DNA from: a virus
Length of the DNA: 40,280 nucleotides
Virus record (IMG/VR): IMGVR_UViG_3300033571_003775
Coordinates: 1 to 40,280 of that record
Strand: one strand, 5' to 3'
Part shown: piece after piece, positions 1 to 40,280 of the stretch
Layout of the letters: each line of letters opens with the position of its first letter
Numbering within the stretch: the stretch's first letter is position 1
The notes under the pieces: generated by a model
The model's input: only the letters and a program-made list of their open reading frames with translations
What the model was told of the DNA's origin: nothing
Databases searched by the model: none
Made by a program: the position numbers and the translations under genes

Positions 1-1
1 A

Positions 2-1378
2 GTGATGGTAAGACGTATTGTTGCTCGTGAAAAACATGATTGTGAGCATCTTCTTGGAACTTTTGTAGATGAAAGTCATTTTGATAGAGTAATCGAAGAA
101 GATACTGATTGTTATATGCCACCTCTTTGCGATGTGGCAACTAAAGCTGATTGTGGAACTAAAGAATGCGAAGATTGCGATAAGGGCAACGATGAGCTTC
201 GTATTGCTTTCAAGTTTCGTAAGAACTACTTTACTAAAGAAGAATGTGAACAGGCGTATGTTGGTCTGAGAGAAGCAGCAACAGAATCACAGAATCGTGG
301 TCTTGCTGCTGGTCCTCGCGGTCACATGCTCGCATGCGAGGGTCGTGGTGGTCGTGATTGGGTATCTCCATATCAGCAAGAGATTCTTGACTTCCTTATG
401 GATGATGGTGCAAAAGTTGTTGATGATAACTCAATTGAAACAATTCGCGCCAAATACGCAGATCCTAAATTTAAACCTGCCGATGAAACTCGTGGCACTG
501 TATGGTTGCGTTCAGAAGTAACTAAAGTTTATCCTGAATATCATGGCTGGTTTGATAAATGGGTAGATGGTTTATCAAACAAACCAAAAGAAGAAGTTGT
601 TGCAGAAGCAAGAATGGTTGCTGAGAAGTGGGCATCGACTACTAACTACGCAAAATCAGTTTTCTCAGGTGTTGCTGGTTGGTATGATCGTTATCCTCGT
701 ATTCCTTATGGACGACCAACAGCATACACAGAAAAGAGTCCTGAGTTATTTGCAAAAGCATATCCGTTTCTTCAATCATTGAACAGAGGGTTCAAAGAAC
801 TTCTTCCATGGCGCTGGGCTAATCAGAAAGCTGCAGCAGATAAGATGGATCCAAGGTTCCTTGTTCCTGATACAGTATTCACTACAATCACAGTGAATAA
901 GACTTTCCGTACAGCTTGTCATCGAGATGCTGGTGATCTCGATTCTGGTCTGTCTAATCTACTTGTTCTTGGATCTGGAGAATACACCGGAGGTTATCTT
1001 GTCTTCCCTGAGTATCGTATTGCTGTCAATGTTCGTCCTGGTGATCTTCTACTGGTCAACAACCACGAGATTATCCATGGCAATACTCCTATCGTTCTTA
1101 ACAATCCTGATGATCCTGCTTGCGAACGTATTTCTGTAGTCTGTTACTTCCGTGAGAAAATGTTAGAACTTAAATCTTATGATTACGAAGTTCTTCGTCG
1201 TCAGTTTGTTGATGAACGTAGATTGAATAAGAAACATCCTCTTCAGCGTCCTCTTTGGAATGGTGTATCTCCGGGTATGTGGGAGAGCGAAGAGTGGTAT
1301 GATTATCTTCATGCGCATGGCATGAAGGATCCTTATGGTAAAGATCAAGAAGCAAATCTGGAGGGGTTCTTTGGATGA
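2..1378 (+). CDS. TET/JBP-family 2-oxoglutarate/Fe(II) DNA base dioxygenase (5' end at window edge)
   Basis: Probably hydroxylates the methyl group of 5-methylcytosine or thymine in phage DNA, as TET and JBP enzymes do. Numbering from the GTG at base 2, the double-stranded beta-helix core is at residues about 290-390. It holds the iron ligands HRD (H307, D309) and H359 in IIHGNTP, and a likely 2-oxoglutarate-binding R376. The stretch GGYLVFPEY...RPGD between them is typical of TET/JBP proteins, as is NRGLAAG near residue 100. A cysteine-rich patch (residues 37-59) precedes the core. The reading frame is open to the left edge, so the true start may lie outside; an ATG follows the GTG. The stop overlaps the next ATG by 4 nt. 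Family assignment is fairly sure; the substrate base is not shown by the sequence. Confidence 0.82.
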   Translation: MMVRRIVAREKHDCEHLLGTFVDESHFDRVIEEDTDCYMPPLCDVATKADCGTKECEDCDKGNDELRIAFKFRKNYFTKEECEQAYVGLREAATESQNRGLAAGPRGHMLACEGRGGRDWVSPYQQEILDFLMDDGAKVVDDNSIETIRAKYADPKFKPADETRGTVWLRSEVTKVYPEYHGWFDKWVDGLSNKPKEEVVAEARMVAEKWASTTNYAKSVFSGVAGWYDRYPRIPYGRPTAYTEKSPELFAKAYPFLQSLNRGFKELLPWRWANQKAAADKMDPRFLVPDTVFTTITVNKTFRTACHRDAGDLDSGLSNLLVLGSGEYTGGYLVFPEYRIAVNVRPGDLLLVNNHEIIHGNTPIVLNNPDDPACERISVVCYFREKMLELKSYDYEVLRRQFVDERRLNKKHPLQRPLWNGVSPGMWESEEWYDYLHAHGMKDPYGKDQEANLEGFFG

Positions 1379-2643
1379 ACTTAGATTATGTCAAAGTTAG
1401 AGACCTATCAGGATATGTTGATTGGAGATTACCTGAAAACAGAATTGAAGCATTCTCTCGTGTAACGCATACTCGTTTTGTTGAAGGCGATCTCGATCAT
1501 CATCATGTTGGTAAAGTGATTTGTGATTATTCTGGATATTCGAATGAAGAGAAAGCTCTTTATTCAATGTATTTTGGGCAATCGTATAGAAATCATTGGG
1601 CTATGATTGCTATGCAATTAGACTTCTGGAATATGCCAGATGATAAGCTAATTGATTGGCATAATAATAACTGGCGCAGAATGAAGTTCGGTAATGATAC
1701 TAAGTGGAATGTGCGCAAGTTCCCTCAGTTTGTTATTGATATGAGAAAGAGAGTAGGTAAGTCTGGTCTTTATGAATATCTCGGTAACGCTGCTAACGCT
1801 GGTTCAACAGAAAAGAATTACTTCTCTTTGAATAAAACTTTACAAGAATTCTATTCAATGGGTAGAATGACAGCTTGGCTCGCTCAACAGACTCTTTATG
1901 AATTGTTTGATTGGGATATTGATCATTGGGATCAACAGCTATATGATAATGCTACATGGTCTCAGTATGATTCTATTTGCTATCTTTTCAATAGAATTGA
2001 TATTGCACGTAAGCAGAAGATTACCGACGAATATGGTAATGTTCTTGAGATCAAAACATATGAGCCTACTAAAGCTGATAAACAGTTAATGGAAAAGAAT
2101 ACTATTCATCTTATGGAAGAACTTAATAAGAGAATACCTTTTCATGTTGATATATACAATATTGAATCTGTTGAGTGTGAGTTTCGTAAGACTGCCTATG
2201 GTCCTAAGATTAAAGAGTTTACATTCTGGACTACTAATGAACTAGTAGAGATGCATGATACTCTATTGAATCTCTGGAAAGATTATAAAGGACCAGGTAA
2301 GATCAATTGGCTACCTTATGTTATTGGGTTTATGACAAAAGGTAAGAATGTTACTGATTATGGCTATCATCCTGACTACTTTAAAGTTATGGTAAACACA
2401 GGTCTTAATCTTAACACTCATCATCTTTACAAGGATGAGTTGAATGCTCATGAACTATTAGAGCTACCGAGGATTATACCTGAATCTGCTGTTACGATGA
2501 GAAAAGAATGGGAAGAGGCGTTTAGTCACACTGAAAGGAAAAAACTGTGTAAGAAATACAATCCTGTTAAATATCTAAAGTTCAAACCAAAAGATCATCC
2601 TGCTTGGAACGATAAAGCAGTTGACTTTTCTTATTGTTCATAG
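1375..2643 (+). CDS. Large helical protein next to the TET/JBP gene, possible hypermodified-base enzyme
   Basis: A 422-residue protein rich in aromatic residues and predicted helices, with no signal peptide or membrane segment. It starts 4 nt inside the dioxygenase gene (ATGA overlap), so the two are co-translated. The helical stretch around residues 60-75 (Y.MYFGQSYRNHWAMIAM) resembles what I recall of the alpha-helical DNA-base enzymes (alpha-glutamyl/putrescinyl-thymine pyrophosphorylase or amino-acid:DNA transferase group) that accompany TET/JBP and base-kinase genes in phages. That resemblance is from memory and weak. The context is the stronger argument for a role in adding a group to an oxidised base. 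No catalytic motif was recognised with certainty. Confidence 0.55.
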   Translation: MNLDYVKVRDLSGYVDWRLPENRIEAFSRVTHTRFVEGDLDHHHVGKVICDYSGYSNEEKALYSMYFGQSYRNHWAMIAMQLDFWNMPDDKLIDWHNNNWRRMKFGNDTKWNVRKFPQFVIDMRKRVGKSGLYEYLGNAANAGSTEKNYFSLNKTLQEFYSMGRMTAWLAQQTLYELFDWDIDHWDQQLYDNATWSQYDSICYLFNRIDIARKQKITDEYGNVLEIKTYEPTKADKQLMEKNTIHLMEELNKRIPFHVDIYNIESVECEFRKTAYGPKIKEFTFWTTNELVEMHDTLLNLWKDYKGPGKINWLPYVIGFMTKGKNVTDYGYHPDYFKVMVNTGLNLNTHHLYKDELNAHELLELPRIIPESAVTMRKEWEEAFSHTERKKLCKKYNPVKYLKFKPKDHPAWNDKAVDFSYCS

Positions 2644-2649
2644 TAATAT
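2621..2649 (+). promoter_or_regulatory. Sigma70-like promoter for the inositol-phosphate synthase gene
   Basis: TTGACT (2621-2626), a 17-nt spacer and TAATAT (2644-2649). It overlaps the end of the preceding gene. The leader (about 2657-2733) carries a small GCG/CGC hairpin but no recognised riboswitch, and ends in AAAGGAG before the ATG at 2734. Confidence 0.6.
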
Positions 2650-2733
2650 AATAAAGCGTCAAATGGCGCCGAGAGCTACTCTTACTCCAGTCAAGACCTC
2701 TCTCGTTAAAAAACTGACATAAAGGAGAAATGT

Positions 2734-3861
2734 ATGTCTAAGAAGATTCGCGTCGCTGTTGTCGGCGTTGGTAACTGTCTCTCATCTTTGTATCAGGGAC
2801 TTGAATATTATAAAGATCATGATGAAGACAATATCCCTGGAATTATGTTCTCTCGTATCGGCGGTTATCATCCTTCTGATATTAAAGTTGTAGCAGCATT
2901 CGACGTTGATCGCCGTAAGGTTGGCCGCCCGCTCGGCGAGGCTATTTTCGCGAAGCCGAACTGTGCTCGTGTTTTCTGTGATGATGTTCCGGATGGCCCG
3001 ATTGTTCAGATGGGTCCTGTGCTCGATGGTGTTTCAGAATATATGCAGACTCAGCCTGAGAAGTATGGGTTTCGTGTTTCTAATGAAGAATCGGTTGATG
3101 TTGTCAAGGCTCTGAAGGATTCTGGTGCAGAGATTCTGATCAACTATCTTCCAGTTGGCTCGCAAGAAGCAACAGAGTTCTATGCGCAGTGTGCTATTGA
3201 TGCTGGCGTTTCTTTCCTAAACTGTATCCCTGTCTTTATCGCTTCGGATCCTCTCTGGGAGAAGAAGTTTATTGATGCAGGTCTGCCGATTGTTGGTGAC
3301 GATATGCGCTCGCAGGTTGGTGCTTCTATTCTATCACAGGTTCTTCAGGAGCTCGCCTTTGATCGTGGTGCAGTGGTTGACTTTCACCAGCAGTTGAACG
3401 TCGGTGGTAACTCTGACTTTAATAACATGATGGTTCAGAGTCGTCTTGCTTCTAAGAAGAAGTCAAAGGAGAATGTCATTCGTGCACAGAATGACCTTCG
3501 TAATATTCCTATTGATTCAGAAGCACTCTTTGCTGGTCCTTCAACCTTTATTCCTTATCTGAAAGACAATAAGGTTGCTTATTTGAATCTTCGTCTCCGT
3601 GGTTTTGGTGATGCGCCTATCACTATTGATGCGAAGCTGTCGGTTCAGGATTCGGAGAATTCGGCTGGTGTTGTCATTGATGCTATCCGTTATCTGAAGG
3701 TTGCTAAGGAGATGGGAGTTGTTGGTGCTCTTCGTGGTCCGTCTGCCTGGACTCAGAAGACTCCTCCGCAGCAGATGCAGTATTCAGATGCTAAGGCTGA
3801 ATGTGCTGCATTCGCTGAACGTGATGTTGCTGCTCTAAAGGCTAAGAACTATTATGCATAA
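2734..3861 (+). CDS. myo-inositol-1(3)-phosphate synthase
   Basis: Converts glucose-6-phosphate to inositol-3-phosphate using NAD+. The 375-residue length fits the short archaeal/actinobacterial type. The Rossmann motif VVGVGNC is at residues 10-16. Diagnostic stretches follow: INYLPVGS, FLNCIPVFIA, GDDMRSQVGAS and QLNVGGNSDFNNM, and a conserved lysine-rich segment (SRLASKKKSKENV). The start has a strong AAAGGAG site. The gene has its own promoter and lies between the TET/JBP pair and a HAD phosphatase/P-loop kinase pair, overlapping the HAD gene by 8 nt. The enzyme is unusual in a phage. Its product could feed a phage-specific modification (inference), or alter host inositol metabolism. Confidence 0.93.
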   Translation: MSKKIRVAVVGVGNCLSSLYQGLEYYKDHDEDNIPGIMFSRIGGYHPSDIKVVAAFDVDRRKVGRPLGEAIFAKPNCARVFCDDVPDGPIVQMGPVLDGVSEYMQTQPEKYGFRVSNEESVDVVKALKDSGAEILINYLPVGSQEATEFYAQCAIDAGVSFLNCIPVFIASDPLWEKKFIDAGLPIVGDDMRSQVGASILSQVLQELAFDRGAVVDFHQQLNVGGNSDFNNMMVQSRLASKKKSKENVIRAQNDLRNIPIDSEALFAGPSTFIPYLKDNKVAYLNLRLRGFGDAPITIDAKLSVQDSENSAGVVIDAIRYLKVAKEMGVVGALRGPSAWTQKTPPQQMQYSDAKAECAAFAERDVAALKAKNYYA

Positions 3862-4234
3862 GATTAACACTTTCGATATTGATGGTGTGATCTTCTTAGA
3901 AGAATACGATGGGATCTATCCAGGTCCCATCGATATCATCATTACAGGTAGAAGTTACGAAGAGACAGAAGAAACTCTTGCTATGTTAAACAGTAAGGGT
4001 ATTAAGAACAGAGTTTATTTTAATCCTGAAAGGTTTGAAAATAAATCAAGAGTTACTTCTGGTATTCACAAAGCAAAGACTATTATTGCCTTGAGAGAAA
4101 TGGGTTATGAACACGGTGTTCATTTTGAAGACGATGAGATTCAGATAGCAGAGATTAAGAAGCTGATTCCGGATATTCGTATTGTTCATGTTGTTTCTGA
4201 TCTTGTTAACAAAGAGAATGTGAGACGTAAATGA
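3854..4234 (+). CDS. Small HAD-like phosphatase/hydrolase
   Basis: A 126-residue HAD-fold protein. Motif I is DIDGVI (nucleophile D8 and general acid D10), motif II is ITGRS near residue 30, and motif IV is the acidic EDDEIQ near residues 95-100. It has no large cap, so it may act on small or macromolecular phosphates. It overlaps the inositol-phosphate synthase gene by 8 nt and the kinase gene by 4 nt. Release of free inositol from inositol phosphate, or a role in base modification, are both possible from context. The true substrate cannot be read from the sequence. Confidence 0.75.
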   Translation: MHKINTFDIDGVIFLEEYDGIYPGPIDIIITGRSYEETEETLAMLNSKGIKNRVYFNPERFENKSRVTSGIHKAKTIIALREMGYEHGVHFEDDEIQIAEIKKLIPDIRIVHVVSDLVNKENVRRK

Positions 4235-4767
4235 AAGTAATCGCTATAGGTGGTGAGCCAGGTGCCGGTAAGTCCACTTTGATGAAGAAGATTCTTGAAA
4301 AAAATAATTGGCTAAAGGTATACGACGAGGTTAAACTCGTACCGTATATGCAGTATGATACTAACTATATCCTCGGCAAATATGATGACGGCGAGACATT
4401 CTCTGGTACTGATAGAATGTCAATGGCCGTCCAGCCAGAGGCGGTGAAGTTTCTTGCCTCCCTTCCTGCAGACTCTGTCGTGCTATTTGAGGGTGATCGG
4501 CTCTTCACCGCCTCTTTCTTAGAACATTGTGTTGATAACTATGACACAGATATTCTTTATCTTGAAACAGATAAGACTATTCGTGAAGAGCGTTATAAGG
4601 AGCGTGGATCTAATCAAAATGAAACGTGGCTCCGTGGTAGAGAATCTAAGATTGCTAATATTCTGTCGAATATGCAGTTGATGTTCAACACAACAAAGTT
4701 TAAGAATAACACTTTACAAGATCAAAATATTATAGTAGATTATATTATGAATAAAATGGAGATGTGA
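4231..4767 (+). CDS. P-loop kinase, candidate 5-hydroxymethyl-pyrimidine DNA kinase
   Basis: Walker A GEPGAGKS lies at residues 8-15, a Walker B-like strand ends in VVLFEGDRLF near residue 91, and a C-terminal basic patch reads RYKERGSNQNETWLRGRESK in part. The 178-residue length and the arginine/glutamine-rich lid resemble phage kinases that phosphorylate 5-hydroxymethyluracil in DNA before further modification. The link is strengthened by the nearby TET/JBP, GT-A and helical genes. It overlaps the HAD gene (ATGA) and the next gene by 4 nt. A nucleoside or polynucleotide kinase remains possible. Confidence 0.65.
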   Translation: MKVIAIGGEPGAGKSTLMKKILEKNNWLKVYDEVKLVPYMQYDTNYILGKYDDGETFSGTDRMSMAVQPEAVKFLASLPADSVVLFEGDRLFTASFLEHCVDNYDTDILYLETDKTIREERYKERGSNQNETWLRGRESKIANILSNMQLMFNTTKFKNNTLQDQNIIVDYIMNKMEM

Positions 4768-5063
4768 TGAAAAATAGCGATCAACAGCCTAAATACAAAT
4801 ACAAGGAAGACGAAATTATTCGTGACTTTCATGCCTATATTGACAAGACGTATGAGCAGCATTATATGACAGAAGAGCAGAATATAGAATGTTTCGATGT
4901 GTGGTTATCTCTGGGTGATGCTTTGCCAACTTTCAGAAACACAGCTATCAAGTATCTCTGGCGCTATGGTAAAAAACATGGTGCGAATAAAGACGACTTG
5001 TTAAAGGTTTTACATTACACTCTTATGATGCTTTATTCAGATCATTATAAGGATAAGAAATGA
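4764..5063 (+). CDS. DUF3310-like phage protein
   Basis: A 99-residue protein with the pattern FRNTAIKYLWRYGKKHG followed by DLLKVLHY, which matches the conserved core of the DUF3310 group (GNAIKYLWRY.KK). These proteins are common in phage nucleotide-metabolism neighbourhoods, but their biochemical role is unsettled. It is translationally coupled on both sides by ATGA overlaps. Confidence 0.6.
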   Translation: MMKNSDQQPKYKYKEDEIIRDFHAYIDKTYEQHYMTEEQNIECFDVWLSLGDALPTFRNTAIKYLWRYGKKHGANKDDLLKVLHYTLMMLYSDHYKDKK

Positions 5064-5281
5064 CAACTTATACGGATAAGTATATTAAAAAACTTAAAAC
5101 TATTGAGCAACATAATAAAGAAAAAAGAGAATTTTATTCAGATAATGGAACAGGCATTGAATGCCCGGATTGTGGTGCGGAATTAATAGAACCTAATCCA
5201 GGGATTATGTTAGCATGTAATCCTCCTAAGAAAGCAGTTAATTGTCCTGCTTGTGCATACAGATCTTATATTATAGCTTAG
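5060..5281 (+). CDS. Small zinc-ribbon protein
   Basis: A 73-residue protein with a lysine-rich helical N-terminus and a four-cysteine zinc ribbon (CPDC near residue 35, CPAC near residue 63), separated by a proline-rich loop. It likely binds zinc and perhaps nucleic acid or a protein partner. The start overlaps the preceding gene by 4 nt. No specific function recognised. Confidence 0.65.
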   Translation: MTTYTDKYIKKLKTIEQHNKEKREFYSDNGTGIECPDCGAELIEPNPGIMLACNPPKKAVNCPACAYRSYIIA

Positions 5282-5296
5282 AAAGGTAAATATATT

Positions 5297-6193
5297 ATGG
5301 AACAAATTCAAATCCCGATTGAAGAACTACGTAAGCGTAAATTGTTTATTGCGACCCCGATGTATGGTGGCCAGTGCGCAGGTATGTTTGCTAAGTCAAC
5401 TGCTGACTTGGCTGCTCTTTGTGCTCAGTATGGTATTCCTCTCCAGTTTTATTATCTCTTCAATGAGTCGCTGATCACTCGTGCTCGTAACTATTGTTGT
5501 GATGAGTTCATGCGTTCTGATGCAGAGCATCTTATGTTTATTGACTCCGATATTGGGTTCAATCCTCATGATATTATTGCTATGATGGCTCTTCAGGCTC
5601 AGGATGATAAGTATGATATCATTGGTGGGCCTTATCCTAAGAAGTGTATCTCATGGGAGAAGATTAAGTTGGCAGTAGATAAGGGTATTGCTGACACTGA
5701 TCCTAATGTTCTTGAAAAGTTTGTTGGTGATTATGTGTTCAATCCGAAGGGCGGTCAACAGTCTATCCCATTGAATCAGCCTGTAGAAGTTCTTGAGATT
5801 GGCACAGGGTTCATGATGGTTTCTAAGAAAGCCATGCAGAAGTTCTATGATGATTATAAGGATCGTTATCTTTATACACCGGATCATGTTCGTACTGAAC
5901 ACTTTGATGGTTCTCGTAAGATTCTTATGTTCTTTCAGGCTGAGGTTTGCGAGAAGTCTAATCGTTATCTGTCAGAAGATTATTGGTTCTGTCAGAAGGC
6001 ACAGGATATTGGGCTGAAAACTTGGTTCTGTCCTTGGATGAAGATGCAGCACGTAGGTACTTATATCTTTGGCGGTTCTCTGGCTGATCTTGCATCAATC
6101 GGTGCTTCTGCTACAGCTGATCCATCTACTCTTGGTAATAAGAAGGGTCAAGATAAAAAGTATCATTCAAATCGTAAAATTACTCGTAAGTGA
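5297..6193 (+). CDS. GT-A fold glycosyltransferase, possible DNA base glycosyltransferase
   Basis: A 298-residue family 2-like glycosyltransferase. The N-terminal strand FIATPMYGG begins the nucleotide-binding domain, and FIDSDIGFNP near residue 77 contains the metal-binding DSD. IGTGFMMVSKKAM forms the acceptor side, and SEDYWFCQKAQDIG is the usual ED motif near residue 220. The start follows GAAAGGTAAATATATT, an AT-rich spacing seen at several starts here. Its place at the end of the TET/JBP-kinase cluster suggests it adds a sugar to a hydroxymethylated base. GT-A enzymes do this in other TET-carrying phages, but a cell-surface target is not excluded. Confidence 0.78.
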   Translation: MEQIQIPIEELRKRKLFIATPMYGGQCAGMFAKSTADLAALCAQYGIPLQFYYLFNESLITRARNYCCDEFMRSDAEHLMFIDSDIGFNPHDIIAMMALQAQDDKYDIIGGPYPKKCISWEKIKLAVDKGIADTDPNVLEKFVGDYVFNPKGGQQSIPLNQPVEVLEIGTGFMMVSKKAMQKFYDDYKDRYLYTPDHVRTEHFDGSRKILMFFQAEVCEKSNRYLSEDYWFCQKAQDIGLKTWFCPWMKMQHVGTYIFGGSLADLASIGASATADPSTLGNKKGQDKKYHSNRKITRK

Positions 6194-6210
6194 AGAAAGG
6201 AAACTATATT

Positions 6211-6870
6211 ATGAAAATTGATACGAATACTATAAACATTCTTAAGAACTTTTCGAAGATTAATCCTTCGATTGTTGTTCAAGAAGGTAATGTGCTGAAG
6301 ACTATTTCTCCTTCTAAGACTATTATGGCAAAGGCGACAGTTCCTACTAAGTTCTCTCGTAGATTCGCTATCTATAGTCTTGATCAGTTTCTTGCTAATA
6401 TCTCTTTGTTCAAGGATCCGAATCTTGACTTCAAAGAAAAGATGATTAGTATTTCTGATGATAAGCGTAAGTCTCAGTATTTCTATGCCGACGAAAGCAC
6501 TGTGACTAAGGCTCCGGATAAGGAGATTAGTCTTCCTAGTGCAGATGTAAGTTTCACTCTTACCAATGAAGATCTTGTAGAAGTTGAAAAGGCTGCAGGC
6601 GTTCTAAATGCTCCTGAGATCGCTGTTGTTGGTGATGGTGAGAATGTTTCGTTGGTTGCAACCGATTCTAAGAATCCAACGAGTAACGAATGGTCTATTG
6701 ATATTGGTAAGACCGATAAGGTGTTCAAGGCAATCTTTAAGGTTGATAACGTAAAGATTATCCCGGGAGAATATGAAGTTACAATTTCTTCAAGAGGTAT
6801 CTCTCACTTTGTTGGTAAGGATAGTGACGTAGAGTACTTTATTGCTGTTGAGTCTAACTCTCAGTTCTGA
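6211..6870 (+). CDS. 45: DNA polymerase sliding clamp (gp45-like)
   Basis: A 219-residue protein close in length to T4 gp45 (228). It has the two-domain clamp layout, with a repeated beta-rich pattern and the C-terminal half ending EYFIAVESN. It would form the trimeric ring that tethers the replicative polymerase and, in T4, activates late transcription. The ATG at 6211 is preferred over the in-frame GTG at 6190 because GAAAGGAAACTATATT precedes it. A terminator follows directly, and clamp loader genes follow as in T4. Assignment is from gene order plus general sequence pattern. Confidence 0.85.
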   Translation: MKIDTNTINILKNFSKINPSIVVQEGNVLKTISPSKTIMAKATVPTKFSRRFAIYSLDQFLANISLFKDPNLDFKEKMISISDDKRKSQYFYADESTVTKAPDKEISLPSADVSFTLTNEDLVEVEKAAGVLNAPEIAVVGDGENVSLVATDSKNPTSNEWSIDIGKTDKVFKAIFKVDNVKIIPGEYEVTISSRGISHFVGKDSDVEYFIAVESNSQF

Positions 6871-6874
6871 TACG

Positions 6875-6903
6875 GGAGGGGTTAATCCCCTCCTTTCTTT
6901 TCT
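6875..6903 (+). terminator. Rho-independent terminator after the clamp gene
   Basis: GGAGGGG (6875-6881), loop TTAAT and CCCCTCC (6887-6893) form a perfect 7-bp stem, followed by TTTCTTTTC. Confidence 0.85.
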
Positions 6904-6920
6904 ATATTATGAGGTGTGTG

Positions 6921-7139
6921 ATGAAGGCTAAAGTTGCACCAAAAGAAATTATTCAGACTTTGTTTGGTCCTGAAGAAAGACAGTATAAGTGTAACACGTG
7001 TTCTAATGAATATAGTGTAGAATATTTTTATGTTTCGTCAGAAAATCCTAATAGACCCAGAACACAATGTAAGCATTGTTGGTCTAAATATAACGGGCGT
7101 TCTAGATTTTCTAATGTTGCTATGTTTGAGGTGAGATAA
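6921..7139 (+). CDS. Small zinc-finger protein
   Basis: About 72 residues with two cysteine pairs (CNTC and CKHC) spaced like a treble-clef or HNH-associated zinc finger, with aromatic YSVEYFYV between them. GAGGTG just upstream favours the ATG at 6921 over the one at 6909. The stop overlaps the clamp-loader ATG (TAATG), so translation is coupled. It could be a degenerate endonuclease VII-type finger. No catalytic residues are convincing. Confidence 0.55.
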   Translation: MKAKVAPKEIIQTLFGPEERQYKCNTCSNEYSVEYFYVSSENPNRPRTQCKHCWSKYNGRSRFSNVAMFEVR

Positions 7140-8080
7140 TGAATGAAGAATTCTTGTGGGTAGAAAAATATCGTCCTCGCACGATAGATGATACTATTCT
7201 ACCGTGTGATTTGAAACAGACATTTCAGCAGTTTGTTGATCAGAAGAATATCCCTAATCTTATTCTAGCAGGTGGTGCAGGCGTGGGTAAAACGACTGTC
7301 GCCCGTGCTATGCTTGAACAGTTAGGTTGTGATTATATTATCATTAATGGATCATTGGAAGGAAGAAACATTGATACGCTTAGAGTTCAAATACACGATT
7401 TCGCCTCAACAGTTTCACTTTCAGGTGGAAGGAAATATGTCATCCTCGATGAAGCGGATTATCTTAATGCCAATTCTACTCAACCCGCTCTTCGAAACTT
7501 CATGGAGCAGTTTTCTCGAAACTGCGGCTTCATCCTTACGTGCAACTACAAAAACCGTATCATTGAACCCCTTCATTCAAGATGCTCGGTCGTAGAGTTT
7601 AAGATCAGTAAGAAAGCATCGGCCAAGTTAGCAGCCCAGTTTTTCAAAAGAATCCAGGTTATTCTTGATCAGGAAAAGGTTGAATACGATCAGAAGGTAG
7701 TTGCCGAGGTTATTAATAAGTATTTTCCAGATTGGCGTAGAGTCTTAAACGAGCTGCAGCGTTATTCAGCCACAGGTCGTATTGATTCTGGTATTCTGGC
7801 TAATATGACAGAATCTTCTATCAAGGATCTTATTAAACTGATGAAGGATCAGAACTTCACAGAGATGAGAAAGTGGGTCAAGAATAATATGGATACAGAT
7901 GTCAACTATCTGTATAATCAGTTCTATGATACTTCTTCAGAGTTTATGGATCTACAGAACACAGCTCAAATGGTTCTTCTCCTTGCAAAGTATCAATATC
8001 AGAATGCTTTCTCGGCTAATCCAGAAATCAACTTCATGGCGTTTCTTGTTGAAGTTATGAAAGAATGCGAGTTTCAATAA
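7139..8080 (+). CDS. 44: Clamp loader large subunit, AAA+ ATPase (gp44-like)
   Basis: Loads the sliding clamp on primer-template DNA using ATP. The 313-residue length matches T4 gp44 (319). The N-terminal WVEKYRPRTI is the universal clamp-loader signature. Walker A GGAGVGKT is at residues 45-52, Walker B LDEAD at 106-110, and the arginine-finger SRC motif near residue 148. The C-terminal helical collar follows. It is coupled to the upstream zinc-finger gene and downstream small-subunit gene by TAATG junctions. Confidence 0.96.
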   Translation: MNEEFLWVEKYRPRTIDDTILPCDLKQTFQQFVDQKNIPNLILAGGAGVGKTTVARAMLEQLGCDYIIINGSLEGRNIDTLRVQIHDFASTVSLSGGRKYVILDEADYLNANSTQPALRNFMEQFSRNCGFILTCNYKNRIIEPLHSRCSVVEFKISKKASAKLAAQFFKRIQVILDQEKVEYDQKVVAEVINKYFPDWRRVLNELQRYSATGRIDSGILANMTESSIKDLIKLMKDQNFTEMRKWVKNNMDTDVNYLYNQFYDTSSEFMDLQNTAQMVLLLAKYQYQNAFSANPEINFMAFLVEVMKECEFQ

Positions 8081-8553
8081 TGAATAAGTTTCTCGATGTG
8101 ACAATGGAGGAACGCCAGGAGGCAGTAGAAGAGCAAGAGTTTAAGAAGCCACTATATGACTGGCGTTTTGAGAACAGTATATCATATGGCCCTCAGGTAG
8201 AAGTAGATGGCGAGTATAATCAGTGGAGAACTAACTCCACTGTTGCCAACTATGATGGTTGTTTATTTTATGTAAATGAAATGAACATAAACTATAATGT
8301 GACAAATGAGATGCATTATACCTATCTGTTTGCTAAGATTCGTAAGTATAGAAGAAAAGGTAAGCGTAAAACAGACGAAGATAAGAAAAGAGAACAGGAG
8401 TTAAAGAAAGAAGAAGCTCTGATCTCCTTAGTTTCTTCTTATTATAAATACAATCGTCTACGTGCGAAAGAGGCTCTAAAGTTACTCTCGTCGGAGAATA
8501 TTGATTATATTAAGAAGAAACAAGAAAAAGGTGGAGTGAAGAAAAATGAATGA
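8080..8553 (+). CDS. 62: Clamp loader small subunit (gp62-like)
   Basis: A 157-residue protein in the position of T4 gene 62, between gp44 and RegA. The C-terminal part (ALISLVSSYYKYN...EALKLL) resembles the T4 gp62 region that holds the loader together. The middle is strongly basic (RKYRRKGKRKT). The start chosen is the ATG in the TAATG junction at 8080; an in-frame ATG at 8065 is possible. Sequence similarity is weak by eye, so position is the main evidence. Confidence 0.72.
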   Translation: MNKFLDVTMEERQEAVEEQEFKKPLYDWRFENSISYGPQVEVDGEYNQWRTNSTVANYDGCLFYVNEMNINYNVTNEMHYTYLFAKIRKYRRKGKRKTDEDKKREQELKKEEALISLVSSYYKYNRLRAKEALKLLSSENIDYIKKKQEKGGVKKNE

Positions 8554-8950
8554 ACTACTGGATACTCTGATTGAGGTGAAGATCGCCGAAGAAGAAGATT
8601 TTCTGAAAATCAAAGAAACATTAACTCGTATTGGCGTTGCCTCTCGTAAGGAAAAGAAGCTCTACCAATCTTGTCATATTCTACATAAGCAGGGTAGATA
8701 TTATATCGTTCATTTCAAGGAAATGTTCGCTCTTGATGGTAAGCCATCAAACTTCTCAGATGAGGATAAGGGTCGTAGAAACAAGATAGCTAATCTACTC
8801 CAGGAATGGGGACTGCTATCTATCGTGCCTAAAGCTGTGGCTGAACAAGAGCCTATTGCTTCAATGAGCCAGATTAAGATTATCAATCATAAAGAGAAAA
8901 ACGACTGGTTATTAGAGTCTAAATATAACATGGGTCGCAAGAAAAAATAA
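8546..8950 (+). CDS. regA: RegA translational repressor
   Basis: RegA binds start regions of early phage mRNAs and blocks translation. The 134-residue protein carries the family core almost intact: EDFLKIKETLTRIGVA, LYQSCHILHKQGRYYIVHFKEM and LLQEWGLL. The length is slightly above T4 RegA (122) because of a short N-terminal and basic C-terminal extension. Gene order 45-44-62-regA is as in T4. It starts 8 nt inside the preceding gene. The GGAG at 8531 with a short AT-rich tract before the ATG could itself be an autoregulatory site. Confidence 0.97.
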   Translation: MNELLDTLIEVKIAEEEDFLKIKETLTRIGVASRKEKKLYQSCHILHKQGRYYIVHFKEMFALDGKPSNFSDEDKGRRNKIANLLQEWGLLSIVPKAVAEQEPIASMSQIKIINHKEKNDWLLESKYNMGRKKK

Positions 8951-8965
8951 CTGAAGGAATATATT

Positions 8966-9322
8966 ATGTTTGGATCGTGGACTATTCAGAGAAAACCCGC
9001 TACACCTGCCGAAGAAAAACTCGAACAGATTAGGAATATCCTATTTCCGAAGGCTCAACTCATGCATGACGTTGATCCTAAGACTGGTCAAGAATATAAA
9101 TGGCAGGTTGAGTATGCTGCTGATATGAACTTAGACGCTGCTCTTATTGATCTTCAGGAAGGACATAATGATAAGGCTGTTCATAACACGATACGTGGCG
9201 TTGTTGATATGATTATGGATGTCCGTAAGATTCTTGATGAACATATGGAACTTAGCCCAGAGGCCAAATATATTATGGTCGAGAATAAAAGGGACACGAT
9301 TGATGACAAAGACATCTCTTGA
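8966..9322 (+). CDS. Phage protein of unknown function
   Basis: A 118-residue, mostly helical acidic protein with no recognised motif. The start has GAAGGAATATATT directly upstream. In T4 the DNA polymerase gene follows regA here, but this protein is not a polymerase. It overlaps the next gene by 20 nt. Confidence 0.7.
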   Translation: MFGSWTIQRKPATPAEEKLEQIRNILFPKAQLMHDVDPKTGQEYKWQVEYAADMNLDAALIDLQEGHNDKAVHNTIRGVVDMIMDVRKILDEHMELSPEAKYIMVENKRDTIDDKDIS

Positions 9323-9491
9323 CGCCGAAAAGTTTATTGATCTTCTTGAACAGATTATAGACGTTCGTTACACAATCAATAAAGAGATTGAATACGAGAA
9401 TCATACTTATGCGGGAGATTACAAAAAAGTTTGTTATGATCCGTTGATCGAGGAGTTCAAAAAGGTAATAGTAAACATTAACAAAATTTAA
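9303..9491 (+). CDS. Small helical protein of unknown function
   Basis: Starting at the ATG at 9303 (AAAAGGGA upstream) gives 62 residues, beginning MTKTSLDAEKFIDLLEQ and made of two predicted helices. It overlaps the preceding gene by 20 nt. A longer frame opening at 9219 has no ribosome site and would overlap more. Confidence 0.6.
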   Translation: MTKTSLDAEKFIDLLEQIIDVRYTINKEIEYENHTYAGDYKKVCYDPLIEEFKKVIVNINKI

Positions 9492-9514
9492 TGTTGTTAT
9501 ACTCAAGCTCCAGC

Positions 9515-9543
9515 TTTACATCCTAAATGTTTTAGGTTATAAT
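9515..9543 (+). promoter_or_regulatory. Sigma70-like promoter
   Basis: TTTACA (9515-9520), 17-nt spacer, perfect TATAAT (9538-9543). Transcription would begin near 9550, just before the GGAGGTG site of the gene at 9565. Confidence 0.75.
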
Positions 9544-9564
9544 GAGTGAAGATTGGAGGTGAAT

Positions 9565-9969
9565 ATGTCTATGCATCTTTTGCCTGTATTTTATAATGAC
9601 ATAGGTAATAGTAAACGAAAGAAGAAAAAGAAAGATACTCTCACATCTCACGATAAGTGGTTGATAAAGCAGGGTTTGCATCTTTCTCAGCTTAAGACGA
9701 AAAAAAGAGTTGACAATTCTTGGAAACAGCGTTATAATGATGATATGATGGTTGATCGTTCGACTAAGCACTATGACAACAAAGATCTTGTTGCTGGTGT
9801 TTGTTCTAAACGAGATATCATGACTAATCTTCATAAAGAGCCTGAACACGTTCAGGCAGAGATTCTAAAGAAGGCAAGTCTCGTGATGCCCCTTTATAAT
9901 AAAGGCGGTCTACAGTATGCCGGTCCTGATGTTGACTTAACGACTGTAGGCACGAGATCAAGGAGATAA
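9565..9969 (+). CDS. Basic phage protein of unknown function with an internal promoter
   Basis: 134 residues from the ATG at 9565, which has GGAGGTG seven nucleotides upstream; the frame is open further to a TTG at 9553. A lysine run (KRKKKKK) near residue 20 is followed by a basic helical region and a C-terminal GGLQYAGPD stretch. It could bind nucleic acid, but no domain is recognised. A consensus promoter lies inside the gene and would make a shorter C-terminal product starting at the ATG at 9745. The stop is followed closely by the next ATG. Confidence 0.7.
   Translation: MSMHLLPVFYNDIGNSKRKKKKKDTLTSHDKWLIKQGLHLSQLKTKKRVDNSWKQRYNDDMMVDRSTKHYDNKDLVAGVCSKRDIMTNLHKEPEHVQAEILKKASLVMPLYNKGGLQYAGPDVDLTTVGTRSRR
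9710..9738 (+). promoter_or_regulatory. Perfect-consensus internal promoter
   Basis: TTGACA (9710-9715), 17-nt spacer, TATAAT (9733-9738): an exact sigma70 consensus inside a coding region. An in-frame ATG lies at 9745, seven bases after the -10 box, where transcription should start, so a leaderless mRNA for the last 74 residues is possible. Confidence 0.75.
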
Positions 9970-9970
9970 T

Positions 9971-10159
9971 ATGAAAATTTTTGATAAAATGGTCAAAGTA
10001 AATGACTCATTTAGTATAAATATATTCGACAATGGTTTCATGGTTGAAATCAGCGGACAGAATAAAAACGAGGACTGGGTTACAGCGAAGATCCTCTGTA
10101 AAGATGAAAAAGAGTTATTGACTTTGATTCAAGAAGCGGTTAAAATGGATCGTACGTAA
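9971..10159 (+). CDS. Small phage protein of unknown function
   Basis: A 62-residue protein with alternating strands (MVKVNDSFSINIFDNGFMVEI) and a C-terminal helix. The start has AAGGAGATAAT upstream (9959-9969). The stop overlaps the ATG at 10159 (TAATG). No family recognised. Confidence 0.65.
   Translation: MKIFDKMVKVNDSFSINIFDNGFMVEISGQNKNEDWVTAKILCKDEKELLTLIQEAVKMDRT
10118..10146 (+). promoter_or_regulatory. Possible promoter near a gene end
   Basis: TTGACT (10118-10123), 17-nt spacer, TAAAAT (10141-10146). It fits the -35 pattern used elsewhere here and would serve the gene starting at 10198. Confidence 0.4.
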
Positions 10160-10197
10160 TGGAATATATTCCACCGTATACCATTCAGGAGGTTCAA

Positions 10198-10371
10198 ATG
10201 GATAACATTCAGGTTCAGCTTCAGGACGAAACTGGAAACTGGCGTACTTATACCATTACTCCTAATCAATCCCTGTTATACAGACAGGCGATGCAACAAC
10301 TAAAATGGAACTTTCCTAATGCGAGAGTCCGTGCAGTTGATAATGATGGCCGTTTGGTCGATATTATGTAA
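10198..10371 (+). CDS. Small phage protein of unknown function
   Basis: 57 residues from the ATG at 10198, chosen because AGGAGG lies six to seven bases upstream. An in-frame ATG at 10159 would add 13 residues and couple to the previous gene (TAATG). The sequence (NIQVQLQDETGNWRTYTI... RVRAVDNDGRLVDIM) looks like a small beta-rich domain. Function unknown. Confidence 0.65.
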   Translation: MDNIQVQLQDETGNWRTYTITPNQSLLYRQAMQQLKWNFPNARVRAVDNDGRLVDIM

Positions 10372-10384
10372 TGGAGAATATTGA

Positions 10385-10648
10385 ATGAGTAACACTATGA
10401 CTAAGGTTGAGAAGTTGTTTGATGCGCTTGTTGAGCGTGGTGAGCAGTTGACTGCTTCGCAGATCACTTCGCGCTACGGGATTGCTAATCCGCATGACGC
10501 TGTTTATCAGATTCGTCGTATGGGTTATGCTATCTATCTTAACGAGAAGACAAACTCAAAGGGTGAAACTGTAGCTAAGTATCGCGCTGGTAAACCTTCG
10601 CGTAGCCTTATTGCTGCTGGTTATCGAGCGTTGGCCGCTGGTCTCTGA
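10385..10648 (+). CDS. Winged-helix/HTH DNA-binding protein
   Basis: An 87-residue protein whose first half forms a helix-turn-helix pattern: KLFDALVERGEQLTASQI, then SRYGIANPHDAVYQIRRMGY as the recognition region, and a beta wing (YLNEKTNSKGETVAKYRAG). Such small HTH proteins are common in large phages and may regulate transcription. A terminator follows, ending the replication-region transcript ahead of the tRNA array. GGAGAATATTG precedes the ATG. Confidence 0.8.
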   Translation: MSNTMTKVEKLFDALVERGEQLTASQITSRYGIANPHDAVYQIRRMGYAIYLNEKTNSKGETVAKYRAGKPSRSLIAAGYRALAAGL

Positions 10649-10656
10649 TTAAAGAG

Positions 10657-10681
10657 GGCGGTCTCAATGGCCGCCTTTTTT
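10657..10681 (+). terminator. Rho-independent terminator before the tRNA array
   Basis: GGCGGTC pairs with GGCCGCC around loop TCAAT, followed by six T residues (10676-10681). Confidence 0.85.
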
Positions 10682-10683
10682 AT

Positions 10684-10760
10684 GTGGATGTGCACCGAAT
10701 TGGTTAGGTAGAGGTCTGCAAAACCTTAATATGTGGGTTCGAGTCCCATCATCCACTCCA
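10684..10760 (+). tRNA. tRNA-Cys (GCA)
   Basis: Acceptor GTGGATG/CATCCAC with encoded CCA. The anticodon loop CTGCAAA gives GCA for codon UGC. The T-loop TTCGAGT is standard. First gene of the array, directly after a terminator. Confidence 0.93.
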
Positions 10761-10770
10761 TAACATTTAG

Positions 10771-10866
10771 ATGGGTACAGGCTCGTGCGGGCGAGGATCC
10801 GTAAAAAAGAAGCCCAAACCTTGTGTTACAAAATACCAACGCTCTGGATTGCAAACATCGTTGTGA
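10771..10866 (+). CDS. Possible 31-residue peptide (doubtful)
   Basis: An ATG frame encoding a glycine-, cysteine- and lysine-rich peptide (MGTGSCGRGSVKKKPKPC and more) in the otherwise gene-free stretch 10761-10901. There is no clear ribosome site. The same DNA can form CTCG/CGAG and CAACG/CGTTG hairpins, so an untranslated structured RNA is equally likely. Confidence 0.25.
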   Translation: MGTGSCGRGSVKKKPKPCVTKYQRSGLQTSL

Positions 10867-10901
10867 GTAACATAGTAAACCTGTATCTTTCTAAGTGTTA
10901 T

Positions 10902-11030
10902 ATTATCTTACATCTATGCACCAGCAACAGATTCGCGATATGTTGTGTTGTTGGTCTAAAGGATAGGACGCCTTCGCGTAGGAAAAATGGGTTCGAGTCC
11001 CATACAACAGGTGCATAGATGTAAGATAAT
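10902..11030 (+). ncRNA. tRNA-like element enclosed in a 21-bp hairpin
   Basis: Two perfectly complementary 21-nt arms (10902-10922 and 11010-11030) bracket a tRNA-like core at about 10945-11011. The core has a 6-bp acceptor-like pairing (TGTTGT with ACAACA), a D-arm (GTCT/GGAC) and a perfect T-arm (ATGGG, TTCGAGT, CCCAT). The anticodon arm is cut to about 3 bp with a 6-nt loop (TCGCGT), and there is no CCA. The structure is read directly from the sequence. It cannot decode as a normal tRNA, so a decoy, a processing signal or a decayed tRNA are options. Confidence 0.6.
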
Positions 11031-11033
11031 TAT

Positions 11034-11107
11034 TGTCCCTTAGCTCAAAGGTAGAGCAATGTGCTGATAACACATAGACACTGGATCGTTACCAGTAGGG
11101 ACAACCA
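11034..11107 (+). tRNA. tRNA-Ile (GAT)
   Basis: Acceptor TGTCCCT/AGGGACA, A73, encoded CCA. Anticodon loop CTGATAA gives GAU for AUC/AUU. The T-loop reads ATCGTTA instead of the usual TTCRANY, a variant shared with the Asp and Tyr tRNAs here. Confidence 0.9.
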
Positions 11108-11115
11108 AGAATACT

Positions 11116-11171
11116 CCGTATTGCTCTCTTCTACATTAGGCAATACGGGAAGGGGAGGGTAGAAGCTCCCC
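11116..11171 (+). other. Two hairpins between tRNA genes
   Basis: CCGTATTG/CAATACGG (11116-11123 with 11141-11148) and GGGGAG/CTCCCC (11152-11157 with 11166-11171). No T tract follows, so these look like processing or spacer structures rather than terminators. Confidence 0.5.
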
Positions 11172-11180
11172 GAGAGATAT

Positions 11181-11256
11181 GGACCGATAGCTCAGTTGGT
11201 AGAGCAGGGGACTCTTAATCCCTTTGTCGTGGGTTCGAATCCCTCTCGGTCTACCA
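11181..11256 (+). tRNA. tRNA-Lys (CTT)
   Basis: Acceptor GGACCGA/TCGGTCT with G1-U72 wobble, A73, CCA encoded. Anticodon loop CTCTTAA gives CUU for AAG. Confidence 0.92.
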
Positions 11257-11267
11257 TAAAAAAGAGT

Positions 11268-11296
11268 TTGACTTTGTCGCTCTTTCAGGTTATATT
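11268..11296 (+). promoter_or_regulatory. Sigma70-like promoter inside the tRNA array
   Basis: TTGACT (11268-11273), 17-nt spacer, TATATT (11291-11296). It sits 15 nt before tRNA-Glu and would transcribe the following tRNAs. Confidence 0.7.
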
Positions 11297-11311
11297 AAGT
11301 GTGTAAGTTAC

Positions 11312-11389
11312 GGGGCGGTCTTCTAATTGGCCTAGGAAAACAGACTTTCAATCTGTGCAATGTGGGTTCGAGTCCCATCCGCCCTACCA
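11312..11389 (+). tRNA. tRNA-Glu (TTC)
   Basis: Acceptor GGGGCGG/CCGCCCT (G1-U72), A73, CCA encoded. Anticodon loop CTTTCAA gives UUC for GAA/GAG. Directly behind a promoter. Confidence 0.92.
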
Positions 11390-11396
11390 ATATAAT

Positions 11397-11472
11397 GGAT
11401 CCATAGCTCAATAGGTAGAGCAGTCGTCTTTTAAACGATAGGTTCCGAGTTCAAATCTCGGTGGATCCTCCA
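11397..11472 (+). tRNA. tRNA-Lys (TTT)
   Basis: Acceptor GGATCCA/TGGATCC, discriminator T (unusual for Lys), CCA encoded. Anticodon loop CTTTTAA gives UUU for AAA/AAG. T-loop TTCAAAT. Confidence 0.9.
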
Positions 11473-11476
11473 ATAT

Positions 11477-11553
11477 GGCCCGTGGGTCGGCATGGTGAAG
11501 ACGCCTGCCTGTCACGCAGGAGATGAGGGGATCGTTACCCCTACGGGTCGCCA
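11477..11553 (+). tRNA. tRNA-Asp (GTC)
   Basis: Acceptor GGCCCGT/ACGGGTC, G73, CCA encoded. Anticodon loop CTGTCAC gives GUC. The T-loop is the variant ATCGTTA. Confidence 0.92.
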
Positions 11554-11559
11554 TTTTAT

Positions 11560-11651
11560 GGGGGTGGGTGTTGGTACACAGGGAGGCCTTATAAGCCTTT
11601 CAGCGCCGGATTAGCGTTCTCGACCTGATTCGATTTCAGGCACCCCTACCA
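11560..11651 (+). tRNA. Long-variable-arm (class II) tRNA with anticodon TAT
   Basis: 92 nt with CCA. Acceptor GGGGGTG/CACCCCT, A73, T-loop TTCGATT. The anticodon loop CTTATAA gives UAU, which reads AUA (Ile). A 5-bp variable arm (AGCGC/GCGTT) makes it class II, the shape of Leu, Ser and Tyr tRNAs, and the D-arm also looks Leu-like. Identity is therefore ambiguous: it could be charged with leucine or isoleucine, or be a decoy. Confidence 0.75.
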
Positions 11652-11700
11652 ATATTATAAATAGATATGTAACTAAGTATCTAATACTGAGAGGATATCT

Positions 11701-11946
11701 ATGATCGGAGAAGTAAAGATTATCGCCTTCGATAAACAAATAAGAGGTTTTCTGGATTGCGATGGCAGAGCAGTTTATATTTCTGACTATCCTGGATTGT
11801 TCGATCTATTAGGACATAGATTTGGAGACACTGCTCCAGATAAAATGTTTTATTTACCCAATCTTCCCGTTGTGTGGGATGGATTAAAGGCAGTCATTCA
11901 AGCAGAAGGCGATGCTCCTAAGATAGTAAAAGGATTGAAAAAATGA
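11701..11946 (+). CDS. Mini tail-collar-domain protein 1
   Basis: An 81-residue protein that is little more than one phage tail-collar repeat: IGEVKIIAFD, then FLDCDGRAVYISDYPGLFDL and a short FYLPNLP strand, matching the usual pattern G..CDG..L....Y..LF..LG..FG....F.LP. Collar domains normally end long tail fibres, so free-standing copies inside a tRNA array are odd. GAGGATATCT precedes the ATG. It overlaps its paralogue by 4 nt. Confidence 0.75.
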   Translation: MIGEVKIIAFDKQIRGFLDCDGRAVYISDYPGLFDLLGHRFGDTAPDKMFYLPNLPVVWDGLKAVIQAEGDAPKIVKGLKK

Positions 11947-12173
11947 TTGGAGAGTTGACTTTAATGGCAACAGATCACCAGCCACATAATATGATTCTTT
12001 GTGATGGCAGACAATTGCCTATGAAAGAATATTCTTCTCTTTTTTCTATTATAGGTTTCAAGTTTGGCGGTAATTATACTACAACATTTTGTATTCCTAA
12101 AATAGATGGTCCAGAACCAGGTACTAACTGGTTTATTCATGCTACAGACGATTTTCCTAATTTTGATTACTAA
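11943..12173 (+). CDS. Mini tail-collar-domain protein 2
   Basis: A 76-residue paralogue of the preceding protein: MIGELTLMATD, MILCDGRQLPMKEYSSLFSI, IGFKFGGNYTTTFCIPKI. It begins at an ATGA overlap and its stop TAA is followed one base later by tRNA-Ser. Perhaps a capping or fibre accessory domain, or a remnant of a fibre gene broken by tRNA insertions. Confidence 0.75.
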   Translation: MIGELTLMATDHQPHNMILCDGRQLPMKEYSSLFSIIGFKFGGNYTTTFCIPKIDGPEPGTNWFIHATDDFPNFDY

Positions 12174-12174
12174 T

Positions 12175-12264
12175 GGAGAGTTGGCTGAGTGGCCTAAAGC
12201 ACTCGTTTGCTAAATGAGCGTAGGAGAAATTCTACCGTGGGTTCGAATCCCACACTCTCCGCCA
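12175..12264 (+). tRNA. tRNA-Ser (GCT)
   Basis: Class II tRNA with acceptor GGAGAGT/ACTCTCC, G73 (serine-type), CCA encoded. Anticodon loop TTGCTAA gives GCU for AGC/AGU. A clear long variable arm is present. Confidence 0.93.
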
Positions 12265-12283
12265 GAAAAAGATAAAGTATAGC

Positions 12284-12312
12284 TTTACTTCTCTTGAAAT
12301 ATAGAGTAATAT
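12284..12312 (+). promoter_or_regulatory. Sigma70-like promoter for a secreted-protein gene
   Basis: TTTACT (12284-12289), 17-nt spacer, TAATAT (12307-12312); start of transcription expected near 12319, 32 nt before the ATG at 12351. Confidence 0.65.
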
Positions 12313-12350
12313 ATAAATATGATTTGGTTCTCTCTAACGGAGAAAAAGAA

Positions 12351-12737
12351 ATGAAAAAGGTTATTGCTACAGCACTTATCGGTGCTACTCTCGCAACTGC
12401 ATCAGTAACACCTGCTAAAGCATGGTTTTACGGTGGGTGGGGTTATGGAGGTTATGGCGCTGGTATTGCAGGAGCAGCAATCGCTGGACTTGCAGTAGGA
12501 GCTCTTGCTGGGGCTGCTTGTTGCTATGGTGGATATTACGGTGGGTACTACGGAGGATATTATGCTCCACCTGTAGTTTACGCTCCTCCGGTTTATTATG
12601 CTCCGAGGTATTATCGTGTTCCTGCAGCAGTTGCTCCCGGACCTGCTTATGTAGCACCTACGAGAGTTCAGAAGAATATTACGATTAAGAATAGTCCTGG
12701 TGCACGTGTTTATGAAGAGGATGACTGGGGCTGGTAA
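12351..12737 (+). CDS. Secreted glycine/tyrosine-rich glycine-zipper protein
   Basis: 128 residues from the ATG at 12351, preceded by CGGAGAAAAAGAA. The signal peptide runs from MKKVIATALIG to TPAKA (about residue 24). A glycine-zipper segment (AGIAGAAIAGLAVGALAG) follows, then GGYYGGYY repeats, YAPP repeats, and an acidic tail EEDDWGW. It would be exported and could insert in or coat the envelope. A frame starting at 12294 would lack the signal peptide at its N-terminus and begins upstream of the promoter's -10 box, so it was rejected. Resembles small envelope proteins of rhizobial-type bacteria (inference). Confidence 0.75.
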   Translation: MKKVIATALIGATLATASVTPAKAWFYGGWGYGGYGAGIAGAAIAGLAVGALAGAACCYGGYYGGYYGGYYAPPVVYAPPVYYAPRYYRVPAAVAPGPAYVAPTRVQKNITIKNSPGARVYEEDDWGW

Positions 12738-12746
12738 TAAGAATAT

Positions 12747-12836
12747 GGAGTGCGTGTCCAGCCGGGGATGCTGGCACCGTCTTGAAAACGGTAGGAGCCG
12801 AAAGGCCAGGGGTTCGATTCCGCCACCACTCCGCCA
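12747..12836 (+). tRNA. tRNA-Ser (TGA), imperfect T-stem
   Basis: Class II with acceptor GGAGTGC and 3' strand CCACTCC (last pair C-C mismatched), G73, CCA encoded. Anticodon loop CTTGAAA gives UGA for UCA. The T-stem AGGGG/CCGCC has two mismatches and an extra A follows, so it may be weak or edited. Confidence 0.8.
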
Positions 12837-12847
12837 ATAAATAGTAT

Positions 12848-12876
12848 TTTACTTAACATAAAGTATGTAGTATTAT
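12848..12876 (+). promoter_or_regulatory. Sigma70-like promoter ahead of tRNA-Ala
   Basis: TTTACT (12848-12853), 17-nt spacer, TATTAT (12871-12876). Predicted start about 16 nt before the tRNA. Confidence 0.6.
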
Positions 12877-12898
12877 AGATAATACACCTTATTATTTT

Positions 12899-12974
12899 GG
12901 GCCAGTAGCTCAGTTGGGAGAGCATCTGATTTGCATTCAGAGGGTCGGGAGTTCGATTCTTCTCTGGTCCACCA
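12899..12974 (+). tRNA. tRNA-Ala (TGC)
   Basis: Acceptor GGGCCAG/CTGGTCC carrying the G3-U70 wobble that marks alanine tRNAs, A73, CCA encoded. Anticodon loop TTTGCAT gives UGC. Confidence 0.95.
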
Positions 12975-12978
12975 ATTC

Positions 12979-13053
12979 GCTGATAGGTCGGCAAGATGTC
13001 GAGGCGCTTTCATACGGCGTTATAGGTTGGTTTGATTCCAACTATCAGCTCCA
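12979..13053 (+). tRNA. tRNA with CAT anticodon (Met or Ile2), copy 1
   Basis: Acceptor GCTGATA/TATCAGC, T73, CCA encoded. Anticodon loop TTCATAC gives CAU. G1-C72 argues against an initiator tRNA. The T-loop TTTGATT has U56. Elongator Met and lysidine-modified Ile2 cannot be told apart here. Confidence 0.82.
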
Positions 13054-13107
13054 GAGGTAGTCAGTATGGTGGCTGCTCCGTGGCGACGGAACCAAATAAA
13101 CGCATTC

Positions 13108-13138
13108 GGTGTCGCCCATATAGCGACACCAGCTTTTT
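13108..13138 (+). terminator. Terminator-like hairpin in the tRNA array
   Basis: GGTGTCGC, loop CCATATA, GCGACACC (8 bp), then AGCTTTTT. A smaller TCCGT/ACGGA hairpin precedes it (13077-13090). The last T is the first base of the next tRNA. Confidence 0.7.
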
Positions 13139-13212
13139 GCGGTCAGGTGGTCCGGAGACCATTCTTGTCTCATAAGCAAGAGAGCCATGTTCGACTCATG
13201 GGTCCGCATCCA
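13138..13212 (+). tRNA. tRNA with CAT anticodon (Met or Ile2), copy 2
   Basis: Acceptor TGCGGTC/GTCCGCA with one T-T mismatch, T73, CCA encoded. Anticodon loop CTCATAA gives CAU. T-arm CCATG/CATGG is perfect. Confidence 0.8.
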
Positions 13213-13214
13213 AT

Positions 13215-13288
13215 ATCAGTGTAGTGTAATGGTAGCATCAGGGTCTCCAAAACCCTTGGTCTGGGTTCGAGTCCTAGCACTGGTGCCA
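13215..13288 (+). tRNA. tRNA-Trp (CCA)
   Basis: Acceptor ATCAGTG/CACTGGT, G73 (tryptophan-type), CCA encoded. Anticodon loop CTCCAAA gives CCA for UGG. Confidence 0.93.
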
Positions 13289-13295
13289 GTTTTAT

Positions 13296-13371
13296 CTAGG
13301 TGTAGCTCAATTGGCAGAGCATCCCGTTTGGGGCGGGAAGGCTGTTGGTTCAAGTCCAGCCACCTAGACCA
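13296..13371 (+). tRNA. tRNA-Pro (TGG)
   Basis: Acceptor CTAGGTG/CACCTAG, A73, CCA encoded. Anticodon loop TTTGGGG gives UGG for CCA. Confidence 0.93.
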
Positions 13372-13391
13372 TTTCTAAAGGAGTTAACAGG

Positions 13392-13610
13392 ATGATAGAT
13401 ACACTAATATCAGCCTTTGTTATGGCTCTTGTTATCGGTGTTTTATTCTGGGCAGTTGAATGCCTTATTGACGCAATACCTCTTGATAATGTGTTTAGAA
13501 AAATTACTCGAGTTATTATTGTTCTGATTGTTTTGCTTGTAGCTTATAATAAAGTCGTATTTCCAGTTCTGAATGTAATGGGTATTCATGTTCCAAGAAT
13601 AATGAATTAA
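13392..13610 (+). CDS. Small membrane protein
   Basis: 72 residues with two hydrophobic helices (about residues 4-27 and 38-60) split by a short charged loop. AAAGGAGTTAACAGG gives a strong ribosome site. Function unknown; the size and two-helix layout would fit a holin, an anti-holin or an envelope modifier, but no lysis partner is adjacent. Confidence 0.65.
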   Translation: MIDTLISAFVMALVIGVLFWAVECLIDAIPLDNVFRKITRVIIVLIVLLVAYNKVVFPVLNVMGIHVPRIMN

Positions 13611-13626
13611 GAGATTTTATTTTGTT

Positions 13627-14247
13627 ATGAATGATAAAGTAATTGGATTATTTCCTGAACCTGTAATGATAACCTCTATTGAAAGAGACTTTACCGAAGA
13701 AGAAAAGAAATATGTAGAATCTTGTAGTCGTAATCTGATGAAGAATCATTTAAATTATTCTTCTCAAGAAGTTCATGTTCTTGAACATCCAGCGATGAAA
13801 AGTATAAATAAGTTTATCTTAGATAATGTGGTTGAATTTATAGAATACACTGAAGATCCTATTTACGATCATAAATATTTTATCACTACTTCTTGGTTCA
13901 ATTATACAAATCCTGGTCAAGGTCATCATGAACATGACCACAAAAACAGTTATGTAAGTGGTGTATTGTATTTGAGTGCTAATAGAAATACGGATAAGAT
14001 TATTTTTTCTAATCCTAAAAAAAGATTTCTTGAAGTCGAAACTAAAAAGTATGGCGAATATAATTCGAAAGATTGGGAGTTTAAAGTAGGATCAGGAGAT
14101 TTGGTTATCTTTAGATCTTATCTATCTCATAGAGTACCACAAACGAACAGGTTTGATTCACATACTAGAATAAGTCTTTCTTTTAATACGTTCCTAAAAG
14201 GAAACATTGGAGATCCTTATAGGTGTTCTGACTTAGAAAAAAGATAG
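13627..14247 (+). CDS. 2OG-Fe(II) oxygenase-like protein
   Basis: A 206-residue protein with the layout of the putative 2OG-Fe(II) oxygenase group common in T4-like phages. The metal-binding GQGHHEHDH is followed by SYVSGVLYLS, then VIFRSYLSHRVPQ with the distal histidine, and TRISLSFN with the 2-oxoglutarate-binding arginine. The substrate is unknown (protein, nucleic acid or small molecule). No strong ribosome site is seen. It lies 16 nt after the membrane-protein gene. Confidence 0.8.
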   Translation: MNDKVIGLFPEPVMITSIERDFTEEEKKYVESCSRNLMKNHLNYSSQEVHVLEHPAMKSINKFILDNVVEFIEYTEDPIYDHKYFITTSWFNYTNPGQGHHEHDHKNSYVSGVLYLSANRNTDKIIFSNPKKRFLEVETKKYGEYNSKDWEFKVGSGDLVIFRSYLSHRVPQTNRFDSHTRISLSFNTFLKGNIGDPYRCSDLEKR

Positions 14248-14254
14248 AGTTTAT

Positions 14255-14330
14255 GCGAGATTAGCTCAGTTGGGAGAGCGTCTGTTTTACACGCAGAATG
14301 TCGGCAGTTCGATCCTGTCATCTCGCACCA
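14255..14330 (+). tRNA. tRNA-Val (TAC)
   Basis: Acceptor GCGAGAT/ATCTCGC, A73, CCA encoded. Anticodon loop TTTACAC gives UAC. Confidence 0.93.
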
Positions 14331-14338
14331 GAAAGCAG

Positions 14339-14391
14339 AGTTGTCACGCTTCGTCTATGCTTAATGAGATAGAATAGCGCACCAGACAACT
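14339..14391 (+). other. Structured spacer hairpin between tRNA-Val and a Leu-anticodon tRNA
   Basis: Nested pairings AGTTGTC/GACAACT, CGCT/AGCG and TCTAT/ATAGA make an interrupted hairpin of about 16 bp over 53 nt. It contains GCGCACCA, echoing the 3' ends of the tRNAs on both sides. No T tract, so not a typical terminator. Confidence 0.5.
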
Positions 14392-14400
14392 TATTATAAT

Positions 14401-14476
14401 GCGCTTGTAGTCCAATTGGTAGAGGCGCTGGTCTTAGAAACCAGATGTTGTAAGTTCGAGTCTTACCAGGCGCACC
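14401..14476 (+). tRNA. tRNA with Leu anticodon TAG but short variable arm
   Basis: Acceptor GCGCTTG/CAGGCGC, A73, CCA encoded. Anticodon loop CTTAGAA gives UAG for CUA (Leu). The variable region is only ATGTT, so this is class I, whereas bacterial leucine tRNAs are class II. The D-arm pattern TANYCC...GAGG is shared with the CAA and TAA tRNAs in this window. Confidence 0.85.
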
Positions 14477-14573
14477 AGGGGTAGAGGGATTGTAGGTAGA
14501 CCTGTAAGAAAACCGTTGCGACGAGTTATGACTGGGTTGTAACCTTCATAGATTTAATGCTCGTATCGTCTAT

Positions 14574-14676
14574 TGGTCAGTGACGAAATAGTAGACGTGG
14601 CGCCGACACAAGGCGCTGTTGTCTTGAGTCCGGATAAAAAGACAGCGTGTAGGTGCAAATCCTACCTGGCCAACCA
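14574..14676 (+). tRNA. Aberrant class II tRNA with anticodon-position CAC and no U33
   Basis: Acceptor TGGTCAG/CTGGCCA, A73 and CCA, with a perfect T-arm (GTAGG, TGCAAAT, CCTAC). The D-arm contains AAATAGTAGACG as in leucine tRNAs. The anticodon stem GCGCC/GGCGC closes loop GACACAA, so position 33 is A instead of the near-universal U and the triplet is CAC. The variable arm is very long (GTTGTC/GACAGC with a 17-nt loop), giving 103 nt in total. It may not decode. Confidence 0.6.
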
Positions 14677-14682
14677 TATTAT

Positions 14683-14758
14683 GCTTCTCTGGTGTAGGTG
14701 ATCCGCACGATGGTCTGAAGAACCATAGGACTTTGTTTGATTCAAAGGGGAAGCACCA
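14683..14758 (+). tRNA. tRNA-Phe (GAA)
   Basis: Acceptor GCTTCTC/GGGAAGC, A73, CCA encoded. Anticodon loop CTGAAGA gives GAA. The T-loop TTTGATT has U56. Its 3' end supplies the AGGGG ahead of the next gene. Confidence 0.9.
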
Positions 14759-14760
14759 TT

Positions 14761-14952
14761 ATGATGTTATATTATAAAATCACATATCTTCCGATGTGGA
14801 AGAAAGAAGATAAAGAAAATGGTTATGATTGTATAGGTATTGTTATTGGTGAGCATCGTTGGTATGATACTGATCCTTATAACAATAATCCAATACATAA
14901 GATAAAGTATCATCAGTATTCAGAGTTGATGATAGGTGTTATGCCTTCGTAG
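14761..14952 (+). CDS. Small protein wedged between two tRNA genes
   Basis: 63 residues from the ATG at 14761, three bases after tRNA-Phe. The purine-rich AGGGG site lies in the tRNA acceptor stem. The stop TAG lies inside the 5' end of the next tRNA (starting 14943). The protein is Tyr/His/Trp-rich (HRWYDTDPYNNNPIHK) with no recognised domain. A longer frame from 14737 would begin within the tRNA and was rejected. Confidence 0.55.
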   Translation: MMLYYKITYLPMWKKEDKENGYDCIGIVIGEHRWYDTDPYNNNPIHKIKYHQYSELMIGVMPS

Positions 14953-15019
14953 CCCAATTGGCAGAGGCAATTGATTCAAAACCAATTAAGTGTCAGTTCG
15001 AATCTGACTGGAGGCACCA
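14943..15019 (+). tRNA. tRNA with Leu anticodon CAA but short variable arm
   Basis: Acceptor GCCTTCG/TGGAGGC, A73, CCA encoded. The anticodon loop TTCAAAA gives CAA for UUG; the pair next to the loop is an A-C mismatch. The variable region TAAGT is short, making it class I. The 3' acceptor strand contains GGAGG, the ribosome site of the following gene. Confidence 0.83.
15010..15014 (+). promoter_or_regulatory. Shine-Dalgarno site embedded in a tRNA acceptor stem
   Basis: GGAGG (15010-15014) is part of the 3' acceptor strand of the CAA tRNA and lies five bases before the TTG start at 15020, which directly follows the tRNA CCA end. Tandem use as tRNA and mRNA leader would exclude each other in one transcript. 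Confidence 0.6.
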
Positions 15020-15529
15020 TTGACTATCTTTGTTATCTCTGATACTCATTTTGGACATGAGAATATTCTCAGTTTCAAAAATAATGATGGTTCGCATGTT
15101 AGAAATTTCTCTTCTGTTGAAGAGATGGATGAACATATGGTAGAACAGTGGAATAAGGTTGTAGAGCCTTCTGACATTGTATATCATTTAGGAGATGTTT
15201 ATTTTGGTAAAGGTTGGAAGCATCTAGATAGATTGAAAGGTCGAAAGAGACTCGTTTTAGGTAACCATGACAATCCTAAGAATGAGCATATTCAGAAGAC
15301 TTTTCAAAAGATTATGGTTTGGAGAATGTTCCCAGAGTATAATGCTCTGTTGACTCATGTTCCAACGCATATATCTTCAATGTATAAGACTAAATACAAT
15401 CTACATGGGCATGTTCATAGAAACAGTCTTCCTGAAGAAGAATATGTTAATTGCTCTGTAGAAGTTTTAGACTTTACACCTACACCAATTGATAGTATAA
15501 TACCTTGTCTCGATAGCTCAACTGAATAG
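15020..15529 (+). CDS. Calcineurin-like metallophosphoesterase
   Basis: A 169-residue phosphoesterase with all five motifs: SDTHFGHEN (D8, H10), YHLGDVYFG, GNHDNP, LTHVP and LHGHVH. The enzyme would use two metal ions to cleave phosphomonoesters or diesters. The start is a TTG directly abutting the preceding tRNA, with GGAGG inside that tRNA. No earlier ATG exists in frame, and the first internal Met (about residue 36) would remove motif I. The 3' end overlaps tRNA-Arg by 23 nt. Confidence 0.88.
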   Translation: MTIFVISDTHFGHENILSFKNNDGSHVRNFSSVEEMDEHMVEQWNKVVEPSDIVYHLGDVYFGKGWKHLDRLKGRKRLVLGNHDNPKNEHIQKTFQKIMVWRMFPEYNALLTHVPTHISSMYKTKYNLHGHVHRNSLPEEEYVNCSVEVLDFTPTPIDSIIPCLDSSTE

Positions 15530-15583
15530 AGCATCGGTCTACGAAACCGAAGGCTGTAGGTTTGACTCCTACTCGAGACACCA
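15507..15583 (+). tRNA. tRNA-Arg (ACG)
   Basis: Acceptor GTCTCGA/TCGAGAC, A73, CCA encoded. Anticodon loop CTACGAA gives ACG, which needs A-to-I editing to read CGU/CGC/CGA. The T-loop TTTGACT has U56. The 5' part overlaps the phosphoesterase gene. Confidence 0.92.
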
Positions 15584-15587
15584 ATAT

Positions 15588-15672
15588 GGGAGGCTATACG
15601 GCTAAGGACGCCGAGCGGTCTGTAAAACCGAGGTCTATGACTGGCTGGGATCGTTACCCAGGTCTCCCACCA
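15588..15672 (+). tRNA. tRNA-Tyr (GTA)
   Basis: Class II tRNA, acceptor GGGAGGC/GTCTCCC, A73, CCA encoded. Anticodon loop CTGTAAA gives GUA. Short extra arm. T-loop is the variant ATCGTTA. Confidence 0.9.
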
Positions 15673-15673
15673 T

Positions 15674-15748
15674 TCGGGGATAGTTAAATTGGCATAACGT
15701 CGGATTTTGGTTCCGACTTTCTAGGTTCGAGTCCTAGTCCCCGATCCA
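15674..15748 (+). tRNA. tRNA-Gln (TTG)
   Basis: Acceptor TCGGGGA/TCCCCGA, T73, CCA encoded. Anticodon loop TTTTGGT gives UUG for CAA. Confidence 0.9.
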
Positions 15749-15753
15749 GTTTT

Positions 15754-15829
15754 GCTGGGGTAGTGTAATTGGTGAGCACCCGAGGTTGTGGACCTCGGAG
15801 TTCAGGTTCAAGTCCTGATCCCAGTACCA
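15754..15829 (+). tRNA. tRNA-His (GTG), A73 without G-1
   Basis: Acceptor GCTGGGG/TCCCAGT, discriminator A, CCA encoded. Anticodon loop TTGTGGA gives GUG. The base before position 1 is T, so the usual histidine G-1 is not encoded. This matches the atypical tRNA-His of many alphaproteobacteria. Confidence 0.92.
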
Positions 15830-15842
15830 TTAGGAATATAAG

Positions 15843-16106
15843 ATGAACGAGTTTCAAGGTAATATATATCGTTGTCCTAACTGCACACGTGTTACGACAA
15901 ACTATCCTTTTGGTTGTCGACAGAAAGACTGTCCTGTAAAGAGAGATATGCTATGGGATTCTACCTATGGCTTATTTGTTCTTTTTGTTTTAGTGTTTGT
16001 GGGTATAGCGGGTTTGATTCTGTTGAATAAAGAGTATGGTGAGAAACATACTCCAATAGAACAAAAAGAACTTGACTTCTCTAAGAATAAGAGGTATACT
16101 AAATAA
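15843..16106 (+). CDS. Zinc-finger membrane protein
   Basis: An 87-residue protein: N-terminal CPNC and a second C...DC cluster (residues about 11-31) forming a zinc finger, one transmembrane helix (about residues 43-61, LFVLFVLVFVGIAGLILL), and a charged tail. TTAGGAATATAAG precedes the ATG. The promoter of the next gene lies within its last codons. Function unknown. Confidence 0.65.
   Translation: MNEFQGNIYRCPNCTRVTTNYPFGCRQKDCPVKRDMLWDSTYGLFVLFVLVFVGIAGLILLNKEYGEKHTPIEQKELDFSKNKRYTK
16072..16100 (+). promoter_or_regulatory. Sigma70-like promoter for a secreted-protein gene
   Basis: TTGACT (16072-16077), 17-nt spacer, TATACT (16095-16100). Leader of about 18 nt before the ATG at 16125, with AAAGGAG. 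Confidence 0.75.
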
Positions 16107-16124
16107 TATAAAGGAGTAACTGTA

Positions 16125-16436
16125 ATGAGAAAGATTCTTCTCGCATCAGCTTTAGTTATTAGTGTATCCACGCCTTCTTATGCATGGTGGGATTCTTATG
16201 GCGGTTTCACATGTGGTTATCTCGATCCGTTGACATCGGTTCTTGATTCTATATTTGGACCTCCTTGTCCTCCTCCGCAGCCTGTGATAGTTGAGCAGCC
16301 AGTAGCAGTTCCTGTTCCTGTTCGTCCTGCTCCTCCAGCTAAATATGTTGTGCCTGGGCCAATCTATGATTGCCCGATGCGTCCTGTTCCTTATCCATTC
16401 TCTCCGACTGGATTTCAGTACGTACCTAATTGTTAA
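16125..16436 (+). CDS. Secreted proline-rich protein
   Basis: 103 residues with a signal peptide ending at SYA (about residue 20), then WWDSYGG, a CPPP stretch and Pro/Val repeats (VAVPVPVRPAPP). Three to four cysteines could form disulfides in the periplasm. It has its own promoter and a strong AAAGGAG site. Similar in style to the secreted proteins at 12351 and 18252, though not clearly homologous. A periplasmic or surface role during infection is inferred. Confidence 0.72.
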   Translation: MRKILLASALVISVSTPSYAWWDSYGGFTCGYLDPLTSVLDSIFGPPCPPPQPVIVEQPVAVPVPVRPAPPAKYVVPGPIYDCPMRPVPYPFSPTGFQYVPNC

Positions 16437-16443
16437 GATTTAT

Positions 16444-16521
16444 TCGGCGGTAGCACTCCAGGTGAGAGCACTCGGCTGTTAACCGAGAATGAGGTTGGTT
16501 CGAGTCCAACCCGCCGAGCCA
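16444..16521 (+). tRNA. tRNA-Asn (GTT)
   Basis: Acceptor TCGGCGG/CCGCCGA, G73, CCA encoded. Anticodon loop CTGTTAA gives GUU. Confidence 0.93.
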
Positions 16522-16535
16522 TTTTGGAGTATATT

Positions 16536-17096
16536 ATGAATCGATTTGTTCGCACATATCCTAATAGTTTACCGCATGATGTGTGCGAACAATTGATTCA
16601 ATTATACGAACAAAATCCAGAAATGCATAATCGTTATAATCAAAACGGTTATCCTAATATGGATCAGTTTAATTTCACTAACAATCGTGGGATAAACCTG
16701 GATCTCCATAAGTTTCTGGTCAATAACGCTCTTAGATGTTTAGAGCAGTATAAGATAGATGTGCCTGAATCAAAGTTCTGGCCTGAGAAGTATTCTTTTG
16801 AAGAGTTTCGTGTAAAGCATTATGCTGCTGGTGGACATGATCGTTTTGATGAACATGTAGACGTAAAGAGTTTATCCACATCAAAAAGATTTCTTATCTT
16901 CTTCTGGTATCTTAATGATGTTGAAGAAGGTGGTGAGACTGAGATTACCAGTATAGATTTAAAAGTTAAACCCGAAAAGGGTAAGTTGCTTATCTTTCCG
17001 CCATTCTGGATGTTTCCTCATATAGGTCATCCAGTTATTAAAGGCGATAAGTTTCTGCTGAGTTCTTATATGCACTTGAACGAGAAGTCTATGTAA
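16536..17096 (+). CDS. Prolyl-4-hydroxylase-like 2OG-Fe(II) oxygenase
   Basis: 186 residues from the ATG at 16536 (TTTTGGAGTATATT upstream). The double-stranded beta-helix shows HVD (iron ligands) in DEHVDVKS, FFWYLNDVEEGGET as the typical core, KGKLLIFPP, and the distal GHPV histidine followed by KGDKFLL for 2-oxoglutarate. Such enzymes hydroxylate prolines or other residues; phage targets are generally unknown. It is coupled by a 1-nt overlap to the next gene. Confidence 0.87.
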   Translation: MNRFVRTYPNSLPHDVCEQLIQLYEQNPEMHNRYNQNGYPNMDQFNFTNNRGINLDLHKFLVNNALRCLEQYKIDVPESKFWPEKYSFEEFRVKHYAAGGHDRFDEHVDVKSLSTSKRFLIFFWYLNDVEEGGETEITSIDLKVKPEKGKLLIFPPFWMFPHIGHPVIKGDKFLLSSYMHLNEKSM

Positions 17097-18019
17097 TGTT
17101 TGTTCCTGTATATGATAAAGAAGGATCAGAAGTAAATAGAATCGAAATACAAGATACTATTACTCATATCAATGGCAGAGTTTGTAAAGGTAAAAAGAAT
17201 TATTACAAAGGATTAGGCGCTCCATATCATGGACAGTGGTTGTCTCCTGATACAAAAGATCTAAATGGATACAGTTACGTCCATGATTCTGGAGTGTTTT
17301 ATATCGGTCCTTATGTAAAGAAATATTGTTTTGAAAATAAGACGGGTATATTTCAAGAAAAATTTCAGCCACAGTTCACCGATTTCATTGGTTCATGTGG
17401 TGCAAAAGAACTTTCTATAATTGAGAATTCAGAAGAATTTGATAGAAGTTCTTTAAAGATTATAAAGTGCGAGAACTATGACAAAGAGAATGGTCAATAC
17501 TATTTTGTATTAGACTATGCTTGTGAAAGAAGAAAGTATATTGAAGGCGGAGACGCGATAGAGCTTTATAAGCTATTAGAGTATATGATACAGAATGATT
17601 GGAACTTTATCTGGGATAAGAATTCTATTGAAGATATATCTTATAATGGATTGGTTTCTGATGTAGGAGATATATTTAAATCGTCCTCTCTTATAAGCAA
17701 GTTAGGCACTACATATTCGGTTCTCTATTCTTTACATAAATCTTCGCCAAATAAATATCGCGAGTTCAAGAGCTTTCATAATATAAAGTCAACTCCTAAT
17801 CTACAATATGTTTGTGCTGCGATAGAACTCTTAGAAAGATTTGGTGTTGATACTAAAGAACTCTATATATCTAATGATACCATCGTTAATCTTAAACATA
17901 TAGTTATGAACTATCTTGTTGTTGGTAAAAATTGCGGCGATTGTTGTTTCATAGAATTAGGAGATCAAATTCGCGAACAATATTTAGAACAAACAAAGAA
18001 ACAATTAGGATTATCCTAA
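17096..18019 (+). CDS. Large unknown protein paired with the oxygenase
   Basis: A 307-residue protein rich in Tyr, Lys and Asp with no signal peptide, membrane segment or recognised motif. The N-terminal half is beta-like and the C-terminal half helical. Two Cys pairs are near the end (GKNCGDCCF). It starts at the TAATG junction of the oxygenase gene, so the two are made together. It might be the oxygenase's substrate or partner (inference). Confidence 0.65.
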   Translation: MFVPVYDKEGSEVNRIEIQDTITHINGRVCKGKKNYYKGLGAPYHGQWLSPDTKDLNGYSYVHDSGVFYIGPYVKKYCFENKTGIFQEKFQPQFTDFIGSCGAKELSIIENSEEFDRSSLKIIKCENYDKENGQYYFVLDYACERRKYIEGGDAIELYKLLEYMIQNDWNFIWDKNSIEDISYNGLVSDVGDIFKSSSLISKLGTTYSVLYSLHKSSPNKYREFKSFHNIKSTPNLQYVCAAIELLERFGVDTKELYISNDTIVNLKHIVMNYLVVGKNCGDCCFIELGDQIREQYLEQTKKQLGLS

Positions 18020-18028
18020 ATACAAAAT

Positions 18029-18103
18029 GCCCCTAAAGCATAAGTGGCGATGCAGCCGCCTTGTAAGCGGCAGAATTCAGTTCGATTCTGGATAGGGGCA
18101 CCA
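18029..18103 (+). tRNA. tRNA-Thr (TGT)
   Basis: Acceptor GCCCCTA/TAGGGGC, A73, CCA encoded. Anticodon loop CTTGTAA gives UGU. Confidence 0.93.
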
Positions 18104-18121
18104 TATAAATAAAGGTGTATT

Positions 18122-18235
18122 ATGAACGAACCTAAACTACCGAGTGTTACATATATGATTGTTGCGTTTTTTATTTACGTTGGTATTGGTGTATTGTTTT
18201 CAGCTGGCACGAATTATCTTGCTGGCGCTCACTAA
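18122..18235 (+). CDS. 37-residue single-helix membrane peptide
   Basis: Short ORF (MNEPKLPSV then TYMIVAFFIYVGIGVLF and a short tail) with AAAGGTG upstream of the ATG. One transmembrane helix at about residues 10-27. It precedes the secreted His-rich protein gene by 16 nt, suggesting joint expression. Function unknown. Confidence 0.55.
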   Translation: MNEPKLPSVTYMIVAFFIYVGIGVLFSAGTNYLAGAH

Positions 18236-18251
18236 AGTAAAGGATAAAAAT

Positions 18252-18530
18252 ATGAATAAGATTTTTCTAGCAGCTGCATTTTCGTTTGCTTTAACTGGCG
18301 TTGCATCGGCTCATGCTCATCATCACCATCCTCATAGCCATGGCGTTCGTGCTGTTGCCGATGAGCCTTATACATTTCCTCCTCAGGTAGTTGTGACTCC
18401 TCATGGTACTATGGTTACGGCTCCTCCAGGTATGGATGTTGATGCTGACGTTATCGACGGTAAGGATGCTTCTGTAGATATTTTCCCAACTGGCCGTGGT
18501 GTTCTCGGTCTCGGTTTCTGGGGTCTCTAA
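18252..18530 (+). CDS. Secreted histidine-rich protein
   Basis: 92 residues from the ATG at 18252 (AAAGGATAAAAAT upstream). The signal peptide ends at VASA (about residue 18). The mature N-terminus is HAHHHHPHSH, a likely metal-binding tract, followed by a VVVTPHGTMVTAPPG region and a Gly-rich end. It could bind zinc, copper or nickel in the periplasm. The frame extends upstream to 18159, but that would overlap the membrane peptide and bury the signal peptide. Confidence 0.7.
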   Translation: MNKIFLAAAFSFALTGVASAHAHHHHPHSHGVRAVADEPYTFPPQVVVTPHGTMVTAPPGMDVDADVIDGKDASVDIFPTGRGVLGLGFWGL

Positions 18531-18537
18531 TATATTC

Positions 18538-18611
18538 GCGGCAGAAGTGTTACGGTAGCACGATAGGCTTCCACCCTGTAAGCGTGGGTTCGACTCCCAC
18601 TTGCCGCTCCA
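18538..18611 (+). tRNA. tRNA-Gly (TCC)
   Basis: Acceptor GCGGCAG/TTGCCGC, T73, CCA encoded. Anticodon loop CTTCCAC gives UCC for GGA. Confidence 0.92.
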
Positions 18612-18620
18612 AGATAAATA

Positions 18621-18647
18621 AAGGAGAGTCTTCGGGCTCTCCTTTTT
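18621..18647 (+). terminator. UUCG-capped terminator ending the tRNA array
   Basis: AAGGAGAGTC, loop TTCG, GGCTCTCCTT, then a T run: a 10-bp stem with a very stable tetraloop. Confidence 0.92.
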
Positions 18648-18659
18648 GTATTTGGAGAT

Positions 18660-20114
18660 ATGATGAAACTTTTGTCTGTTGCCTACTCTTGTCATGACAC
18701 AAACTATACTTATTATGATGGTGAAACTTTACAATATTTTAAGTTAGAAAGACATAAACAGGAAAAGCATGCATGTGCTGTTGAACCAACAGAATGGAGA
18801 GAATGGGGTATTGAACCGGATGCTATATGTTTTGATATAACTATTACTGATTTTGAACACGCAAAAAGAAATATTCTTAATACGTTTCCGCTTTTATCAA
18901 TTATTTGTAATGCGTATAATACATTCAATGAAGAAACAAAAAACTTATTAGAACAATTGTTTAAAGGTTCTATAAACTATTTTAAGGCAACGGAAGATTT
19001 AAAAAGATTATTTGGGGCAACTATAGAAGAAGTCTGGATAATCGGTCATCATTATTCTCATTCTCTTTCAGGATGGATGTTGTGTAAAGATCCAGACGTT
19101 AGTATAGTTATCGACGGCGTCGGTGATAAAGATAGATCAATTAGTATATACAATAAAGATTCTTTAATATATTCTGAAGATTTTGAAAACTCTATAGGGA
19201 TGGCTTATCTAGTAGCTGCGTATAAATGTGGTATACAAGCAAGTCATCCAATGGATGTTTCTGGTAAACTTATGGGATTTCAGTCTTATGGCAATGTTTG
19301 CGAAAACCCAGTATCTAATAAAGATATAGCAGCATCAACACATTATTCTCTTGGTCAAAGGGTTATGAAGGTATTTGAGAAATACGCATCTCCTGATGAT
19401 GTTATCTATTATAGTGGTGGTGTTGGTCAAAACGTATTATGGAATACAGAACTACGAAACAAATACCCTAATATAGTCATCGCTCCTCATTGCGCAGATG
19501 ATGGGTTAAGTCTAGGAGGCATAGAGTTTCTTAGAAGACAATATGACCTTGATCCTTTTACATTAGAAAACTTCCCATACATTCAATCAGATATATCTGT
19601 ACCAGAACCTTCTAATGAGACGATTAGAAGAACGGCTGAGTTATTGGCTGATGGTAAGATAGTTGCCTGGTATCAAGGCAACGGTGAGATCGGACCAAGA
19701 GCATTAGGTAACAGATCTATTCTAATGGATCCGAGGATCGAGAATGGAAGGGATATTATCAATAAGATAAAGAAAAGAGAATATTATAGACCATTTGGTG
19801 CTTCTGTTTTAGCTGAACATTGTGATACTAAAGATGATTATATGTTATTTGTTACTAAACAGTATTCTCAATATCCAGCAATCACACATATCGATGGTAC
19901 TTGTAGATTACAGACTGTTAGCAAAGAAGGATCATTTAGAAGATTACTTGAAGAGTTCTATTCAATAACAAAATGCCCCGTATTATTGAATACCAGCCTA
20001 AACATTGCAGGAAAGCCAATAGCAGCTTATCCAGATAATGCTAGAGAGTTATTCAATAATACGGGGATTGATGTTTTAGTTATTGGAGATGAGTTAGTCT
20101 GTAAAGATTTCTAA
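18660..20114 (+). CDS. NodU/CmcH-type carbamoyltransferase
   Basis: Transfers the carbamoyl group of carbamoyl phosphate, through carbamoyl-AMP, to a hydroxyl. The 484-residue protein has the Kae1-like N-terminal domain with GHHYSHSLSG (metal-binding histidines, near residue 123) and VIDGVGD. YSGGVGQNV follows, and the C-terminal YrdC-like domain has GNGEIGPRALGNRSIL and CPVLLNTSLNIAGKP. It is shorter than NodU/CmcH (about 560). GGAGATATG gives the start; the ATG at 18663 is an alternative. Phage members of this family are known to act on 5-hydroxymethylcytosine in DNA, which fits the TET/JBP gene in this window (inference). The 3' end overlaps the convergent nuclease gene by 21 nt. Confidence 0.93.
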   Translation: MMKLLSVAYSCHDTNYTYYDGETLQYFKLERHKQEKHACAVEPTEWREWGIEPDAICFDITITDFEHAKRNILNTFPLLSIICNAYNTFNEETKNLLEQLFKGSINYFKATEDLKRLFGATIEEVWIIGHHYSHSLSGWMLCKDPDVSIVIDGVGDKDRSISIYNKDSLIYSEDFENSIGMAYLVAAYKCGIQASHPMDVSGKLMGFQSYGNVCENPVSNKDIAASTHYSLGQRVMKVFEKYASPDDVIYYSGGVGQNVLWNTELRNKYPNIVIAPHCADDGLSLGGIEFLRRQYDLDPFTLENFPYIQSDISVPEPSNETIRRTAELLADGKIVAWYQGNGEIGPRALGNRSILMDPRIENGRDIINKIKKREYYRPFGASVLAEHCDTKDDYMLFVTKQYSQYPAITHIDGTCRLQTVSKEGSFRRLLEEFYSITKCPVLLNTSLNIAGKPIAAYPDNARELFNNTGIDVLVIGDELVCKDF

Positions 20115-20747
20115 TACTCTATTTACATATTGACTTCTGTTTTTAACAAACAGCTGAGGTTCTTCATGATCAACAGCAATAAGAATAGCGATCCGAGGGA
20201 TCTTTATCTTATATATCCACTCAAACATCATGGAATAAACAGTTGTCTGTAAGAAGTATGATTCAATCCATTCTTCTTTTTTAGGTTTAAGAGAAGTCTT
20301 AAAGTCAATGACAGACGCTACTCCATCAAACTCAGCAATCAGATCACAGCGACCAGCAGTCTTTAGGGCAACAGAATACAGCGGTAGTTCTACGCCCAGA
20401 ATATTATCCACATGCTTATCAAGCAGACTACGGATACCATTAAAAGAATCAATACCCGAAGGCATAGCGTCTTTAAGAAAGTCATCATCGTTGAGTACAT
20501 ACTTCTCACAAATAGAGTGAACAGCTGTTCCTCTACGAGCAGCCTTTACTGATATTTTATTTGCTTCTTCTTCTCCAACTTTTTTACGCCATTCAAGAAG
20601 AGCAGTTTTATCTAACTTATCGCCTAATACAGTTGTAACAGATCTGAACTTCTGACCATTAGGGAGAACATAGTAGCGTTTGCCGTCTATGTTCTCCGTT
20701 GTTAGTTCTACTTCTGTTACAAGATTATGTTTAAACACTTTGCGCAT
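20094..20747 (-). CDS. PD-(D/E)XK nuclease, RecB/MGME1-like
   Basis: A 217-residue exonuclease-fold protein. The motif GRCDLIAEFDGVASVIDFKTS in two parts supplies the catalytic D, D and K, and AARRGTAVHSICE carries the upstream His-containing motif. A C-terminal YFLQTTVYSMMFE completes the family layout. It probably trims single-stranded or flap DNA in replication or recombination. GGATATATT precedes the ATG. It converges on the carbamoyltransferase gene with overlapping ends and no terminator. Confidence 0.87.
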   Translation of the reverse strand: MRKVFKHNLVTEVELTTENIDGKRYYVLPNGQKFRSVTTVLGDKLDKTALLEWRKKVGEEEANKISVKAARRGTAVHSICEKYVLNDDDFLKDAMPSGIDSFNGIRSLLDKHVDNILGVELPLYSVALKTAGRCDLIAEFDGVASVIDFKTSLKPKKEEWIESYFLQTTVYSMMFEWIYKIKIPRIAILIAVDHEEPQLFVKNRSQYVNRVLEIFTD

Positions 20748-20764
20748 AATATATCCAAATGTTG

Positions 20765-21403
20765 TTAAGTAGTTTTATAATCTGTCGCGTAACCATTCTT
20801 GATAGTTAGCTTACCATCCATGCGAGCAGTAATAATAATCTCTCCTGTATCTTTATTTGGAGCGATCCACTGCTGAGCAACAGGGCCATAACCTTTAGCA
20901 AGCCAATAACGAGCACCAGCCTGTTGCGACCCTTTACCCCATGACTGCTGATAAACAATCACGAGAACGTCATCATATTTATCACCATTAGAAAGCGTAA
21001 ACGATGGCAACAGTTCTTCAAAGAACACAGTCTGGTCTCCTGACATAATCTGTGGAGGCCATGATTTGAACATATCTGATTTAGGATAGTTCTTATAAGT
21101 ATGTCCAATCATCTCAACATTACCCCAGCCGATAGGTTCAGAAAACACTATCTTCTTTCCAGGATAATCATCTCTCCATTCAGCCCAACCAAATCCTTCT
21201 TTGTATTGAAGATACCAAGTATCTTTATACTTTCCATCAGCATCAAAATCAATGTATAAAGTTGAAGAAGTAGCAGGATCAAATACAAAGTCTGCCTGAA
21301 GGTCGGGCATAGATCCGTCTACTGTAACGTAGCGATAGGAATACACCTGACCCAGAGGTGGGATTGGCCAATATTGTGGCATCCATACAAGTTCATTTGC
21401 CAT
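20765..21403 (-). CDS. Unknown protein, paralogue A1
   Basis: 212 residues from the ATG in a TAATG junction at 21403 (an in-frame TTG at 21412 is less likely). Tryptophan/tyrosine-rich and beta-like, with GWAEWRDDYPGKK, SEPIGWG and GPVAQQW. The same three landmarks occur in the adjacent upstream gene, so the two are tandem duplicates. No signal peptide. A virion-surface or host-interaction role is possible but not shown. Confidence 0.75.
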   Translation of the reverse strand: MANELVWMPQYWPIPPLGQVYSYRYVTVDGSMPDLQADFVFDPATSSTLYIDFDADGKYKDTWYLQYKEGFGWAEWRDDYPGKKIVFSEPIGWGNVEMIGHTYKNYPKSDMFKSWPPQIMSGDQTVFFEELLPSFTLSNGDKYDDVLVIVYQQSWGKGSQQAGARYWLAKGYGPVAQQWIAPNKDTGEIIITARMDGKLTIKNGYATDYKTT

Positions 21404-22137
21404 TATGGCCAACCAATCATTCTTACTGTTGCAGAATAAATGTCAGAGTATACGGTCTGACCATCTTCAAGAACAGCGAGGAACTGCTGAGTAACTGGTC
21501 CTTTACCTGCAGCGAACCAATAGATTGCTCCTCCTGCATTACCCCAGTTACCAAAAGCATCTTTCCATTTCTGATAGTATCTGAATCGAAGCACATTAGC
21601 AAAAGCCATATGTTCGTTCTGATACTCATCATAGATACGTTCGTATTCAACAAGCTGATCGCCTAATGAACCAGCTGGAGGACGAGACTGTGTGAAAGAC
21701 ATCTCTGGTGAGTTATGATAACTTGAACCAACCTTTTCGTTTGAACCACCCCAACCAATAGGTGGATCAAGAACAACTATCTTAGTATCTCCCCAGATAG
21801 GGCTGGGAGGATCAATAGGATAATCATCTCTCCATTCGGCAATACCACCGAATGCATCGTCCCACTTATAGAACCAAGAATCTCTCCACTTGTCCTGGCC
21901 GTTTATAACGTCATACTCTTTGAAGCACATACAATCTTTTTCTTTATCATAAAAGATTTCAGCTGAAAGAGGTGGAGTGTTAGGTTGCTTACCAGTGTAA
22001 TCATAACGAATCTTGCCAGAGTGTTTGAACTGTGGCCAGTATACTCTCATATCAACATTTGATAGTTTAGTTGGTTCTTCTCTTAGAGTTAAACCTAATG
22101 GAGCATTACTGAATGATACTGTGCTAGGTATTTTCAT
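21403..22137 (-). CDS. Unknown protein, paralogue A2
   Basis: 244 residues with AEWRDDYP, DPPIGWGG and GPVTQQF shared with the downstream gene, plus proline-rich loops (PIDPPSPIWG). GAGGTAATCTG precedes the ATG. Four small genes (20765-22939) form one operon of two paralogous pairs. Function unknown. Confidence 0.75.
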   Translation of the reverse strand: MKIPSTVSFSNAPLGLTLREEPTKLSNVDMRVYWPQFKHSGKIRYDYTGKQPNTPPLSAEIFYDKEKDCMCFKEYDVINGQDKWRDSWFYKWDDAFGGIAEWRDDYPIDPPSPIWGDTKIVVLDPPIGWGGSNEKVGSSYHNSPEMSFTQSRPPAGSLGDQLVEYERIYDEYQNEHMAFANVLRFRYYQKWKDAFGNWGNAGGAIYWFAAGKGPVTQQFLAVLEDGQTVYSDIYSATVRMIGWP

Positions 22138-22141
22138 CAGA

Positions 22142-22525
22142 TTACCTCGGTAGAATCTTAGCTGTGAACTCTTTAAAATCAGCTCCGTCGGTTTCTCTTT
22201 TCACCCAGAACTTATACTGGTCGCATTCGAATGTATACGAATCGCCCTGTGAGAACGATTTAGTTGTACCGTTAAATGTAACGTCTGGCCTACCTATGCC
22301 AGGATTGTTACTTTCAACGTTAATTGTTTTTCCTTGAGTTTTTATTTTCATGTAAATGTTTTCTGCTTGAATAGCAGCATAGCCAGCTATAGCATAGCGA
22401 GCACGATTATCTTTAATTTCATATGCAAAACGCCAGTGGTTGTTTAGGCCGCCTGAAGCATCGATAGTATGACTGTCAGCATGATCGCCTTCGCGAGTGA
22501 CAGTGATTCGGCATCCCATTACCAT
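22142..22525 (-). CDS. Unknown beta-rich protein, paralogue B1
   Basis: 127 residues, beta-rich, with NNPGIGRPDV in the middle and ending FKEFTAKI. The upstream neighbour shares this layout (NNPEIGVPSV ... FDVTI). AGGAGG gives a strong ribosome site. It begins with two close methionines (MVM). Function unknown. Confidence 0.72.
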   Translation of the reverse strand: MVMGCRITVTREGDHADSHTIDASGGLNNHWRFAYEIKDNRARYAIAGYAAIQAENIYMKIKTQGKTINVESNNPGIGRPDVTFNGTTKSFSQGDSYTFECDQYKFWVKRETDGADFKEFTAKILPR

Positions 22526-22537
22526 GGTGACCTCCTA

Positions 22538-22939
22538 TTATTCTTTTGAAATGGTTACATCGAAAACCTTAGTATCAGCTGACTGATCTTCAGGTCGGTG
22601 AAAAGAATAACGAATACCTTCAACAACGAAGTCTGAGATAACACCGGGATCGATATTACGATGATCCTCATTATCTCCCCAACGCATTTCTACAGAAGGA
22701 ACACCAATCTCAGGATTATTACCTATGAATAGTGGACCATTGGGAAACATAAAACATACATCACCGAACGATGCAGAATAACCATAGATTCTGAATTCTT
22801 CATCGTCTGTAGGGAGATGTAGATCACCGTAACGATGTTTAGCATCATTGCCTCTGATGTCATCGCCGTGACCAACATAAATGGTTTTACCAGCAAGTCC
22901 CTTTACTTTAACATGCCAGTCTGTTGATTTTTCGAACAT
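22538..22939 (-). CDS. Unknown beta-rich protein, paralogue B2
   Basis: 133 residues, beta-rich, rich in His and Asp (GHGDDIRGNDAKHRYGD), with NNPEIGVPSV aligning to the downstream paralogue. AAGGAG lies before the ATG. Jelly-roll-like composition hints at a carbohydrate- or aegerolysin-type fold, but this is a guess. Confidence 0.72.
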   Translation of the reverse strand: MFEKSTDWHVKVKGLAGKTIYVGHGDDIRGNDAKHRYGDLHLPTDDEEFRIYGYSASFGDVCFMFPNGPLFIGNNPEIGVPSVEMRWGDNEDHRNIDPGVISDFVVEGIRYSFHRPEDQSADTKVFDVTISKE

Positions 22940-22949
22940 ACTGTTCTCC

Positions 22950-23699
22950 TTATGCTGTTACTCGAAGTTTATCTTTCATAATGATATACTCTTTCACAAG
23001 AGAACTACGCACAATATCCGCTGCTTCAAACTCAACAAACGAAAACGATTTCATGTTACGAACAACTCGCATGAAGTCTGTCAAACCATTTCGCTCGTGC
23101 TCTCTAGTAAAATCAGACTGTCTGAAGTCTCCGGAGAAAACTATCTTACAGTTATGACCAATACGTGTGATTACAGAATCTAACTCATGAAGAGTCGCAT
23201 TCTGCATTTCGTCAACTATGACTATGCAATTATTTAGGGTTATTCCTCTGATGAAAGAGGTTGAAATAAATTCTATTAGATTTTTTTGTTTAAGATACTC
23301 ATAAGCATCAGATCTACCAAATAGTTCTGTGCAAATAGCATAGTATGGTGCTTCATATACCTTAGTCTTTTCTTTATTGTTTCCTGGTAGAAATCCCATG
23401 TCTCGTGTAGGAACAACAGATCTTACAATAACAATCTTTTTATATTTTTCTGAATCGTTTAGAATTTCTTTTAGCGAAAGATACAGAGATAGGAAGGACT
23501 TTCCTGTTCCTGCTATACCATGTAGCATAAGGTTTCTATCTTTGCTAAAAGCATCGAAAGTTGCTTTTTGATTCGCAGTAAGTGGATCAAAATGTTTTAG
23601 ATTGAAATTTAATTTTTCTTGATAATTTTCTTTTGGCACCTTTCCTTGTCGAAGAAGTCGTCTTTCTTTGCGAGTAAGTCTTTTTGTTTCTTCTTCCAT
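22950..23699 (-). CDS. phoH: PhoH-like ATPase
   Basis: 249 residues with Walker A GIAGTGKS at residues 61-68 and Walker B VIVDEMQN near residue 160. SGDFRQSD and an R-rich N-terminal tail are as in other phage PhoH proteins. It is a P-loop NTPase often linked to RNA helicase activity. Common in T4-like phages. AAAGGA precedes the ATG. Confidence 0.94.
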   Translation of the reverse strand: MEEETKRLTRKERRLLRQGKVPKENYQEKLNFNLKHFDPLTANQKATFDAFSKDRNLMLHGIAGTGKSFLSLYLSLKEILNDSEKYKKIVIVRSVVPTRDMGFLPGNNKEKTKVYEAPYYAICTELFGRSDAYEYLKQKNLIEFISTSFIRGITLNNCIVIVDEMQNATLHELDSVITRIGHNCKIVFSGDFRQSDFTREHERNGLTDFMRVVRNMKSFSFVEFEAADIVRSSLVKEYIIMKDKLRVTA

Positions 23700-23713
23700 A
23701 GGTATCCTTTATA

Positions 23714-23956
23714 TTAAAATGTGTTAATGGTCGATCTACTAATACCTTTCTGATTACCCTTTTTCATATGTTTAAGCAGATCACGGAAACCTGCATCTGG
23801 TTTGCCCATCCCTCTGCCAGAGTGAATCATAGGAGCGCCATTAACCAGTTGAGTTATGTGTTTGTTTTCTTCAAGATAAACATCTAGAGCCGAGATAGTC
23901 ATAAACTCCTCGAACTCCTCGCCAGTGTCATTGTTTAGAAACTTATATGTGGGCAT
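23714..23956 (-). CDS. FmdB-like small phage protein without zinc cysteines
   Basis: 80 residues: MPTYKFLNNDTGEEFEEFM resembles the start of FmdB zinc ribbons, but the cysteines are missing. RGMGKPDAGFRDLLKHMKKG is the conserved tail seen in T4-like phages of cyanobacteria and rhizobia. The start is in a TAATG junction with the repeat-peptide gene. Role unknown. Confidence 0.7.
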   Translation of the reverse strand: MPTYKFLNNDTGEEFEEFMTISALDVYLEENKHITQLVNGAPMIHSGRGMGKPDAGFRDLLKHMKKGNQKGISRSTINTF

Positions 23957-24045
23957 TACTTCTTACCTGTTGAATCGAGATAAGTTTTCTTATAAGTGGT
24001 TGAGTCTAAATAAGGTCTCTTATAGGTAGTAGAATCTAGATACAT
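23956..24045 (-). CDS. 29-residue peptide made of three near-identical repeats
   Basis: Three copies of YLDST(TYK): YLDSTTYKRP, YLDSTTYKKT and YLDSTGKK after a single Met. GGAG lies about 9 nt before the ATG, and the stop overlaps the next gene's ATG (TAATG), which supports translation. The DNA repeats too (about 30-nt unit). Rich in potential phosphorylation sites (Tyr, Ser, Thr). No known match comes to mind. Confidence 0.6.
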   Translation of the reverse strand: MYLDSTTYKRPYLDSTTYKKTYLDSTGKK

Positions 24046-24046
24046 A

Positions 24047-24247
24047 TTAACTCCACATATCTTCTGAAATATTATCTATAAACTCTTGATCTTCGTCTTC
24101 AATAAGAGCTGAAATATCTTTAGTTCGAAGAGCTCTTTCTACTCGTTTTGAGTTACGCTTCTGTTCACGTTCAAAAGGATCATCTCGAAATTCATCACGA
24201 TCCGAATAATCATTCTTACGAAACTTTTTAAGCGACGACTTGCTCAT
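24047..24247 (-). CDS. Small highly charged protein
   Basis: 66 residues, with a Lys/Arg/Asp/Glu-rich N-terminal half (KKFRKNDYSDRDEF) and an acidic C-terminus ending ISEDMWS. Probably disordered or coiled. It overlaps the upstream gene by 20 nt and its end contains the GGAG site for the repeat peptide. Confidence 0.65.
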   Translation of the reverse strand: MSKSSLKKFRKNDYSDRDEFRDDPFEREQKRNSKRVERALRTKDISALIEDEDQEFIDNISEDMWS

Positions 24248-24680
24248 TTACTTCTTTCTTCTCCAGTGAGGGAATCAAACCAGGCAGAGCCTGAGTTACG
24301 TGGTCGATAGTTATGCCTTTCATAGGCAGCTTCTTATCCTTGATAGCACAAAGTAACTTTGCATCTTCAGGATCTACACGTTCAAGAAGTTCAACAAACA
24401 TCATTTCTCTCTTTGCCTGAGGAAGAGTGTCATGAAATCCTTGAACGAAATAACGCAGCTTTGTGCATTCTTTTACAAGAATGTGTTGCTGATCGAGTAA
24501 CTCGTTGGGCTTATATGGAGGTTCTCCTTCTGGGAGAATAAACTTTACATCTGGATCGAAAGCACACTGCAGAATAATACGCAATGGAAGCGAATCGTTA
24601 GCTTTCAAAGCATCAATCTTTTCTTGTGTTCTTTTTAGTTTAGATACCTTAGTCAAAAATTCGCATAGTCCGATTTGCAT
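24228..24680 (-). CDS. DUF6433-like phage protein
   Basis: 150 residues with the conserved core LRIILQCAFDPDVKFILPEG followed by PPYKPN, which I recognise from a family found next to replication genes in T4-like phages of cyanobacteria and others (DUF6433). AAGGAGAGATAA precedes the ATG. Function unknown. Confidence 0.75.
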   Translation of the reverse strand: MQIGLCEFLTKVSKLKRTQEKIDALKANDSLPLRIILQCAFDPDVKFILPEGEPPYKPNELLDQQHILVKECTKLRYFVQGFHDTLPQAKREMMFVELLERVDPEDAKLLCAIKDKKLPMKGITIDHVTQALPGLIPSLEKKEVNEQVVA

Positions 24681-24690
24681 TTATCTCTCC

Positions 24691-25548
24691 TTAAAACTCA
24701 CTCAAGTGTTCCATTAGATTCTTCATCTTATTAGCAATAAAATAGTTCAGCAATTTACTACGGTCTTTACCGTTCTGATTATTATATTGATCCATAACCT
24801 TCTCACGTATATAGTCAGGAGTGAAAGTTAAGTCAATCAATTCTTTATTACGGAGATAGTTCTTATACAGCTTAATATCGTCAGGATTCGGAGGTTGTTT
24901 TAGGAACTCCTCGATACGCTTCGCAGTCATAGGCTTCTGGCGTTTGCTGGTTACGAACGTATCATCATCTGATAGGATGTTCGGGACACCGTCGCCTGCA
25001 TCTCCCTTGAGGATATGCTCGTTGAGAAAACGTACAGGATCGTTGTGCTTGATCCACTTCTTGCGAGTAGGATCATATTGCTCAACATTAGCGTAAGTAT
25101 GAAGCTGAATAAAATCTTTATCTCCTGAGAGAATTAGAATCTTCTCACCAGTATTTAGTTCAGAGCCGAATTTAGAAACAAGAGTACCGATGACATCATC
25201 AGCTTCTGCAGATTCTACATCAATAACCTTATATGGAAAGAACTCCTTGAGCTCAGAACGAATCTTAGACATGCAGTCAAAGATAGCCTTCCAGTCCATC
25301 TCAGACTTCTCGATATTCTTCTTACGGTTGGCCTTATAATAAGGATATACAGTTTTGCGCCAGATATTAGTATTGTCGCATGCAATAATAAGTTCGCCAT
25401 AATCAGCAGAAAACTTTACACGATAAGAGCGTAAAGAGTTCAGGATCATATGGCGAACCATGTTTTCTTCTAGTTGTGCATTAGTATGATTACCCAACTG
25501 CATTAACAGATTGGAGAGCATAACCTGATTTAGATCTACGATAATCAC
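24691..25548 (-). CDS. rnh: RNase H / 5'-nuclease (T4 Rnh-like)
   Basis: Removes RNA primers and flaps during lagging-strand synthesis. 285 residues with the FEN/5'-nuclease layout: N-terminal IIVDLNQV, YKANRK, ESAEADDVIGTLV (near residue 115), LSGDKDFIQL and GDAGDGVPNI (helix-hairpin-helix and metal ligands). The GTG start overlaps the preceding stop (GTGA). Length is close to T4 Rnh (305). Confidence 0.94.
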   Translation of the reverse strand: MIIVDLNQVMLSNLLMQLGNHTNAQLEENMVRHMILNSLRSYRVKFSADYGELIIACDNTNIWRKTVYPYYKANRKKNIEKSEMDWKAIFDCMSKIRSELKEFFPYKVIDVESAEADDVIGTLVSKFGSELNTGEKILILSGDKDFIQLHTYANVEQYDPTRKKWIKHNDPVRFLNEHILKGDAGDGVPNILSDDDTFVTSKRQKPMTAKRIEEFLKQPPNPDDIKLYKNYLRNKELIDLTFTPDYIREKVMDQYNNQNGKDRSKLLNYFIANKMKNLMEHLSEF

Positions 25549-25943
25549 TTGTCACCTTTTCCAAAGTCGGATTTCTTGAACTTGATATTCAGTTTGTCTA
25601 CGATCTTAAATACGCCCTCTTCTTCTTTCTCCTCGCAAAAGATCTTATCACAAATATCTTGAAAAGGATGATAGATACCATAATGTTTGCACATCATAGA
25701 TCTAAGAGCCTCAATCACAAAAGCTCCATCTTTAACATCAGTTTCAAGTTCTTCGTCTAAACCAAATCCAGCTATATCTAGATTTGCAAAGATAATAGGT
25801 GCGAGATTAAGTATAGTCTCTTGAATATGATAGTGTCTCATCATCTCGAGATTATACTCGATCTCTTCTAAGTTCTTGATATCTTTAGCGTTAGTAGACT
25901 TTTTAGGAAAGAGGACTACGTTGTTTGAGGTTTTTCTAGTCAT
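25545..25943 (-). CDS. Unknown protein behind a possible leaderless promoter
   Basis: 132 residues, helical and acidic, starting MTRKTSNNVVLFPKKST and ending with a basic KKSDFGKGDK tail. No domain recognised. There is no Shine-Dalgarno site; the ATG lies seven bases after a -10 box, so the mRNA may be leaderless. It is coupled to the RNase H gene. Confidence 0.7.
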   Translation of the reverse strand: MTRKTSNNVVLFPKKSTNAKDIKNLEEIEYNLEMMRHYHIQETILNLAPIIFANLDIAGFGLDEELETDVKDGAFVIEALRSMMCKHYGIYHPFQDICDKIFCEEKEEEGVFKIVDKLNIKFKKSDFGKGDK

Positions 25944-25949
25944 AATATT

Positions 25950-25978
25950 ATATTACCCTATCTCGGGTTAAAAGTAAA
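25950..25978 (-). promoter_or_regulatory. Minus-strand sigma70-like promoter
   Basis: On the minus strand: TTTACT (25978-25973), 17-nt spacer, TAATAT (25955-25950). The first ATG lies at 25943, about at the predicted transcription start. Confidence 0.65.
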
Positions 25979-25981
25979 GTC

Positions 25982-26974
25982 TTAAATCTGATGGTAAACA
26001 ATGCAGCTACCAGATCCATGAAACTCAAAATCATAAATCTTACATTCTTTATGGTTGTTACTGATAGCCCATTCTACAGAGGCTCTATCTTTTTCTGGAA
26101 CATAAAAGATGAAGAATCCTCCTCCGCCAGCGCCCAATAGTTTACCTCCTAAAGATCCACTATCAATAGCTGTTTGATAGATCCTATCAAAATAATCCTG
26201 AGTAATCTCTTTACATACTCCTTTTTTATCAACCCAGGATTCGTGTAGAAGATATCCGAAATCGTCAATCTTACCTTTGTGTAATAGATCTAATGCTTCA
26301 AATGCTTTATTTTTTGAACGTCTTACCTTATCGAACTTATCAGCATCAAGCATAGCTTTCTGCTGTTTCTGCAGAATGTTATTAGCGTCTCTACCTCTGC
26401 CAGAATAAACAAGAAGAAGATTCTTTTCAAGAGCCTTTACATGAGGATTGGTTAGTGTTACTTCTTCGACATCAACACTACCATCCTTTCTAAACCTGAA
26501 AAGATTCATCCCACCAAAGGCAGCTGCATATTGATCCTGCTTTCCGACAGGATAGCCACATCTATTCATCTCTACTTCACATGCCATTTCTGCAAGAGCG
26601 TGTCTTGTTAGATTATCATGACCCATAGTTCCCAGAGCTTTAACAAGGCCAACAGTGAATGCGGATGAGCTACCCAGGCCAGAACCTTTTGTAACGATAT
26701 CTGATATTGATGCTACTGTTATCTCTTTAGTAATATCATAAAGTTTCAATGCCTCACGTGTAATAGCATGTTGCATTTGTTCAATGTCATGTTGATCTTC
26801 AACTGTATCATACATACATCGAACACCCATGTGAGGAACTTTGTGAGTAAATACATGAATGAACTTATTAATAGTAACCGAAAGGGCAGCGCCATCCTCC
26901 TGTTCGAAGAAGGATGGCATGTCTGACCCACCAGAAAAGAAACTAATACGCAGTGGGGTTTTTGTTACAATCAT
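25982..26974 (-). CDS. hddA: D-glycero-D-manno-heptose 7-phosphate kinase (HddA-like GHMP kinase)
   Basis: Phosphorylates heptose-7-phosphate at C1. The 330-residue length is normal. The GHMP motifs are present: TPLRISFFSGGSDMP, GSGLGSSSA (residues 97-105), GKQDQYAAAFGG and KLLGAGGGGFFIFYV. The GSD and YAAAFGG forms are typical of HddA rather than galactokinase. It is the last gene of the heptose operon, and its ATG overlaps the stop of the glycosyltransferase gene (TAATG). It would act after GmhA and before GmhB. Confidence 0.92.
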   Translation of the reverse strand: MIVTKTPLRISFFSGGSDMPSFFEQEDGAALSVTINKFIHVFTHKVPHMGVRCMYDTVEDQHDIEQMQHAITREALKLYDITKEITVASISDIVTKGSGLGSSSAFTVGLVKALGTMGHDNLTRHALAEMACEVEMNRCGYPVGKQDQYAAAFGGMNLFRFRKDGSVDVEEVTLTNPHVKALEKNLLLVYSGRGRDANNILQKQQKAMLDADKFDKVRRSKNKAFEALDLLHKGKIDDFGYLLHESWVDKKGVCKEITQDYFDRIYQTAIDSGSLGGKLLGAGGGGFFIFYVPEKDRASVEWAISNNHKECKIYDFEFHGSGSCIVYHQI

Positions 26975-27978
26975 TATCCTACCTTATAAGAAAACATCTC
27001 AGAAGGAAACTTTCTAGAATTTTCATCTGGATACTCGAACAACAGTCTGTTTAGAACTGCCTCCCAACGAGACTTAACATAGTCTAAATTGTATCGAGAG
27101 TCAACATAAACTTTATTAAAATTAATAGTATGCTTTTCTTGATTGTCTTCAATCATCTTTATTGCTGCATAAAGATTACCAGCAAAGACACCAGCATGAA
27201 CATTCGCATCAGTTAAATCAGCATGATACATAACATTTAAACCTCCTGAAGACTCTGGCAGAGCAGCAGTGTTAGGATGAACGCAAACAAGTCCAGCTGA
27301 CATAGCTTCAAGCATAGCTCTACATGAAGTCTCTGTCCAGATAGAAGGATATGCAAAGATATGAGCTTTGTTGAGATGCTCCTTCAGCTTATCGTTAGGG
27401 ACAAAGCCATGATAAGTCATCTGAGGATGATTACGAACGCGATCATACAAAGGTTCGAACTGCTTATCTGCATCATCCCAACCATAGATCTTAAAAGAAG
27501 AAAACACATCTAGATGAATATTAGGATGCTTTTCAGCTAAGTGTTCGAACACAGGAATAAGAAGTTCAAGACCACGCTGAGGTGTTGAAGTGTAAACAAT
27601 ACGAATCTTATCCTTGTCTTTTTCAAGGCAAGTCTGAGGAGCAGGTTCAATACCAGACTCAAGAACAATAGATTTCATATCTTGTTGTAGACCATGAACT
27701 AACTGATAACGCTGCATTTGCCAGTTAGAGATAAACACAAACTTATGAAACTTATTTGTCCAGTTCTGATTTTGAAAGTTCTTTGATTCAGGATCCTCTG
27801 GGAGATCATGACACCAGAAAAGACGAATCTTGCTTTCGTCAAGATCACGAGGACGTGAACAAATAATCTGAAAGTTATCAAGCAAATCTTGATCAAGAAT
27901 GCTTGCCAGCTTTCTCTTAGCAATTTCAGTTCCACCATTAGCGTTGATGGAAATTTCGTTTTCTTCAAATCCCTTCAT
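26974..27978 (-). CDS. GT4-family glycosyltransferase (GT-B fold)
   Basis: 334 residues. NGGTEIAKRKLA is the N-terminal glycine loop, IRIVYTSTPQRGLELLI the domain linker, and WTETSCRAMLEAMSAGLVCV the EX7E donor-site motif. It starts at a TAATG junction with the transaldolase gene. Its place between heptose genes suggests it transfers the NDP-heptose made by the operon. The acceptor could be LPS, capsule, a protein or DNA. Confidence 0.88.
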   Translation of the reverse strand: MKGFEENEISINANGGTEIAKRKLASILDQDLLDNFQIICSRPRDLDESKIRLFWCHDLPEDPESKNFQNQNWTNKFHKFVFISNWQMQRYQLVHGLQQDMKSIVLESGIEPAPQTCLEKDKDKIRIVYTSTPQRGLELLIPVFEHLAEKHPNIHLDVFSSFKIYGWDDADKQFEPLYDRVRNHPQMTYHGFVPNDKLKEHLNKAHIFAYPSIWTETSCRAMLEAMSAGLVCVHPNTAALPESSGGLNVMYHADLTDANVHAGVFAGNLYAAIKMIEDNQEKHTINFNKVYVDSRYNLDYVKSRWEAVLNRLLFEYPDENSRKFPSEMFSYKVG

Positions 27979-28718
27979 TATACTTCAATCCTATATCCAG
28001 ATGCCTGTGCATCATTATAAAACATTTGAACGGTTTCTTTAGAGAATGTATCTAAATCTTTATTAGCTAAATGTAGCTTCTTAATCTGATCGTGAAGCAT
28101 TGTGATAATATGACAACCTGCTTGTTCAGCCATGTGTAAATGGTAAATTTCTCTACAAGAAGCCCAGAGGAACTTAATCTTGTCAAACTCTGCTGGCTTA
28201 TCCATTAGCTCGCCAATGCACTGCTTTGTCCACAAAACTGGATTACGTAGAGTGTCAGCAATACGACCAGAGAAAATAGAAATAATAACAGGAACATCTG
28301 GATTAGTGATGTTCTCTAGAATATTCTGTGTCTGCTTGGGAGTAAAGACAGCCGTAACATTTACCTTTACGCCTTCTTCGTTAAGCAAACGAATCAAACC
28401 GTAATTGCCTTCGCCCTTTGTATTTGTGACTGGAATCTTTACGAATACATCGTAGTTACATTCTTCTCCCCATGAAGCAATCTTCTTTGCCTGGAGATAC
28501 ATGTTGTCTGTATCATCAGCAAATACTTCTAGAGAGATATTAGTTCCTGGACGTTTCTCGGCAAGAGAACGAATCGTGTTTTTAGCGAACAGTTCGTAGT
28601 TATCAATACCAGCTTGTCTCATTAGGGTTGGATTAGTAGTGAACCCAGTAACTCTTGGATTCTCTGCAGCCTTCATAATACCGTCAAAGTCTGCGCCATC
28701 TGCATATACTTCAATCAT
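27978..28718 (-). CDS. Transaldolase-family enzyme
   Basis: 246 residues of the small transaldolase / fructose-6-phosphate aldolase type: GFTTNPTLM, SLEVFADD, VFVKIPVT with the Schiff-base lysine, VNVTAVFT and ISIFSGRIADT. It would make sedoheptulose-7-phosphate from fructose-6-phosphate and erythrose-4-phosphate, the substrate of GmhA. The upstream overlap with GmhB is 4 nt. Transaldolases also occur in phages as host-metabolism genes, but the context here is heptose synthesis. Confidence 0.9.
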   Translation of the reverse strand: MIEVYADGADFDGIMKAAENPRVTGFTTNPTLMRQAGIDNYELFAKNTIRSLAEKRPGTNISLEVFADDTDNMYLQAKKIASWGEECNYDVFVKIPVTNTKGEGNYGLIRLLNEEGVKVNVTAVFTPKQTQNILENITNPDVPVIISIFSGRIADTLRNPVLWTKQCIGELMDKPAEFDKIKFLWASCREIYHLHMAEQAGCHIITMLHDQIKKLHLANKDLDTFSKETVQMFYNDAQASGYRIEV

Positions 28719-29266
28719 CTTCCACCTACATTCTGTTCAATAATGTTAGCCGCTTCAAGCAAGTTTGATGTAATATAGTCTGGCTTGATGTCTGGCCACT
28801 TTTCATTTGGTTCATAAACTTCACCCAAATATATAGTTTTAACGCCAGCGTTGTGTCCAGCAACAACGTCTCGCCATGTATCACCAATCATCCAGCTACG
28901 CTCTTTAGTAACATGCCACTCTTTAATGATATTATTAAGCATACCAGGATTAGGTTTATACTCTTCAGTGCCACGTGTTCTTGCTGACTGAATAGTATCC
29001 ACTTTCAGTTCTTTCTTTAAAGAAGAATGAATAAGATTGAGAGTTTCTTCTGTCATATAACCATCATCAACATCAGGCTGATTGGTTACGACATGAAGAG
29101 AGAATCCAAGAGAACGAAACTTTCTGATAGCTTCTTGAACTCCCTCAATATATTCAAACTCAATAAACTTCCAAGGAGCAACTTTACCTTCGGCTGCATG
29201 GCTTCCGGTTCTTTGAACTAGTTTATTGATCGTACCATCACGATCGAGGAATATCGCTTTTACCAT
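28715..29266 (-). CDS. gmhB: D,D-heptose 1,7-bisphosphate phosphatase (GmhB-like HAD)
   Basis: 183 residues of the HAD histidinol-phosphatase/GmhB type: FLDRDGTIN (D8, D10), HVVTNQPDV, YKPNPGML and MIGDTWRDV. The usual zinc-binding cysteine loop of GmhB is absent, so the substrate-binding side may differ. The 7-nt overlap with GmhA supports the pathway role of removing the C7 phosphate. Confidence 0.85.
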   Translation of the reverse strand: MVKAIFLDRDGTINKLVQRTGSHAAEGKVAPWKFIEFEYIEGVQEAIRKFRSLGFSLHVVTNQPDVDDGYMTEETLNLIHSSLKKELKVDTIQSARTRGTEEYKPNPGMLNNIIKEWHVTKERSWMIGDTWRDVVAGHNAGVKTIYLGEVYEPNEKWPDIKPDYITSNLLEAANIIEQNVGGR

Positions 29267-29844
29267 TTTGTAGAGTTCTTCTGTAGTACGGGGTTAGAAA
29301 CTAAGCAATGCCAAACAACTGCCTGGAATGCTTCTGAGTGAGGAGTGACCTTACGAGGATCAACTTCGGGAACAACTACAACACAGTTGCCCATCTTTGC
29401 TGTGTATCCATCGCTTTTGCCAACTATACCGAAAATATTTGAACCCTTTTCGTCAGCGAGCTCAATGGCTTTACAAAGTCCAACAGATACATTCTTCTCT
29501 CTATTACCACCCCCAACGGATAGAATAAAGATAGCATCAAAACGATTGAACCTACTTACTCTAAGGTATTCTGAGAAAACGGTATCGAATCCTTCGTCAT
29601 TGGTTCTTGCTGTGAGTTCGGAAACATTATCTGTTGGGCAGTAGGCTTCGATCCCACATAGTTTGCGAAGATCGTTAACCATATGGGAAGCGTTGCCAGC
29701 AGAACCACCCACGCCAAGCACAAACACCCGACCACCGACTTCTCTAACATCATATAGCTTTCTCGCCATAATCTCAATTTTCTGAGTATCGATTGTCTGT
29801 GCAATATTAACTACCTCTTGAAAATACTTATCACTGTGAATCAT
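29260..29844 (-). CDS. gmhA: Sedoheptulose-7-phosphate isomerase (GmhA-like, SIS domain)
   Basis: 194 residues, the normal GmhA length. GVGGSAGNASHMVNDLRK is the sugar-phosphate loop, SELTARTNDEGF follows, and HSEAFQAVVWH near the C-terminus contains the catalytic histidine. It converts sedoheptulose-7-phosphate to D-glycero-D-manno-heptose-7-phosphate. It overlaps the nucleotidyltransferase gene by 14 nt. Confidence 0.92.
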   Translation of the reverse strand: MIHSDKYFQEVVNIAQTIDTQKIEIMARKLYDVREVGGRVFVLGVGGSAGNASHMVNDLRKLCGIEAYCPTDNVSELTARTNDEGFDTVFSEYLRVSRFNRFDAIFILSVGGGNREKNVSVGLCKAIELADEKGSNIFGIVGKSDGYTAKMGNCVVVVPEVDPRKVTPHSEAFQAVVWHCLVSNPVLQKNSTKW

Positions 29845-30247
29845 CTTTAAGTCTCTTTCTCAATTCACTTGACGAATACGTATGTAGTCGGTCAATATAA
29901 ACAATTTCGATATTCTTTAGTCTGCAGATATCGGCTCCATTTATTATAACGTCTTTATAGTCAGAACCAATAAATCTTTTATCGATATGCAACATAGATA
30001 ACATATTTAGCAGGTCTTGTTCAGTATCATACGGAATAACTTCATCGACTGAACTAAGAGATTGCAGCTGCATCCAGCGTTCAAAAGTTGTCTGAATAGG
30101 CTTGTTCTTTGTATCAGGACGGTCAATAGTGGGATCTGTCTGTAATCCCACTATCATCCAGTTACACTGTTTCTTACATTCATTTAACATGGCGACATGA
30201 CCAGCATGACAGAGCTCAAACGCCCCAAATGTAATGCCTATAATCAT
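29831..30247 (-). CDS. HIGH-family nucleotidyltransferase (HldE C-domain/cytidylyltransferase-like)
   Basis: 138 residues from the ATG at 30247. GITFGAFELCHAGHVAML contains the HxGH nucleotide-binding motif, and YSSSELRKRL is the C-terminal ISSTxIR-like motif. A size and layout match to HldE domain II / TagD. In context it would activate heptose-1-phosphate to an NDP-heptose, though ADP or CDP cannot be told. Starting at 30304 would overlap the methyltransferase gene, so it was rejected. Confidence 0.88.
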   Translation of the reverse strand: MIIGITFGAFELCHAGHVAMLNECKKQCNWMIVGLQTDPTIDRPDTKNKPIQTTFERWMQLQSLSSVDEVIPYDTEQDLLNMLSMLHIDKRFIGSDYKDVIINGADICRLKNIEIVYIDRLHTYSSSELRKRLKDDSQ

Positions 30248-30248
30248 T

Positions 30249-31082
30249 TCACTTTTGTTTGACAACATAGTAAGTGTTACCTCCGTCCCACATATCAAGA
30301 ACATTACTGACTAGAGGAATGGTTTCTACTTGCTTATTTTTGAAAAAATTCTGAAAATAATCGTTGTTTACTTCTTGACCGAAGATAGCTGACTGAGAAA
30401 GTATAAGCCAGTTCTTAGATTTATCAATCTTCGGCATTAGCTGATTACGATATTCAACAGGAGTCTCGGAAAGAGACCAAGTAGCAATAACAAGATCAGC
30501 GTGCTTTACATTATCATCCTCAAAAGACCATTTAGGTCTAATATCTTGTTTACCTAGATAATACTCCTGAAGAGGTTGAGTCTCAGGAATATCAACGATA
30601 GTGTATTCTCCTTCAAATCCCAGAGCATGAACCACAGAACACATATCTCCGTAACCAGCACCAATCTCAACGATTGATTTATAGTTTTTCAGTTCATGAA
30701 CAAATCCAGTAATACAAAGATGCGCGACATCCTGAATACGCTGCATAGAAGTATCAAAGTCCGAAGCTACTCGGAGCATTTCTCTTATATGTTCAGGAGC
30801 ACCGATCCAGTTTTCCTGAAGAGCTTCAGCTATCTCTGGGTCTCGTGCAGCATGATAGAACGCCTCACCAATAAAGCGAGACGTTCTGAATTGAGTAATG
30901 AATGGAACATTCCAACAAGAAGCCCATAGACGGAATCTTGGTAAAGGCAAATGCGCACAATCATATTTGAAAACTTCTCGCATTGTAGGCCAATAATTTT
31001 CATCATTGGTTTTCTTTGCAGAAATCATTTTTTGAGAATTTTCAGATTCAAAATTATAATCAGACCATATCAAATCAACCAT
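30249..31082 (-). CDS. Putative sugar O-methyltransferase
   Basis: 277 residues. A Rossmann core starts at SIVEIGAGYGDMCSVVHALG (SAM-binding glycine loop, residue about 137), followed by YTIVDIPE, VIATWSLSE and NWLILSQS. This matches the putative sugar O-methyltransferase family in polysaccharide clusters. It is first in the heptose operon, one nucleotide ahead of the nucleotidyltransferase ATG. It would methylate the heptose or another sugar. Confidence 0.78.
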   Translation of the reverse strand: MVDLIWSDYNFESENSQKMISAKKTNDENYWPTMREVFKYDCAHLPLPRFRLWASCWNVPFITQFRTSRFIGEAFYHAARDPEIAEALQENWIGAPEHIREMLRVASDFDTSMQRIQDVAHLCITGFVHELKNYKSIVEIGAGYGDMCSVVHALGFEGEYTIVDIPETQPLQEYYLGKQDIRPKWSFEDDNVKHADLVIATWSLSETPVEYRNQLMPKIDKSKNWLILSQSAIFGQEVNNDYFQNFFKNKQVETIPLVSNVLDMWDGGNTYYVVKQK

Positions 31083-31093
31083 ACTTTATTACC

Positions 31094-31456
31094 TTATGCC
31101 TGTCGTTCCACGTAATTCGTGTTAAATCTATTAGGTGAGAAAAAACTTTTTACAAGATTAATAACTTTTTCTTGTTCAAAAGTTTTACAAGAAAATACAT
31201 CAAGATATAAATCTCCACTGTGATCGCAAAAATGAGCACAAATATTGGAGGTCTCGATTAACTGAACAAGTGTATAACCCGCTTTATTATCTTCGCCGAA
31301 ATGAACTATTTGTGGTTCGCCATAAGCGACCATGTCAATATCGGATACAAGTGCTTTACAAAAATTGTAAATAACATTCTTATTTGTAACTGCAGATCTA
31401 TCACAATCTCCAGCGTTTATCATTAAATGATATCCCCAATATTCAGTTTCGCTCAT
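31094..31456 (-). CDS. speD: S-adenosylmethionine decarboxylase-like (SpeD)
   Basis: 120 residues: WGYHLMIN at the start, YGEPQIVHFGE, YTLVQLIETSNICAHF and YLDVFSCKTF. The conserved Ser of the pyruvoyl cleavage site aligns with the S in ETSN, but the preceding Glu is replaced by Thr, so self-processing is uncertain. The enzyme provides the aminopropyl donor for polyamines. No spermidine synthase is seen here. A hairpin terminator lies upstream of its start. Confidence 0.8.
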   Translation of the reverse strand: MSETEYWGYHLMINAGDCDRSAVTNKNVIYNFCKALVSDIDMVAYGEPQIVHFGEDNKAGYTLVQLIETSNICAHFCDHSGDLYLDVFSCKTFEQEKVINLVKSFFSPNRFNTNYVERQA

Positions 31457-31469
31457 TTTTCAATTCCTA

Positions 31470-31499
31470 TAATAAAATGAACGGCGATTACCGCCGTTC
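31470..31499 (-). terminator. Terminator-like hairpin, minus strand
   Basis: On the minus strand GAACGGCG, loop GTAAT, CGCCGTTC, then ATTTTATT. It lies between the DUF2693-like gene and the SpeD gene. Confidence 0.65.
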
Positions 31500-31513
31500 T
31501 TCTGCTTTATTTA

Positions 31514-31810
31514 TTATTGATAAGCGTCAAGGATCTGAACATACTGGATTGAATCCATACGGAAAGAACGCCAGCCACCCTTTTCGAGATCCCATACAGC
31601 AAGAACATTAGGGTTCTGAGCATGATACTTCTTTTCTTCCTTGATCTCGGCAGGATAAGACTCTGGCAGAAGATCCTGACGAAGCGAACAACGCATACGT
31701 CGTTCCTCGCCATTTACCTTACGAAAAGTTACTTCTACAGCATAACGACGAAGTTCGCTGAGAAGAGTGTCACGATTATAAGCAAGCGGTTGATCATCAA
31801 TGTCTGACAT
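31514..31810 (-). CDS. DUF2693/SH3-fold phage protein
   Basis: 98 residues with the conserved pattern VEVTFRKVNGEERRMRCSLR, LLPESYP and VWDLEKGGWRSFRMDSI, known from small SH3-like proteins of T4-like phages. Function unknown. It is three nucleotides downstream of the glutaredoxin gene. Confidence 0.8.
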   Translation of the reverse strand: MSDIDDQPLAYNRDTLLSELRRYAVEVTFRKVNGEERRMRCSLRQDLLPESYPAEIKEEKKYHAQNPNVLAVWDLEKGGWRSFRMDSIQYVQILDAYQ

Positions 31811-31813
31811 AAT

Positions 31814-32086
31814 TTATGCTCCGAAGTAGTCTTGTTCCAACAGTAGTTTTGAACTTGAAGAATGCTCTTTGTTAAAGTGTTCTCTTAGCTGATCATAACC
31901 ACCAATGTTGAAGCCATCAACAACGATGATAGGATAAGTTTTAGCTTCTGGAAACTTATCCAGAAGTATTTCGCGAGTAAAGTCTTCATCAAGTTTATAC
32001 TCAATAAAGTCTTTTCCTCTTTGTCGAAGAAGCATTTTTGCCTGCTCGCAAAAAGAGCAGCCGTTCTTAGAATAGAGTTCAATCAT
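31814..32086 (-). CDS. Glutaredoxin
   Basis: 90 residues: active site CSFC at residues 10-13, cis-proline in KTYPIIVVDG, and NIGGYDQLRE for glutathione contact. It probably re-reduces ribonucleotide reductase, which is encoded in this window. The gene overlaps the 38-residue ORF upstream. Confidence 0.9.
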   Translation of the reverse strand: MIELYSKNGCSFCEQAKMLLRQRGKDFIEYKLDEDFTREILLDKFPEAKTYPIIVVDGFNIGGYDQLREHFNKEHSSSSKLLLEQDYFGA

Positions 32087-32195
32087 CTGAAAGCATTACC
32101 TCCCAATAGGTATTGATGTGTTCGAGATTTGTGTGATCAAGACCAAGGACAAACATTTCATAATTGACGAGAGACTCAAGATCGCTGTAGTTCAT
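32079..32195 (-). CDS. 38-residue peptide behind its own promoter
   Basis: Short acidic ORF (MNYSDLESLVNYEMFVLGLD and on) with GGAGG before the ATG and a promoter immediately upstream. It ends inside the glutaredoxin start region (8-nt overlap), so it may act as a leader peptide coupling glutaredoxin translation. Confidence 0.6.
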   Translation of the reverse strand: MNYSDLESLVNYEMFVLGLDHTNLEHINTYWEVMLSDD

Positions 32196-32216
32196 GTTGT
32201 ATTCCTCCATACATAT

Positions 32217-32245
32217 ATCATAATATACTATTTACGTAAAGTCAA
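32217..32245 (-). promoter_or_regulatory. Minus-strand sigma70-like promoter
   Basis: On the minus strand: TTGACT (32245-32240), 17-nt spacer, TATGAT (32222-32217). Transcription would start near 32210, just ahead of the 38-residue ORF. Confidence 0.7.
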
Positions 32246-32953
32246 CTCCTGATCCTTTAAAGACTTTTCGTATTTTGTCATCTTATCAAGATATCCTCTA
32301 TTACGAAGTTCTTTAAATACCAGATTCTCTCTTCCAAACTCTCCATACTTTTGTATAGAGGCAGTTCTCATATCCTTAAATCTTTTCTTTAGATTTTCAA
32401 TGGGAGCATCTCCCATTTTGTTTTTGATCATGTGATCAATAGCATGCATAAAATGTTTTACTTTTTGTTTTAAGATAGGATCGTTTTTAAAATCGTATCT
32501 TGTTTTAATAGGTCTCTGAACCCAGTCATTCTTCATGAGCGAATATACGCCCTGATATTTTGGATATTTAATAGACTCGTCTTGAGCATAGGGTTCAAGA
32601 GGATAACCATATACTGTCACGTTATGTGTTAATGTCCAGAGAGATTTTTTATCTTGAAGATATTCTTCTACAAAAGCCGGATTACTAAATAACTGGCTTC
32701 TTTTGATAATAACGTGAACATCAATATCAGATTTACCTGTATAGTTAAAATTGGCATTACCACCAGTCATAACTATATCTTGTATCATACTTTTAGGAAT
32801 CTTAGCAAACTGCGCCCAGGTTTCACCAAAACGAATAAGAGCCTTACGGACTTCTGGTTTTAGCTTTTCACCTATCCATAATTCTGGATTCAATTCGTTA
32901 TGGTACTGAAGACTTATTTTTAATTCTTCTAGATACTCTGTAAATCTCTGCAT
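32228..32953 (-). CDS. Nucleotidyltransferase-fold protein
   Basis: 241 residues. MTGGNANFNYTGKSDIDVHV contains the G-G/N and DxD motif of the DNA polymerase beta-like nucleotidyltransferases (near residue 75). The rest is helical and basic. Members of this type occur in T4-like phages without a known target; tRNA or antibiotic nucleotidylation and self-defence roles are possible. The promoter of the next gene lies in its last codons. Confidence 0.8.
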   Translation of the reverse strand: MQRFTEYLEELKISLQYHNELNPELWIGEKLKPEVRKALIRFGETWAQFAKIPKSMIQDIVMTGGNANFNYTGKSDIDVHVIIKRSQLFSNPAFVEEYLQDKKSLWTLTHNVTVYGYPLEPYAQDESIKYPKYQGVYSLMKNDWVQRPIKTRYDFKNDPILKQKVKHFMHAIDHMIKNKMGDAPIENLKKRFKDMRTASIQKYGEFGRENLVFKELRNRGYLDKMTKYEKSLKDQELTLRK

Positions 32954-32961
32954 AATAGTTT

Positions 32962-32995
32962 CCCTGGATTATTTTTATGTATTTATAATCCAGGG
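32962..32995 (-). other. 11-bp intergenic hairpin
   Basis: CCCTGGATTAT (32962-32972) and ATAATCCAGGG (32985-32995) form a perfect stem around a 12-nt AT loop. On the minus strand it is followed by AAACTATTATG, the next start, not by a T run. It could be a weak terminator, an RNase site or a translation control hairpin. Confidence 0.6.
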
Positions 32996-33002
32996 ATCGT
33001 GA

Positions 33003-33704
33003 TTACTTACGTTTAATATAGGAAGCTTTAACTTCGCCTTTTTCAAGAATCTCAAATCCATTAGGGAACAGATACTTTTGTTCGACGATCTCATCATGAT
33101 CATACATCCAGATATCATCGAAAACATAGACAGCGCCGACAGGAGCACGACTTACGAAAAATTCACATTCGATTTCTAATGTTTCATTATCATGAGGACC
33201 ATCAAAGAACACGAATGCATATTCTTCTTCATATTTCTTATACTGATCATAAACCGGAACACCATCGCTATAACGATTAAAGAACTCATGATCCTCCATA
33301 CAGAAGAATGTAAAGTTCAGTCCAGCTTCATAAGCACAGTAGTATAGTGAAGGAATAGTGCGATTACGCATAGTGTTATCATAATCAAAACGCTGAGGAG
33401 AGGTAAGAGTCTTAGAATGCTTATCGCCGTCAATCTTACGATCAGGATTATGAATAGTCATATTCAGGTTAGTACATTCAATCTCAATGTTACCATAGGG
33501 ATCAATGCAGAACATCGAACGATCGGTATTACCATTTTCAACTAACACATCAATAATCATCTTAGCAGAACCACCACGACGAGTACCAATCTCTACGATT
33601 GCTCCTGGTGTGTTACCAATCTTAGACACTGCATGTGTTAGAATTTCATACTGCTGAGAATCAACACCGAAAACTTCTTCGGTGGAAAAACGAATAATTG
33701 CCAT
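33003..33704 (-). CDS. Class I SAM-dependent methyltransferase
   Basis: 233 residues: IVEIGTRRGGSAKMI is motif I (near residue 37), FCIDPYG the acidic strand, and FVFFDGPHD and VYVFDDIW the remaining Rossmann strands. It resembles the cephalosporin-hydroxylase/Methyltransf_24 type used on sugars and small molecules. Target unknown. No SD was scored; a TAATAATG-type start follows the 34-residue ORF. Confidence 0.8.
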   Translation of the reverse strand: MAIIRFSTEEVFGVDSQQYEILTHAVSKIGNTPGAIVEIGTRRGGSAKMIIDVLVENGNTDRSMFCIDPYGNIEIECTNLNMTIHNPDRKIDGDKHSKTLTSPQRFDYDNTMRNRTIPSLYYCAYEAGLNFTFFCMEDHEFFNRYSDGVPVYDQYKKYEEEYAFVFFDGPHDNETLEIECEFFVSRAPVGAVYVFDDIWMYDHDEIVEQKYLFPNGFEILEKGEVKASYIKRK

Positions 33705-33706
33705 TA

Positions 33707-33811
33707 TTACTTTACTCCGTTATATCCAATACCACAATGTTTTTGCTTAGCGGATTTCTTGTTTTCAATTGCTTCGAGAATTCTAGAAAGTAGCGTGATT
33801 ACCATTGACAT
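33707..33811 (-). CDS. 34-residue peptide
   Basis: Short ORF (MSMVITLLSRILEAIENKKS and on) with AAGGAG before the ATG. An amphipathic helix followed by a basic tail. Its stop is two nucleotides upstream of the methyltransferase ATG, so it may couple that gene's translation. Confidence 0.5.
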   Translation of the reverse strand: MSMVITLLSRILEAIENKKSAKQKHCGIGYNGVK

Positions 33812-33812
33812 G

Positions 33813-34055
33813 TTAGACTCCTTCGATTAGATGCTTGCCCACACCCATTATATATATGCCAAGGATAAACACCTGAATAATTATGAGCGATTTCTTTTTC
33901 CAATGAAGAGCAATAGCCAACCAAAGCGTATTACCTACCACTGATGCATATACATTAATAGGATATATATTCCATGAAGTTAAAGCAACACCAATTATAA
34001 GTGTTGCTGTTGCTAGCCACTCAATAGAAATCCACAATTTGGTCTGCGATTCCAT
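33813..34055 (-). CDS. Small multi-pass membrane protein (DUF6552-like)
   Basis: 80 residues with three hydrophobic segments (about residues 8-28, 33-50 and 55-73). The layout WISIEWLATATLIIGVALTSWN with a basic inner loop HWKKKS resembles a family in T4-like marine phages. It overlaps the ClpP-like gene by 35 nt. Function unknown. Confidence 0.7.
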   Translation of the reverse strand: MESQTKLWISIEWLATATLIIGVALTSWNIYPINVYASVVGNTLWLAIALHWKKKSLIIIQVFILGIYIMGVGKHLIEGV

Positions 34056-34587
34056 ATTTTATTGCCTCTTTAGGTGTAAGCCAAATATCTTCAGCTGGTA
34101 GTAAATATTTTTTAATTGTGGCCTCTGTCTGACCTGTGCATCTTTTATAATGTTCAATAATCTTTTTGCTTACATTATTAAATTCTTTTACTGATGCCAT
34201 AAGTTCATGTTCTTTACCGATCGTTCCCCAGAAGAATTGATGAGAAAGAATAGCTGTATTTCTTGTAATGAACCTCTTTCCTTTTTCTCCAGCCATAAAC
34301 GTAAGTAGACCACAAGAAGCAATTTCACCAAGTCCATACGTGTAAATCGGCACCTTCGAGCCTTTAATTGTATCAATAAGAGCAAAAGCTGATGGAACTT
34401 CTCCGCCAGGAGAATTGATAATCATCTTTATACATTTCGGTTTGTTCTTTTCGATTAGATTACGAGCAATGATGAATCGCATAGCATCTGAAGTAGAACT
34501 CTGATCAAAGTTTGACGAGAAGATATAGTAATGATAATCTTCAATATCTGGAATATTTACTGATTTTTCATCATCTTTTAGATTCAA
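34021..34587 (-). CDS. ClpP-like serine protease
   Basis: 188 residues with the ClpP/crotonase fold: MIINSPGGEV, GLGEIASCGLL (catalytic Ser), AILSHQFFWG (catalytic His in the MIHQP position) and DIWLTPKEAIKYGIAD (Asp). All three catalytic residues are present. It may serve in head maturation or in modifying host proteolysis. No ClpX-type ATPase is in the window. Confidence 0.87.
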   Translation of the reverse strand: MNLKDDEKSVNIPDIEDYHYYIFSSNFDQSSTSDAMRFIIARNLIEKNKPKCIKMIINSPGGEVPSAFALIDTIKGSKVPIYTYGLGEIASCGLLTFMAGEKGKRFITRNTAILSHQFFWGTIGKEHELMASVKEFNNVSKKIIEHYKRCTGQTEATIKKYLLPAEDIWLTPKEAIKYGIADQIVDFY

Positions 34588-34596
34588 GTTATTCTC

Positions 34597-35277
34597 CTAT
34601 TTCAAAACCAACCACATTCTACGGTAGAGAGTTATGTTATTGATTGTTCTGGCTTGATAGTCGTGCTGATCTTCTTTCCAGTCGTACAGATTATTCATGA
34701 AATAATCTTGATCAACCCAACCATGACTATTCAAATTTCTATCATCAAATCGTAAATACTTACAACCGATAGAACTCAAATGTTGTTCAATCGCGCCTGC
34801 AGTATTCATAGACCATAAATTTTTTACAGAAGCGTATTTATCAAATGGGCTGTTCACTTCTGTTTTGATTGATTTTATACCTGATTCTGGAAGAACAACC
34901 GATTCTAAGAACATCATATTAGAATGTTTCATGGCGCATTCTAAATCTTGTTCCCAGTTTTCTAGAGTATATAATGTTCCAAAGTGCAAAAGTAAATCAT
35001 AATGTTTACCAAGATCATAGACACTATCTTGATTCACAACTCGATTTTTAGGTTTATACCCTATATTATATAACCTATCCCACAAAGAATCAAGGTTTTC
35101 TTTTCTTATATCTGAGAAATCTACTCGAGCTCCCATTTTGAGGAACTCTTCTCCTACTTCTCCATGAGCACATCCGAACTCGTGAATATCTTTACCTATA
35201 AACCAATCTTTTCCTAAGACATCTACTACTTTTTTTACTCTATTATGTTTCCATTGGTCAAAGAACATATAGTTCAT
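34597..35277 (-). CDS. Class I methyltransferase, paralogue 2
   Basis: 226 residues from the ATG at 35277 (ATGA overlap); a GTG at 35292 is less likely. IHEFGCAHGEVGEEFLKMGA is motif I, VDFSDI the acidic strand, and LLLHFGTLYTLENWE and MMFLESVV follow. Its neighbour shares GEVG.EFL, the LGSLY/FGTLY block and the C-terminal RRMW. Target unknown. Confidence 0.8.
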   Translation of the reverse strand: MNYMFFDQWKHNRVKKVVDVLGKDWFIGKDIHEFGCAHGEVGEEFLKMGARVDFSDIRKENLDSLWDRLYNIGYKPKNRVVNQDSVYDLGKHYDLLLHFGTLYTLENWEQDLECAMKHSNMMFLESVVLPESGIKSIKTEVNSPFDKYASVKNLWSMNTAGAIEQHLSSIGCKYLRFDDRNLNSHGWVDQDYFMNNLYDWKEDQHDYQARTINNITLYRRMWLVLK

Positions 35278-35915
35278 TTCACAACAATCCACATTCTTCG
35301 AGGAACAATTACTGTCTGATTCTTTACTAACTCGTTATAATCATAGCCAACAAAATCTCTCTTGTCCCAATCATAGATTTGTTTAGCTTTTAGATCCCCG
35401 CCATATCTACCATTAGTGTTTAGTTTTGAATCTAATATCTTAATAGTCTTACATCCTAAATCAGCTAGATGTTGCTCAACTTCTGTTTCTGTAAATGGCG
35501 TTATAGTATCATTAGATAAACCATCTATGTTTACTACGGTTTCTAAGATCATCGTGTTTGTGTGTTTCAATACTGTCTCTAGATTAAGTTTCCAGTTTTG
35601 AATACAGTAGAGCGATCCAAGGTGCAGAGCTAGATCGAATCTTTTCTTTAGATCATAAGGCTGTTCTAGATCTAGAAGGAAGGTATCAGCCTTATGTTTC
35701 ATATTGTATAATGTAATATTAAGTTCGTCAAGGCATTCTTTATCTATATCAGTAAAGGTAACATCTGCTCCTAATCGCAAGAACTCGATACCGACTTCTC
35801 CATAGTTACAAGCAATGTCTAGGATCTTTTTATTGAAGAACCATTCTTCGCCGAAGATATTCTTTATCTTCTTTACTCTTTTGTTCTTCCAATCTTTATA
35901 CATCAACATTTTCAT
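35274..35915 (-). CDS. Class I methyltransferase, paralogue 1
   Basis: 213 residues: ILDIACNYGEVGIEFLRLGA is motif I, VTFTDID the acidic strand, ALHLGSLYCIQNWKLN follows, and it ends PRRMWIVVK. Tandem duplicate of the next gene. GGCGAATATT lies before the ATG. Possible substrates are sugars or phage-modified bases; nothing in the sequence decides. Confidence 0.8.
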   Translation of the reverse strand: MKMLMYKDWKNKRVKKIKNIFGEEWFFNKKILDIACNYGEVGIEFLRLGADVTFTDIDKECLDELNITLYNMKHKADTFLLDLEQPYDLKKRFDLALHLGSLYCIQNWKLNLETVLKHTNTMILETVVNIDGLSNDTITPFTETEVEQHLADLGCKTIKILDSKLNTNGRYGGDLKAKQIYDWDKRDFVGYDYNELVKNQTVIVPRRMWIVVK

Positions 35916-35932
35916 AATATTCGCCTGTGAGT

Positions 35933-35955
35933 GAAGAGGGGATAAACCCCTCTTC
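35933..35955 (-). other. 9-bp hairpin after the RlpA-like gene
   Basis: GAAGAGGGG (35933-35941), loop ATAAA, CCCCTCTTC (35947-35955). Stable, but no T tract follows on the minus strand. It may protect or end the upstream transcript. Confidence 0.6.
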
Positions 35956-35956
35956 G

Positions 35957-36337
35957 TTAGTTTATTACTTCCATATTTAAACGAGCTGTGCCTTTATTCT
36001 TGAAGCCCAGAGCAGCTGCGACGTTCTGATTAACATCAATGCTACGGCCCTTAATAAAAGGTCCTCTGTCAGTCACAGTAGCAACAACTGAACGACCCGT
36101 TGTTAGGCAATGTAGATGGACGTGTGTACCGAAAGGTAGCGTCTTATGTGCAATACCATAAGTTACTCGCATACCCGATGCAGTTCTACCGCTCCGGTCG
36201 TTATACCAAGAGGCGTTATGACCTCTTGCGTTTTGTCCATCAAGACTCGGAGTTTCTGCTCCGAACAGATCTTCGATAAACCCAGCGTGTACTGGAGTTA
36301 CCATTAGCATTACAGCTAATGAGATAATGTATTTCAT
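35957..36337 (-). CDS. Secreted RlpA-like (double-psi beta-barrel) protein
   Basis: 126 residues with a signal peptide ending at VHA (about residue 18). The RlpA core ASWYNDRSGRTASGMRV, AHKTLPFGTHVHL, VVATVTDRGPF and GRSIDVNQNVAAALGF is nearly complete. RlpA proteins cleave naked peptidoglycan or bind the septal wall, so this may aid lysis or wall entry. The conserved His and Asp of active RlpA are both present. AAAGGTAAAAT precedes the ATG. A tRNA lies just upstream. Confidence 0.9.
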   Translation of the reverse strand: MKYIISLAVMLMVTPVHAGFIEDLFGAETPSLDGQNARGHNASWYNDRSGRTASGMRVTYGIAHKTLPFGTHVHLHCLTTGRSVVATVTDRGPFIKGRSIDVNQNVAAALGFKNKGTARLNMEVIN

Positions 36338-36352
36338 ATTTTACCTTTCAAT

Positions 36353-36429
36353 TGGTGGGAGTGGTAGGACTCGAACCTACAACCACGCTGTTATGAGCAG
36401 CGGGAACTAACCAATTGTTCTACACTCCC
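36353..36429 (-). tRNA. tRNA with CAT anticodon (Met), minus strand
   Basis: Acceptor GGGAGTG/CACTCCC, A73, CCA encoded. Anticodon loop CTCATAA gives CAU, D-stem GAAC/GTTC, T-loop TTCGAGT. G1-C72 argues against an initiator. Third CAT tRNA of the window. Confidence 0.9.
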
Positions 36430-36435
36430 TTTATT

Positions 36436-36512
36436 TGGTACCCTCAGTCAGACTCGAACTGACACTGAAGCGATTTTAAGTCGCCTTCCTCTACCGATTG
36501 GGATATGAGGGC
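36436..36512 (-). tRNA. tRNA with Leu anticodon TAA but short variable arm, minus strand
   Basis: Acceptor GCCCTCA/TGAGGGT (G1-U72), A73, CCA encoded. Anticodon loop CTTAAAA gives UAA for UUA. The variable region is TCAGT, so class I. The D-arm TATCCC...GAGGA matches the TAG and CAA tRNAs of the plus-strand array, indicating one related family. Confidence 0.87.
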
Positions 36513-36519
36513 ACTTCAC

Positions 36520-36981
36520 TTACGCCAGAAGTCTATCTGCCGCAATACTGGCCGCAAAAGCCTGTGGCTTAACAAACGGAATGACATTACAGAATCCTTT
36601 GATATAACCCACAGCTTCGCTAATAACACAAGAAGAGCCATGCTTTTCATCAGGGTTGATATCGAGATGAATCTCAACATGACGATCTCCGATTGCTTCT
36701 TCCAGATCAACATACATCTGGGCGGTCTTCATTACTTCATTCATTAGACGCACGCGAGGACGGTCCTTCTTTTGATCATAATCTCTCTCATTGGAGAGCT
36801 GACCGAATATCTTACAGCCTCTGTTGCCGTTGTAATGAACAACAATGACTGTAGCGTATTCTGCATGCCATACGTCGTTTCTATCACGATAACGTGCAGA
36901 ATCTGAACCGATATAGATCTTAGTAGAGTCTGTGGTGTTACGAATAAAGTCTCTAACTTCATCAAGATCTAGCGTGCGCAT
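36520..36981 (-). CDS. RNase H-like YkuK-family protein
   Basis: 153 residues: IYIGSDSARY begins an RNase H-like fold with the first catalytic Asp. EYATVIVVHY, and HLDINPDEKHGSS with a second acidic pair, complete the usual DUF458/YkuK order. It might process RNA, but catalytic activity of the family is unproven. AGAGGTAAATAGTT precedes the ATG. It lies immediately upstream of the two minus-strand tRNAs, so the transcript is shared. Confidence 0.72.
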   Translation of the reverse strand: MRTLDLDEVRDFIRNTTDSTKIYIGSDSARYRDRNDVWHAEYATVIVVHYNGNRGCKIFGQLSNERDYDQKKDRPRVRLMNEVMKTAQMYVDLEEAIGDRHVEIHLDINPDEKHGSSCVISEAVGYIKGFCNVIPFVKPQAFAASIAADRLLA

Positions 36982-36987
36982 AACTAT

Positions 36988-37086
36988 TTACCTCTTCTTT
37001 CTTCCCTTCATACGACGAGCCTTACGTTTCTGGCTCCCGATCTTTCTTCTGCCCTTTCTCGGGCGGTTCTTTCTTTCATGTGCCAT
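36988..37086 (-). CDS. 32-residue extremely basic peptide
   Basis: Sequence begins MAHERKNRPRKGRRKIG and ends RRMKGRKKR, with about 18 Arg/Lys and no hydrophobic stretch. It has its own promoter and the site AAAGGAGTTTGTA, so it is very likely translated. Such a peptide should bind RNA, DNA or ribosomes, as small ribosomal and nucleoid peptides do. No family recognised. Confidence 0.7.
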   Translation of the reverse strand: MAHERKNRPRKGRRKIGSQKRKARRMKGRKKR

Positions 37087-37525
37087 TACAAACTCCTTTC
37101 CTATTATCAATCATACTATTCTTTTTTAGAAAAGTCAAGTGATTTTTTCTTACTTTACACATAATCCAGGTGTTATAATACTCTTCTGATTCTAACACAC
37201 TGTTTTCGAACTGATACTTTGCTTCGAAGTATGTCATCTCTCCTTTAGAGTAACACAGACGAAGTATTTCTCTTTTGAAAGCATCTTTGCCGAAAATGTT
37301 TACGTGATGTTTTAGTTCTTCATTAGAACCGTAGTAGTCTCTCCAATCAGATTCTACTTTATGTCTTTTCTTTTTACCTTTGACTTGTTTAGTCTTAGTA
37401 AAATAAAAGTTCTTTTTGCCTATATATTTTCTATTAGTACGGAGATTGGTTATCAAATAAACGCATCCAATAACTTTATCACCAATCTCCGTATATTCTT
37501 CTTCATTATATAACCACATGAACAT
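37076..37525 (-). CDS. GIY-YIG-type homing endonuclease (SegE-like)
   Basis: 149 residues: GCVYLITNLRTNRKYIGKK is the GIY-YIG core in the VYL/YIG form, ESDWRDYYGS carries the basic and acidic catalytic region, and FKREILRLCYSKGEMTYFEA matches the SegE-like group of T4-like phages. It likely cuts phage DNA to spread its own gene. A promoter for the next gene lies inside its C-terminal codons. The start is coupled by TAATG. Confidence 0.85.
   Translation of the reverse strand: MFMWLYNEEEYTEIGDKVIGCVYLITNLRTNRKYIGKKNFYFTKTKQVKGKKKRHKVESDWRDYYGSNEELKHHVNIFGKDAFKREILRLCYSKGEMTYFEAKYQFENSVLESEEYYNTWIMCKVRKNHLTFLKKNSMIDNRKGVCNGT
37110..37138 (-). promoter_or_regulatory. Minus-strand promoter inside the GIY-YIG gene
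   Basis: On the minus strand: TTGACT (37138-37133), 17-nt spacer, TATGAT (37115-37110). Leader of about 17 nt with AAAGGAG before the basic peptide at 37086. Confidence 0.75.
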
Positions 37526-37731
37526 TATCCCTTTTTAGAGATATTTATTCTTCCTGCAGTTATATTATTCTGTGCTCTTATATCTTTATTACACCAGGTC
37601 CAGCATTCTCCAGTATCATCTTGAAAACATACCCAATATAAATGATGCTCAAAGCCATAATCTATAAGAAAATGAGCTAACGCATTACCTTTAGGCGTTA
37701 TCAAGGGTAGAGGAGGATCGATCCTTATCAA
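37525..37731 (-). CDS. Small conserved T4-like phage protein
   Basis: 68 residues beginning MIRIDPPLPLITPKGNALAH, then HHLYWVCFQDDTGECWTWC. I recall this family from T4-like phages of cyanobacteria and rhizobia; function unknown. It is coupled to both neighbours by 4-nt and 1-nt overlaps. Confidence 0.75.
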   Translation of the reverse strand: MIRIDPPLPLITPKGNALAHFLIDYGFEHHLYWVCFQDDTGECWTWCNKDIRAQNNITAGRINISKKG

Positions 37732-37910
37732 TCTTCATACTCTTCTTCGTCTTCCTCTTCATAATATCCAATGAGTTCACAGATTTGAGAAATCAACTCT
37801 AATGCGTTTGCCTGGATTCTATCTGATTGGTATATGGACTCTTCAGAAGTTATTTCGTTCTCGCGAATGAATTCTTTACAAAGATCATATAACTCAGCGT
37901 CGATACGCAT
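37728..37910 (-). CDS. Small acidic protein
   Basis: 60 residues, helical, with a poly-acidic tail (YYEEEDEEEYED). Possible DNA mimic or binding partner for a basic protein, but nothing more can be said. TAATG start. Confidence 0.65.
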   Translation of the reverse strand: MRIDAELYDLCKEFIRENEITSEESIYQSDRIQANALELISQICELIGYYEEEDEEEYED

Positions 37911-38110
37911 TATTTAAACCAGCCCTGCACCCAATCAAACCAAGGCTTAACATAAGAATAAAGTGAAACAACCCATTCATACAATTCGTTTAATTTAGCA
38001 CGGGCAGCGTCAATATATGGCTGAAAGTTATAATCTCTAAAATGGTAAGCAACACCTGCTAATGCAACAGCAAGTGCAGCAGTTAAAACTAACTTCATCG
38101 TATCACTCAT
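37910..38110 (-). CDS. Small membrane-anchored protein
   Basis: 66 residues with one N-terminal hydrophobic helix (about residues 5-22) and an aromatic amphipathic C-terminus (YSYVKPWFDWVQGWFK). AAAGGAGAAAATAA precedes the ATG. Topology resembles small membrane effectors; function unknown. Confidence 0.65.
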   Translation of the reverse strand: MSDTMKLVLTAALAVALAGVAYHFRDYNFQPYIDAARAKLNELYEWVVSLYSYVKPWFDWVQGWFK

Positions 38111-38234
38111 TTATTTTCTCCTTTGTTGTTTCAAGAGTTACTACTCTAGGTTTACTGTCAAACAAACTAGTTGTGATCAATATACCAAGAAAAGCTATTA
38201 CGAATAGTAACAAGTGTATGCTCTTCTCTTTCAT
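38103..38234 (-). CDS. 43-residue membrane peptide
   Basis: Short ORF (MKEKSIHLLLFVIAFLGILI and on) with GAAGGATATAAGTA before the ATG. One transmembrane helix and a charged tail (ETTKEKINE). Its end overlaps the next gene's start by 8 nt, supporting translation. Confidence 0.6.
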   Translation of the reverse strand: MKEKSIHLLLFVIAFLGILITTSLFDSKPRVVTLETTKEKINE

Positions 38235-38247
38235 TACTTATATCCTT

Positions 38248-38475
38248 CTAACATGAAATCTTACCAGGACATTTGTCGTGCGAACAAACATATCCCATAG
38301 GTAATAGTCTGCCAAGACTATCTGTAAAAGAAATACCACAGACTTTACATTTCACTTCGCCATAATCAGTTGGAAGTTGGTGTTGAGAAGGGACCGTCCA
38401 GTCCCTCCATAGTTTTCCTATTTCCATACCATCACGAATACCTTGTTTGTATCCTTCTTTCCAATCTTCGCTCAT
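38248..38475 (-). CDS. Small zinc-ribbon protein
   Basis: 75 residues. N-terminal helical WKEGYKQGIRDGMEIG, then a four-cysteine ribbon: CKVC near residue 45 and CSHDKC near residue 64. ATGA overlap with the ribonucleotide reductase stop. Possibly a partner or regulator. Confidence 0.65.
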   Translation of the reverse strand: MSEDWKEGYKQGIRDGMEIGKLWRDWTVPSQHQLPTDYGEVKCKVCGISFTDSLGRLLPMGYVCSHDKCPGKISC

Positions 38476-40280
38476 ATTTCACAATTCCCCGAAGTGCAAG
38501 CCAGTGTTTGAACGCCTTCAACATTATCATTATGTTCAATCAAAATATCCCAGTCAATTGTTGTCGGAATATTTTTCACTGTATTCTTGTACTCATCAGC
38601 CGTGATTGTCTCATATGGCGCCTGACGATAAGTACCGCCGTCGTATGGCAAGAATGATACACCTGACATTTCATCAAAGTGATCATAAACCCATGCGCCA
38701 ACACGTGGCCATTCTTCTTCTGTTACGTTAATAGTAACAGATGGTTTATGCTCACACCAATGACGCTGATACATCAACCACAGATTAAGATGCTTAATTG
38801 CATCAACATCATTACGGGTTACTGATTCCTTTGGTAGCTTCATTGGGAATGTAAATACCGTAGTAGAATGAGGCTTAGTAACGTCAGGCTCATGAGGAAC
38901 ACCTGCGTCAATAAGATGTTTCGTGAGGGGGTCTTTGTTATCAGAGCGTACACGACGGTAATAATAACGGTCATGCCCTGGATGAATACCGGAAGGACTA
39001 AGAACCAGTTGAGAAACTGTTCCGCTTGGTTTGACGCAGGTAATGGCCACTGACTGATTAATTCCAAGTTTCTCACTCCATTCTTTATTCGTATCAATAG
39101 CAACCTGCTTTAGCTTCTCGAGACGCTTCGGAAGATCAGGATCATCAGGATTATTCATCAATGGACAATCATAAATGCCAGTGAACGAAACGCCCAGTAG
39201 CCTTTCTTCTTCAGTATTCTTCTGCCAAATCTTTCTCAGGTACGGAAAATGTGTGAGAGTAGATTGGAACGTTCCAAGAATTGTTGCCACTCTAATCTTT
39301 CTTGCAAGACTCTTTTCATCATCGTCGCTTCGTATAACAACTTCAGTGAGATTACAAAATTGATATGGACGCAGGATAATCTCAGAGCAGGGATTAGTTC
39401 CAAATTCATGGTCAGGATCTCTTCTTCCAGACTTAGCAGCCACTCGTTTAGATGCGTCTCTACTAAAGATTCCTCGTTCGCCTGACTTTGATTCATAGAT
39501 TGAAAGCCACTCTGACATGAACTGCCCGACGTCTGGCTTTTCTGTATAGACTGCTGAATTGTTTGAAAGAGCTCTTTGAACATTTGCTTCCCACCATTGG
39601 CCAGCCTTAGCATGGCGCATGCGTTCATCAGATAGATTAGAAAGAGAGATCATTGCTGAACGACGAACACCACCAACGACAACTACTTCACCAATCTTAC
39701 ACATAATATCATGACATTCAAGAGAAGTCAGACGACGTCCCTTTGCCTGTTTGAAAATACGAATAACAAACTTGAATAGATCATTCAATGGCTCAGGACC
39801 AGATGAACGGCCACCAAATGTCTTCAACACTGCGCCTGCAGGACGAAGAGCAGTCAAATCCCACTTCGGAATCTCACCAGCATAGAGCAGCGAGATAAGC
39901 ATACGAAGAGCCTTTGACCAACCTTCCTTAGAATCACGAACAGTGATTGTAGTATCACAATCAAATAGTTCATCAGGAATCTCAGGGAGCTTATTTACAT
40001 ACTGACGTTCAACAGAGAATCCGACGCCTGTGCCATTCATAAGAATACACATAGCCTCGTCGAACGCTTTAGGATCGTCAATAGGTAGATATGAACAGTT
40101 ATAACCAGCAACATTATCTCGATCAAGAGCCTTACCAGCGGTCATTAGGGCTCGCATGGATGGCATTACTTCAAGATTATGAATAGAATCAAATACTTCT
40201 TTCTTTAGTTTTTCATCAGTAATCTTTACCCTGTCAAACATATAATCTACATAACGCTGCACTGTTTCATGCCAGTGTTC
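38472..40280 (-). CDS. nrdJ: Class II (adenosylcobalamin) ribonucleoside-triphosphate reductase, N-terminus cut by window edge
   Basis: Makes deoxynucleotides using coenzyme B12. At least 602 residues are visible; the frame stays open to the right edge, so roughly the first 100-140 residues are missing. Landmarks: AGYNCSYLPIDDPKAF, GTGVGFSVE, RPAGAVLKTFGGRSSGPEP in part, GTNPCSEIIL with the radical-site cysteine, VKPSGTVSQL and a C-terminal CTSGNC redox pair. This fits the monomeric NrdJ type. The phage therefore depends on host B12 and uses the nearby glutaredoxin or a host thioredoxin for reduction. Confidence 0.94.
   Translation of the reverse strand, partial: EHWHETVQRYVDYMFDRVKITDEKLKKEVFDSIHNLEVMPSMRALMTAGKALDRDNVAGYNCSYLPIDDPKAFDEAMCILMNGTGVGFSVERQYVNKLPEIPDELFDCDTTITVRDSKEGWSKALRMLISLLYAGEIPKWDLTALRPAGAVLKTFGGRSSGPEPLNDLFKFVIRIFKQAKGRRLTSLECHDIMCKIGEVVVVGGVRRSAMISLSNLSDERMRHAKAGQWWEANVQRALSNNSAVYTEKPDVGQFMSEWLSIYESKSGERGIFSRDASKRVAAKSGRRDPDHEFGTNPCSEIILRPYQFCNLTEVVIRSDDDEKSLARKIRVATILGTFQSTLTHFPYLRKIWQKNTEEERLLGVSFTGIYDCPLMNNPDDPDLPKRLEKLKQVAIDTNKEWSEKLGINQSVAITCVKPSGTVSQLVLSPSGIHPGHDRYYYRRVRSDNKDPLTKHLIDAGVPHEPDVTKPHSTTVFTFPMKLPKESVTRNDVDAIKHLNLWLMYQRHWCEHKPSVTINVTEEEWPRVGAWVYDHFDEMSGVSFLPYDGGTYRQAPYETITADEYKNTVKNIPTTIDWDILIEHNDNVEGVQTLACTSGNCEI

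Follow-up and report, generated by a model that had tools for sequence, protein, structure and literature searches.

The locus at positions 10902–11030 raises the question of what a tRNA-like core held between two perfectly complementary arms might be: a tRNA gene, the remains of one, a DNA element or an RNA of another kind. The window, i.e., the whole stretch of 40,280 nucleotides (40 kb) that was analyzed, belongs to a T4-like freshwater (lake) phage with genes for a clamp loader, PhoH and ribonucleotide reductase, and ARAGORN found a large tRNA array in it. Within this array, the interval between tRNA-Cys (GCA, 10684–10760) and tRNA-Ile (GAT, 11034–11107) is occupied by two units closed by long inverted repeats, here called bead 1 (10761–10901), which abuts tRNA-Cys directly, and bead 2 (10902–11030), the element in question, which lies directly 5′ of tRNA-Ile. 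Both tRNA genes and all parts of the two beads are on the plus strand. No evident promoter was seen at the head of the array, and a strong terminator-like hairpin with a T-run (10650–10683) ends right at tRNA-Cys. Genes missed by ARAGORN in the window are tRNA-Tyr (GTA, 15584–15673), tRNA-Ser (TGA, approximately 12746–12837) and a tRNA-like gene at 12978–13052. A 205-nt structured spacer (14478–14682) with a T-arm-like hairpin (GTAGGTGCAAATCCTAC) and a CCA end may represent either one more tRNA-like RNA or an unusual tRNA with long arms, and a perfect 17-bp hairpin with a 57-nt loop (19976–20066) lies close to where two genes converge.

The two 21-nt arms of bead 2 (10902–10922 and 11010–11030) are complementary at 21 of 21 positions across 87 nt, as a preliminary description had stated. 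The arm sequence occurs only once in the window, with 0 matches expected in shuffled sequences even when 3 mismatches are allowed, and an exact search of viral contigs for it gave no match. The folding energy of the region was −51.9 kcal/mol, compared with −28.9 kcal/mol in shuffles (z = −6.5). The arms form a 21-bp closing stalk (P1, the clamp), whose 3′ strand ends 3 nt before tRNA-Ile. The preliminary description overlooked both the abutting clamp of bead 1 and a second hairpin, P2 (10924–10946), which is not a linker and makes the fold a three-way junction. P2 has the stem GCAACA/TGTTGT (10924–10929 with 10941–10946) and the loop GATTCGCGATA (10930–10940). It is followed by an acceptor-like stem, GTTGT (10947–10951) paired with ACAAC (11004–11008), that encloses a D-arm (10954–10969; GTCT-AAAGGATA-GGAC, 4 bp including one U·G, with a conserved GG in the loop), an anticodon-like mini hairpin (10971–10982; CCT-TCGCGT-AGG) and a T-arm of 5 bp (10987–11003; ATGGG-TTCGAGT-CCCAT). 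The D-arm, T-arm, short anticodon arm and lack of CCA are as originally described. Of the 6-bp acceptor in that account, 5 bp are conserved; the sixth pair forms in the window, is missing from some relatives and would claim one base of P2.

The core (10945–11011) scored 35.7 bits against the Rfam tRNA model, for which the cut-off is 29 bits, and ARAGORN calls no tRNA there. The elbow is that of a tRNA, since the GG of the D-loop and the TTCGA of the T-loop, as well as columns of the D-arm, are invariant in the six-sequence alignment described below. Other parts of a functional tRNA are missing. Instead of a 7-bp acceptor and a 5-bp anticodon stem with a free 7-nt loop, bead 2 has a conserved acceptor of 5 bp and an anticodon-like stem of 3 bp, and five bases of its 6-nt loop (10974–10978) pair with CGCGA (10934–10938) inside the P2 loop. 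Instead of ending in CCA or a free 3′ end, the 3′ acceptor strand continues through a single A into the stalk, and CCA was found in 0 members of the same type. Hence, decoding is not expected because the anticodon-like loop is locked by kissing with the P2 loop, and charging is not expected because CCA is absent; bead 2 is not a tRNA gene. The nested tRNA-like fold lies 1.5 kcal/mol above the minimum free energy, a difference that leaves the kissing pairs out of account. A role as stand-in for a missing tRNA was rejected, as the window has its own tRNA-Tyr and tRNA-Ser and the core offers no free anticodon.

Loci retrieved through two neighboring genes were searched by sensitive blastn, which found relatives of bead 2 in other contigs; a pattern scan added more, and a structural scan that gave no hits in the control confirmed them. 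Clear members of the window's type (W-type) are the window itself, L087 (identical to L010), L072/L160 and L162, L060/L161, and L271. In L087, too, the element stands between tRNA-Cys and tRNA-Ile, and hardly any letter of its arms is that of the window. When six sequences were aligned, all followed one layout: P1 and a single A lead into P2, which is joined without a linker to the 5-bp acceptor; this acceptor encloses the D-arm, the mini anticodon arm and the T-arm and is separated from the 3′ strand of the stalk by one A (AC in L060). Changes on both sides of a pair were seen at 25 of 44 pairs and in 49 cells, values that 0 of 500 shuffles reached in either measure; the six rows represent four lineages, and shared descent inflates the cell counts, with the number of double-change pairs being less sensitive to it. 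Overall, 93.2% of cells were paired, and this fell to 37–57% when the partner was slid by 1–3 columns. The double changes included 15 of the 21 pairs of P1 and all 6 pairs of P2. The acceptor and the T-arm were paired in 100% of cells across the six sequences, the T-arm with a compensatory change in L072/L162. L271 was retrieved by a model built without it (E ~1e-14), and its stalk is paired at 20 of 21 positions in new letters. The covariation check proposed in the preliminary description therefore strongly favors its idea of a structured RNA distinct from a tRNA gene. Judged from these comparisons, bead 2 is almost certainly a conserved structured RNA, neither a chance repeat nor a decaying tRNA, and the substitution pattern shows P1, P2, the acceptor, the T-arm and the kissing pairs to be under selection as RNA.

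The perfection of the hairpin, which had first drawn attention, holds for the window but is exceptional: column 12 of the alignment, within the stalk, is a pair in the window only and a mismatch in the five other sequences. The processing signal may differ in the window, given that its stalk is perfect where relatives keep one mismatch. The preliminary description had named the loss of the hairpin and core among close relatives as evidence against the element. The whole unit is indeed absent from several of them, with neither bead 1 nor bead 2 at an empty Cys–Ile site in the close relatives L014 and L022, but hairpin and core are both kept wherever the W-type unit is present. In the cultured cyanophage BUCT-ZZ01 (L001), which infects Synechococcus elongatus PCC 7942, the W-type unit (125407–125594 of its record) retains the core and a clamp of 21 pairs together with a larger and different 5′ domain, and kissing pairs were not clearly seen in it. 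Seven further loci (L064, L158, L163, L166, L168, L262 and L274) form a subtype II in which the stalk has only approximately 5–8 bp, the anticodon-like stem is longer and kissing pairs were not evident; the long stalk and the kissing interaction are therefore not universal. Several candidates were rejected as members: the match in Salicola SCTP-2 (H55) is an ordinary tRNA-Glu with CCA, L165/L167 and L285 are tRNA-like only, without a stalk, L264 is an ordinary tRNA-Arg, no stalk was seen at the 'pseudo tRNA' of YerA41 (L171), and Variovorax V45v66 gave a weak match and has tRNAs without clamps.

The complementarity between the anticodon-like loop and the P2 loop recurs in the relatives, where it covaries in L087, L060 and L271. 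The respective loop segments are UCGCG/CGCGA in the window, UCGCGU/GCGCGA in L072, UUCGCG/CGCGAA in L060, UGGCAG/CUGCCA in L087 and UACCC/GGGUA in L271. The summed kissing score of these five members, with loop boundaries set by eye, was 74, compared with a mean of 41 and a maximum of 69 in 20,000 shuffles of both loops. In a cross table, the loops of L087 and L271 matched their own partners only, whereas the three CGCG types also matched each other. To our knowledge, locking of the anticodon by a kissing hairpin of the same RNA has not been described for any tRNA mimic.

Bead 2 is not the only clamped unit. In bead 1, a 98-nt unrelated structured insert is enclosed by the stalk ATAACATTTAGATGGGTACAGG / CCTGTATCTTTCTAAGTGTTAT, in which 21 of 22 positions are paired and one is U·U. 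It abuts bead 2 directly, has no Rfam match, shows compensatory changes at 14 pairs among 8 aligned sequences, and is found at the same tRNA-Cys/tRNA-Ile site in many relatives. The two beads are the only clamps of such strength in the tRNA array of the window. In other contigs, one recurrent stalk (RTTRTCTCTTCAYRGATAC / GTATCTTTGTAGAGATAA) closes 71 units, arranged in tandem runs of up to three, with inserts that fall into 17 similarity clusters; in 68 of 69 units, a fixed position of this stalk is a pyrimidine·U mismatch. The mismatch-free element of the window is unusual. Among 287 loci, 106 of 143 distinct clamps lay within 500 nt of a tRNA, a zone that accounts for 25% of bases, although this proximity is partly due to how the loci were chosen. 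The tRNA region of BUCT-ZZ01 has several clamps, one of which encloses a genuine tRNA-His (5322–5421), and no clamp was found in the tRNA array of DLP6. Clamps also surround tRNA-His-like cores without CCA in L122 (6655–6773) and L126 (12032–12150). Tandem clamped units were observed in L144 (3757–4244), L133 (11853–12280) and L215 (7849–8123). Neighboring stalks in tandem units can pair with each other via a hairpin capped by UUCG or GAAA, and alternative folds are therefore possible in them. An rRNA boxA-like leader (CGCTCTTTGACATTGTTGGAAA) lies just 5′ of the first clamped unit in L144 (approximately 3720–3745) and L133 (approximately 11815–11840). The array of another relative, L145, contains tRNAs with the stop anticodons TTA and CTA (14222–14296 and 16119–16193), possibly suppressor tRNAs or signs of an altered code.

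How such a unit might be processed is suggested by phage T5. RNase III cuts leave a 2-nt 3′ overhang. In the T5 record (AY543070, L289), the GenBank annotation of the tRNA cluster includes stable RNAs without an assigned function, and we found RNAIII (30284–30389) to lie inside a clamp of 20/20 pairs and RNAIV (32838–32940) inside one of 21/22 pairs. The annotated 5′ end of RNAIII (30389, nt 1) pairs with 30286 (nt 104 of 106), which leaves a 2-nt 3′ overhang up to the 3′ end at 30284; the annotated 5′ end of RNAIV pairs with nt 102 of 103, leaving 1 nt. The earlier proposal that bead 2 is an RNase III substrate thus gains indirect support by analogy, since both T5 RNAs have their annotated ends within comparable clamps, with overhangs resembling those made by RNase III. 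RNAIII itself was too conserved for covariation analysis, with nearly all of 294 records at ≥95% identity. Like these two RNAs, bead 2 is a small unit packed against tRNA genes and enclosed by a clamp of at least 20 bp (20–22 bp in T5). It differs in that the T5 inserts are unrelated to it, are not tRNA-like and are annotated as stable RNAs, whereas the stability of bead 2 is a prediction.

The tRNA likeness has its own parallels. T4 rnaC and rnaD (species 1 and 2) are made late in infection and have no known function (PMC9697503). Together with T5 RNA1 and RNA2, which are annotated as tRNA-like, they resemble bead 2 as RNAs of tRNA clusters, in their case stable ones; rnaC, RNA1 and RNA2 also share its tRNA likeness, and the 3′ end of rnaC is a T-arm without CCA. 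No clamp was found in the T4 tRNA region, rnaC included, and a search with query R1 gave no match to rnaC, rnaD, RNA1 or RNA2 and a weak match to the T4 tRNA-Arg region. The judgment that this is not a known tRNA gene layout was hence only partly right, since T5 RNAIII and RNAIV share the clamp and rnaC, RNA1 and RNA2 the tRNA likeness. GOLLD and ROOL are ornate phage RNAs that occur near tRNA islands and also contain kissing loops (PMC12286853). Both are far larger than bead 2, in which no Rfam covariance match to either was found. Apart from the tRNA match, bead 2 is in no existing Rfam family. A non-phage parallel is offered by rRNA precursors, in which the flanks of a structured RNA pair into a long stem, RNase III cuts this stem and the RNA is released; the long flanking stem is shared with bead 2, and the cargo is much larger.

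Taken as a whole, we read bead 2 as a stable RNA that mimics a tRNA, is released from the tRNA-array transcript by RNase III cleavage of the stalk and probably competes for tRNA-binding enzymes; we give this reading a probability of roughly 55%. A small, stable structured RNA would be transcribed as part of the presumed array transcript, with P1 closing a three-way junction of the P2 hairpin and the tRNA-like domain with its true elbow and 5-bp acceptor. The P2 loop would lock the six-base anticodon-like loop and so hide the false anticodon. The stalk, two helical turns long, would serve as a processing handle at which RNase III frees the RNA from its tRNA neighbors, as in rRNA precursor stems, and the enclosed RNA would be the product. 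By analogy with T5, excision at the stalk appears probable. Once freed, the mimic could occupy an enzyme that recognizes tRNA elbows, and its likeliest use would be to blunt a tRNA-cleaving host defense or to bias host tRNA maturation. This decoy-type function is the weakest step, and we propose it tentatively.

The most serious competitor, though clearly the less favored, holds that bead 2 is only a spacer for processing or stability: the clamp would recruit RNase III, and the tRNA-like core RNase P, while the excised RNA is inert. The beads often lie 0–6 nt from tRNA ends, the stalk has the length that RNase III needs, and widely varying inserts stand behind one recurrent stalk as if the insert were irrelevant. 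A plain hairpin would, however, suffice for such a task, yet compensatory changes have preserved P2, the elbow and the kissing loops, and insert families such as bead 1 and type A (21 members) are conserved in sequence and structure.

The plan of a long end-to-end stem with a tRNA-like domain beyond it is also that of bacterial Y RNAs (PMC7790460, PMC4726728), and bead 2 could in principle be a YrlA-like RNA whose stalk binds a Ro60/Rsr protein and whose tRNA-like domain is the effector. We regard this as improbable. Among 35 phage records, many of which are fragmentary, no TROVE/Ro60/Rsr protein was found, though an Rsr of the host may be the partner; at the element, YrlA (RF02553) gave no match with an E-value of 10 or less; and the stalk of the window is without bulges of the type known from vertebrate Ro binding (PMC4726728).

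Even less probable is a mobile DNA cassette, MITE- or attC-like, with inverted repeats that act as DNA. Terminal inverted repeats, an uneven distribution in which L014 and L022 have the site without the unit, and the single stalk sequence common to 17 insert clusters would fit such a cassette. Against this, the empty site has no target duplication, W-type copies are all on the tRNA strand, homologous repeats diverge by compensatory change instead of being conserved, and the G·U pairs and the conserved pyrimidine·U mismatch make sense only in RNA. The replication element considered in the preliminary description is likewise unsupported, given the conservation at the RNA level (G·U pairs, elbow and kissing loops), the tRNA strand and the packing between tRNA genes. 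Exchange of cassettes by recombination between stalks may nonetheless occur.

Finally, a degenerate Glu/Gln/Asp-like tRNA gene trapped between inverted repeats, which the ordinary look of the D-arm (GTCTAANGGATAGGA) and T-arm and the Rfam score above cut-off might suggest, is very improbable, as 25 compensatory pairs and maintained kissing loops imply purifying selection on structure, and stalks of 21 bp rewritten in several lineages are not what drift would produce.

The reading of bead 2 as a stalk-released tRNA mimic has consequences beyond this locus. A stalk with an exchangeable insert would provide a common processing rule for stable RNAs of T4 and T5 that are still listed as of unknown function, and the architecture extends such RNAs to many uncultured phages and one cultured cyanophage. 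More speculatively, phage tRNA arrays might be modular strings of clamped RNA cassettes, in which exchangeable structured inserts on two-turn stalks, often with a conserved mismatch, are strung head to tail with tRNAs, released by one enzyme and swapped whole, and which, with tRNA mimics of self-locked anticodon among them, could amount to an arsenal of RNA decoys. A self-locked tRNA mimic would bear on how phages meet tRNA-cleaving defenses.
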